A stretch of 38,720 nt of DNA from contig NZ_MUFC01000021.1 of the NCBI RefSeq assembly GCF_001995985.1, positions 3,753 to 42,472 on the forward strand, read 5' to 3'. Under the pieces are notes generated by a model. It ran no database searches and was not told the origin of the DNA. It saw only the letters and a list, made by a program, of their open reading frames with translations. Shown here piece after piece: positions 1 to 38,720 of this stretch. Within the stretch, counting starts at the first letter, position 1. Every line of letters begins with the position of its first letter. Source of the stretch: Salinivibrio sharmensis. GTDB taxonomy: Bacteria; Pseudomonadota; Gammaproteobacteria; Enterobacterales; Vibrionaceae. The translations under genes were made by a program, and so were the position numbers.

Positions 1-3000
1 GTATAAATCACTGGCAGAACGAATAGCGTGAATAACGTACCGATAGCGAGACCCGCTACGATCACAATCCCAATGCTAAAGCGTTGCTCGGCGCCTGCGC
101 CGGTGGCGAACATTAGCGGGATTAGGCCTGCAATCATCGCGGCAGTGGTCATCAAGATCGGACGCAGACGAATCTTGGCCGCTTCTTTCACTGCGTCCAT
201 TCGGCTGGCTTGATGATGCAGTTGCTGCTCTTTGGCGACCTCACAGATCAGAATACCGTGTTTGGTAATCAGGCCTATCAAGGTTATCAACCCAACTTGC
301 GAGTAGATATTCATTGATGACAGCCCCCATGCTAGCGCAATCAAAGCACCACAAATGGCGAGCGGCACAGAGACCAAGATCACCAGTGGGTCGAGCAAGG
401 ATTCAAACTGAATCGCAAGGACCAGATAAATGATCGCCAACGCGAACAAGAAGGTGGCATACAGCGCGCTGCCTTCTGTCACGTATTGGCGCGACTCACC
501 GAGGTAATCGTGCTGATAGCCTTTAGGCAACTCTGCCGCCTTGCTCTCAAACCAATCCACCGCGGTACCCATGGTGACACCGGGCGCAGATACCGCACTG
601 ATGGTCGCAGCATTTAGCTGATTAAAGTGCGGGAGTGAGCGAGGCTCCGCTGTCACTTCAATGTCAATCAGCGAGCCCAGCGGGATGGACTCACCGTTGG
701 CCGCACGCACGTAGTAGTTCTCGATCGATTCAGGGTTGAGGCGATATTTACGCTCCACTTGCGGGATCACCTCATATGAGCGGCCATCAAAGTCGATACG
801 GTTGACGTAGCCATCGGCCATCATGGTGCCAATGGTGGCGCCAATATCACGCATGGTCACGCCATATGACCCAGCTTTGTCTTTATCAATGCTGATGTTC
901 ATGGTGGCCGAGTCAAAGTTGAGGTTAAGCTCCGAATAAACGAAATTCGGGCTAGATTGTACCTCTGACATAATTTCGGCGGTCACTTGATAGAGACTTT
1001 CGAAATTGTTCGGTGTCGTCACCACAAACTGGATTGGCAAGCCAGACGAAGCTCCGGGGAGCTCTGGCATTTCAAAGGTAGTGACCTTCATACCAGGGAT
1101 GTCTTTCACTTCGTTAGCCATGCGTTTTACCACTTCGGACTGACTGGCTTCCCGTTCACTCCAAGGTACCAGCGAGGCGATACCAAACGCTTGATTCGAC
1201 TTCGGCACCCCAGAAAAGACCTGTGAAAAAGCCACTTCTGGTTGTTCGTCGAGCTTTTGGTTCACTTCCGCCATGCTGTTTTGGATGTAATCCAGGTTAG
1301 CCGTCGAGGGCGCCGTCCCCATCATTACTACCACGCCTTTATCTTCCGATGGCGCAAGCTCACTGGGGATAAAGTTAAATAGCACAGGCAAAGAAGCAAA
1401 GACGATCACCGCAAAGGACACCACCACAGGACGGCGTTGCATCACCTTACTGAGGATGCGCGCATACTTGTCGGTCATGCCATCCAAGAAGCGGTGCACG
1501 GCAAGCTCAAAGCGACTTGGCTTGGCGTTGGCTTTCAGCATGGTTGAACACATCACCGGTGAGAGTGTCAACGCGACAATCCCAGAAACAAACACCGCCC
1601 CGGCAAGGGTTAACGCAAACTCCTTAAACAGCGAGCCGGTGATCCCGCCCATCATCGCGATAGGGGCATACACGGCCGCCAGCGTCAGGGTCATGGAAAT
1701 CACGGGGACAGCAATTTCGCGTGTCCCTATAATGGCGGCGCGGAAAGGGGACTCTCCCAGTTTTATGTGTCTGTCGATGTTCTCGAGTACTACGATTGCA
1801 TCGTCGACCACCAAGCCGATGGCCAATACCATCGCCAACAGGGTCATCAAGTTGAGCGAGAAGCCAATCATTTCCATCACTAGTGCCACACCAATCAGGG
1901 ACAGTGGGATGGTAATAATGGGGATAATCACCGCGCGGAACGAGCCTAAGAACAGGGTAATCACCACCAACACGATCAGTGCCGCTTCAATGATGGTTTT
2001 GATTACCTCATTGATGGACTCATTGATTGCATTGGATGAGTCATACAGCACATTCATCTCGATATTGCTTGGCATGTTGCGCTCAACTTCCGGCAACATA
2101 TCCATGACGTCAGCAGCAATATTGATGGGGTTGGCCGACGGGGTAGCATTGATCGCGGCGACAACCGCTTCAGAGCCATTGGCCAGTGCACGTACCCGAT
2201 CGTGGCTTTTCTCGAGCGAGACTTTAGCGATATCCCCAAGACGCACGACGCGGCCATCTTGAGTATCTACCACCAAATTACGCAGCTCTTCGGGCGTAGA
2301 TACCTGGGTATCGGCGCTACCGTTATAGATCATAAAGGTACCAATCGCCTGACCGGTGGCCGACTGGTAGTTGTTGGCATCAAGCACGGACATCACGTCG
2401 GTGGCCGCTAATTTAAATGCCGCCATTTTCTCAGGGTCGAGCCACACACGCAGGCCATACTTCACCCCGCCGTACAGGTCAATTTTGGAGACGCCATCCA
2501 CGGTAAACAGCTGAGGCTTGACCACGCGCTCGAGGTAGTCAGTGATCTGGCTAGAATCGAGCTCGGGTGAGGTAAAGCCAATATACATTACCGCGGTGGT
2601 TGACCCTGTCGACATCGATACCGAGGGGTCTTCGGACTCGGCAGGAAGCTGAGCACGCACCGAGTTTACCTTGGCAAGAATATCGGCCAAGGCAGCATTT
2701 GGGTCGGTATTAAGCTTCATGTTGACCGTAATGGTCGAGGAGCCAAGCACCGACTCTGAGGTCATAAAATCAATATTATCAGCTTGGGCCACGGCTTGTT
2801 CGAGTGGCGTCGTGATGAAGCCCTGAATCAAGTCGGCGCTGGCACCATAATAGCTGGTTGTGATGGTGACCACGGTATTGGTCATCTCCGGGTATTCCCG
2901 AACCTGCATCTTGAATAAAGATTGCAAGCCAAGCAGCGCAATCAGGATACTGATTGACGCGGCTAGTACGGGGCGCCGGATAAAAATATCAGTAAAGCGC

Positions 3001-3002
3001 AT
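1..3002 (-). CDS. RND multidrug efflux permease, 3' end cut by window edge
   Basis: Inner-membrane proton/drug antiporter of the AcrB/MexF (HAE1) family, the pump subunit of a tripartite efflux system. The frame is open from an ATG at 3000-3002 to the left edge, about 1000 codons; these proteins are usually 1030-1050 residues, so only a short C-terminal tail is missing. Visible: the N-terminus MRFTDIFIRRPVLAASIS followed by TM1, the porter-domain stretch QGFITTPLEQAVAQADNIDF, and the TM4 proton-relay motif GLVVDDAIVVLENIDRH, whose Asp pair falls near residue 400. A second set of membrane segments includes FALAIIYLVLAIQFESLLDP. GAGG-like ribosome binding bases lie 6 nt before the ATG, and the adaptor gene ends 12 bp upstream, so the two are co-transcribed and probably co-translated. 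The substrate cannot be read from the sequence. The family call is very safe; the exact subfamily name is not. Confidence 0.95.
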   Translation of the reverse strand, partial: MRFTDIFIRRPVLAASISILIALLGLQSLFKMQVREYPEMTNTVVTITTSYYGASADLIQGFITTPLEQAVAQADNIDFMTSESVLGSSTITVNMKLNTDPNAALADILAKVNSVRAQLPAESEDPSVSMSTGSTTAVMYIGFTSPELDSSQITDYLERVVKPQLFTVDGVSKIDLYGGVKYGLRVWLDPEKMAAFKLAATDVMSVLDANNYQSATGQAIGTFMIYNGSADTQVSTPEELRNLVVDTQDGRVVRLGDIAKVSLEKSHDRVRALANGSEAVVAAINATPSANPINIAADVMDMLPEVERNMPSNIEMNVLYDSSNAINESINEVIKTIIEAALIVLVVITLFLGSFRAVIIPIITIPLSLIGVALVMEMIGFSLNLMTLLAMVLAIGLVVDDAIVVLENIDRHIKLGESPFRAAIIGTREIAVPVISMTLTLAAVYAPIAMMGGITGSLFKEFALTLAGAVFVSGIVALTLSPVMCSTMLKANAKPSRFELAVHRFLDGMTDKYARILSKVMQRRPVVVSFAVIVFASLPVLFNFIPSELAPSEDKGVVVMMGTAPSTANLDYIQNSMAEVNQKLDEQPEVAFSQVFSGVPKSNQAFGIASLVPWSEREASQSEVVKRMANEVKDIPGMKVTTFEMPELPGASSGLPIQFVVTTPNNFESLYQVTAEIMSEVQSSPNFVYSELNLNFDSATMNISIDKDKAGSYGVTMRDIGATIGTMMADGYVNRIDFDGRSYEVIPQVERKYRLNPESIENYYVRAANGESIPLGSLIDIEVTAEPRSLPHFNQLNAATISAVSAPGVTMGTAVDWFESKAAELPKGYQHDYLGESRQYVTEGSALYATFLFALAIIYLVLAIQFESLLDPLVILVSVPLAICGALIALAWGLSSMNIYSQVGLITLIGLITKHGILICEVAKEQQLHHQASRMDAVKEAAKIRLRPILMTTAAMIAGLIPLMFATGAGAEQRFSIGIVIVAGLAIGTLFTLFVLPVIY

Positions 3003-3014
3003 CACATCCTCGTC

Positions 3015-4121
3015 TTACAATTGAGGTAATTGTTCTGGTGGTGTGAGAGCGTCGTTTTCGACGATTTTCACTTTGGAGCCATTGCTTAACCGCACTTGGC
3101 CGGAGGTGACGACCTGATCGCCAGGTTGCAGACCTTCGATAATGCGTGCTTGATGGCCACGACGTTCACCGACTTTGAGCACTTGCTGATAAGCGCGTTT
3201 TTCCCCTTCTTCTTCGCGGATAACGTAGACGCTTTCTCCGTACAAATTGAAGTTAATCGCGGTTTGATCAATCACGATTTGGTCTTCAATGGTCGGTAAG
3301 ACGATATCGGCGCGGGCAAACATACCTGAGCGCAACTGACCATCGTTATTCGGAATGTTCGCTTCCACCTTGATAAGACCACTCTGGCTGTTGACCGCAG
3401 GCTCAATGGCACTGATAGAGCCGATGAATTCCTTTTCAGGATACGCGTCGACAGTAATGCGCAACGGCTGGCTTAAACGGATTTTAGAAATATCTGTTTG
3501 TGGCACGGTAAAGCGCAGCTTCATCACCGAGGTATCCTCGAGGCGAGCAATATCCGTACCTGGCTGCAAGTATTCACCTAAGAAAACATCACGCAGGCCA
3601 ATCACACCATCGAAGGGGGCTTGGATATTACGACGGGCAATGGTGGCTTTCAGTGCGTTAATGTCAGCTTGTAGCGAACGATAATTGGCCTCGGCTTCAT
3701 CCAGCGCTTCTTTAGAGATAGAGCCTTTAGCAAACAGTCCTTGGTAGCGTTTAAACTTGGCTTCCGCCGCTGGTAGGCGCGCTTGCGTGCTGGCTAAATT
3801 GGCTTTTTCAACACTCGAGTCGAGCTCGACCAGGTTTTGTCCACGCTCAACGGTTTGGCCTGACTCAAAATTAATCACATCGACGACACCGGCAATTTGA
3901 GTGGTTAAGGTGATCCCTTGGTTAGGCTCAACAAACCCAATGGCGTCAAGCGTTGGTGTCCAAGGCACAGCCTCAACCGTCACCGCGGTGACTGGGTGGG
4001 TAGGCTCTGGCATGTTTGCCATATACTCTGCAACCTTTTGCTGCTTGAACAGGTTAAAGCCAATCACACTGCCAAACAGCAGCAGCGCGAGGATAACCAT
4101 AAAGAAAAACCATTTTTTCAT
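3015..4121 (-). CDS. RND efflux periplasmic adaptor (membrane fusion protein)
   Basis: Adaptor that links the inner-membrane RND pump to a TolC-type outer-membrane channel. The 368 residues begin with one N-terminal membrane anchor (about residues 4-23, KKWFFFMVILALLLFGSVIG) and show no lipobox Cys, so it is membrane-anchored rather than a lipoprotein. Then come the first half of the lipoyl domain (GVVDVINFESGQTVERGQ), a helical hairpin rich in Ala, Glu and Lys (about 100-165), the second lipoyl half (NIQAPFDGVIGLRDVFLGEY), the beta-barrel and a membrane-proximal domain. The start ATG has GGAGC 9 nt upstream. It is the middle gene of regulator-adaptor-permease; no outer-membrane channel gene is visible, so the pump probably uses a TolC encoded elsewhere. 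Confidence 0.95.
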   Translation of the reverse strand: MKKWFFFMVILALLLFGSVIGFNLFKQQKVAEYMANMPEPTHPVTAVTVEAVPWTPTLDAIGFVEPNQGITLTTQIAGVVDVINFESGQTVERGQNLVELDSSVEKANLASTQARLPAAEAKFKRYQGLFAKGSISKEALDEAEANYRSLQADINALKATIARRNIQAPFDGVIGLRDVFLGEYLQPGTDIARLEDTSVMKLRFTVPQTDISKIRLSQPLRITVDAYPEKEFIGSISAIEPAVNSQSGLIKVEANIPNNDGQLRSGMFARADIVLPTIEDQIVIDQTAINFNLYGESVYVIREEEGEKRAYQQVLKVGERRGHQARIIEGLQPGDQVVTSGQVRLSNGSKVKIVENDALTPPEQLPQL

Positions 4122-4142
4122 CGAAGTAAGCTCCGAACGTCG

Positions 4143-4703
4143 TTAGTGAAGAGAAATTGCATCCCAGCAAGCGTGGATCGCATCTGCGATAGCATCATCG
4201 TTCAGGGTTATAACACCCCGAACCTGTTTGCGAGCTAAACAAAAAGCGGGTTCGAGTCCCAAGGTGATTAACACCTCATCATCTAGGGGCTTGAGCACGC
4301 CTTGTTGCTTACCTTCTTGAAAGACTCGATAAAGGTCGGAGAAGGCCTCTCGCTCTTGCTGAGTATGAGACTGATCATCGCGTGGTAGGGCATCAAACTG
4401 GTCACGAGACAATAGCAGATGATCGCGATGTAGCATCATGGTCCAAGTATTGCGCCATAAGCGTTCAAACTGACGTTTGAGTGTCGGTTCATCCTTGACC
4501 CCTTGCTGGATATGGGTCGCACACTGCATCATCAGGTGTGAAGACAGTTGGCGAAGCAAATCATCCTTGTCTTTAAAATAGCGATAAATGGTCCCTGCCG
4601 CGACGTGTGCTTGTGTCGCCACTTGTTGCATTGAGACTTTATCGAGCCCGACCGTCGCGATTAATTGCTCGGTCGCGGCAAATATTTGCGTACGTTTGTC
4701 CAT
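4143..4703 (-). CDS. TetR/AcrR-family repressor of the efflux operon
   Basis: One-component transcription regulator, expected to repress its own operon until a ligand binds the C-terminal domain. The N-terminal helix-turn-helix is clear: VSMQQVATQAHVAAGTIYRY then FKDKDDLLRQL. The C-terminal half (about 120 residues) is the variable ligand and dimer domain. I place the start at the ATG MDKRTQIF (4701-4703), giving 186 residues. The same frame also offers an ATG at 4736, 11 codons upstream, but that codon sits inside the operator palindrome, close to the predicted +1, and has no ribosome binding site. The adaptor gene starts 21 bp after the stop, so this is the first gene of the operon. The ligand is unknown. 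Confidence 0.9.
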   Translation of the reverse strand: MDKRTQIFAATEQLIATVGLDKVSMQQVATQAHVAAGTIYRYFKDKDDLLRQLSSHLMMQCATHIQQGVKDEPTLKRQFERLWRNTWTMMLHRDHLLLSRDQFDALPRDDQSHTQQEREAFSDLYRVFQEGKQQGVLKPLDDEVLITLGLEPAFCLARKQVRGVITLNDDAIADAIHACWDAISLH

Positions 4704-4720
4704 AGGTAATGCACCAAGCA

Positions 4721-4740
4721 ATGAATGAACGTTCATTCAT
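4721..4740. promoter_or_regulatory. TetR-type operator, perfect 20-bp palindrome
   Basis: The ten bases ATGAATGAAC are followed directly by their exact reverse complement GTTCATTCAT. The palindrome lies immediately downstream of the predicted -10 of the minus-strand tetR promoter and upstream of the preferred tetR start, which is where an autorepressor of this family binds. It is inferred to control regulator, adaptor and permease together. It lies about 70 bp from the rep promoter, so an effect on rep is less likely. Confidence 0.8.
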
Positions 4741-4768
4741 TTTAGAGCGTTTTTCGCGCAAATGACAA
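4741..4768 (-). promoter_or_regulatory. Predicted promoter of the tetR-RND operon
   Basis: On the minus strand, TTGTCA (4768-4763, 5 of 6 to consensus) is followed by a 16-nt spacer and TCTAAA (4746-4741, 4 of 6). Transcription would begin around 4734, inside the operator palindrome. This geometry fits repression by blocking the start site and supports the internal tetR start at 4703. Confidence 0.5.
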
Positions 4769-4810
4769 GCATAAAGTGTAGCAAGCAAAATGCACTCTGC
4801 TGCGGTGAGA

Positions 4811-4838
4811 TAGACATCAGTCGGATTCGCTCTACAAT
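4811..4838 (+). promoter_or_regulatory. Predicted promoter of rep
   Basis: TAGACA (4811-4816, 5 of 6 to the -35 consensus), a 16-nt spacer, and TACAAT (4833-4838, 5 of 6 to the -10 consensus). It lies about 30 bp before the rep start region and divergent from the efflux operon promoter. Confidence 0.55.
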
Positions 4839-4871
4839 GCTCATTCAGCCACTAACGAGGTGTTGTTCACC

Positions 4872-6893
4872 ATGAAGCTTAACCCCGCGCAATCAGATGC
4901 CGTTCGACATATCTCTGGGCCGTGCCTGGTTTTGGCCGGGGCAGGGTCGGGCAAAACACGGGTCATTACGCACAAAATCGCCTATTTGGTTCAGCAGTGT
5001 GGCTACAAAGCACGTCATATCGCCGCAGTCACCTTTACCAATAAAGCCGCGCGCGAAATGAAAGAGCGAGTGGCACAAAGCCTAGGCAAGCAAGAATCCC
5101 GAGGCTTGATGGTATCGACCTTTCACACCTTGGGACTGAATATCATTCGTCGCGAGTACAAAACCTTGGGGCTCAAGGCGGGCTTTTCGCTATTTGACGA
5201 TCAAGATCAACTGGCGTTGTTAAAAGCGTTGACCGAGCAAGAGCTGGATAACGACAAAGATCTATTGCGTCAGCTGGTACACACCATTTCCAACTGGAAA
5301 AATGCCATGCTGGGGCCGGATGAAGCCCTTGCTCAGGCGCAAGGCGAACGGGATCAGCTGTTTGCCGCCTGCTATGCGCGTTATCAAAAACAAATGCGTG
5401 CGTACAATGCGCTAGATTTTGATGACTTGATTTTGATGCCAGTGGCGCTGCTTAGCCAGAATCAAGCCGTAAGAGAGCGCTGGCAAGCGCGCATTCGTTA
5501 CCTGCTCGTGGATGAATACCAAGATACCAACACCAGTCAATATCAGCTGGTAAAACTGCTAGTGGGTGAGCGCGCGCGCTTTACCGTGGTGGGCGATGAC
5601 GATCAGTCTATTTACTCATGGCGAGGGGCCCAGCCGAAAAACCTGGTTTACCTGCAGAAAGACTTTCCGCGTTTGCACGTGGTGAAGTTGGAGCAAAACT
5701 ACCGCTCAACCAGCCGCATTCTGCGTGCTGCGAATATCTTGATTGCCAATAACCCGCATGTATTCGAAAAAACCTTATTTTCAGCCTTGCCTGATGGCGA
5801 CATGCTCAAAGTACTGACCGCCAACAATGAAGAGCATGAGGCGGAGCGCGTGGTTGGCGAGCTGATTGGCCATCGCTTTTTGGGGCGTACCCAATACAAA
5901 GATTACGCCATCCTTTATCGCGGAAACCACCAATCACGCTTGATCGAAAAAGCGCTGATGCAAAACCGCATTCCTTATAAAATCTCCGGCGGTACCTCGT
6001 TTTTCTCACGTGCAGAAATTAAGGACATCATGGCCTATCTGCGCCTTCTCACTAACCCCGATGATGACAATGCATTCTTGCGGGTGGTTAACACGCCACG
6101 ACGTGAAATTGGCCCGGTGACGTTAGAAAAACTCGGTAGTTATGCCAACCAGCGAGGTAAAAGCTTGTTTGCGGCAAGCTTTGAACTCGGGCTCAGCCAA
6201 CATTTATCGGGCCGTGGTTTGGCGTCGTTACAAGCGTTTACCCGTTGGGTGGTGGAATTATCCGATCAAGCCGAACGAGGCGACACCGTGGCGGCGGTTA
6301 GAGCGCTTTTGCGTGATATTCACTACGAGGAGTGGCTGTACGAAAGCTCTTCCAGCCCCAAAGTCGCCGAGATGCGGATGAAAAACGTCTCACAGCTTTA
6401 TAGTTGGATTGTGGCTGATTTAGAAGGTGACAACCCCGATCAGGTTGAACGAACGCTAAGAGAAGTGGTTCAGCGGCTTACACTGCGTGACATGATGGAG
6501 CGGGGTGAAGATGATGATGACGCAGACCAAGTCCAGTTGATGACCTTGCATGCCTCCAAAGGACTTGAGTTTCCTTACGTCTACTTGATTGGTATGGAAG
6601 AGGGGTTATTACCCCACCAATCGAGCATCGATGAAGACAACATCGATGAAGAGCGGCGTTTGGCTTATGTAGGGCTGACGCGAGCGCAAAAGGCGTTGAC
6701 GTTCGTGGTTTGTAAAGAGCGACGCCAATTTGGCGAAGTGATTAAGCCACAGCAAAGTCGCTTCTTAGATGAATTGCCATTTGACGATGTGGAATGGGAG
6801 TCGCAAAAGAAACCGGTATCGCAAGAAGAGCGAATGGAGAAAGGGCAAGCGGCGATCGCCAACCTAAAAGCCATGCTGGATAAAAACAAATAA
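4872..6893 (+). CDS. rep: ATP-dependent DNA helicase Rep
   Basis: Superfamily 1A 3'-5' DNA helicase that works with the replisome to clear proteins from DNA and restart forks. Starting at the ATG of [18 protein letters not shown] gives 673 residues, the same length as E. coli Rep. Visible motifs: Walker A GAGSGKT (about 23-29), Ia [16 protein letters not shown], motif II DEYQDT (about 214), motif [16 protein letters not shown] (about 241), motif IV EQNYRST, motif [13 protein letters not shown] and motif [10 protein letters not shown] (about 600). A GTG at 4860 in frame could extend it by four codons; ACGAGG ends just there, which leaves an 11-nt gap to the ATG, so the start is slightly uncertain. 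It lacks the long C-terminal extension of UvrD, and the DEYQDT/ISGP sequence follows Rep rather than the second helicase gene in this window. Confidence 0.97.
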
Positions 6894-6912
6894 CGCCGCG
6901 GAAGGCGGCGTT
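6892..6912. terminator. Hairpin between rep and cytochrome c5, likely bidirectional terminator
   Basis: AACGCCGC and GCGGCGTT form an 8-bp stem with loop GGAAG just after the rep stop codon. On the plus strand no T-run follows. On the minus strand, where the cytochrome c5 transcript arrives, it is followed by a T-rich stretch (ATTTGTTTTTATCC), so it works best as the terminator of the cytochrome gene. Confidence 0.6.
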
Positions 6913-6940
6913 ATCGTTACATAGACATTGAGCAGCGCGA

Positions 6941-7375
6941 TTAGAGGGCGTCGAGCATGTGCTCGATGGCCGCCACTATCTCATCGTCCGAGCAATCCAT
7001 GCAGGTCCCTTTGGCAGGCATCGCATTAAAGCCGTTGATAGCGTGCTTGGTTAGCGTTTCCATGCCTTTATCGACACGTGGCCCCCATGCCGCAGCATCA
7101 CCTGTTTTGGGCGCGCCGGCTGCACCTGTGCCATGACAGGCGGTGCAGTAGGTGTTGTAGACCTGTTCGCCACTGCGTGGGCCACTCGGCTCTGCGGCGG
7201 CGGTTTGCGTTGGCGCTTCGCCGTCAATGTAAACATCACCAACCGGGGCAATGCGCTCAGCGATGGCGGCTTTTTCTTGCTCAGACACTTCTAGTGCTTG
7301 CGCAGCAGAAGCAAATAAAAGGGCCGCCACAGTGGCAACCATAATATGACCTAGACTTTTTCCCTTTGCGCTCAC
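6941..7375 (-). CDS. Cytochrome c5 family protein, periplasmic
   Basis: Small electron-carrier haem protein, exported to the periplasm. The 144 residues start with a signal peptide (about 1-27, MVATVAALLFASAAQA near its end), then a low-complexity linker, then the haem-binding motif CTACH with GTGAAGAPKTGDAAAWGPR. The distal Met ligand is likely in GFNAMPAKG, and the Cys pair CMDCSDDE is the extra disulfide typical of cytochrome c5. The start is GTG at 7373-7375, chosen because GGGAG lies 8 nt upstream; the next ATG (IMVAT) would cut into the signal peptide. It converges on rep. The redox partner is unknown. Confidence 0.93.
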   Translation of the reverse strand: MSAKGKSLGHIMVATVAALLFASAAQALEVSEQEKAAIAERIAPVGDVYIDGEAPTQTAAAEPSGPRSGEQVYNTYCTACHGTGAAGAPKTGDAAAWGPRVDKGMETLTKHAINGFNAMPAKGTCMDCSDDEIVAAIEHMLDAL

Positions 7376-7648
7376 AATGACACTCCCACATTACTGGTGG
7401 CTTAACGCCTTTTTTATCTTATTTGCCGTCAACCTAAGGGGGCGAATCAATAAAGAGTGATTCGGTTGCGGCCTGTCAGTCTCGTCTTAACGGATTTGCC
7501 AACGTTGCTGGGTTAACTCCGTGTAAAGATTAGGTGATTATAGCGCTTTAGATTGTTACGTTAAACCGTTATAGTAGAGACCTTACTGACGTTTTCTACG
7601 CAATTTGTTGAAAAAGAGACCAGTCAGTAAAAAAATTAAAAAAAGTGC
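7376..7648. other. Gene-free stretch between cytochrome c5 and the tRNA operon
   Basis: No open frame with a credible start or family resemblance. It must hold the cytochrome promoter (minus strand), for which I see no convincing -35/-10 pair, and leads into the tRNA promoter. A TATAGT at about 7570 lacks a good -35. Confidence 0.5.
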
Positions 7649-7677
7649 TAGACGGCTGGTGGTGATATCCGTAATAT
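7649..7677 (+). promoter_or_regulatory. Predicted promoter of the tRNA operon
   Basis: TAGACG (7649-7654), a 17-nt spacer and TAATAT (7672-7677), followed by TCGTCACCGCC. A GC-rich stretch between -10 and +1 is usual in stringently controlled stable RNA promoters. The first tRNA begins 21 bp after the -10. Confidence 0.5.
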
Positions 7678-7698
7678 TCGTCACCGCCAACGGGGCAA

Positions 7699-7775
7699 GC
7701 GCCCGTAGCTCAGTTGGATAGAGTGTTGGCCTCCGAAGCCAAAGGTCACAGGTTCAAATCCTGTCGGGCGCGCCA
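7699..7775 (+). tRNA. tRNA-Arg (anticodon CCG)
   Basis: Acceptor strands GCGCCCG and CGGGCGC pair over 7 bp, with discriminator G and encoded CCA. The anticodon arm is TTGGC-CTCCGAA-GCCAA with CCG at 7733-7735; the T-arm contains GGTTCAAATCC. It reads CGG codons. First tRNA of a three-gene operon; E. coli has a similar argX-hisR-leuT-proM cluster near hemY. Confidence 0.97.
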
Positions 7776-7810
7776 TTCCGGGGATAAAGGGAAATGGCAA
7801 AAAATCAGTG

Positions 7811-7886
7811 GTGGCTGTAGCTCAGTTGGTAGAGCCCTGGATTGTGATTCCAGTTGTCGCGGGTTCAAGTCCCGTCAGCCACCCCA
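7811..7886 (+). tRNA. tRNA-His (anticodon GTG)
   Basis: Acceptor strands GTGGCTG and CAGCCAC, CCA encoded. The anticodon loop TTGTGAT carries GTG at 7844-7846. The base before the 5' end (7810) is G and faces C73, giving the extra G-1:C73 pair that histidyl-tRNA synthetase requires. It is nearly identical to E. coli hisR. Confidence 0.97.
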
Positions 7887-7911
7887 TTATTTTCGCTGAA
7901 AGCGAATATGT

Positions 7912-7988
<77 letters not shown>

Positions 7989-7996
7989 CCATTACG

Positions 7997-8024
7997 AACC
8001 CTAGCCAAATGGCTGGGGTTTTTT
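7997..8024 (+). terminator. Rho-independent terminator of the tRNA operon
   Basis: AACCCTAGCC and GGCTGGGGTT form a 10-bp stem (one T-G pair) with loop AAAT, followed by a T-run. Confidence 0.9.
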
Positions 8025-8047
8025 GTTTATACCTGTTCGTTGAAGAT

Positions 8048-8114
8048 AGAGGGTCGGGGGCCGGAAGCCCGGTCGCGCGGAAGGCCGCCCCATCGAATCC
8101 CTCTTCACCGACCA
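8048..8114 (+). pseudogene. 3' half of tRNA-Pro with a 32-bp insert, non-functional copy
   Basis: The 13 bases AGAGGGTCGGGGG (8048-8060) repeat 7953-7965 of the intact tRNA-Pro. Bases 8093-8114 repeat 7967-7988 exactly, ending in the discriminator and CCA. Between them, where the intact gene has a single T, stand 32 GC-rich bases (8061-8092). The acceptor 5' strand, D-arm and anticodon loop are missing, so it cannot make a tRNA. The copy continues into a second terminator (8123-8150) with few changes, so the duplicated unit was tRNA 3' half plus terminator. Confidence 0.85.
8061..8092 (+). other. 32-bp GC-rich insert in the T-loop of the tRNA-Pro remnant
   Basis: The insert sits exactly after the 5' strand of the T-stem. 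It contains an imperfect internal direct repeat, CCGGAAGCC (8061-8069) and CGGAAGGCC (8077-8085 region), separated by CGGTCGCG. It is far richer in G and C than the DNA on either side. I do not recognise it as a named element. Confidence 0.6.
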
Positions 8115-8122
8115 CCATTATG

Positions 8123-8150
8123 AACCCTAGCCTAACGGCTGGGGTTTTTT
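8123..8150 (+). terminator. Duplicated copy of the tRNA operon terminator
   Basis: AACCCTAGCC and GGCTGGGGTT are identical to the stem at 7997-8024; only the loop differs (TAAC against AAAT). The T-run is kept. It would back up termination of the tRNA transcript. Confidence 0.85.
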
Positions 8151-8765
8151 CGTTTCACACACCCCTCTGGACATTTCTCTTCCCCCAAATTTCCACTGCT
8201 GTCGGGCGGTTTTATATCGCTTTGCTGAGTACGTGTTGGTGAGTCTTTTCTCTACGTGGCGACGTTGAGAGAGGATAAAATGCAGAAATTAGAGCTCTAT
8301 CAAGATTCTGATAGATAAAAAGTCACCAATTAGCAATAAAAACCACACCTTTTGATGTGACTGCTATACCTGTTGTTGAGTGGTTTAAAAATCTACCTTT
8401 AATTGACTAACTAATTAATTGAGTTGTTAACTGCTATTTTTTTGGAGCTTATCGCTGCCATTGTTTATGCGCTGTTAAATAACTTTGCTTTATTCTATGC
8501 GCGATTTGCTTTAAAACAGGGGACAGCGTAATACCTTATATCTTTATGATATGAAGTGTATTTTTTGTTTGACACTTGGGTGCGAAATCGTAGCTAAGTG
8601 AATGAATATTCGAGCCGACTGTGTCATTATGGCATTTTCTGCTGTGATGTTGATTTTTTGTGAAATGTTTGCCAGATTAAATCCGCATCTCTCCGAGGCA
8701 AGATCATATCACCTTGTTTTGGTCAGGAAGTCGATCGTCACCTAAGACGATATCAAGGATGAAAA
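8151..8765. other. AT-rich gene-free stretch before the ABC importer operon
   Basis: About 600 bases with no credible gene. The base composition is clearly more AT-rich than the flanking genes. A weak promoter-like pair, TTGACA (8569-8574) and TAGCTA (8591-8596) with a 16-nt spacer, points to the ABC operon. The long leader after it (about 160 bases) suggests further control that I cannot identify. Confidence 0.4.
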
Positions 8766-10484
8766 ATGTCACTGCTAGAAGTAAATAACCTACGAATTGA
8801 GTATCCGTCTCGCCATGGCGTTCATGCTGCTGTGACGTCGTTGTCATTAACGATTGAGCGCGGTGAGATTGTTGGCGTGGTGGGTGAGTCTGGAGCGGGT
8901 AAGTCAACGGTGGGTAATGCCGTGATTGATTTGCTCAGCCCGCCAGGGCGCATTGCCAGTGGCGATGTGTACCTTGATGGTAAAAAAATATCGGGCCTTA
9001 GCCCTAATCAAATGCGCAAAGTGCGTGGCGACAAAATCGGGTTTATCTTTCAAGACCCGATGACCTCCCTGAACCCGCTGTTTACGGTCGAGCAACAGCT
9101 GACCGAAACCATTTTGACTAATTTGAATGTCACGCAGCAACAGGCTTATCAGCGCGCGCTTAATTTAATGGAGCAGGTGGGGATCCCAGAGCCAGAGCTG
9201 CGCATCAAACAATACCCTCACCAATTCTCTGGTGGGATGCGCCAGCGCGTGGTGATCGCGGTCGCACTGGCTGGTGAGCCAGATTTAATCATTGCCGATG
9301 AGCCGACCACGGCGCTGGATGTGTCTATCCAAGATCAGATTCTTAACCTCATCCGCGACTTATGCCAAAAGAAAAATGTCGGCTGTATGCTGGTCACCCA
9401 TGATATGGGCGTCGTCGCCAACGTGACTGACCGTGTTGCGGTGATGTATCGTGGTGATTTGGTTGAGCTGGGCACCACCCAGCAAGTGTTAGGTGAGCCT
9501 CAGCATCCTTACACGCAAAGTCTTATTTCAGCGGTGCCACGCTCTGACATAAAGTTAGACCGCTTCCCGTTGGTCAATTACATCGAAGAAGCCGGTGAAA
9601 CTCTAGAGCTTGATGTCAAGAACCACTGGCTGGGACAAAGCCAAGATCAGCGCGCTTACAGTGGGCCCTTGCTGCAGGTGAAAGATGTGTCTTTGCGCTT
9701 TATTACTAAAGATTCTCTCTTTGCCAGCCGTCGCGAATACGTCCAAGCCTCGGATCATGTGAGCTTTGACGTGGTTGAAGGGGAAACTTTTGGCCTTGTC
9801 GGTGAGTCAGGCTCAGGCAAATCGACTATTGCACGGGCGATCACCGGGCTTTATCCGCCTAATACGGGGCAAATCATCTTTGAAGACATTGATCTGACCG
9901 CGATTAAAAGCGAACGCGCCCGGCGCCCAATCCGTCGCCAGATGCAGATGGTGTTTCAAAACCCGTATTCGTCCATGAACCCGCGGATGAAAATCTATGA
10001 CATTATCGCTGAGCCGATTCGCTTTCACCGTTTAGCCGAGGGTGAGTCACAAATCCGCCAAATCGTCGGCGATTTACTCGATCACGTTGGCCTGGGTCGC
10101 GGAGCGGGGATTAAATATCCGCACGAGTTCTCTGGAGGACAACGTCAGCGCATATCAATTGCTCGTGCATTGGCGACGCGCCCGCGGTTGCTGATTTGCG
10201 ATGAGCCGACATCCGCGCTGGATGTGTCGGTACAAGCACAGATTTTGAACCTGCTTAAAGATCTGCAGGACGAGCTCAATCTCACCATGTTGTTTATCAG
10301 TCATGATTTGCCGGTGATTCGACAAATGTGTGACCGTATTGGTGTGATGCGCAAAGGCCAGCTGTTAGAAGTGGCGCCGACAGAGCAACTGTTTACTAAC
10401 CCACAACACGAATATAGCCGTCAGCTTATCTCATTGATGCCAGAGTTTAAGGGAATGAGCACGGAAGGTTTGCAACCGGCATAG
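8766..10484 (+). CDS. Peptide-type ABC importer, fused double ATP-binding protein
   Basis: ATPase of a DppDF/OppDF-type importer in which both ATP-binding subunits are joined in one 572-residue chain, as in GsiA and YejF. Domain 1 (about 1-260): Walker [10 protein letters not shown], signature FSGGMRQRV, Walker [15 protein letters not shown]. Domain 2 (about 300-560): Walker [10 protein letters not shown], signature [15 protein letters not shown], Walker [15 protein letters not shown]. Each domain is followed by the oligopeptide-transporter C-terminal region ([16 protein letters not shown] and [15 protein letters not shown]). It is the first gene of the operon, with binding protein and two permeases behind it. 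The start ATG is preceded by AAGGATGAAAA, a modest ribosome site. The substrate, probably peptides or a peptide-like compound, is not readable from the sequence. Confidence 0.95.
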
Positions 10485-10498
10485 CACGCTATGTCGAC

Positions 10499-10552
10499 GC
10501 GGCAATGCGCCGCACCTCATCCATGATGCAAACACAGCAGGGGGCAACCCCC
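10499..10552 (+). terminator. Two hairpins between ATPase and binding-protein genes
   Basis: GCGGC-AATGC-GCCGC (10499-10513) and GGGGG-CAA-CCCCC (10540-10552). Neither is followed by a T-run, so they are more likely RNA-stabilising or attenuating stems than full terminators. They precede the binding-protein gene, which in such operons is made in excess. Confidence 0.45.
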
Positions 10553-10573
10553 TACGCATAAAGGAGCTATGCA

Positions 10574-12127
10574 ATGAAAACAATGAAGAGCAAGATTGCC
10601 GTGGCGCTTATGGCCGCCGGCCTGAGCTTTAGTGCCGCGGCTGCGGATATCACCGTCGCGTATGATGCGGATCCGGTCTCACTGGACCCTCATGAGCAGC
10701 TTTCCGGTGGTACGCTACAGCTATCACACATGGTCTTCGACCCCTTGGTCCGTTTTACCCAAGAAATGGACTTTGAGCCACGTCTCGCGACGTCTTGGGA
10801 GCGTATCGATAATGAAACCGTGCGTTTCAATCTTCGCGAAGGCGTGACGTTCCATTCCGGTAACGCGTTTACTGCTGACGATGTCGTCTGGACCTTTGAC
10901 CGCTTGAAATCATCACCAGATTTTAAAGGGATTTTCACCCCCATCGTTGACATCAAAAAAGTCGACGAGCACACCGTTGATGTGGTCACAGACGGTACCT
11001 ACCCGCTGGTAGAGAACGTCATGACCTACGTGTTCCCGATGGACAGCAAGTTCTACAGCGGTAAAACAGAAGACGGCCGTGATAAGTCTGAGCTGAAGAA
11101 AAATGGCTCAACCTATGCGTCAACACACCTGTCAGGTACAGGCCCTTATGTGGTCGACGAGCGTGAACAAGGCGTGGTTGTAGAGTTTGACCGTAATGAG
11201 AATTACTGGGACAAAGACAGTGAAGGCAACGTGGATAACATCACACTGCGTCCGATCAAAGAAGATGCCACCCGTGTTGCAGCACTGCTGTCTGGTGACG
11301 TCGATATGATTGCCCCTGTCTCGCCAAACGATTATCGCCGTATCGAACGTGCCGACGAGCTGCAGCTGGTTACCATGCCAGGGACGCGCGTGATCACCTT
11401 CCAAATGAATCAGAGCGTGGTGGATGAGTTTAAAGATCCACGTGTCCGTCAAGCGGTGGCTTATGCGGTCAACAATGAAGGTATTGCGCAGAAGATCATG
11501 AAAGGGGCGGCCACGCCAGCGAGCCAGCAAAGCCCGGTTGGTTACGCAGGCTATAACGCAGATTTAGAGCCGCGTTATGACCTGGCGAAAGCGAAAAAGC
11601 TGATGGAAGAGGCCGGTTACCCTGATGGCTTCTCGATCACCATGATTGCGCCCAACAACCGTTATGTGAACGATGAAAAAATCGCTCAAGCGGTGGCGGC
11701 AATGATGGCGAAAATTGGTATTAAGGTTGATTTGCAAACCATGCCAAAAGCGCAGTACTGGCCTGAGTTCGATAAGTGCGAAGCCGGCATGCAGATGATT
11801 GGCTGGCACCCAGATACAGAAGATTCTGCCAACTTCACTGAGTTCCTCACCATGACCCGTGACGCTGACACAGGTAAGGGCCAATACAACTGTGGTCACT
11901 ACTCGAACAGCGAAGTGGATAAGCTGGTGATGGAAGCCAACTCAGAAACGGATCTGGAAAAGCGTAGTGCCATGCTGCAAAAGGTTGAGAAGATCCTGTA
12001 TGACGAAGCGGCCTTCTTACCTTTGCACTGGCAAGACCCATCATGGGCAGCCAAAAATAACGTTAACATCGAGCCGATCGTTAACGGTATGAACTTCCCT
12101 TACTTCGGCGATCTAGTGGTCGAGTAA
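10574..12127 (+). CDS. Periplasmic substrate-binding protein of the ABC importer
   Basis: Extracytoplasmic solute-binding protein family 5 (DppA/OppA/GsiB type), 517 residues. The signal peptide covers about residues 1-23 (SKIAVALMAAGLSFSAAA, cleavage before ADITVAYD). No lipobox, so it is free in the periplasm. Family marks: DADPVSLDPHEQLSGGT near the mature N-terminus, the conserved LATSWERID and VTFHSGNAFTADDVVWTFDR segments, and the GHYSNSEVDKLVMEA region near the end. A strong ribosome site AAGGAG lies 7 nt before the ATG. It lies between the ATPase and permease genes and is followed by a stem-loop, so it can be expressed above its partners. The ligand is unknown; dipeptides, oligopeptides and glutathione are all possible in this family. 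Confidence 0.95.
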   Translation: MKTMKSKIAVALMAAGLSFSAAAADITVAYDADPVSLDPHEQLSGGTLQLSHMVFDPLVRFTQEMDFEPRLATSWERIDNETVRFNLREGVTFHSGNAFTADDVVWTFDRLKSSPDFKGIFTPIVDIKKVDEHTVDVVTDGTYPLVENVMTYVFPMDSKFYSGKTEDGRDKSELKKNGSTYASTHLSGTGPYVVDEREQGVVVEFDRNENYWDKDSEGNVDNITLRPIKEDATRVAALLSGDVDMIAPVSPNDYRRIERADELQLVTMPGTRVITFQMNQSVVDEFKDPRVRQAVAYAVNNEGIAQKIMKGAATPASQQSPVGYAGYNADLEPRYDLAKAKKLMEEAGYPDGFSITMIAPNNRYVNDEKIAQAVAAMMAKIGIKVDLQTMPKAQYWPEFDKCEAGMQMIGWHPDTEDSANFTEFLTMTRDADTGKGQYNCGHYSNSEVDKLVMEANSETDLEKRSAMLQKVEKILYDEAAFLPLHWQDPSWAAKNNVNIEPIVNGMNFPYFGDLVVE

Positions 12128-12139
12128 TGGACTAAAACA

Positions 12140-12160
12140 GGGCCCCAACCACTGGGGCCC
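12140..12160 (+). terminator. Stem-loop after the binding-protein gene
   Basis: GGGCCCC-AACCACT-GGGGCCC: a 7-bp all-GC stem between the binding protein and the first permease, without a T-run. A stable intercistronic stem of this kind usually protects the upstream message from 3' decay and lowers downstream expression. Confidence 0.5.
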
Positions 12161-12188
12161 CTGATTATCCAATCGCTTAGAGGCACAC

Positions 12189-13166
12189 ATGGTAACGTTT
12201 TTAGTCAAACGTCTGGTACAGGCACTGATTGTGATGTTTGTCATCAGTCTGGTGGCGTTTGCTATCCAAGACAACCTCGGCGACCCCTTGCGGGAGCTGG
12301 TGGGGCAATCAGTATCAGAAGCAGAGCGTGATGCGCTGCGTGATGAAATGGGGCTTAACGATCCCTTCTTGACCAAATATACCCGCTTTGTAGGCAAGGC
12401 CCTACAAGGGGATTTAGGCAATTCGTATTTCTTTAAGCGTCCAGTGGTGGACGTCATTTTAGATAAATTGGTGGCAACGCTAGAACTCGTGGCGGGGGCG
12501 GCCCTGATCATTGTCGTGGTGTCGATACCACTCGGCGTGTACTCGGCGATTCACCCCAATAGCATTCTCACCAAGATAATCATGGGCTTTAGCATCGTGG
12601 GTATTTCGATACCTGTCTTCTTAACCGCGATCATGCTCATGTATGTCTTCTCGATTGAATTAGGCTGGTTGCCTTCCTATGGACGCGGAGAAACCGCCAA
12701 TTGGCTCGGTTGGGAGTCCGGCTTTTTCACCCTGGATGGTTTAGCACACTTGGTGCTGCCTTCGGTGTCACTGGCGTCCATCATGTTGCCTTTGTTTATT
12801 CGCTTGGTGCGCTCTGAAATGCTGGAAGCGTTAGGTACTGAGTATGTGAAATTTGCACGTGCTAAAGGGTTACCCGAAAACAAAGTTTATTATCAACACG
12901 CGTTGAAAAACACCATGCTGCCGGTGGTAACGGTTGGCGGGGTGCAAATCGGTACCATGATTGCGTATACCATTTTGACCGAGACTGTCTTCCAGTGGCC
13001 GGGGACGGGCTTTTTGTTCCTTGAAGCGATTAACCGAGTAGATACGCCGTTGATTACCGCTTACGTGATTTTCGTCGGGCTTATCTTTGTGGTGACTAAT
13101 ACCATTGTCGATCTGCTTTATGGCTTGATTAACCCAACGGTTAACTTAACCGGCAAGGAGGCGTAA
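12189..13166 (+). CDS. ABC importer permease, DppB/OppB type
   Basis: First inner-membrane subunit of the importer, 325 residues. The N-terminal membrane segment (about 9-29) is followed by a large periplasmic loop with LRDEMGLNDPFLTKYTRFVGKALQGDLGNSYF, typical of DppB. Then come five further hydrophobic segments. The cytoplasmic EAA loop that contacts the ATPase is EYVKFARAKGLPENKVYYQH. AGAGG lies 6 nt before the ATG. Three bases separate its stop from the next permease start, so the two permeases are translationally coupled. Confidence 0.95.
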   Translation: MVTFLVKRLVQALIVMFVISLVAFAIQDNLGDPLRELVGQSVSEAERDALRDEMGLNDPFLTKYTRFVGKALQGDLGNSYFFKRPVVDVILDKLVATLELVAGAALIIVVVSIPLGVYSAIHPNSILTKIIMGFSIVGISIPVFLTAIMLMYVFSIELGWLPSYGRGETANWLGWESGFFTLDGLAHLVLPSVSLASIMLPLFIRLVRSEMLEALGTEYVKFARAKGLPENKVYYQHALKNTMLPVVTVGGVQIGTMIAYTILTETVFQWPGTGFLFLEAINRVDTPLITAYVIFVGLIFVVTNTIVDLLYGLINPTVNLTGKEA

Positions 13167-13169
13167 GCG

Positions 13170-14108
13170 ATGACACAAACGAATACGACACCAAGTCGCT
13201 GGCAGCGCTTCTTAGACTCGGATTTCTTTTATCACTTCAAGCGCGATAAAGTAGCGATCGCAAGTTTCACCATTTTTATGGTGTTCTTATTGCTGGCGCT
13301 CTTTGCGCCCTTAGTGTCCCCGACCAATCCCTATGATTTAATGGCGATTGATATCATGGACTCTGAGATCCCGCCCGTCTGGATGGAGTGGAGCGATCCG
13401 CGCTTTTTGCTCGGTACTGATAACCAAGGGCGAGATATTTTGTCGACCATTATTTATGGTCTGCGTATATCTTTGACCATTGGTTTGTGTGCCGTCGGCC
13501 TACAGTTGATTCTGGGGACAGTGATTGGATTAAGTGCCGGCTATTTTGGTGGCCGCATTGATAGCTTTTTTATGCGTATCGCCGATATTCAGCTGTCTTT
13601 CTCGACCATGATGGTCGCTATCATTGTTTCAGCGATTTTTAAGGCCAGCTTTGGCAGTGAGTTTTACAGCCAATATGCCATTTTAATGCTGGTGGTGATT
13701 ATCGGGATTGCCGAGTGGCCACAGTATGCCCGAACCATTCGTGCGTCTGTCCTGGCAGAAAAGAAAAAGGAATATGTAGAAGCGGCGCGGGTGATGGGTT
13801 TCCGCTCGCCTCGGATCATGTTCCGTCACATTCTTCCCAACTGCTTGTCGCCCATTTTGGTCATTTCGACCGTGCAGGTGGCTAACGCAATCATGTCGGA
13901 AGCGGCACTGTCTTTCCTAGGGCTGGGGATGCCTGTCGATCAGCCATCATTGGGCTCGTTGATCAGTATCGGTTTTAACTACATTTTCTCAGGGGCATGG
14001 TGGATCACTGCTTTCCCTGGCATCGTGTTGGTTTTACTGGTACTGGTGATCAACTTGCTCGGCGACTGGTTGCGGGATGTCTTTAACCCCAAAATCTACA
14101 AAGGGTAA
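13170..14108 (+). CDS. ABC importer permease, DppC/OppC type
   Basis: Second membrane subunit, 312 residues. The N-terminal region FYHFKRDKVAIASFTIFMVF is typical of DppC proteins, followed by HPL-like FLLGTDNQGRDILSTIIYGLRISL and six membrane segments in all. The EAA loop is EYVEAARVMGFRSPRIMFRH. The ribosome site AAGGAG lies within the end of the preceding permease gene. Last gene of the operon, closed by a strong terminator. Confidence 0.95.
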   Translation: MTQTNTTPSRWQRFLDSDFFYHFKRDKVAIASFTIFMVFLLLALFAPLVSPTNPYDLMAIDIMDSEIPPVWMEWSDPRFLLGTDNQGRDILSTIIYGLRISLTIGLCAVGLQLILGTVIGLSAGYFGGRIDSFFMRIADIQLSFSTMMVAIIVSAIFKASFGSEFYSQYAILMLVVIIGIAEWPQYARTIRASVLAEKKKEYVEAARVMGFRSPRIMFRHILPNCLSPILVISTVQVANAIMSEAALSFLGLGMPVDQPSLGSLISIGFNYIFSGAWWITAFPGIVLVLLVLVINLLGDWLRDVFNPKIYKG

Positions 14109-14113
14109 GGAAA

Positions 14114-14140
14114 ATGGCTGCGAATGCAGCCATTTTTTTG
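14114..14140 (+). terminator. Rho-independent terminator of the ABC importer operon
   Basis: AATGGCTGC and GCAGCCATT form a 9-bp stem with loop GAAT, followed by a run of seven T. It begins only five bases after the last stop codon. Confidence 0.93.
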
Positions 14141-14230
14141 ATAGCTGTCTGACAGCTTGGTGATCAGTGGCTTGAGTCGATGTGTCTCTTTGCTTAAGCT
14201 GAGCAGATTAGATTATCAAGGGAGCGACTC

Positions 14231-15028
14231 ATGGGGCGGTGGCGAGGTTTGGCTGTCAGTGTGGTAGCAATGTGGGCAATCAGTGCGCCAGTGCGCGCAG
14301 AACAGAGCCCTTGCGCCATTGTTGACCGCCAGCAAGGCTGGCCAATCATTGGCGAGACATGTGATATCGGACAAGGGTTGTGGGGCAACCAAGCTCCGGA
14401 TCCGCAGAGCACGGCGTTTTGGGTGCAATGCGGTGCCACGCAAGGCGTGCCATCACGTCAATTTTATCAGTCTCTGCGTCAAGGCTTGCCGGACTTACCG
14501 TTTCAAGTACAGGTGCGAGAAGGTCGAGGGCGCTGCTTGATTGGTCCTTACCCTAACTTGGACGTGGCCCAGTTGGTGCTAAAGCGGGTTCGTCAATTTG
14601 GACCCACCAAGCAGGCGGTGTTAAGACAAACTCGTCAGCCATTGTCTCAACCGGCCGTGATCCGCTTGCCGCCGCTATCACAAACGACATCGCCTTCGCA
14701 CAATGGCGAGAAGTCGACGTCGATGGAGACAGCGATCACCTTGAGCCATTTTGGTTTACCTGAACCAGAAGCTGGCGATAAGCAATATACCGAAAAATCC
14801 ATGAGTTGGTTACGTGTCCCTTATGCGCAGGCGGCGCCCCGTTGTCAACGCGAAGGGATGGTGTTGGCCTCCCAGCAGGAGTTGGTGCAAGTGGCAAAAG
14901 CAACGGATCAGCTCCCCATGCGCTTACCGTACTGGGTGCAAGGTGCCAAGGGGGTAGATGCTCGAAGTGGCAAAGTGGTGACACGTAACGCCGATGCGGC
15001 GCTCAATGTCCTGTGTAAAAAGCGGTAG
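14231..15028 (+). CDS. Exported SPOR-domain protein with an unassigned C-terminal domain
   Basis: 265 residues. A signal peptide covers about 1-23 (LAVSVVAMWAISAPVRA). Residues about 60-124 look like a SPOR domain, which binds septal peptidoglycan lacking stem peptides: FWVQCGATQGVPSRQFYQSLRQG through VREGRGRCLIGPYPNLDVAQLVLKRVR. A Pro/Thr/Ser-rich linker (about 130-170) leads to a C-terminal block (about 183-265) with PRCQREGMVLASQQELVQVAK, LPYWVQGAKG and a final LNVLCKK; its two Cys could form a disulfide. I do not recognise that block as a named domain. The start is supported by AAGGGAG 8 nt upstream. A single-gene unit between two terminators. A cell-envelope or division role is inference from the SPOR domain. 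Confidence 0.85.
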   Translation: MGRWRGLAVSVVAMWAISAPVRAEQSPCAIVDRQQGWPIIGETCDIGQGLWGNQAPDPQSTAFWVQCGATQGVPSRQFYQSLRQGLPDLPFQVQVREGRGRCLIGPYPNLDVAQLVLKRVRQFGPTKQAVLRQTRQPLSQPAVIRLPPLSQTTSPSHNGEKSTSMETAITLSHFGLPEPEAGDKQYTEKSMSWLRVPYAQAAPRCQREGMVLASQQELVQVAKATDQLPMRLPYWVQGAKGVDARSGKVVTRNADAALNVLCKKR

Positions 15029-15047
15029 TCGCTATCCGCATAATAAG

Positions 15048-15073
15048 ACGCCCCGCAGTGCGGGGCGTTTTTT
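15048..15073 (+). terminator. Rho-independent terminator after the SPOR gene
   Basis: ACGCCCCGC-AGT-GCGGGGCGT, a perfect 9-bp stem followed by six T. It lies between convergent genes; on the minus strand it is a stem without a good T-run and may partly stop the hem operon transcript. Confidence 0.93.
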
Positions 15074-15120
15074 CTCATTCGAAGGCAATTGACTGACTGC
15101 CTTTTCGGCTGGCGGAAATA

Positions 15121-16317
15121 CTATGCCGCGGGAGGTTGTTCAGGCAGCGCTAACTTCAGTGCAGTACGTGAGACATCACTGGCCGCTTTACCCTGATCAA
15201 GCTTATCCAACACATCCGCCAAATACGCATAGTCGGTGACGTCGGCACGATACTCCAGGGCTTTCTCAAAGTGGCTGCGCGCATCTTGCCATTTTCCCGA
15301 CTGCATAAGCAGTTGCCCAAGGGCGCTGTGAAGTACAGGGTTGCGGCTATCCTGCGTGAGCAACTCTTCCAGCATCACCACAGCAGGGTAGTTATCTGGC
15401 AAGTTTAGCGTCGGGATTAGGGCAATCAAGCGATCATCGGTGCGCTTTTTCAAGGCCTCGCGTAGCAGAATGTAGGCTTCTGAGTCTGCATTACGTGCTG
15501 CCAGATGCTTGACTAACCCAGCTAATAACGAAGGCTGGTTGCGTTTGGCTTTTGGTAATTGGTTCCAATGCGTTAGCAGACCTTCTGTCCCTTGTTGACT
15601 GGCAACATGCGCCATCACGCCCAGCTCGGCACGCTCGTGCAGAGCATTAAACTGGTCGCTATCGAGTAACTGGGCTTTTTTCAACGTAGGTAGTAGGTTA
15701 AGAAGCGCTGACCAATCTTCCAGTTGGATATAGGTTTCTTTAAGCAGCGACAGCATCACCGGGTTACGCGGGTGCTGGCGTTTAATCGCACGCAACGAAG
15801 CGAGGGCTTCCTCGTGCTGACCGCTTTGGCTATGGAGCTGGGCACGTGTCAGGGCGAGAGCCAAGCTATTGGCATTCAGATCAGCGGCTTGCTGCAGGTA
15901 TTGGTCGCGAGCCTGCAGGTTTTGTCGTTGTTGTGCCGCCTCAGCGGCCGCCAATAGGTTGTGCATGGGGGCATCACTATGTGCGCGCGCTTTGGCGAGA
16001 AGTTTTTCGGCTTTTTTCCACTCCCCTTCACGTAACTTCATTAAGCCGGTTTGGGTTTGTTGGCGCGCTTTACGTTGTTTGCGCCCCGAGAGCCAGCCTG
16101 TTGCGGTACTACTGATGGATAGCAGTTTTCTCAGTAACCATTCAAGCACCCAGAGGGCGGCAATTAAAATGCCAATCAGCACTAGCAAGGTAGTGACACT
16201 CATTTCCAGTGTCTGCTCGGCAGCAGAAATCAGCACATAACCTTGTTGCCCGGCCAGTTGCGGGCCCACCACCAGTCCGGCCGCCAACACAAGGACAAGT
16301 AACAGCAATCTAATCAT
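15121..16317 (-). CDS. hemY: HemY, TPR-containing inner-membrane protein of the hem operon
   Basis: 398 residues, the same length as E. coli HemY. This gammaproteobacterial HemY is not the protoporphyrinogen oxidase of the same name in Gram-positive bacteria; its function remains poorly defined. Two N-terminal membrane segments (about 1-22 and 41-64) are followed by a basic stretch (GRKQRKARQ) and tetratricopeptide repeats, for example EGEWKKAEKLLAKARAH and GKWQDARSHFEKALEY. The ATG overlaps the hemX stop by 4 bp (ATGA), so translation is coupled. Last gene of hemCDXY. Confidence 0.95.
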   Translation of the reverse strand: MIRLLLLVLVLAAGLVVGPQLAGQQGYVLISAAEQTLEMSVTTLLVLIGILIAALWVLEWLLRKLLSISSTATGWLSGRKQRKARQQTQTGLMKLREGEWKKAEKLLAKARAHSDAPMHNLLAAAEAAQQRQNLQARDQYLQQAADLNANSLALALTRAQLHSQSGQHEEALASLRAIKRQHPRNPVMLSLLKETYIQLEDWSALLNLLPTLKKAQLLDSDQFNALHERAELGVMAHVASQQGTEGLLTHWNQLPKAKRNQPSLLAGLVKHLAARNADSEAYILLREALKKRTDDRLIALIPTLNLPDNYPAVVMLEELLTQDSRNPVLHSALGQLLMQSGKWQDARSHFEKALEYRADVTDYAYLADVLDKLDQGKAASDVSRTALKLALPEQPPAA

Positions 16318-17444
16318 GATTGGCCTCCTGTCAGCGGTGCAATGTCTCGGCGCAGTCGGGTGTCGATCTCATCACTGACCAGCGATTGGCTTTTTAGCTT
16401 TTGCGGCATATCGACGCCGATGGTTTGTTGATTTAAATCGTCAAGTTGCTCAACAAAGCGGCGCGTGGCATTGGCATCTTGATTATAAAAGCGCAGCGCC
16501 CAGTCTTTGGCCATGCCTAGTGCTTCATGGTATAAGGCATCGTTTCCTTGATAGACCGCACGCATCGCTTGATCGAGCTTGTTCTTGAGGTTTTCTTGCA
16601 GGTAATAACTTTGGGTGGGTGATAACAGCGGTACTACATTACCGTCGCGTTTTCGGTAAGTAATAAAGTTATCGACAAAGTCGGTAACCGACGTGGTGAG
16701 GTTGTGCTTCCAGTCATTGACGGATTCAGACACCACGGGTTTTTCCACTTCTTCAGCTTCTGGGATCACGGCGCTGGCAAGCGGGAGATTTTCAACCCGT
16801 TGCTGCATGCTGGTTAAGCGCAAGACAATCCCATCTCTATCGACGCGCTTCACGGCTTTTAATGCGGTGATATCGTCAGCCATTGCCTGACGAATAGGCA
16901 TTAAGGACGGGTCGTTAAGCTGAGCAATGCGATGATCGGCCGCTTCCATCAGCGCCGTAGCGCTTTGGGCATCGTGTTCAAGCCAAATTTTACGTCCTGC
17001 CATCCGGATCAGGTAATCGGCTTCAGCCAATAACCAGTCGTTAGGGCGTCGACCTTTCACTTCCGCCACGGCTTTTTGCAAGCTGGCGAGACTACTGTCT
17101 TGTTGGTTTAAACGTGTTTGGGTGGTGTCTTTCAGTTGTTCACGCGCTTTTTCTGCGGCTTGTTGTTGTTGGTTAAGGTCTTGCTCAAGGCGTGAAATGT
17201 GCGATTGTTGCGCGGCGACGGTGTTTTGTAGCACGGTCGCTTGCTGGTGACCATGGTAAAACACCCAGCCACTGGAGCCGAGGGCCAAGGCGATGGCGAT
17301 AGCGCCGAGTAATATGCCGCCACGTCCCCCCGATGAGGTTTTGCTGGCTTTTTCAGGCGCCGACGCATCTGTGGCGTGGGCCTTGGGTGAAGATGGCGTG
17401 TTGGCCTGGCGTTGTTTGGTGTCGGTATTTTTGTTGTCAGTCAT
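16314..17444 (-). CDS. hemX: HemX, membrane-anchored coiled-coil protein of the hem operon
   Basis: 376 residues. The N-terminal 40 or so are Lys/Ser/Thr-rich and cytoplasmic, followed by one membrane segment (about 45-65, ILLGAIAIALALGSSGWVFY). Then comes a Gln/Leu-rich coiled coil (about 72-130, with DLNQQQQAAEKAREQL) and a conserved periplasmic C-terminal region (PNDWLLAEADYLIRMAGRK, LSPTQSYYLQENLKNKLDQA). It was once called a uroporphyrinogen methyltransferase, but no SAM-binding motif is visible here and the biochemical role is unsettled. It overlaps the end of hemD by 8 bp and hemY by 4 bp. Confidence 0.94.
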   Translation of the reverse strand: MTDNKNTDTKQRQANTPSSPKAHATDASAPEKASKTSSGGRGGILLGAIAIALALGSSGWVFYHGHQQATVLQNTVAAQQSHISRLEQDLNQQQQAAEKAREQLKDTTQTRLNQQDSSLASLQKAVAEVKGRRPNDWLLAEADYLIRMAGRKIWLEHDAQSATALMEAADHRIAQLNDPSLMPIRQAMADDITALKAVKRVDRDGIVLRLTSMQQRVENLPLASAVIPEAEEVEKPVVSESVNDWKHNLTTSVTDFVDNFITYRKRDGNVVPLLSPTQSYYLQENLKNKLDQAMRAVYQGNDALYHEALGMAKDWALRFYNQDANATRRFVEQLDDLNQQTIGVDMPQKLKSQSLVSDEIDTRLRRDIAPLTGGQS

Positions 17445-18201
17445 CCGAAAGTCCCGTTTTACTTAACCTGAGCAGCGTGTTGACCAGTGCATCATTGGCC
17501 ACGCTGTCAACGGTCGTAATCGTGTCAAAACCCAGCGCAGTGGCTTGATCTTGAATCCTTTTACTGGGCACCAGTATACGGCATTGGCGCAGCCAGTGCT
17601 GTTCGCTCAGTGTGATAAGTTGATCAAAGTAGGCTAATTGTTGGCCACTGGTGACCACTACTGTCGTTATCGTGTGTTTAGGCCAGCTTACTACTTGCGA
17701 TATTAAAGGCTCAATGGCCCATTGTCGCCGATAGGTCTCGCAATAGTGAACTTGCGCGCCTCGCGCCTGCAACGTTTGCCCCATCATATCGCGTCCGCTT
17801 TCCCCGCGCAGGATCACCACCTGCGCGTCAGTCACGTCAGAGAAAAGGGGGAGTGAGAGCATGCCCTCGCTGTCTTCTCGGTGCGGCAACTGTACTGACT
17901 GCTTTGACACCGCGCGCCATTCGCTCGCCGTACGCTGCCCCACCGCGACATAGCCGCTATTGTTTGGCCATGACACGCCTTTTTGCTGTAAGGCGTGATG
18001 GGCGAATGCCACGGCGCGTGGGCTCACGGCGACCAGGATACTGCCGGTAGGCAGGGAGGGGAGCAAAGTCGCGAGGGTGGGCAAGTCTCGCCCCGGCGCA
18101 AAACTTAACAGTGGACAGGGGATCGCGGACAGCCCTTGCTGTGCCAGCTGATCGACTAACTGACTGCAGTCTGGTTCGGGGCGAACAACAACAATGGTCA
18201 T
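17437..18201 (-). CDS. hemD: Uroporphyrinogen-III synthase
   Basis: Closes and inverts ring D of hydroxymethylbilane to form uroporphyrinogen III, the branch point to haem, sirohaem and cobalamin. 254 residues, close to the usual 246-260. The family is poorly conserved, but the start [19 protein letters not shown], the internal [12 protein letters not shown] and [12 protein letters not shown] segments, and [15 protein letters not shown] fit. Position also supports the call: it follows hemC with a 4-bp ATGA overlap and precedes hemX. The enzyme is cytoplasmic. Confidence 0.93.
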
Positions 18202-19133
18202 GCGTCGTCTTGGTAAAGTTTATCCAGGATTTGCCGCGCGCCTTGGGCGAGAAGTTGCTCTGCTAAATCCGTACCGAGCTGCTCACCTTTTTCCAAAGGC
18301 CCTGTCACTTCGGCGCGTAAAATGGTCGAACCGTCGGGCTCGCCGACTAACGCACGTAGCCAGACTTTATCGCCTTGAATTTCTGAATAGCTGCCAATCG
18401 GCACCTGACAGCCGCCTTCGAGTCGGTTATTCATTGCACGTTCACACAATACGCGCTCGGTGGTGCTGGCGTCAGACAAAGGCGCGAGTAAGGTGCGAAT
18501 GCGCTCATCATCCAATCGGCATTCAATCCCCACAGCACCTTGGCCGACGGCAGGGAGAATGACTTCTGGTGGGATTTCGCTACGGATCCGCTCATTCAAG
18601 CCTAATCGTTTTAAGCCGGCGGCAGCGAGGACAATCGCGTCGTACTGACCGTCATCGAGTTTGCCAAGGCGCGTGCCGACATTGCCCCGTAACGTGTTAA
18701 TGACTAGATCAGGCCGGCGCTCGCGTAACTGGCATTCACGACGCAGGCTGGATGTGCCGACGACGGCCCCTTTAGGTAAATCGTCAATGCTTTGGTAATG
18801 GTTTGAGACAAACGCATCTCGTGGGTCACCGCGTTCACAGATGGTGACCAGCCCTAATCCTTCGGGGAATTCAACCGGGACATCTTTCATTGAGTGCACC
18901 GCAATGTCTGCGCGGCCGTCGAGCATCGCTTGTTCAAGCTCTTTAATAAACAAGCCCTTACCACCGATTTTCGCCAAAGGCGTGTCCAGAATCACGTCAC
19001 CTTTCGTGACCATCGGTACCAGTTCAACCGTTAGCCCCGGGTGAGCGCGCTCTAATGCGTCTTTAACAAATTCAGCTTGCCAGAGAGCCAAAGGGCTTTT
19101 GCGCGTGGCAATGCGTACAGGCGTTGAGTACAT
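18198..19133 (-). CDS. hemC: Porphobilinogen deaminase (hydroxymethylbilane synthase)
   Basis: Joins four porphobilinogen molecules into hydroxymethylbilane in the cytoplasm. Starting at the ATG of [19 protein letters not shown] gives 311 residues; AAGGA lies about 9 nt upstream. An upstream start at 19166 would add 11 residues not usual in the family. Family blocks: [50 protein letters not shown] and [12 protein letters not shown]. The Cys in the last is residue 242 from this start and is the attachment site of the dipyrromethane cofactor. First gene of hemCDXY, divergent from cyaA as in E. coli. Confidence 0.97.
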
Positions 19134-19247
19134 GGTGTGTTTTCCTTCTTGGTTCATAACGCCCATCGTAACATTGGCGCTGGACGACTCGTAATCTCTG
19201 CCATGCCGTTTGGCGATTTATGACGGCGTTATGGTCATATAGGTGAA

Positions 19248-19269
19248 AATATGTGATCAATCGCATATT
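19248..19269. repeat. 22-bp imperfect inverted repeat in the hemC-cyaA gap
   Basis: AATATG at the left and CATATT at the right are exact complements, and the inner bases continue the symmetry with only two arm mismatches outside the centre: TGAT left, ATCG right. It contains TGTGA on the left arm, but the spacing to the second half is 4 rather than 6 bases, so it is not a normal CRP site. Probably a dimeric regulator site for hemC, cyaA or both. Confidence 0.5.
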
Positions 19270-19284
19270 ATTTGCGCAAATAAT
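19267..19284. repeat. Perfect 18-bp palindrome in the hemC-cyaA gap
   Basis: ATTATTTGC is followed directly by its reverse complement GCAAATAAT. It touches the inverted repeat at 19248-19269 and lies about 60 bp before the predicted cyaA promoter. A perfect palindrome without loop is more likely a protein-binding site than an RNA hairpin. The binding protein is not identified. Confidence 0.6.
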
Positions 19285-19340
19285 GAGATCTGAAGGCGGC
19301 AATATGGCTGACTTACGACTAAGGTAGTAGAGCAAAAAAG

Positions 19341-19370
19341 TTGATATTGATCTCAAAAAGCACCTATAGT
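19341..19370 (+). promoter_or_regulatory. Predicted promoter of cyaA
   Basis: TTGATA (19341-19346), an 18-nt spacer and TATAGT (19365-19370, 5 of 6 to consensus). Transcription would start near 19377, leaving a leader of about 155 bases. E. coli cyaA also has a long leader and several promoters. Confidence 0.55.
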
Positions 19371-19427
19371 GCGATGTTGATACCACCACACGGGCATCGG
19401 GGTTATTGGCTTTACCCGAGTTGTCGA

Positions 19428-19449
19428 GAGTGTTACATTGATCACGTTT
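19428..19449 (+). promoter_or_regulatory. CRP-like site in the cyaA leader
   Basis: TGTTA-CATTGA-TCACG (19431-19446) matches 8 of the 10 defined bases of TGTGA-N6-TCACA with correct spacing. It lies downstream of the predicted start of transcription, where CRP would repress. In E. coli CRP-cAMP represses cyaA, so a feedback loop here is plausible but unproven. Confidence 0.45.
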
Positions 19450-19531
19450 TGTTATCTGCAATTGGGCGGATACGGTGAAGACAGTAACGTCGACCTGTTG
19501 ACCAGGATGTCAACGAATCTGGATGATTGCC

Positions 19532-22108
19532 TTGCAAACATACGTAGAACAGCAAACTGAGCGCATCGAGGCGTTTAACCGCGTGAGAATGGATCGCGCG
19601 CGGTCCGCGATGAGCCGTCAGGCGCAAGCTATCTTTGATGTGCTGCCAGTGCTTTTACATCTAAATCACCCCGCATTACCCGGGTTTTGTGGTGACAGCG
19701 TACCTTTCGGTATTGCTGATTACGAGCTCGATGAGGCGCAACGCGAGTTTGTCTCTGATTGCCTGATCCACTCAGACACCCGCTTTTCTTCTTTAACCGC
19801 CTGTGTGGAGGGCCTTGAGCGCCATCCGATCAAAGGCATGTATACCATGGGCAGTACCGGCTCGATGGGACAAAGCCTTACCAGTGATCTGGATATCTGG
19901 GTCTGTATTGACGGCTCAGTGACAGCGGCGCAGCGCGATAAGCTTGATGCCAAATGCATGGCGATCTCTGAATGGGCGTTAAGCCAAGGGATAGAAGCCA
20001 ATTTTTTTGTGGTTTGTGAAGGGCGTTTTCGTCACCATCTCAGCCAGGCAATGACCAGCGATAACTGTGGCACCAGTCAGCATTTCCTGCTGCTGGACGA
20101 GTTTTATCGTTCCTCCATGCGACTCGCCGGGCAAAAACTGTTGTGGTACATGGTGCCGCCAGAAATGGAAGGCTGCTACGAGGAATATGTTGATACACTG
20201 GTGGCCGAACATGGCCTTGACCGTCGAGATTGGGTCGATTTTGGCGGTTTGCCGACCATCCCGGCCGAAGAGTATTTTGGCTCGAGTTTGTGGCAGCTGT
20301 ATAAAAGCATAGATTCACCGTATAAGTCGGTACTCAAAGCGATTTTGCTCGAGGCCTACTCGTGGCAGTATCCCGGCACCCAGCTTTTGAGTGTGGATGG
20401 CAAGCGCCGCTTCTATGCAGGCTGGGTCGATGTGTATCAATCTGATGCTTATTATCTGATGCTGGAAAAAGTCACCCGCTATTTGGAGTCGATTGGTGAT
20501 ACCCGCCGCCTAGATTTGGTTCGTCGTTGTTTTTATCTGAAAACCCATGAGAAATTAACACAGTCCCCTGCAACTGGCTCGGTCGCTTGGCGCCGAGAAG
20601 TGCTACGCTTATTAGCGCGTGAGTGGGGCTGGGATGAACAAGCATTGGCGTACCTCGATAACCGTCGCCATTGGAAAGTCGAGGAAGTACAGTACGCGCA
20701 CAATGAGCTGCTTGATGCCTTGATGCAAAGCTATCGGAACCTGATCCGCTTTGCTCGTCGTAACGACATCACCTCGGCGATCAGCCCACAAGACATCAGC
20801 ATTCTGGCCCGAAAACTGTACGCGGCGTTCGAAGAATTGCCGGGTAAGGTCACTCTGTTGAATCCGCAGATTTCACCGGATCTCCACGAGCCGGATCTCA
20901 CCTTTATTCAAGTGCCGGAGGGGCGTACCAATGCGCCGGGGTGGTATTTGTATAAGCACTCGCTTGATCCGGTTGATATAATCGGTCGCGCCCCACTTGA
21001 GCACAACAGCTACCTCTCCAAGCTGGTCGCTTGGGCATTTTTCAATGGGCTGCTAACAGAGTCAACCCGCCTGGATACCGTGGTACGCGACGCCGATGTT
21101 GACCTTGATACCTTGTATCAGCTGGTCAGTGATATTCGTAATACCTTCTCGCTCAACCCTCCACGTCCGACGCTGGATGCGTTGTCGAGCCCGTGTGAAA
21201 TTCGCCAGCTCGCCTTATTTGTTAACCTTGAGCACGATCCAACGTCGGCGTACAAGAAACCGTCGATGCGTTTTGACTTCAAAAACAGTGACATATTCAG
21301 CTATGGCGCTGAGCAAACGTGTTTGGTGGGGAGTGTTGATCTCGTTTATCGTAACTCGTGGAATGAAGTTCGAACCCTGAATTACCGCGGCGACGATGCC
21401 ATTTTGGAGGCATTGAAAACCATGTTGGGCAAAATGCACCAAGATGCAGTGCCGCCTGAATCAGTGGATGTATTCTGCTATTCCAGCAAAATGCGTGGTT
21501 TAATTCGTAACTTGGTTTACCAATTGGTCGCAGAATGTATTGAGTTGCGTCTTAAGCCGGTTGAGAAAGAAAAACGCCGCCGCTTTAAGGCGTTGCGAAT
21601 TGGCAAGCAAACCCATGGTTTGTTCTTTGAGCGTCGGGGCGTATCAGTACAGCGGTTAGAAAACTCAGTCGATTTTTATCGCTGTATTTCCACCAACAAA
21701 GTCAATGGCACGCCAGTGATGGTGGTCGACAACCCACAAGATGTGCATCCGCCTGAAGTGGTTGATGCGTATGCCAGCGAGGGCTTGGTGCAGTTTTTCT
21801 TTGAAGATTGTACTAATGGCTACAACCTGTACATTCTTGATGAGAACAACCGGGTGGAAGTGTATCGCCAATGTAGCGGCGATAAAACCGAGATGGTACA
21901 GGGCGTGAACCGCTTCTATACCTCCTCACATGACCGTTATAGTTACAGTGCTAACTTTATCAACTTTAACTTGCCACAGTTTTATCAAATCGTTACCGAT
22001 GATGGTGGCGATACACATGCGCTGCCCTTTAAGTGTGATGGCCAGATGCAGCCGCCACGGCCACCGTCTCAGGGTGGGTTTACCGGACAAGTCGCTTCAT
22101 TTAAGTAA
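19532..22108 (+). CDS. cyaA: Class I adenylate cyclase
   Basis: Makes cAMP from ATP for CRP-dependent regulation; cytoplasmic, activated by phosphorylated EIIA-Glc in enterics. Catalytic N-terminal part: MGSTGSMGQSLTSDLDIWVC (from about residue 106), where Gly-Ser and the Asp-x-Asp pair form the nucleotidyltransferase metal site. Also visible are FRHHLSQAMTSDNCGTSQHF, LLDEFYRSSMRLAG, GSSLWQLYKSIDSPYKSVLK and LLEAYSWQYPG. The C-terminal regulatory part contains LVGSVDLVYRNSWNEVRTL and ends with FINFNLPQFYQI. I choose the TTG at 19532 (QTYVEQQTERIEAF, 858 residues): GGATG lies suitably upstream and E. coli cyaA also uses TTG. An ATG at 19523 would add three codons but its nearest ribosome-site-like sequence is too far away. 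Confidence 0.96.
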   Translation: MQTYVEQQTERIEAFNRVRMDRARSAMSRQAQAIFDVLPVLLHLNHPALPGFCGDSVPFGIADYELDEAQREFVSDCLIHSDTRFSSLTACVEGLERHPIKGMYTMGSTGSMGQSLTSDLDIWVCIDGSVTAAQRDKLDAKCMAISEWALSQGIEANFFVVCEGRFRHHLSQAMTSDNCGTSQHFLLLDEFYRSSMRLAGQKLLWYMVPPEMEGCYEEYVDTLVAEHGLDRRDWVDFGGLPTIPAEEYFGSSLWQLYKSIDSPYKSVLKAILLEAYSWQYPGTQLLSVDGKRRFYAGWVDVYQSDAYYLMLEKVTRYLESIGDTRRLDLVRRCFYLKTHEKLTQSPATGSVAWRREVLRLLAREWGWDEQALAYLDNRRHWKVEEVQYAHNELLDALMQSYRNLIRFARRNDITSAISPQDISILARKLYAAFEELPGKVTLLNPQISPDLHEPDLTFIQVPEGRTNAPGWYLYKHSLDPVDIIGRAPLEHNSYLSKLVAWAFFNGLLTESTRLDTVVRDADVDLDTLYQLVSDIRNTFSLNPPRPTLDALSSPCEIRQLALFVNLEHDPTSAYKKPSMRFDFKNSDIFSYGAEQTCLVGSVDLVYRNSWNEVRTLNYRGDDAILEALKTMLGKMHQDAVPPESVDVFCYSSKMRGLIRNLVYQLVAECIELRLKPVEKEKRRRFKALRIGKQTHGLFFERRGVSVQRLENSVDFYRCISTNKVNGTPVMVVDNPQDVHPPEVVDAYASEGLVQFFFEDCTNGYNLYILDENNRVEVYRQCSGDKTEMVQGVNRFYTSSHDRYSYSANFINFNLPQFYQIVTDDGGDTHALPFKCDGQMQPPRPPSQGGFTGQVASFK

Positions 22109-22114
22109 ATATGA

Positions 22115-22133
22115 GATCCCGATGCTCGGGATC
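22115..22133. terminator. Stem-loop between convergent cyaA and cyaY
   Basis: GATCCCGA-TGC-TCGGGATC, a perfect 8-bp stem six bases after the cyaA stop. Neither strand has a strong T-run, so it may act as a weak two-way terminator or 3'-end stabiliser. Confidence 0.5.
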
Positions 22134-22158
22134 CCATGTGTGCTTTCCCTGTAAACAC

Positions 22159-22470
22159 TTACCAAGAAACAGGCTCACCCGCGTGCTTGCTGCACTCTTG
22201 TTGCACTAAATCCATCAACACCAGGCCTGTTTTGCTGCAAGTCCATTCACCGTCTTTGAGGCCAAAGTGGAACCCACCACTTTTTGATGCCACCCAAATT
22301 TCTTGCATGGGCTCTTGGCGGTTAATGATGATTTGGCTGCCATCATCAAATTCCAGCGTCATCACGTTGCCAACGCTCTCATAATCGATGTCGGCGCCTG
22401 AGTCATCGATACCTTCTTCAATGGCCTGCATTTGTAAATCGACCAACTGATGATATTCCGTTGTGTTCAT
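22159..22470 (-). CDS. cyaY: Iron-sulfur cluster assembly regulator CyaY (bacterial frataxin)
   Basis: Binds iron and the IscS desulfurase and tunes Fe-S cluster assembly; cytoplasmic. 103 residues, family usual 104-109. The N-terminal helix is strongly acidic (EEGIDDSGADIDYE), the iron-binding ridge. The frataxin core follows: VMTLEFDDGSQIIINRQEPMQEIWVA, then SGGFHF and DGEWTCSKTG. It faces cyaA and runs divergent from lptM, the same arrangement as E. coli cyaA-cyaY-yifL. Confidence 0.96.
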   Translation of the reverse strand: MNTTEYHQLVDLQMQAIEEGIDDSGADIDYESVGNVMTLEFDDGSQIIINRQEPMQEIWVASKSGGFHFGLKDGEWTCSKTGLVLMDLVQQECSKHAGEPVSW

Positions 22471-22484
22471 CCCGTTACATCCTA

Positions 22485-22513
22485 TTGCTTTTCATGGTTG
22501 TGATGCGATTATA
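22485..22513 (+). promoter_or_regulatory. Weak predicted promoter of the lptM-lysA-dapF operon
   Basis: TTGCTT (22485-22490) with GATTAT (22507-22512), or TATAGA one register later, at 16-19 nt spacing. Only partial matches, but it is the only gap before a six-gene plus-strand run. Confidence 0.3.
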
Positions 22514-22547
22514 GAGGGCATTGACTCGATAATCACTGGCATTCACT

Positions 22548-22658
22548 ATGCGAAAACTCATCATTTTACTGATGTTCACTGGCATCATGACACTGACCGG
22601 CTGTGGCCAACAAGGGCCCCTGTACTATCCGGACGAACAACCGACGCAAAACCAATAA
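22548..22658 (+). CDS. lptM: LPS-assembly lipoprotein LptM (YifL family)
   Basis: A 36-residue lipoprotein precursor. The signal peptide MRKLIILLMFTGIMTLTGC ends in the lipobox L-T-G-C with lipidated Cys19; the mature part begins CGQQGPLYYPDEQ, the conserved signature of the YifL family. In E. coli LptM helps the LptDE translocon fold correctly in the outer membrane. It is too short for most ORF cut-offs. Position between cyaY and lysA/dapF is conserved: E. coli has yifL just before dapF. Its coding sequence ends 25 bp before the lysA start. Confidence 0.93.
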   Translation: MRKLIILLMFTGIMTLTGCGQQGPLYYPDEQPTQNQ

Positions 22659-22683
22659 TCAACCACAACAGGGAAGAACACCT

Positions 22684-23937
22684 TTGGACTATTTCAATTA
22701 TCAGGAAGACGGCCAACTGTGGGCCGAATCACTGCCCTTGACCCAGCTTGCCGATGATCACGGCACGCCTTTGTATGTCTACTCGCGCGCCACTTTTGAG
22801 CGTCATTGGCATGCGTTTGATCATGCCGTAGGCACTCACCCGCATTTGGTGTGTTATGCCGTCAAAGCGAACGCCAATATCGGTGTATTAAATGTGCTGG
22901 CACGCTTGGGCTCAGGGTTTGATATTGTCTCTCAAGGTGAACTCGAGCGGGTGCTCGTCGCCGGTGGTGATCCCGCGAAAGTGGTGTTTTCTGGCGTGGG
23001 GAAAACGGCCGCAGAGATGCGTCGTGCGTTGGAAGTAGGTATCAAATGCTTTAACGTAGAATCACACTCTGAGCTTGATCGCTTAAACCAAGTAGCGGGC
23101 GAATTGGGTGTGCAAGCACCGATATCGCTGCGTATTAACCCCGATGTGGATGCCAATACTCACCCTTATATTTCTACCGGGTTGAAAGACAATAAGTTTG
23201 GTATTGCGTTCGACCAAGCATTGAGCAGCTTCCGTTATGCCGCCAGCCTGCCACATTTGAAGGTAGAAGGCATTGATTGTCACATTGGCTCGCAGCTAAC
23301 TGAACTGGCACCGTTTATTGAATCCACTGACCGTTTGTTGGCGCTGATTGATACCTTAGGCGATGAAGGCATTGCGATTCGCCATCTCGATGTGGGTGGC
23401 GGCTTAGGCGTGACCTACAGTGACGAAAAACCGCCTCAGCCATCCGAGTATGCCAAAGCGCTGCTGGCGCGTTTGGACAATCATCGTCATCTTGAGCTGA
23501 TTTTTGAGCCGGGCCGCGCGATTGCCGCCAATGCAGGGGTATTGCTAACCAAGGTTGAGTTCCTCAAGCACAGTGAGCACAAAAACTTTGCCATTATCGA
23601 TGCGGGGATGAACGATTTAATTCGTCCGTCACTGTATCAAGCTTATCAAGAGATCATCCCTGTGGTACCGCGCCAAGGTGAGCCACAAACCTATGATTTA
23701 GTAGGCCCAGTGTGTGAAACCGGCGATTACTTGGGTAAAAACCGTTCGCTGGTGTTAGAAGCAGGCGATTTGCTGGCGGTGCGCTCAGCTGGCGCGTATG
23801 GCTTTGTGATGGCGTCAAACTACAACTCACGCTGCCGCCCCGCCGAAGTGATGGTCGACGGTGACCAAGCGCATCTTGTGCGCGAGCGCGAAAACTTGGC
23901 GTCGCTATGGCAGCTTGAACAGCACCTACCAGAATAA
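22684..23937 (+). CDS. lysA: Diaminopimelate decarboxylase
   Basis: PLP enzyme that decarboxylates meso-diaminopimelate to L-lysine. Fold-type III (alanine-racemase-like barrel): the PLP Lys is in CYAVKANAN (about residue 61), with [26 protein letters not shown] and FEPGRAI following in family order. The C-terminal active-site Cys is in [11 protein letters not shown]. The start is TTG at 22684 ([13 protein letters not shown]): it gives 417 residues, the usual length in vibrios, and AGGGAA lies about 9 nt upstream. The frame is open further upstream to 22603, but that overlaps lptM. Next gene is dapF, which makes its substrate. Confidence 0.96.
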
Positions 23938-23945
23938 GGATTGGC

Positions 23946-24776
23946 ATGCAGGTACAGTTTGCAAAAATGCACGGGCTGGGCAACGACTTCATGGTGGTTG
24001 ACTGTGTCACGCAGAACGCGTTCTTTTCGCCGGATCTGATTCGGCGTTTAGCCGATCGCCAGCGTGGCGTCGGGTTTGACCAGTTACTCGTGGTTGAACC
24101 GCCTTACGATCCCGAGACGGATTTCCACTATCGCATTTTTAACCCTGACGCGTCGGAAGTGTCGCAATGCGGCAATGGTGCGCGCTGCTTTGCGCGTTTC
24201 GTGCGAATGAAAGGGCTGACCAATAAGCATCAGATCAGTGTGAGCACCCAAGCCGGTAAAATGCTGCTGCACATTGAAAACGACAGTCAGGTACGCGTGA
24301 ACATGGGCGAGCCTGAATTCACACCGGGGAAAATTCCGTTTCGTGCCAACTCACAAGAAAAAACCTACTTGATGCGGGTGGCGGAGCAGACCTTGTTTGT
24401 GGGTGCCGTGAGCATGGGCAACCCGCATGTGGTGACTGTGGTCGAGGATGTCGACCATGCCGACGTGGACACCTTGGGGCCGCTACTTGAAAGTCACGAA
24501 CGCTTCCCCGAACGGGTCAATGCCGGCTTTATGCAGATCCTTTCCCGCAATGCGATTAAGCTTAGAGTGTACGAGCGCGGTGCTGGTGAAACCCAAGCCT
24601 GTGGCAGTGGCGCGTGTGCCGCGGTTGCGGTCGGGATTATACAAGGCGTGCTTGATGAGCAAGTGACGGTGAGTTTACCCGGTGGAGATTTACGCATTCG
24701 CTGGCGTGGCCCGGGTCATCCCTTATCAATGACAGGCCCAGCGACACATGTATTTGATGGACAATTGCAATTATGA
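23946..24776 (+). CDS. dapF: Diaminopimelate epimerase
   Basis: Interconverts LL- and meso-diaminopimelate without cofactor, using two Cys as acid and base. Both are present: [11 protein letters not shown] (Cys75) and [11 protein letters not shown] (Cys219). 276 residues, family usual 274. The start [17 protein letters not shown] is typical. It begins 8 bp after lysA and overlaps the next gene by 4 bp (ATGA). Confidence 0.97.
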
Positions 24777-25465
24777 ATGATGGGGTACAAGCCTCGACGT
24801 TGGAAACCATGCCACTGAGCGACGAGGCGGTGGCAGCGTATTTAAAAGACAATCCAGATTTTTTTATTCGCCATCGCGATTTACTGACGCAGCTGACCGT
24901 GCCACATGGCGAGCAAGGTGCAGTATCGCTGGTGGAAATTCAACTCAAGCGCCTGCGTGAGCGGGTGGCGGAGCTGGAAGAAGACATTACCCAACTAATG
25001 AGCCTAGGGGCGAAAAACGATGCCCTGTTTCGTGCCTTTGCCGAGGCGCATCAAACGCTGTTGCGTGCCGACACGCCGCAGGCGGTGCAAACCGCGCTAA
25101 TGGCACTCAGTGAGCAACTGCAACTGAGCGTCAGCTTACGGGTGTACGCGCCTATCGACGGGCTGCAGACCATCTCGCGTCAAGCGGTGGATCAATTAAA
25201 GAGTCATCATTTTGCCGGACGTCGTTGTTATCTCGGGCGCTTACGCCGTGTGGATGCGGAAGTGGTGATGGCAACGCCACCGGAGCTAGGCTCTTTTGCG
25301 CTGGTACCGATTAAAGGGGAAGGCAAAGAGTGGGGACTGTTGAGCTTTGCGAGCGCAGATGGCGGGCACTTTCAGCCAGAAATGGACACCCTTTTTATCG
25401 AACAGCTGGCGGCACACTTGGCCATCTTATGTAGCCAGTGGACGAACAAGGGTGAGCGTCAGTGA
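24773..25465 (+). CDS. DUF484 family protein (YigA-like)
   Basis: 230 residues, cytoplasmic, no signal peptide or membrane segment. The conserved N-terminus [19 protein letters not shown] and [21 protein letters not shown] (coiled coil, about 55-80) leads into a GAF-like C-terminal domain ending [13 protein letters not shown]. The function is unknown. It is found next to xerC in many gammaproteobacteria, and E. coli yigA is in the same place. It overlaps dapF and xerC by 4 bp each. Confidence 0.92.
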
Positions 25466-26433
25466 CAGCGGTAACGCCTGACCAAGCGGCTCCCCGTTCA
25501 CTGACGGTCCCTCTTGATCGGTTTTATCAATATCAGCTCAGCGAACGGGGTCTCAGTGCCCATACGCAACGTAATTATCAGCGCCAGTTAGATAAGATTG
25601 TCGACTTTCTGACCGCGCGGGGCATCGCTCATTGGCAAGACGTGGATGCCGACTGGGTGCGACAAATTTCGAGCCAAGCCAAACGCGATGGCCTCAAACC
25701 GGGCAGTATTGCATTGCGGCTGTCCGCACTGCGCAGCTTTTTCGACTATCTCGTGCAAACCGAACAGCTTGCCGCCAACCCAGCCAAAGGGGTCGCCGCG
25801 CCCAAGCAAGGGCGCCAGTTGCCGAAAAACCTCGATGTGGATGAAATGAATCAGCTGCTCGAGGTGGATCAAGACGACCCACTGTCGGTACGGGATCGGG
25901 CGATGATGGAGCTGATGTATGGCGCAGGGTTGCGTTTAGCCGAGCTGGTGGATCTCAACGTGCGTGATGTCTCGGTGCGTAAAGGGGATTTGCGTGTCAC
26001 CGGTAAAGGGGAAAAGGAGCGCATTGTGCCTTTTTCCGGCATGGCCAAAACCTGGGTGATGAACTGGTTAAAAGTGCGCAACCAGCTCCTCAAAGGGCCA
26101 GAAGAGGCACTGTTTATTTCTAAACTTGGGCAGCGAATTTCGCACCGTAGCGTGCAAAAACGTATGGCGGAGTGGGGACAAAAGCAGGCGGTGAACAGCC
26201 ATATTAATCCTCACAAACTGCGCCACAGCTTTGCCACTCACATGTTGGAGTCGTCTGGGGATTTGCGGGCGGTGCAAGAGCTGCTTGGCCATGCCGATTT
26301 AAGCACCACACAAATTTATACCCACTTAGATTTTCAACACTTGGCGAAAGTGTATGACGCGGCGCATCCTCGTGCCCGCAGTACAGGGGCTCGTAAACCC
26401 AGCGCAGGTAAAAAAAACAACTCGGAGTCGTGA
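25462..26433 (+). CDS. xerC: Tyrosine recombinase XerC
   Basis: With XerD it resolves chromosome dimers at dif. 323 residues; start GTG at 25462, overlapping the DUF484 stop. The N-terminal SAM-like core-binding domain covers about 15-105 ([25 protein letters not shown]). Catalytic residues by reading: Arg158 (GAGLRLAEL), a Lys in the [10 protein letters not shown] hairpin, His251 and Arg254 (HKLRHSF), His277 (LLGHADL) and nucleophile Tyr286 (TQIYTHL). The C-terminal tail is Lys/Ser-rich and longer than usual. Its place behind DUF484 and before yigB shows it is the chromosomal XerC and not an integrase of a mobile element. Confidence 0.97.
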
Positions 26434-26434
26434 T

Positions 26435-27163
26435 ATGAAATTTTATCGTCGCTTAAACGCGTTTGATGCGGTGAGTTTTGACTTGGATGATACCTTGTAC
26501 GATAACTGGCCGGTGATCGCACGTGCGGAGGCGGCGCTAAGCGACTATTTGAGTGAGCACTGCCCACCGCTCGCCGCGCTTGATAAAGCCACCCTTGCGG
26601 GATTTCGCCGCCAAGCCCGTGATGAGAACCCTGCCCAACGCTTTGATGTTACCGCGATGCGGGTTGCCCAGCTGACGCTTGCCGGTGAACATGTGGGTTT
26701 AACCGCGGAGAAGGCGCGCGCACAAGCCCAAGCGGCGACCACCTTCTTTTGCGGATATCGCAGTGACTTTACTCCGCCGGCGCAAAGTGTGGCTTACTTA
26801 AAAGCCTGGTCCGAGAAACTGCCATTGGTGGCTATTACTAACGGTAACGTCGACACCGATGCGATTGGCCTGACGCCGTTTTTCCAGCATATTTTCCGGG
26901 CCGGTGAACACGGTGCGGCCAAGCCGAGTCCCGAGATGTTTGATAAGGCGGCGCAGGCCTTGGGCATCGCCCCGGCGCGTATTTTACATGTAGGCGATCA
27001 CTTAAGTTCGGATGTGGCTGGCGCGCGCCAAGCGGGCATGCAAGCCTGTTGGATCCGCCCAGAGCGCCAATCTCCGATGATGCGCAAAGGACGCACCTTA
27101 CCGGATGTGGCGATCGACGATTTATCTGAGCTCGATACCCTTATTCAGCAGTGGCACCGCTAA
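26435..27163 (+). CDS. yigB: HAD-family phosphatase YigB
   Basis: Cytoplasmic HAD hydrolase; in E. coli YigB dephosphorylates FMN and the riboflavin precursor 5-amino-6-(phosphoribitylamino)uracil. Start MKFYRRLNAFDAVSF gives 242 residues. Motif I FDLDDTLYDN (Asp16 and Asp18), motif II VAITNGN, Lys in AAKPSPEMF, and motif IV LHVGDHLSSDVAGARQAG are all present. The start is one base after the xerC stop. Its own stop overlaps the stop of the convergent DoxX gene by 4 bp. Last gene of the lptM-to-yigB operon; in E. coli the next gene is uvrD, whereas here the buf operon stands between. Confidence 0.94.
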   Translation: MKFYRRLNAFDAVSFDLDDTLYDNWPVIARAEAALSDYLSEHCPPLAALDKATLAGFRRQARDENPAQRFDVTAMRVAQLTLAGEHVGLTAEKARAQAQAATTFFCGYRSDFTPPAQSVAYLKAWSEKLPLVAITNGNVDTDAIGLTPFFQHIFRAGEHGAAKPSPEMFDKAAQALGIAPARILHVGDHLSSDVAGARQAGMQACWIRPERQSPMMRKGRTLPDVAIDDLSELDTLIQQWHR

Positions 27164-27603
27164 TCGGTGCCGCTTTGTTTGCGGGCTAGCCAGTTATCGA
27201 GGTTAAGCCAACCCGGCCCCCACACACTGACCACTAATAAGATCACGCCCCACATAATGTGGTCATCATAGCCACGCTCCCATAGCAGTGGGTAGGAAGC
27301 GACCGCGACAATGTTGAATACAAATAACGCCAACGTCATGGGACGCGCGAGCAGGCCCAAAGCAACAAATACCGGCAAAATCAGCTCCGCCGCGGTCCCT
27401 AAATATGCGGCCAGCTGCCAGGGCAGCAAAGGCACCTGATACTCAAACTCGAACAGGTATAAGGTGCTGTCCCAATTTTGGTATTTGATTAGCCCGGATT
27501 GAAAAAAAATCCACGCCACATAGACGCGACCCACCAACAGCAGTAGCGGTTGCAGTGGGGTAAGCGCGCGGGCGAAGGTGTGATTGATTGTGGTTAGCCA
27601 CAT
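27160..27603 (-). CDS. DoxX-family membrane protein of the buf operon
   Basis: 147 residues with four hydrophobic segments (about 20-37, 60-85, 88-107, 112-132). DoxX signature parts include LVGRVYVAWIFFQSGLIKY and YLGTAAELILPVFVALGLLARPM. It is the last gene of a four-gene minus-strand operon, beginning 3 bp after the bufC-like stop with AAGGAG just upstream. DoxX proteins are a frequent fourth member of bufferin (gig) operons, where their exact role is not established; a redox or transport role in the membrane is inference. Convergent with yigB with a 4-bp overlap at the stops. Confidence 0.9.
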   Translation of the reverse strand: MWLTTINHTFARALTPLQPLLLLVGRVYVAWIFFQSGLIKYQNWDSTLYLFEFEYQVPLLPWQLAAYLGTAAELILPVFVALGLLARPMTLALFVFNIVAVASYPLLWERGYDDHIMWGVILLVVSVWGPGWLNLDNWLARKQSGTD

Positions 27604-27606
27604 GGT

Positions 27607-28347
27607 TTACTCCTTAGCATTGCAGACAGTCGTTGGGGTGGTAAACGCGTTCATGGCCGCGAGCTCAGACACACACGCCAGTTGCGCCTCTGACAGGGCG
27701 CCTAATGGTGTGTGTGGGCAGGTTTTGAGCACACTGACATGATGGGTATTGAGCGCATACCAATGCACCTTGTCTTGGTGAGCAACCAGTAACAAAGATT
27801 GCGGCTTCTCGACCACCAAGCCTTCGAACTGCTCGGTGGCGATCGCTTGCCATACGTCACTGACCGCGTAGTCGCTTTCAAATAAACGGGCTTGCTGGTT
27901 GAGCGGTAAACAAACCTGCGTTTGTTGCTCAGGGCTTAGCAACGCGAGCGCGCTGCCTTCAAACGCCGGAGAGGGAGGGGCGAGAGTGAGCGCCACTTGC
28001 GCCCACTCAAAACGGGCAAGCTCGGCGCAACACGGCACCGGCTCGATAATATTGGGCAGGGCGCGCAAGGTCGCATCGAACTGTGCGCCATAGTCTTCCA
28101 TCACCCCGGTTTGCGGGGGATGCATCATCGCATGATGACGCGCTACCGCATCAAAACACGCCTCACCCAGTAGTGCACAGGTCTTGGGATACACGCATTT
28201 TAAGGTGTCAGTGAGGGTGACCACATAATGGTTACGATAAATCTGCACTCGCTTGTCAGCGGCAAGGCGACCGTCTTTTATCGGCAGCGGCTGAGGGTCG
28301 TCTCGCAATGTGGCCGCAAAGGCCTGCTGCAGGGTGGCTAGTGTCAT
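27607..28347 (-). CDS. bufC: BufC-like partner protein (DUF2063)
   Basis: 246 residues, cytoplasmic, no signal. The N-terminal DUF2063 domain is clear: LQQAFAATLRDD, VQIYRNHYVVTLTDTLKCVYP, LLGEACFDAVARHH and LARFEWAQVALT. The C-terminal half is variable. In known bufferin and related clusters this protein partners the MNIO enzyme and helps it recognise the precursor peptide. ATG overlaps the bufB-like stop by 4 bp, so the two partners are made together. The name follows the domain set and neighbours; no search was run. Confidence 0.9.
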   Translation of the reverse strand: MTLATLQQAFAATLRDDPQPLPIKDGRLAADKRVQIYRNHYVVTLTDTLKCVYPKTCALLGEACFDAVARHHAMMHPPQTGVMEDYGAQFDATLRALPNIIEPVPCCAELARFEWAQVALTLAPPSPAFEGSALALLSPEQQTQVCLPLNQQARLFESDYAVSDVWQAIATEQFEGLVVEKPQSLLLVAHQDKVHWYALNTHHVSVLKTCPHTPLGALSEAQLACVSELAAMNAFTTPTTVCNAKE

Positions 28348-29183
28348 ACTGCCTCCTTGTGTCGAGCCAGTCGGTGGTGGGCTTTGGCCGCTTCTGCCAA
28401 CAATCGCTCGGGCGCAGGCAAGTCGCTATCCCACTCTATGAGGGTGTGGCGAGGGCCGTGGCGGTCAATCCACTGTTGATAGAGCGTCCACACTGCCTCG
28501 CTAACTGGCTGGTTATGGGTGTCTATCCAAATTTCTCCTGCGGGGGTGTGTTTGACGGTAAACCCAGCAAGGTGAATTTCTTTCACCGCATGGGCGGGAA
28601 TCGCGTCAAGGTAGGTACTGGCGCTAAAATCATGGTTAAACGCGCTGACATGAACGTTATTTAAATCGAGCAGCAAATCGCAGCCCGTGCGAGCGTGCAC
28701 TTCGGCGATAAATTCCCATTCGTGGTAGTCACCCTGAGCAAAACATAAATAGCTCGATGGATTCTCAATCAGCAGGGGGCGCTGTAGCGCATCTTGAACC
28801 TGTTGCACATTGGCGCAAAATACTCGCAATGCCTGCTCGGTATAGGGGAGGGGGAGTAAATCGTGAAAGTGCTGCCCGTCTATCCGGCTCCAACTTAAAT
28901 GGTCAGACACAAACAGTGGCTCGACGTGTTTGACCAGTGTACACAGTTTGTCTAAATGGGCCCGATCAAGCGGCTCGTCGCTCCCCAGCGACAGCCCCAC
29001 GCCATGACAGCTGATGGCGTAATCCTCACGTAACTGCATCAGGGTTGAAAAAGCAGGACGGTGAGGGCGGAAATAGTTTTCACTGTGAATTTCTAACCAG
29101 CCAAGCTTTGGGCGATATTGGTCGAAGTAGGCGAGATGGGGTTGTCTGAGCCCCACGCCGGTCAAAACGGTTGCCTCATCCAT
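28344..29183 (-). CDS. bufB: BufB-like multinuclear non-haem iron oxidase (MNIO, DUF692)
   Basis: 279 residues, TIM-barrel enzyme of the DUF692/MNIO family, which oxidises Cys residues of a precursor peptide using bound iron. Likely metal ligands can be seen in family order: His in SCHGVGLSLG, SDHLSW, Glu/Asn in LIENPSSY, Asp/His in LLLDLNNVHVSAFNHD, EIHLAGF, DTHNQPV and Glu/Asp in LIEWDSDLP. The early GWLEIHSENYF motif is also diagnostic. The ribosome site AAGGAG lies 7 nt before the ATG. It stands directly behind a DUF2282 precursor gene and overlaps its DUF2063 partner, the standard bufferin layout. Confidence 0.93.
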   Translation of the reverse strand: MDEATVLTGVGLRQPHLAYFDQYRPKLGWLEIHSENYFRPHRPAFSTLMQLREDYAISCHGVGLSLGSDEPLDRAHLDKLCTLVKHVEPLFVSDHLSWSRIDGQHFHDLLPLPYTEQALRVFCANVQQVQDALQRPLLIENPSSYLCFAQGDYHEWEFIAEVHARTGCDLLLDLNNVHVSAFNHDFSASTYLDAIPAHAVKEIHLAGFTVKHTPAGEIWIDTHNQPVSEAVWTLYQQWIDRHGPRHTLIEWDSDLPAPERLLAEAAKAHHRLARHKEAV

Positions 29184-29210
29184 GGTCGCTCCTTGTGATC
29201 AAGTGACAAA

Positions 29211-29229
29211 GCCCGGGGCAAGCCCGGGC
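29211..29229 (-). terminator. Stem-loop between precursor and MNIO genes
   Basis: On the minus strand GCCCGGG-CTTGC-CCCGGGC, a 7-bp all-GC stem followed only by TTTG. It lies between the bufA-like stop and the bufB-like ribosome site, a position that would allow most transcripts to end after the precursor, so that peptide exceeds enzyme. A partial terminator is inference. Confidence 0.6.
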
Positions 29230-29237
29230 GCGCCATA

Positions 29238-29498
29238 TCAGGATGACGAGGTACTGCCGCCAGCTAAGCGATCGCACAAGCCTTCAGGCACCATGACAAA
29301 CGCATCTTTTTGGCCGTCTTCGGTGGAGGTGCCCGCGCAGGAGCTGGTGTTGGTGGCGCAGTCATTTTGTCCGGCTTTGGCGACGCCATAGCATTTTTCT
29401 TTTTCTGCCGCGTGGGCCGGTGCGCTAGTGAGTGTGGTCGCGCCTACAGCCAGTAATCCTGTCACAGCAGCGGCAACCGCTAGGTTAGTGTGTTTCAT
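29238..29498 (-). CDS. bufA: Bufferin-type RiPP precursor (DUF2282, BufA-like)
   Basis: 86 residues from the second of two adjacent ATGs, preferred because GAGGA then stands 7 nt upstream (the first ATG, at 29501, adds one Met). A signal peptide covers about 1-30 (LAVAAAVTGLLAVGATTL, cleavage after AHA). The mature part has four Cys at 36, 47, 54 and 75: KCYGVAKAGQNDC, SSCAGTS and PEGLCDRL, which is the DUF2282 pattern. In characterised bufferins the two middle Cys are converted to thiooxazoles and the outer two form a disulfide, giving a periplasmic copper-binding peptide. That this one binds copper is inference from the family. First gene of the operon, divergent from uvrD. Confidence 0.92.
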   Translation of the reverse strand: MKHTNLAVAAAVTGLLAVGATTLTSAPAHAAEKEKCYGVAKAGQNDCATNTSSCAGTSTEDGQKDAFVMVPEGLCDRLAGGSTSSS

Positions 29499-29534
29499 CA
29501 TGCTTCCTCTTCTTGTTCCGTATTGGTGTTATCA

Positions 29535-29555
29535 GCCCACTGATTCGTGGTGGGC
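29535..29555. repeat. Inverted repeat upstream of bufA
   Basis: GCCCAC and GTGGGC, exact complements separated by nine bases, about 35 bp before the bufA start. It is either a 5' leader hairpin or a regulator site. The regulator is not identified. A TTTATA upstream (minus strand, near 29562) is a possible -10. Confidence 0.4.
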
Positions 29556-29689
29556 ATATAAACCAAGATAGGAAAACGCTGCGCAATCTTTCACCACTTA
29601 AGCGGTTTTTTTGCATGGTGAGGGCTAACTTGTTGAATGTTTGTTTAAAAAAGTTGCGTCGGGATCGGGCGCGCAATTTAGTGGCGAGC

Positions 29690-29698
29690 TGGTATAAT
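29690..29698 (+). promoter_or_regulatory. Extended -10 promoter of uvrD
   Basis: TGGTATAAT: consensus -10 TATAAT (29693-29698) with the TGN extension, which compensates for the lack of a recognisable -35. The start of transcription would be near 29705, next to the LexA-like box. Confidence 0.65.
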
Positions 29699-29707
29699 CG
29701 CTAACCA

Positions 29708-29723
29708 GTGTATAAATACCCAG
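29708..29723 (+). promoter_or_regulatory. LexA-like SOS box of uvrD
   Basis: GTGTATAAATACCCAG matches 14 of 16 bases of the SOS box of E. coli uvrD (CTGTATATATACCCAG). The first base of the CTG half is changed to G. It lies just downstream of the -10, where LexA would block transcription. Confidence 0.65.
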
Positions 29724-29740
29724 TAAAATGGCAGGTGGCG

Positions 29741-31921
29741 ATGGACGTATCAACTCTTCTTGACGGACTCAACGACAAACAGCGTGAAGCCGTGGCCGCG
29801 CCGCTCGGCAACCATTTGGTGCTGGCAGGTGCTGGCAGTGGTAAAACCCGAGTGCTGGTTCATCGTATGGCTTGGCTAATGCGGGTGGAAGAGGCGTCGC
29901 CGTTCTCGGTGATGGCGGTCACCTTCACCAACAAAGCGGCAGCGGAAATGCGCGGCCGTATCGAGCAATTGATGCAAGGCACCGCCTCTGGCATGTGGTG
30001 CGGCACCTTCCACGGCATTTGCCATCGTATTCTCCGTGCCCACTATTTGGATGCCAACCTGCCACAAGACTTCCAAATTCTTGATTCAGACGACCAGCAG
30101 CGCTTGCTACGCCGGTTAATTAAAGCGCAAAACTTGGATGAAAAACACTGGCCCGCCAAGCAAGCGAGTTGGTACATCAATGGCAAAAAAGACGAAGGCT
30201 TGCGTCCCAAGCACATTGATACCCGCCATGATCCGGTCGAAAGCACTTGGCTGCGGATTTATCAGGCTTATCAAGAAGCCTGTGACCGCGCCGGTTTGGT
30301 GGATTTTGCCGAGATCTTGCTGCGAACCTTAGAGTTATTGCGCGATAAAGCGGTGATCCGCGAACACTATCAAGCACGTTTCCAGCACATTTTGGTGGAT
30401 GAGTTCCAAGATACCAACAACATCCAATATGCGTGGCTGCGTATGATGGCCGGCCAACAGGCGCGTGTGATGATTGTGGGGGACGACGACCAATCCATTT
30501 ACGGCTGGCGTGGCGCGAAAGTCGAGAATATTCAGCGTTTTCTGGACGATTTCACCACCCCGCAGACCATTCGCTTGGAGCAAAACTACCGCTCAACCAG
30601 TACGATTTTGCAAGCGGCGAACACCCTAATTGAAAACAACGCCGACCGGATGGGCAAGAGCCTGTGGACCGAGGGCAAAGAGGGTGAGCCCATCTCTGTG
30701 TATGCCGGTTTTAATGAGCTGGATGAAGCGCGTTTTGTGGTCGGGAAAATCAAAACCTGGCAAGACGAAGGCGGCGCACTCACTGATAGCGCGATTTTAT
30801 ACCGCAACAACGCCCAATCTCGGGTGCTGGAAGAAGCCTTAATTCAAGCCGGCCTGCCTTATCGTATTTACGGTGGCATGCGCTTTTTCGAACGTCAGGA
30901 AATCAAAGATGCACTGGCGTATTTACGTTTGATGGCCAACCGTAATGACGATGCGGCGTTCGAACGGGTGGTAAACACGCCCACTCGTGGGATTGGTGAT
31001 CGTACCCTTGAGACGCTTCGCGGCGCGGCGCGCGATCGCGGCCAAACCTTATGGCACACTGCCGAGCAAATCTTGGCAGAAAAAGCGCTGGCAGGACGCG
31101 CGGCCAATGCATTGGGCCGGTTTATCGAGTTGGTCAATGCGCTAGAAGATGACACCCGTGACATGGCGCTGTATCAACAAACCGATGCAGTGATCCGTCA
31201 CTCCGGCTTGCGCGCCATGTACGAGCAAGAAAAAGGCGAAAAAGCGCAAGCGCGCGTCGATAACTTGGAAGAGTTGGTGACGGCCACGCGTCAGTTTACG
31301 CCTCCCGAAGAGGCGGAAGCGGAAGGCATGACACCGCTGTCGGCATTCTTGGCCCACGCCGCCCTTGAGGCCGGTGAAGGGCAAGCGGATGAGTTTGATG
31401 ATGCGGTCCAATTGATGACCTTACACAGTGCCAAAGGCCTCGAGTTCCCCTTAGTCTTTATGGTCGGGGTGGAAGAGGGCATGTTCCCCAGCCAGATGTC
31501 AGCCGAAGAAGCGGGTCGCTTAGAAGAAGAGCGTCGCCTTTGCTATGTCGGTATGACGCGAGCGATGGAAAAACTCTATCTGACCTACGCAGAAATGCGC
31601 CGTGTGTACGGCAAAGACATGTTCCATAAGATCTCGCGCTTTATTCGTGAGCTGCCCGAGGCCTGCTTGGAAGAAGTGCGCATGCGTGCCAATGTTTCAC
31701 GCCCTGCTACGAGCGGTGGCCGTTTTTCCAAAACGCAGACTCAGGAGAACTTTAACCAAACCGGATTTAGTTTGGGTCAGCGGGTTCAACACCCTAAATT
31801 TGGTGAAGGCACCATCATCAACTTTGAAGGCAGTGGCGGACAAAGCCGCGTGCAAGTTGCCTTTAATGGGGAAGGGATTAAGTGGTTGGTGACTCAGTAC
31901 GCCAAACTGGAAGCGCTGTAA
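29741..31921 (+). CDS. uvrD: DNA helicase II UvrD
   Basis: SF1A 3'-5' helicase of nucleotide-excision and mismatch repair. Starting at MDVSTLLDGLNDKQREAVAAP gives 726 residues (E. coli 720) and lines up with the known N-terminus; an in-frame start at 29708 would lie in the LexA-like box. Walker A GAGSGKT (30-36), [24 protein letters not shown] (about 220), [34 protein letters not shown] and CYVGMTRAM are all present. The C-terminal Tudor-like domain that binds RNA polymerase and UvrB is intact: LGQRVQHPKFGEGTIINFEG and IKWLVTQYAKLEAL. Confidence 0.97.
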   Translation: MDVSTLLDGLNDKQREAVAAPLGNHLVLAGAGSGKTRVLVHRMAWLMRVEEASPFSVMAVTFTNKAAAEMRGRIEQLMQGTASGMWCGTFHGICHRILRAHYLDANLPQDFQILDSDDQQRLLRRLIKAQNLDEKHWPAKQASWYINGKKDEGLRPKHIDTRHDPVESTWLRIYQAYQEACDRAGLVDFAEILLRTLELLRDKAVIREHYQARFQHILVDEFQDTNNIQYAWLRMMAGQQARVMIVGDDDQSIYGWRGAKVENIQRFLDDFTTPQTIRLEQNYRSTSTILQAANTLIENNADRMGKSLWTEGKEGEPISVYAGFNELDEARFVVGKIKTWQDEGGALTDSAILYRNNAQSRVLEEALIQAGLPYRIYGGMRFFERQEIKDALAYLRLMANRNDDAAFERVVNTPTRGIGDRTLETLRGAARDRGQTLWHTAEQILAEKALAGRAANALGRFIELVNALEDDTRDMALYQQTDAVIRHSGLRAMYEQEKGEKAQARVDNLEELVTATRQFTPPEEAEAEGMTPLSAFLAHAALEAGEGQADEFDDAVQLMTLHSAKGLEFPLVFMVGVEEGMFPSQMSAEEAGRLEEERRLCYVGMTRAMEKLYLTYAEMRRVYGKDMFHKISRFIRELPEACLEEVRMRANVSRPATSGGRFSKTQTQENFNQTGFSLGQRVQHPKFGEGTIINFEGSGGQSRVQVAFNGEGIKWLVTQYAKLEAL

Positions 31922-31951
31922 TTCCGGCCGCTTAACGCCAAAAAACGTCAC

Positions 31952-31977
31952 ATACGCCCAGCCTTGGCTGGGCGTAT
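31952..31977. terminator. Bidirectional stem-loop between uvrD and the LysE-family gene
   Basis: ATACGCCCAGCC-TT-GGCTGGGCGTAT, a perfect 12-bp stem between convergent genes. The plus strand has only TGGTATT after it; on the minus strand a run of T follows seven bases later (GACGTTTTTTGG). Confidence 0.75.
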
Positions 31978-32017
31978 TGGTATTAACTCCATTGCCTGCA
32001 CTTTTTCAGCCGCAGCG

Positions 32018-32662
32018 TTAGCCGAACACGCCGGCTTGCCAAACGACCGCGCCACCTAACAGCAAAAACAACAACGCACACAGGCCATCGATAACTGGGG
32101 TGACCTTGGTGAGCACTTGCTGTACGCGACTCCCTGATAGCAGCCAGGCGAGCGAAGAAAACCAGCCTAATGAGAGTAGGAACACCACCGCCACGGCCAT
32201 GGCTTTGCCGCTGGCAGACATGCTGGCCGGCACCAAGGTACTCATCAACGAAATAAAAAACACCAAGGCTTTCGGGTTGAAAAGGTTGGTCAGTACCCCT
32301 TTCCAAAAGGCCTGTTTTTGGCCGCGTACCGCAGGCGCATCATTGGTGGTTTGCGCCGGCGCTGTGGTGGCGGCGAGCAAGCCTTTAATCGCGCTAAGGC
32401 CTAAATACATCAGCACACTGCCCCCTGCCACCTGTACCCACATAAACAGTTGCGGGTGCTGATGCACCAACAGACTGATGCCGGTAATGCTCAATATTGT
32501 GTGTGCCAAAATACTGAGCGATAACCCTAGCGCAATCGCCAAGCCAGTAGCACGGCCATAACGGGTCGCATTTTGAAGCACCAAGGCAAAGTCGGGCCCG
32601 GGGCTGAGTAGCGCAATCATATGTACCCCCGCCAGCGTGGCGAGAATAGCGAGCTCATTCAT
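32018..32662 (-). CDS. LysE/RhtB-family amino-acid exporter
   Basis: 214 residues with five to six membrane segments, no cleaved signal. The family start is plain: LAILATLAGVHMIALLSPGPDFALVLQNATRYGRATGLAIALGL, with the SPGPD motif, and FWKGVLTNLFNPKALVFFISL further on. RhtB and RhtC proteins export homoserine or threonine, but family members differ in substrate and none can be assigned here. The ATG overlaps the rarD stop by 4 bp, so it is the second gene of a two-gene transporter operon. Confidence 0.93.
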   Translation of the reverse strand: MNELAILATLAGVHMIALLSPGPDFALVLQNATRYGRATGLAIALGLSLSILAHTILSITGISLLVHQHPQLFMWVQVAGGSVLMYLGLSAIKGLLAATTAPAQTTNDAPAVRGQKQAFWKGVLTNLFNPKALVFFISLMSTLVPASMSASGKAMAVAVVFLLSLGWFSSLAWLLSGSRVQQVLTKVTPVIDGLCALLFLLLGGAVVWQAGVFG

Positions 32663-33594
32663 CCTGATTTTCCTGCTGACAAAGGCGTGGTCTCTATCTT
32701 GGCCTCTTGCTGTCGTTTTGCCCGATAGGCATCAAAGCTAAATATCGCCAAGGCGGCCCAAATAAAGGCAAAGGTGGTGGCTTTATCTGGGGTAAAGGGT
32801 TCGTCATACAAGCCGACGGCGAGTAAAAACATTAAGCTAGGGCCAATATATTGGAAAAAGCCTAATACCGTTAAGGGTAAGCGGGTGGCGGCACCCGTAA
32901 AGCACAGTAAAGGCACCGTGGTGATCAAACCGGCAGCGGCCAGTAGCATATTGAGGCTGACGGGATTATCGAGCAGGTTGGCGCTGGGGGTATCGGCAAA
33001 CTGCCAAAGATAAATCAGCGCAACGGGCAAGAGTGTGCAGGTTTCCACAAACAACCCCGGCACCGCAGGGAGGTTTATTTTTTTGCGCAGTAAGCCGTAA
33101 ATCGCAAAACTGGTGGCCAGCACCAACGCAATCCAAGGCAGTGAACCAAAGGTGATCAGTTGTACTAATACCCCCACCAACGCCAGCGTGGCCGCAAGCC
33201 ACTGTAGACGGCGGAAACGCTCACCAAGAAAGATCATCCCCAGCGCCACGTTCACTAGTGGATTAATGTAGTAGCCAAGGCTGGCATCCAACATGCGGTT
33301 ATTGACAATCGCCCAGATAAAAATCAGCCAATTACAGCCAATAAAGCAAGAGGTGAGCATCAACATCAACAGCTTTTTCGGCTCGCGGATAATCGGTTTG
33401 AGCTGATAAAAGCGGCGGGTGAAAAAAAGCAGCAATGCTAAAAAGACAAACGACCACAATACCCGGTGCGCTAAAATTTCGGGCGCCGGAATATGGTTGA
33501 CCGTTTTAAAGTACATGGGGGCGATACCCCACATAATGTAGGCCGCCAGGGCCAATAACACGCCTTGGCGTGTGCGTTTGGGATCAGGAATCAC
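32659..33594 (-). CDS. rarD: EamA-family transporter RarD
   Basis: 311 residues, ten predicted membrane segments, drug/metabolite transporter superfamily. RarD marks: RQGVLLALAAYIMWGIAPMYF at the start, IPAPEILAHRVLWSF, WAIVNNRMLDASLGYYINPL and LGFFQYIGPSLMFLLAV. The substrate is unknown; the name comes from chloramphenicol sensitivity in E. coli. Start GTG at 33592-33594 with only a weak ribosome site. Divergent from recQ; in E. coli rarD also lies near recQ and downstream of uvrD. Confidence 0.93.
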   Translation of the reverse strand: MIPDPKRTRQGVLLALAAYIMWGIAPMYFKTVNHIPAPEILAHRVLWSFVFLALLLFFTRRFYQLKPIIREPKKLLMLMLTSCFIGCNWLIFIWAIVNNRMLDASLGYYINPLVNVALGMIFLGERFRRLQWLAATLALVGVLVQLITFGSLPWIALVLATSFAIYGLLRKKINLPAVPGLFVETCTLLPVALIYLWQFADTPSANLLDNPVSLNMLLAAAGLITTVPLLCFTGAATRLPLTVLGFFQYIGPSLMFLLAVGLYDEPFTPDKATTFAFIWAALAIFSFDAYRAKRQQEAKIETTPLSAGKSG

Positions 33595-33727
33595 AGCGCA
33601 GTCTCGTTATAAGTGTCGGTCAGGGATGAACACCAACGTGTGCATGTTGTCTAGATGTAACAAGTTGTAAGGATGGGCGCAAGCACCTTTCTCTGTGCTC
33701 AGGGTTTCATCGCCTACAGGGTGTCGG

Positions 33728-33733
33728 TAGAAT
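33728..33733 (+). promoter_or_regulatory. Possible -10 element of recQ
   Basis: TAGAAT, 5 of 6 to consensus, 30 bp before the recQ start. The -35 (TTTCAT at 33705-33710, 17-nt spacing) is weak. Confidence 0.3.
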
Positions 33734-33762
33734 GAGCGCCAGTTTGAATAACGAGCTTGATT

Positions 33763-35643
33763 ATGTCCGCCACCCCCGCCCATACCGATGCGTCAACCGC
33801 GACTGACGTCGCTACCGCTGATCCAGCTGTGAGTCCTGCCCATCAGGTACTCAAAGCGGTGTTTGGTTATCACCAGTTCCGCGAGGGTCAGCAAGCGGTC
33901 ATCGATGCGGCGATTGCGGGGCGTGATGCCTTGGTGATTATGCCGACTGGGGGAGGGAAGTCACTGTGCTATCAGATCCCCGCGTTGGTGCGCACCGGCT
34001 TGACTGTGGTGATTTCACCTTTGATTTCATTGATGAAAGATCAGGTTGACCAGCTTAATGCCAATGGGGTTGCGGCGGCGTGCTTAAACTCAGCGATGAC
34101 GCCTGAGGCGCAAGCGGATACTTTGCGTGCGCTAAATCAGGGGGAGGTGAAACTACTCTATGTGTCGCCTGAGCGCGCGCTAGGGCGTGACTTTATCCAT
34201 CGCTTAACCGAGTGGCAACTGGCGTTGGTTGCGGTCGACGAAGCGCACTGTATTTCCCAGTGGGGCCATGATTTTCGTCGCGAATATGCCTCTTTAGGCC
34301 AGCTTAAACAGCACTTTCCTGACGTGCCGGTGATGGCGCTGACAGCCACTGCGGATGCCACCACGCGTGAGGATATTTTATCCCGCCTGGCCCTGCACGA
34401 TCCGCTGGTGCATCTGGGTAGCTTTGACCGTCCTAACATTCGTTACACCTTGCTGGAAAAGCACAAACCTTTGGCCCAATTGGTGCAGTTTCTGAGCGGT
34501 CAACGCGGCCAATCAGGGATTGTCTATTGCAATAGCCGCAAGCGGGTTGAGCAAGTCACGCAAAAACTGTGTGATAACAATATGCTCGCCGCCGCTTACC
34601 ATGCAGGGATGACCACAGAAGCGCGCGGATCAGTCCAAGAGGCGTTCCAACGTGATGATGTCAACATTGTGGTGGCGACCGTGGCGTTTGGGATGGGGAT
34701 CAACAAGCCCAATGTCCGTTTTGTGGTGCACTATGATGTGCCGCGCAATATTGAATCTTACTACCAAGAAACCGGCCGAGCAGGGCGAGATGGACTGCCG
34801 GCTGAAGCGGTGTTGTTGTATGACCCCTCCGACATGGGGTGGCTCCATCGTTGCTTGGAAGAAAAGCCGGATGGGCCCCAAAAGCAGGTCGAAAGCCATA
34901 AACTGACCGCGATGGGCGCATTTGCCGAGGCACAAACCTGTCGTCGTTTGGTGCTCCTAAACTACTTTGGCGAGCATCGGCAAACCCCTTGTGGCAACTG
35001 TGATATTTGTCTCGACCCGCCTACCCATTTTGATGGCACCGAACAAGCACAAAAAGCGCTGTCGTGCGTGTACCGTGTTAACCAAAGCTTCGGGGTTGGA
35101 TACGTGGTGGAAGTGTTGCGTGGGATGCAAAATCAGCGCATTAAAGATCATGGCCATGACAAGCTCTCTACCTACGGCATCGGGCGAGAGTGGAGCCATG
35201 AATACTGGGTAAGCATTATTCGCCAATTGATCCATCTCGGTTATCTGGTGCAAAACATTGCCCGTAGCTCGGTGCTGCAGTTAACTGAACAAGCGCGACC
35301 ATTACTGCGCAGCGAGATTGCCCTTGAGCTGGCGGTACCGCGTATTGGCCTCAGCCCTCGCACCAAGGCCAACAAGCTGAGCCAGCGCCATTACGATAAA
35401 AAGCTGTTCGCCAAGCTGCGTAAGTTACGTAAAGCCATTGCTGACGAAGAAGATATTCCACCTTATGTGGTGTTTAACGACGCAACCTTAATGGAAATGG
35501 CCGAGATGCTGCCGTCATCGCAAGCGGAGCTCTTGGCGGTCAGTGGCGTTGGGCAGCGTAAGCTCGAAAAATTTGGCGATGCGTTTTTGGACTTGATTGA
35601 CGATCACTTGAGTTTGAGCGAGTACGGCTATGGCACCGAGTAA
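33763..35643 (+). CDS. recQ: ATP-dependent DNA helicase RecQ
   Basis: SF2 3'-5' helicase of recombination repair, cytoplasmic. 626 residues from the ATG at 33763 (E. coli 609); the extra length is an Ala/Thr-rich N-terminus (SATPAHTDASTATDVA). Motif I MPTGGGKSLCYQ (about 61-72), motif II DEAHCISQWGHDFR (about 159), motif III ALTATAD and motif VI QETGRAGRDG are present. The zinc-binding Cys set is CRRLVLLNYFGE followed by CGNCDIC. Winged helix and HRDC domain follow (LLAVSGVGQRKLEKFGDAFL at the end). The ATG has a weak GAG upstream; a TTG two codons earlier is less likely. It overlaps the next gene by 14 bp. Confidence 0.97.
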   Translation: MSATPAHTDASTATDVATADPAVSPAHQVLKAVFGYHQFREGQQAVIDAAIAGRDALVIMPTGGGKSLCYQIPALVRTGLTVVISPLISLMKDQVDQLNANGVAAACLNSAMTPEAQADTLRALNQGEVKLLYVSPERALGRDFIHRLTEWQLALVAVDEAHCISQWGHDFRREYASLGQLKQHFPDVPVMALTATADATTREDILSRLALHDPLVHLGSFDRPNIRYTLLEKHKPLAQLVQFLSGQRGQSGIVYCNSRKRVEQVTQKLCDNNMLAAAYHAGMTTEARGSVQEAFQRDDVNIVVATVAFGMGINKPNVRFVVHYDVPRNIESYYQETGRAGRDGLPAEAVLLYDPSDMGWLHRCLEEKPDGPQKQVESHKLTAMGAFAEAQTCRRLVLLNYFGEHRQTPCGNCDICLDPPTHFDGTEQAQKALSCVYRVNQSFGVGYVVEVLRGMQNQRIKDHGHDKLSTYGIGREWSHEYWVSIIRQLIHLGYLVQNIARSSVLQLTEQARPLLRSEIALELAVPRIGLSPRTKANKLSQRHYDKKLFAKLRKLRKAIADEEDIPPYVVFNDATLMEMAEMLPSSQAELLAVSGVGQRKLEKFGDAFLDLIDDHLSLSEYGYGTE

Positions 35644-35932
35644 TTGGCAATTGATAGCGTCCGACAACACCTTGGCGTTTTATCAGCCGCAGCTGGATGC
35701 GGATAATGGCAAAGAAGTCTGTCAGCCATTGCTGCAAGCCCTCGAAGCCTCTGTGCTGGAGTGGCAACAAGACGCGGATATTATGACCTGGCTGATTGAT
35801 TTTGAAGGCACGCGTTTGATGCTTAAAGCGGCGCATTACACCCAGAGCGTGTGGTTAGAAGCGCTGGATGAGGAGGGCGATGAGGTGATTACCTTTTTGC
35901 GCCGCTGGTGGACGCGTCATCCGCCTCTTTAA
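35630..35932 (+). CDS. Small DUF3630-like protein overlapping recQ
   Basis: 100 residues, no signal peptide or membrane segment, acidic. It has several conserved-looking aromatic positions (WQLIASDNTLAFYQPQLDAD, IMTWLIDFEGTRLMLKAAHY, VWLEAL, FLRRWWTRHP). I believe it is the DUF3630 family that commonly follows recQ in vibrios; function unknown. The start ATG lies 14 bp inside the end of recQ in another frame, so expression depends on recQ translation. Real coding is supported by tight coupling and by a compact globular-like sequence. Confidence 0.8.
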   Translation: MAPSNWQLIASDNTLAFYQPQLDADNGKEVCQPLLQALEASVLEWQQDADIMTWLIDFEGTRLMLKAAHYTQSVWLEALDEEGDEVITFLRRWWTRHPPL

Positions 35933-35961
35933 ATTGCGCTGGCATCGTCGCTTGATTGCTG

Positions 35962-35967
35962 TATAAT
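35962..35967 (+). promoter_or_regulatory. -10 element of yhhQ promoter
   Basis: A consensus TATAAT preceded by TG. No good -35 is seen. It is about 80 bp before the yhhQ start, which places the riboswitch-like structure in the leader. Confidence 0.5.
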
Positions 35968-36007
35968 TCGCCACCTCGCGCTGCCTGTAGACGGGTAGCT
36001 AAGTATT

Positions 36008-36038
36008 TTGGGTTCCCTCGCCCCCAATAACAAAAAGG
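36008..36038 (+). promoter_or_regulatory. PreQ1-I type riboswitch, translational
   Basis: P1 stem TTGGG (36008-36012) with CCCAA (36023-36027) encloses a 10-nt loop TTCCCTCGCC. The tail TAACAAAAAGG (36028-36038) then folds back: its GG can pair with loop C residues to form the P2 pseudoknot. The layout matches the short preQ1-I aptamer of Thermoanaerobacter tengcongensis (5-bp stem, 10-nt C-containing loop, UUAACAAAACAAGG tail). The last loop base is the C expected to recognise preQ1. The tail AAGG is also the ribosome binding site of yhhQ, 6 nt before its ATG, so ligand binding would block translation. The gene behind it transports queuosine precursors, which fits. Confidence 0.78.
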
Positions 36039-36044
36039 TGCACT

Positions 36045-36713
36045 ATGAGCCACTTTTCTCTTGCTCAGCAGCGTAAAGCGCTGGGCTACCTCGTGATTTT
36101 TCACTTACTGATCATTGCCTCCAGCAACTACTTGGTGCAGATCCCCTTTACGGTATGGGGTTTTCACACCACCTGGGGGGCGTTTACCTTTCCGTTTATT
36201 TTCTTGGCCACTGATTTAACCGTCAGGATCTATGGTCCGGCATTGGCACGCCGCATTATATTGCTGGTGATGGTGCCCTCACTGCTGATTTCCTACGTGT
36301 TATCCGTCTTGTTTTATCAGGGCAGCTATCAAGGGTTAGCGGAGATGGGCACGTTTAATCTCACCGTCGCACGGATTGCGATTGCCAGCTTTATGGCTTA
36401 TCTGCTCGGCCAGATCTTAGATATTCATGTGTTTAATCGGTTACGCCAGCAGCGCCAATGGTGGGTCGCGCCGAGTTGTTCTACCCTGTTTGGCAATGCG
36501 TCAGACACGCTCGCCTTTTTCGCGATTGCGTTTTACCAAAGCCAAGATGCCTTTATGGCCGAGCACTGGGTCGAAATCGCCTTGGTAGACTATGCCTTTA
36601 AGCTGATTATTAGCTTGGGGCTGTTTATTCCTATGTATGGAGTGTTGCTCAACCTGATTATCCGGCGTATCACACAGGTGACCCCGTCGGCGACGGTGCA
36701 GCAAACGTCCTAA
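36045..36713 (+). CDS. yhhQ: Queuosine precursor transporter YhhQ
   Basis: Inner-membrane importer of 7-cyano-7-deazaguanine (preQ0) and/or preQ1, precursors of queuosine in tRNA (VUT/DUF165 family). 222 residues, E. coli 221. About six membrane segments; signature parts LGYLVIFHLLIIASSNYLVQIPF, TFPFIFLATDLTVRIYG, ARRIILLVM, YLLGQILDIHVFNRLR and the LFGNASDTLAFFAIAFY region. Transcribed alone, with a riboswitch-like leader and a terminator behind it. Confidence 0.95.
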   Translation: MSHFSLAQQRKALGYLVIFHLLIIASSNYLVQIPFTVWGFHTTWGAFTFPFIFLATDLTVRIYGPALARRIILLVMVPSLLISYVLSVLFYQGSYQGLAEMGTFNLTVARIAIASFMAYLLGQILDIHVFNRLRQQRQWWVAPSCSTLFGNASDTLAFFAIAFYQSQDAFMAEHWVEIALVDYAFKLIISLGLFIPMYGVLLNLIIRRITQVTPSATVQQTS

Positions 36714-36728
36714 TCAATAGCAGAATAA

Positions 36729-36753
36729 AGAGTCGCATCGCGGCTCTTTTTTT
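36729..36753 (+). terminator. Rho-independent terminator of yhhQ
   Basis: AGAGTCGC-ATC-GCGGCTCT: an 8-bp stem with one G-T pair, followed by seven T. Confidence 0.88.
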
Positions 36754-36771
36754 ACGTCAGCGGGAGGTCAG

Positions 36772-37224
36772 ATGGAAATTCGTGCTGGGCACTTAGAGGA
36801 AGCGGTAACGGTGCTTAACAGCGTGCCCGAGTTGGATGCAGGTGTATCCTTGGAGCAATGCCACGCGCGATTAGCGGGACGTACTGCATTGGTATTGGTG
36901 GCGTATCAAAACGGTGAGCCTGTCGGTGCCAAAATAGGCTATGCCACCAGTAAGACGCAGTTTTATAGCTGGCTGGGCGGGGTGACCAAAGCGGCCCGAG
37001 GTCAAGGAGTGGCGAAAGCGCTACTCAAGGCTCAAGAAGCGTGGGTAGCGGCTTCTGGCTATCAAACGCTTGCGGTCAAATCACGCAACCGCTTTACCGC
37101 GATGGTGTGCATGCTGATGCGGCATGGCTATCAGATGGTTGCGTTGGAGCAAAAAGGTCAGCCTGCCGATTACCGGCTTTATTTTGAGAAGCAGATCAAT
37201 AAATGTACAGCGAGTGGAAAATAA
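36772..37224 (+). CDS. GNAT-family N-acetyltransferase
   Basis: 150 residues, a single GNAT domain, cytoplasmic. The acetyl-CoA binding motif A is GGVTKAARGQGVAKALLKAQEAW (about 65-87) with the R-G-x-G-x-A core. The rest follows the fold: LVLVAYQNGEPVGAKIGYA strand pair, TLAVKSRNRFTAMVCMLMRHGYQMVA. The substrate is unknown. GGGAGGT lies 4-8 nt before the ATG. It sits just before the ryhB-like pair; in E. coli ryhB also lies near an acetyltransferase gene (yhhY), which may be coincidence. Confidence 0.9.
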   Translation: MEIRAGHLEEAVTVLNSVPELDAGVSLEQCHARLAGRTALVLVAYQNGEPVGAKIGYATSKTQFYSWLGGVTKAARGQGVAKALLKAQEAWVAASGYQTLAVKSRNRFTAMVCMLMRHGYQMVALEQKGQPADYRLYFEKQINKCTASGK

Positions 37225-37237
37225 GCGTATTTTTTTC

Positions 37238-37267
37238 TTGATAAGCGATAATGAGAATGGTTATTAT
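37238..37267 (+). promoter_or_regulatory. Promoter and Fur box of ryhB copy 1
   Basis: TTGATA (37238-37243), 18-nt spacer, TATTAT (37262-37267). Overlapping it, GATAATGAGAATGGTTATT (37247-37265) matches 15 of 19 bases of the Fur consensus GATAATGATAATCATTATC. Fur-Fe(II) would cover the spacer and -10 and repress when iron is plentiful. Confidence 0.85.
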
Positions 37268-37273
37268 TAACTT

Positions 37274-37417
37274 GCGCTCAGGGTCAAGCTCACATGCTCA
37301 ACCCTGAAGGCACGACATTGCTCACATTGCTTCCAGTGTATTAGCGGGGCGCTTATCAAACAGTGATTAAGTTAGCCTATTTTTGCTAGGCGACACCTCT
37401 TGGGGTGTCGCTTTTTT
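37274..37417 (+). ncRNA. ryhB: RyhB-type iron-responsive small RNA, copy 1
   Basis: Hfq-dependent small RNA that pairs with mRNAs of non-essential iron proteins and causes their decay when iron is low. A 39-base core (37304-37342), containing GCACGACATTGCTCACATTG and TTCCAGT, matches the conserved centre of E. coli RyhB almost base for base. A 5' hairpin is formed by CAGGGT and ACCCTG. The 3' end is a strong terminator. The start at about 37274 is inferred from the -10; length about 144 nt, longer than the 90 nt of E. coli and nearer to the long RyhB of vibrios. Confidence 0.9.
37390..37417 (+). terminator. Terminator of ryhB copy 1
   Basis: GCGACACC-TCTTGG-GGTGTCGC, an 8-bp stem followed by six T and a further T-rich tail, which also serves Hfq binding in such RNAs. 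Confidence 0.93.
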
Positions 37418-37521
37418 CTTTTCTGGGCAAGGGCTTTTCGAACCCGAGTTGTTGGTGTGATGGCTGTGGGTGCAATGACAGTTTGATGACAGTGAGAGAG
37501 TCTGCGCACAAGATCAACAAA

Positions 37522-37536
37522 TGAAAAAGATTCTCA
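37522..37536 (+). promoter_or_regulatory. Additional upstream Fur-like box of ryhB copy 2
   Basis: TGAAAAAGATTCTCA matches 11-12 of the 14 defined bases of the 7-1-7 Fur motif TGATAATNATTATCA. It lies just upstream of the -35 of copy 2. Copy 1 has no clear equivalent. Confidence 0.5.
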
Positions 37537-37544
37537 ATTAAGTA

Positions 37545-37573
37545 TTGAAAACGGTAATGAGAATGGTTATTGT
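37545..37573 (+). promoter_or_regulatory. Promoter and Fur box of ryhB copy 2
   Basis: TTGAAA (37545-37550), 17-nt spacer, TATTGT (37568-37573). The Fur box GGTAATGAGAATGGTTATT (37553-37571) differs from the copy 1 box at one base. Confidence 0.82.
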
Positions 37574-37579
37574 TAACTC

Positions 37580-37729
37580 GTCTTCAGGGCCAAGCCCACA
37601 TGCTCAGCGCTGAAGGCACGACATTGCTCACATTGCTTCCAGTGTATTGGGGCCAGCAAACTGTTACTAAGACAGCTTTGATTTTGTGCTCACTTGTTAT
37701 AGCGACGCCCATCTCGGCGTCGCTTTTTT
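37580..37729 (+). ncRNA. ryhB: RyhB-type iron-responsive small RNA, copy 2
   Basis: Second, tandem RyhB gene, 306 bases downstream of the first in the same orientation. The 39-base core (37610-37648) is identical to that of copy 1. The flanks differ: the 5' arm is TTCAGGGC with GCGCTGAA, and the region between core and terminator is unrelated in sequence. Length about 150 nt, start inferred. The short frame that runs through it (37570-37770) is not a gene. The two copies should share core targets and may differ in targets set by their flanks. Confidence 0.9.
37702..37729 (+). terminator. Terminator of ryhB copy 2
   Basis: GCGACGCC-CATCTC-GGCGTCGC, an 8-bp stem followed by six T. The stem keeps the outer GCGAC/GTCGC of copy 1 but swaps an A-T pair for G-C, a compensatory change showing that pairing is maintained. 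Confidence 0.93.
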
Positions 37730-37766
37730 CTTTTCTCTTCTTTGTCTCTTTGTGGATTAGGGTGGC

Positions 37767-38417
37767 TTAGGCGAGCTCCACCAATTTTTTTACCAACCGA
37801 TTGATGCCAACGGCTGCATCAGTGACAGATGTCGCGAGCATATAGGCTGGGGTGGAAAGCAGATGGTGACGTTGGTCTAACACATAATCCGATACCGGAC
37901 ACTCGATATGCTCACCGCCCATCCGGTTAAAGGCGGCGGCGATATCGGGCTCATTACCAATGGTGCCTTTGACGCCTTTCGGGTAGATCTGCGGGATCAT
38001 GATAGGGGCAATACACATATAGCCAGCAGGCTTCTCGGAACGGGCAAAGGCCTGACACACCGCAAACATATCTTGGTGCACCTGAACCGGATCGCCATTG
38101 TAGGCAAAATCCGACAAGTTTTTCGCTGCCCCAAAGCCCCCGGGAACCAGTAAGGCGTCGAAGTCATCGGCGTTCAGATCGGTCAGCGGAAGAATATCTC
38201 CACGTACAATGCGGCTGGCTTCAGTGAGCACATTACGTGTTTCGCTCATCGCCTCGCCAGTACGATGATTAATGACATGGTGCTGATCGATATCTGGGGC
38301 AAAGCACTGCCATTGGGCATCGTTTTGCTCAAGGGCAAGCAGGGATAACACAGTTTCTTGGATCTCGGCACCGTCAAACACGCCGCAGCCAGATAAGATC
38401 ACAGCAACCTTTTTCAT
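37767..38417 (-). CDS. elbB: ElbB, DJ-1/PfpI-superfamily glyoxalase-like protein
   Basis: Class I glutamine-amidotransferase-like fold of the DJ-1 superfamily; E. coli ElbB has weak glyoxalase activity and has been linked to isoprenoid synthesis, without a firm role. From the ATG at 38417 it has 216 residues (E. coli 217), with AAGGAG 7 nt upstream; an in-frame start at 38453 would add 12 odd residues. Family marks: KKVAVILSGCGVFDGAEIQE, ETRNVLTEASRIVRGDILPL, LLVPGGFGAAKNLSDFAYNG, the nucleophile-elbow Cys135 in GYMCIAP, and LLSTPAYMLA. Convergent with ryhB copy 2; its stop is only 38 bp from that terminator. Confidence 0.95.
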   Translation of the reverse strand: MKKVAVILSGCGVFDGAEIQETVLSLLALEQNDAQWQCFAPDIDQHHVINHRTGEAMSETRNVLTEASRIVRGDILPLTDLNADDFDALLVPGGFGAAKNLSDFAYNGDPVQVHQDMFAVCQAFARSEKPAGYMCIAPIMIPQIYPKGVKGTIGNEPDIAAAFNRMGGEHIECPVSDYVLDQRHHLLSTPAYMLATSVTDAAVGINRLVKKLVELA

Positions 38418-38453
38418 GACGCTCTCCTTGTATCGGCATTTACAATATTGCAA

Positions 38454-38720
38454 TCAGAGTGGGCAATGCATAAAGCATCGTCTACGCTTAATGGCGTTTG
38501 ACAGTGTCGCATTGGCCAAGGGCTTATGCGAAATAGTAGTCAAGATCGCAAGATAAATTGGTGATTATCTCCGCAGTTTGTGATGACTTTCTCTGCAACC
38601 TTTGACACCGATAGCGATTTCTTTTTCCACACCACAGGATCCTTTTTCGATCAAGATCTAGATCCTGGGTTCTTGTTTAAGTTGATGTTTTTATTTAATA
38701 AAAAATCCATTTCTTAGGTT
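38454..38720. other. Gene-free right edge with a GATC cluster
   Basis: No credible gene. Four GATC sites lie in 27 bases (38638, 38649, 38655, 38661). TTTTCCACA (38624-38632) matches the DnaA box TTATCCACA at 8 of 9 positions. An AT-rich stretch follows to the window end, and GATCCTGGGT recurs at the left border of E. coli oriC. Also CAGGATC and GATCCTG form an inverted repeat around the cluster. It could be the border of a replication origin; the decisive DnaA boxes, if any, lie outside the window. Confidence 0.35.

Follow-up and report, generated by a model that had tools for sequence, protein, structure and literature searches.

Why bacteria keep sibling small RNAs has been described as an open question (PMC4211561), and one locus of Salinivibrio sharmensis bears on it. 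In a stretch of 38,720 bases (the window, meaning the whole stretch of DNA that was analysed), a first-pass annotation had noted two tandem RyhB genes, each with its own promoter, Fur box and terminator, and had suggested a local duplication kept for dosage or for split target sets. Here, we ask whether the two genes are what they seem, where the tandem came from, and what distinguishes one copy from the other.

The two RyhB units, at 37243-37342 and at 37549-37648, both read on the plus strand with a spacing of 306, and share 89% ungapped identity over 100 bases. Both the spacing and the 39-base identical core (37304-37342 = 37610-37648) are as first described. In a relaxed Rfam scan, each unit matches the full-length RyhB model RF00057 (copy 1: 51.2 bits, E 2e-8, 37306-37384; copy 2: 49.5 bits, E 5.1e-8, 37612-37685), so that the covariance-model check proposed earlier comes out in favour of the pair, with scores under the curated cut-off of 55 bits. 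A default Rfam scan of the window returns three tRNAs and no RyhB, because both scores fall under this cut-off. Across 296 Vibrionaceae genomes (an even draw from a larger group, under stricter filters), 275 have an RF00057 match at E <= 0.001, and 153 score above the cut-off. The cut-off reflects curation, not biology, and overlooks many vibrio RyhB genes. Within the S. sharmensis genome, the next match after the pair (the third-best) reaches 23.5 bits.

Two further claims about the sequence hold in part. The core does match E. coli RyhB, over 35 bases (37303-37337) at 97% in most rows listed rather than over all 39 bases at 100%; such a match occurs in 5374 of 5426 E. coli genomes, with 95-99% identity in 5370 of the 5374 matching records. 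The flanks were also said to have diverged, which is true of the stretches from core to terminator; the 5' parts lie inside the 89% region and are not strongly diverged.

Table 1. Features of the tandem RyhB locus (positions in the window; counts of invariant columns refer to the eight Salinivibrio genomes).
Feature	Position	Strand	Remarks
GNAT acetyltransferase gene, upstream neighbour	36772..37224	+	Pfam; adjoins RyhB in other Vibrionaceae loci too
Predicted ryhB1 promoter, TTGATA-18-TATTAT	37238..37267	+	sigma-70-like
Predicted ryhB1 Fur box	37247..37271	+	Fur consensus match; overlapping 19-mers, best 15/19, spanning the -10
ryhB1 RNA, ~144 nt	37274..37417	+	RF00057 match; 5' end inferred from the -10, 3' end from the T-run
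Shared core, copy 1	37304..37342	+	same as copy 2; 39/39 columns invariant
ryhB1-specific 3' segment	37343..37387	+	predicted hairpin; 41/45 columns invariant; 12-pair helix paired in 100% of cells
ryhB1 intrinsic terminator and T-run	37388..37417 (terminator match 37388-37413)	+	GC-rich; 11 never-varying pairs
Pho-box-like direct repeat	37475..37492	-	0 mismatches
Second, weak Fur-like site before ryhB2	37517..37541	+	12/19; ~70 other window positions equal it
Predicted ryhB2 promoter, TTGAAA-17-TATTGT	37545..37573	+	sigma-70-like; -35 and -10 unchanged in 8/8 Salinivibrio
Predicted ryhB2 Fur box	37553..37577	+	Fur consensus match, 14/19
ryhB2 RNA, ~150 nt	37580..37730	+	RF00057 match; ends inferred
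Shared core, copy 2	37610..37648	+	38/39 columns invariant
ryhB2-specific 3' segment	37649..37700	+	predicted hairpin; 40/52 columns invariant; two helices paired in 100% and 95.5% of cells
ryhB2 intrinsic terminator and T-run	37701..37730 (terminator match 37701-37724)	+	GC-rich; 9 never-varying pairs
Presumed ElbB/DJ-1-like gene, downstream neighbour	37767..38453	-	no Pfam match

Each unit is framed by a promoter-like and a terminator-like element in the right order (table 1). Such matches are no commoner in the window than in shuffled sequence (promoters: 2 against a shuffle mean of 2.6; terminators: 4 against 2.9), and their weight therefore rests on order and conservation. Across the eight Salinivibrio genomes, the ryhB1 -35 reads TTGATA in six and TTGATG or TTGATT in the other two. 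The -10 boxes differ between the copies in a fixed manner, with TATTAT at copy 1 and TATTGT at copy 2 in all eight. The predicted Fur boxes at both promoters stand out in the window. Scored against the Fur consensus printed in PMC2964681, the window's top six 19-mers (14-15 of 19 positions; both strands, overlaps counted) all lie on the two ryhB promoters. Together with the RF00057 matches, these sites bear out the original reading of two tandem RyhB genes. The weak Fur-like site upstream of ryhB2 resembles sites found before both RyhB units in the Photobacterium halotolerans group, whose loci (L034-L039) have an extra Fur-like palindrome of the type AATGAAAAT-N-ATT-TCAA before each unit.

The pair is found throughout the genus. 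All eight Salinivibrio genomes (our own included) have exactly two adjacent RyhB matches at E <= 0.001, a result that also answers the suggested comparison of the same locus in related genomes. In the wider family, 26 of the 296 Vibrionaceae genomes have at least two matches. The 18 of these outside Salinivibrio comprise seven with adjacent copies, namely six in the Photobacterium-like genus g8 and one in g9 (Vibrio sp. Of7-15), and 11 with copies at separate places; the 296 genomes thus hold 15 tandems, eight in Salinivibrio and seven elsewhere. A stricter pattern, which requires an exact core match and a spacing of around 300, is present in one of 394 genomes sampled from the order (our own) and in ten named records: five Salinivibrio, Photobacterium halotolerans, P. 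arenosum, P. galatheae, P. salinisoli and Vibrio sp. Of7-15, a set that may leave out records very close to our genome. Judged from sequence, then, the locus comprises two complete RyhB genes with predicted Fur boxes and terminators, a genus-wide presence and fixed differences between the copies.

Other arrangements also occur in the family. In 11 of the 296 genomes (G112, G136, G145 and the g12 genomes G089, G117, G135, G238, G259, G274, G275 and G294), there are between two and four RyhB-like copies that lie apart from one another, some of them weak (33-44 bits). At locus L038 (genome G063), two additional 9-base CATTGCTCA units lengthen the second RyhB core, the targeting part, by 18 bases.

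The neighbouring genes tell where the duplication took place. Six proteins around the pair are 90-99.6% identical to those of S. siamensis (L056). In 30 relatives with a single RyhB match, we compared three neighbour genes: a vitamin-transporter-like gene, the GNAT gene and the presumed ElbB/DJ-1-like gene downstream. At least one of the three is shared by 28 of the 30 relatives and all three by 13, and the duplication therefore occurred at the ancestral vibrio RyhB place. This agrees with the local tandem duplication first proposed, as does the adjacency of the pair in 8/8 Salinivibrio. The GNAT gene next to ryhB1 is replaced or mostly lost in three of the eight (L009, L010 and L015), where a stretch resembling its last bases is retained upstream of ryhB1.

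Whether all tandems in the family go back to one event can be asked of the RyhB tree, which included 32 hand-picked single or second-locus rows and excluded L082, L086, L092 and most Vibrio rows. A single ancestral tandem for all lineages was rejected, both with all copy-1 rows as one clade (p 2.3e-9) and with all copy-2 rows as one clade (p 5.7e-4); a clade of Salinivibrio and Photobacterium copy 1 was likewise rejected (p 0.0065). Uniting copies 1 and 2 within a lineage was not rejected (p 0.48 in Salinivibrio, 0.24 in Photobacterium and 0.12 in Of7-15), although in the best tree the two copies form no clade in any of these three. Gene conversion between neighbouring copies could yield the same tree pattern, so that repeated duplications in separate lineages are likely, short of proven.

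Within Salinivibrio, the copies have kept some parts in common and others apart. We measured variation in the eight genomes as the fraction of differing pairs, with gaps counted. The core hardly varies (copy 1: 0.000; copy 2: 0.011), followed by the copy-1 3' segment (0.044) and the copy-2 3' segment (0.104). The spacer gives 0.173 in its left half and 0.100 in its right half, and the stretch just past copy 2 gives 0.476. The copy-1 3' segment is thus clearly conserved, and that of copy 2 no more so than the right spacer half (0.104 vs 0.100). The most variable part inside the RNAs is the 5' part of copy 1 (0.22), where genomes G006 and G007 have a different sequence. Moreover, the 3' segments of the two copies are dissimilar to each other, and each copy retains its own form in 8/8 genomes. 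The first-pass annotation had passed over these fixed differences in the 3' segment and the -10 box, as well as the spacer repeat described below.

Both 3' segments are predicted to fold into hairpins. In the alignments, 98.9% of the pair cells are kept in copy 1 and 98.4% in copy 2, against 30-53% in slid controls, over which the folds are favoured since they were taken from single sequences. Copy 1 has one pair changed on both sides, and 12 of 500 shuffles pair equally well; copy 2 has none, and its pairing is equalled by 302 of 500 shuffles. Covariation thus does not prove the predicted folds. Genome G007 (L015) is a case apart. Its copy 1, alone among the eight, has a different predicted fold in the 5' half and resembles that of G006, and its copy 2 is one base off that of G005. 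Between-species recombination within the pair is likely here, and this mixed similarity means that the eight genomes are not fully independent.

What the two RNAs do can be approached through the core and its candidate targets. Fur-family, hfq and phoB genes are all present in the S. sharmensis genome. In E. coli or V. cholerae, RyhB has been linked with sodB and sdhABCD (PMC2964681). With an ungapped score, the core pairs with the sdhC start (GGAGCTGAGTGGGCAATATCGTG; scored from the GTG that opens its longest frame) better than with any of 106 background starts (ATG codons that open frames of 120 codons or more, drawn from the window and from 38 loci of the same genome). The sodB start is equalled by one of the 106, and the sodA and sdhD starts are background-like, with 38 and 26 of the 106 as good. 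RNA duplex energies, computed for ten genes with 12 shuffles each, did not separate sodB and sdhC from controls, and it was this lack of separation for whole-molecule duplexes that led us to the ungapped score. In Shewanella oneidensis, the TCA cycle is reported not to be under RyhB control (PMC2964681), so the Salinivibrio targets are not to be assumed.

From these elements, and by analogy with relatives, a working scheme can be drawn in which the pair very probably represents sibling RyhB RNAs, born of a tandem duplication at the ancestral place and acting through an identical core. When iron is plentiful, Fur would block both ryhB promoters. When iron runs short, both RNAs (~144 and ~150 nt) would be made, and the identical core, with Hfq, would pair with the start regions of iron-protein mRNAs (predicted: sdhC and sodB). 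This pairing would shut off these mRNAs and spare iron. Fur repression, the use of Hfq and target silencing are all carried over from relatives in this scheme. Given the core's predicted pairing with the sdhC and sodB starts and the known RyhB targets, the two copies probably share their main targets and silence them when iron is short. The copies have probably been retained because they differ outside the core, each with its own predicted 3' hairpin, and copy 2 with another -10 and an upstream region that holds a Pho-box-like site, through which it may add a second signal. The copy-specific parts may set the timing, the duration or extra targets of each RNA.

The Pho-box-like site is a direct repeat in the spacer that reads CTGTCAT-CAAA-CTGTCAT on the minus strand, a perfect instance of the Pho-box consensus CTGTCAT-N4-CTGTCAT. 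PhoB binds direct repeats termed pho boxes (PMC10294691). The window has no other site within two mismatches (expected 0.22; 18 of 100 shuffles have one), and in the 3.33 Mb genome the spacer repeat is the only perfect match. With 14 fixed bases and 194 positions in the spacer, a perfect match would arise by chance with a probability of about 7e-7, rising to about 3e-5 if a single mismatch is allowed; these figures apply to a motif that was recognised post hoc. With up to two mismatches, the genome contains 27 matches against 9 for the reversed pattern. That the pattern picks up genuine Pho sites in this genome is suggested by two of the 27, one ahead of a PstS-like gene (TIGR02136, E 3e-46, below the family cut-off) and one ahead of a Na/Pi symporter gene. 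Of the 27, 14 fall within open frames of at least 130 codons, and the region upstream of phoB has a four-mismatch site at best. One further match, with a single mismatch, lies between the azurin and zur genes (C38:134541-134558, L100).

The site is conserved in the genus, with five perfect and three one-mismatch instances in the eight Salinivibrio genomes. It lies 151 bases ahead of the same point of the copy-2 core in all eight, and anywhere between 155 and 169 bases from copy 1. Its 18-base stretch is among the least variable in the spacer (7 of 106 overlapping windows, itself included, vary as little or less). Among 54 other distinct RyhB stretches (L092, without the exact core, being left out), none has such a site within two mismatches, and eight have a three-mismatch match. 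The usual Pho box, as known from pstS and phoA, lies about 10 bases ahead of the -10 and is directed at the gene. The Salinivibrio site is unlike this: it faces away from ryhB2 and lies roughly 90-105 bases before the inferred ryhB2 start. A search for a conserved minus-strand -10 by the site gave CATAAT at 12 bases in two of the eight genomes and none conserved, and a PhoB-driven minus-strand antisense RNA of ryhB1 was set aside.

These features suggest a third option beside the dosage and split target sets of the first-pass annotation, namely a different regulatory input to copy 2. RyhB2 would then answer both to Fur (iron) and, hypothetically, to PhoB (phosphate), and RyhB1 to iron alone, a tentative reading to which we give somewhat less than an even chance. 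PhoB is described as a dual regulator with a position-dependent effect, and many of its intragenic sites in E. coli as inert (PMC10294691). Another Vibrio small RNA is preceded by a predicted phoB site (PMC6186989). In E. coli, RyhB went undetected in phosphate-starved cells (an unpublished result quoted in PMC10191379), so that a link between phosphate and RyhB, if real, would be a departure from that species. We regard it as rather doubtful that dosage accounts for the pair by itself, with redundant copies that simply supply more RyhB. The identical core and the predicted Fur boxes on both copies would fit, as would a copy-2 3' segment no better conserved than spacer, and PrrF1 and PrrF2 of Pseudomonas aeruginosa are called largely redundant (PMC4211561). 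The -10 and 3' differences fixed in 8/8 genomes and the conservation of the copy-1 3' segment argue the other way.

Split target sets, in which the copy-specific 3' segments would pair with different mRNAs, are on balance unlikely. Mutually dissimilar segments that each keep their own form in all eight genomes (41/45 and 40/52 columns invariant) are what one would look for, but both are predicted hairpins, and their conservation may serve structure or stability instead. Redundancy, split targets and split inputs can coexist. A long third RNA, read through terminator 1 and carrying unique spacer sequence, has a model in PrrH, which the similarly arranged prrF1/prrF2 locus makes (PMC4211561). 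In Salinivibrio this is improbable: terminator 1 combines 11 never-varying pairs with a T-run, the left spacer half is variable (0.173), and the conservation of the right half is equally explained by the promoter region. Lastly, the first-pass annotation had named an assembly duplication among the things that could undo its reading. This is ruled out by the copy-specific sequence that both copies have in 8/8 genomes, two of them assembled in 2 contigs. A decayed second copy is hard to reconcile with the conserved promoter, core and terminator of copy 2, and we give next to no credence to either form of this explanation.

How does the pair compare with known systems? It resembles the RyhB of E. 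coli and V. cholerae (RF00057) in its core, promoter Fur box and intrinsic terminator, and the single-copy RyhB of other Vibrionaceae in its neighbour genes. It differs from the former in its two tandem copies, a 5' hairpin, copy-specific 3' hairpins and scores below the Rfam cut-off. The predicted Salinivibrio RNAs exceed the 90-nt form of E. coli in length, and so does RyhB in V. cholerae, with 215 nt, and in S. oneidensis, with 168 nt (PMC2964681). Paired RyhB genes had been taken as known from separate loci. This is right for Salmonella RfrA/RfrB and Yersinia RyhB1/RyhB2, which are likewise two RyhB siblings per genome but are distal rather than tandem (PMC4211561). However, tandem ryhB copies with Fur boxes are in print for Shewanella amazonensis, which one sentence of PMC2964681 mentions; that species belongs to another family, and we liken the two by description. 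Tandem precedents that had been overlooked are PrrF1/PrrF2 (PMC4211561), the P. halotolerans group and Vibrio sp. Of7-15. The P. aeruginosa pair also consists of tandem, Fur-controlled, iron-sparing RNAs (a control that in Salinivibrio is predicted) and yields PrrH by read-through, and it is described as having no sequence homology to RyhB (PMC4211561). Consistent with this, the PrrF model RF00444 scores the Salinivibrio pair at 16.7 bits (E 4.8, cut-off 90), which gives no sign of homology. A parallel for split inputs comes from the csrB copies of Vibrio tasmaniensis, duplicated small RNAs that take different inputs (PMC6262261); these are of another RNA family, and the second input in Salinivibrio is a sequence match only.

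A literature search on RyhB in Salinivibrio returned no paper, and the titles and abstract openings among the matches listed mention neither a PhoB-controlled ryhB nor the Salinivibrio pair, which leaves their absence from the literature unproven. Tandem RyhB as such is already known (S. amazonensis), and the Salinivibrio pair is real and genus-wide. The Pho-like site at ryhB2 would be a new feature. The pair combines an identical targeting core with fixed differences in promoter, upstream region and 3' segment, at a position that holds a single copy in relatives, so that dosage, split targets and split inputs can be told apart in it. A functional Pho-like site would provide a direct link between phosphate and RyhB; and if RyhB2 does take both inputs, the tandem duplication would have wired the iron-sparing response of these bacteria into their phosphate response.
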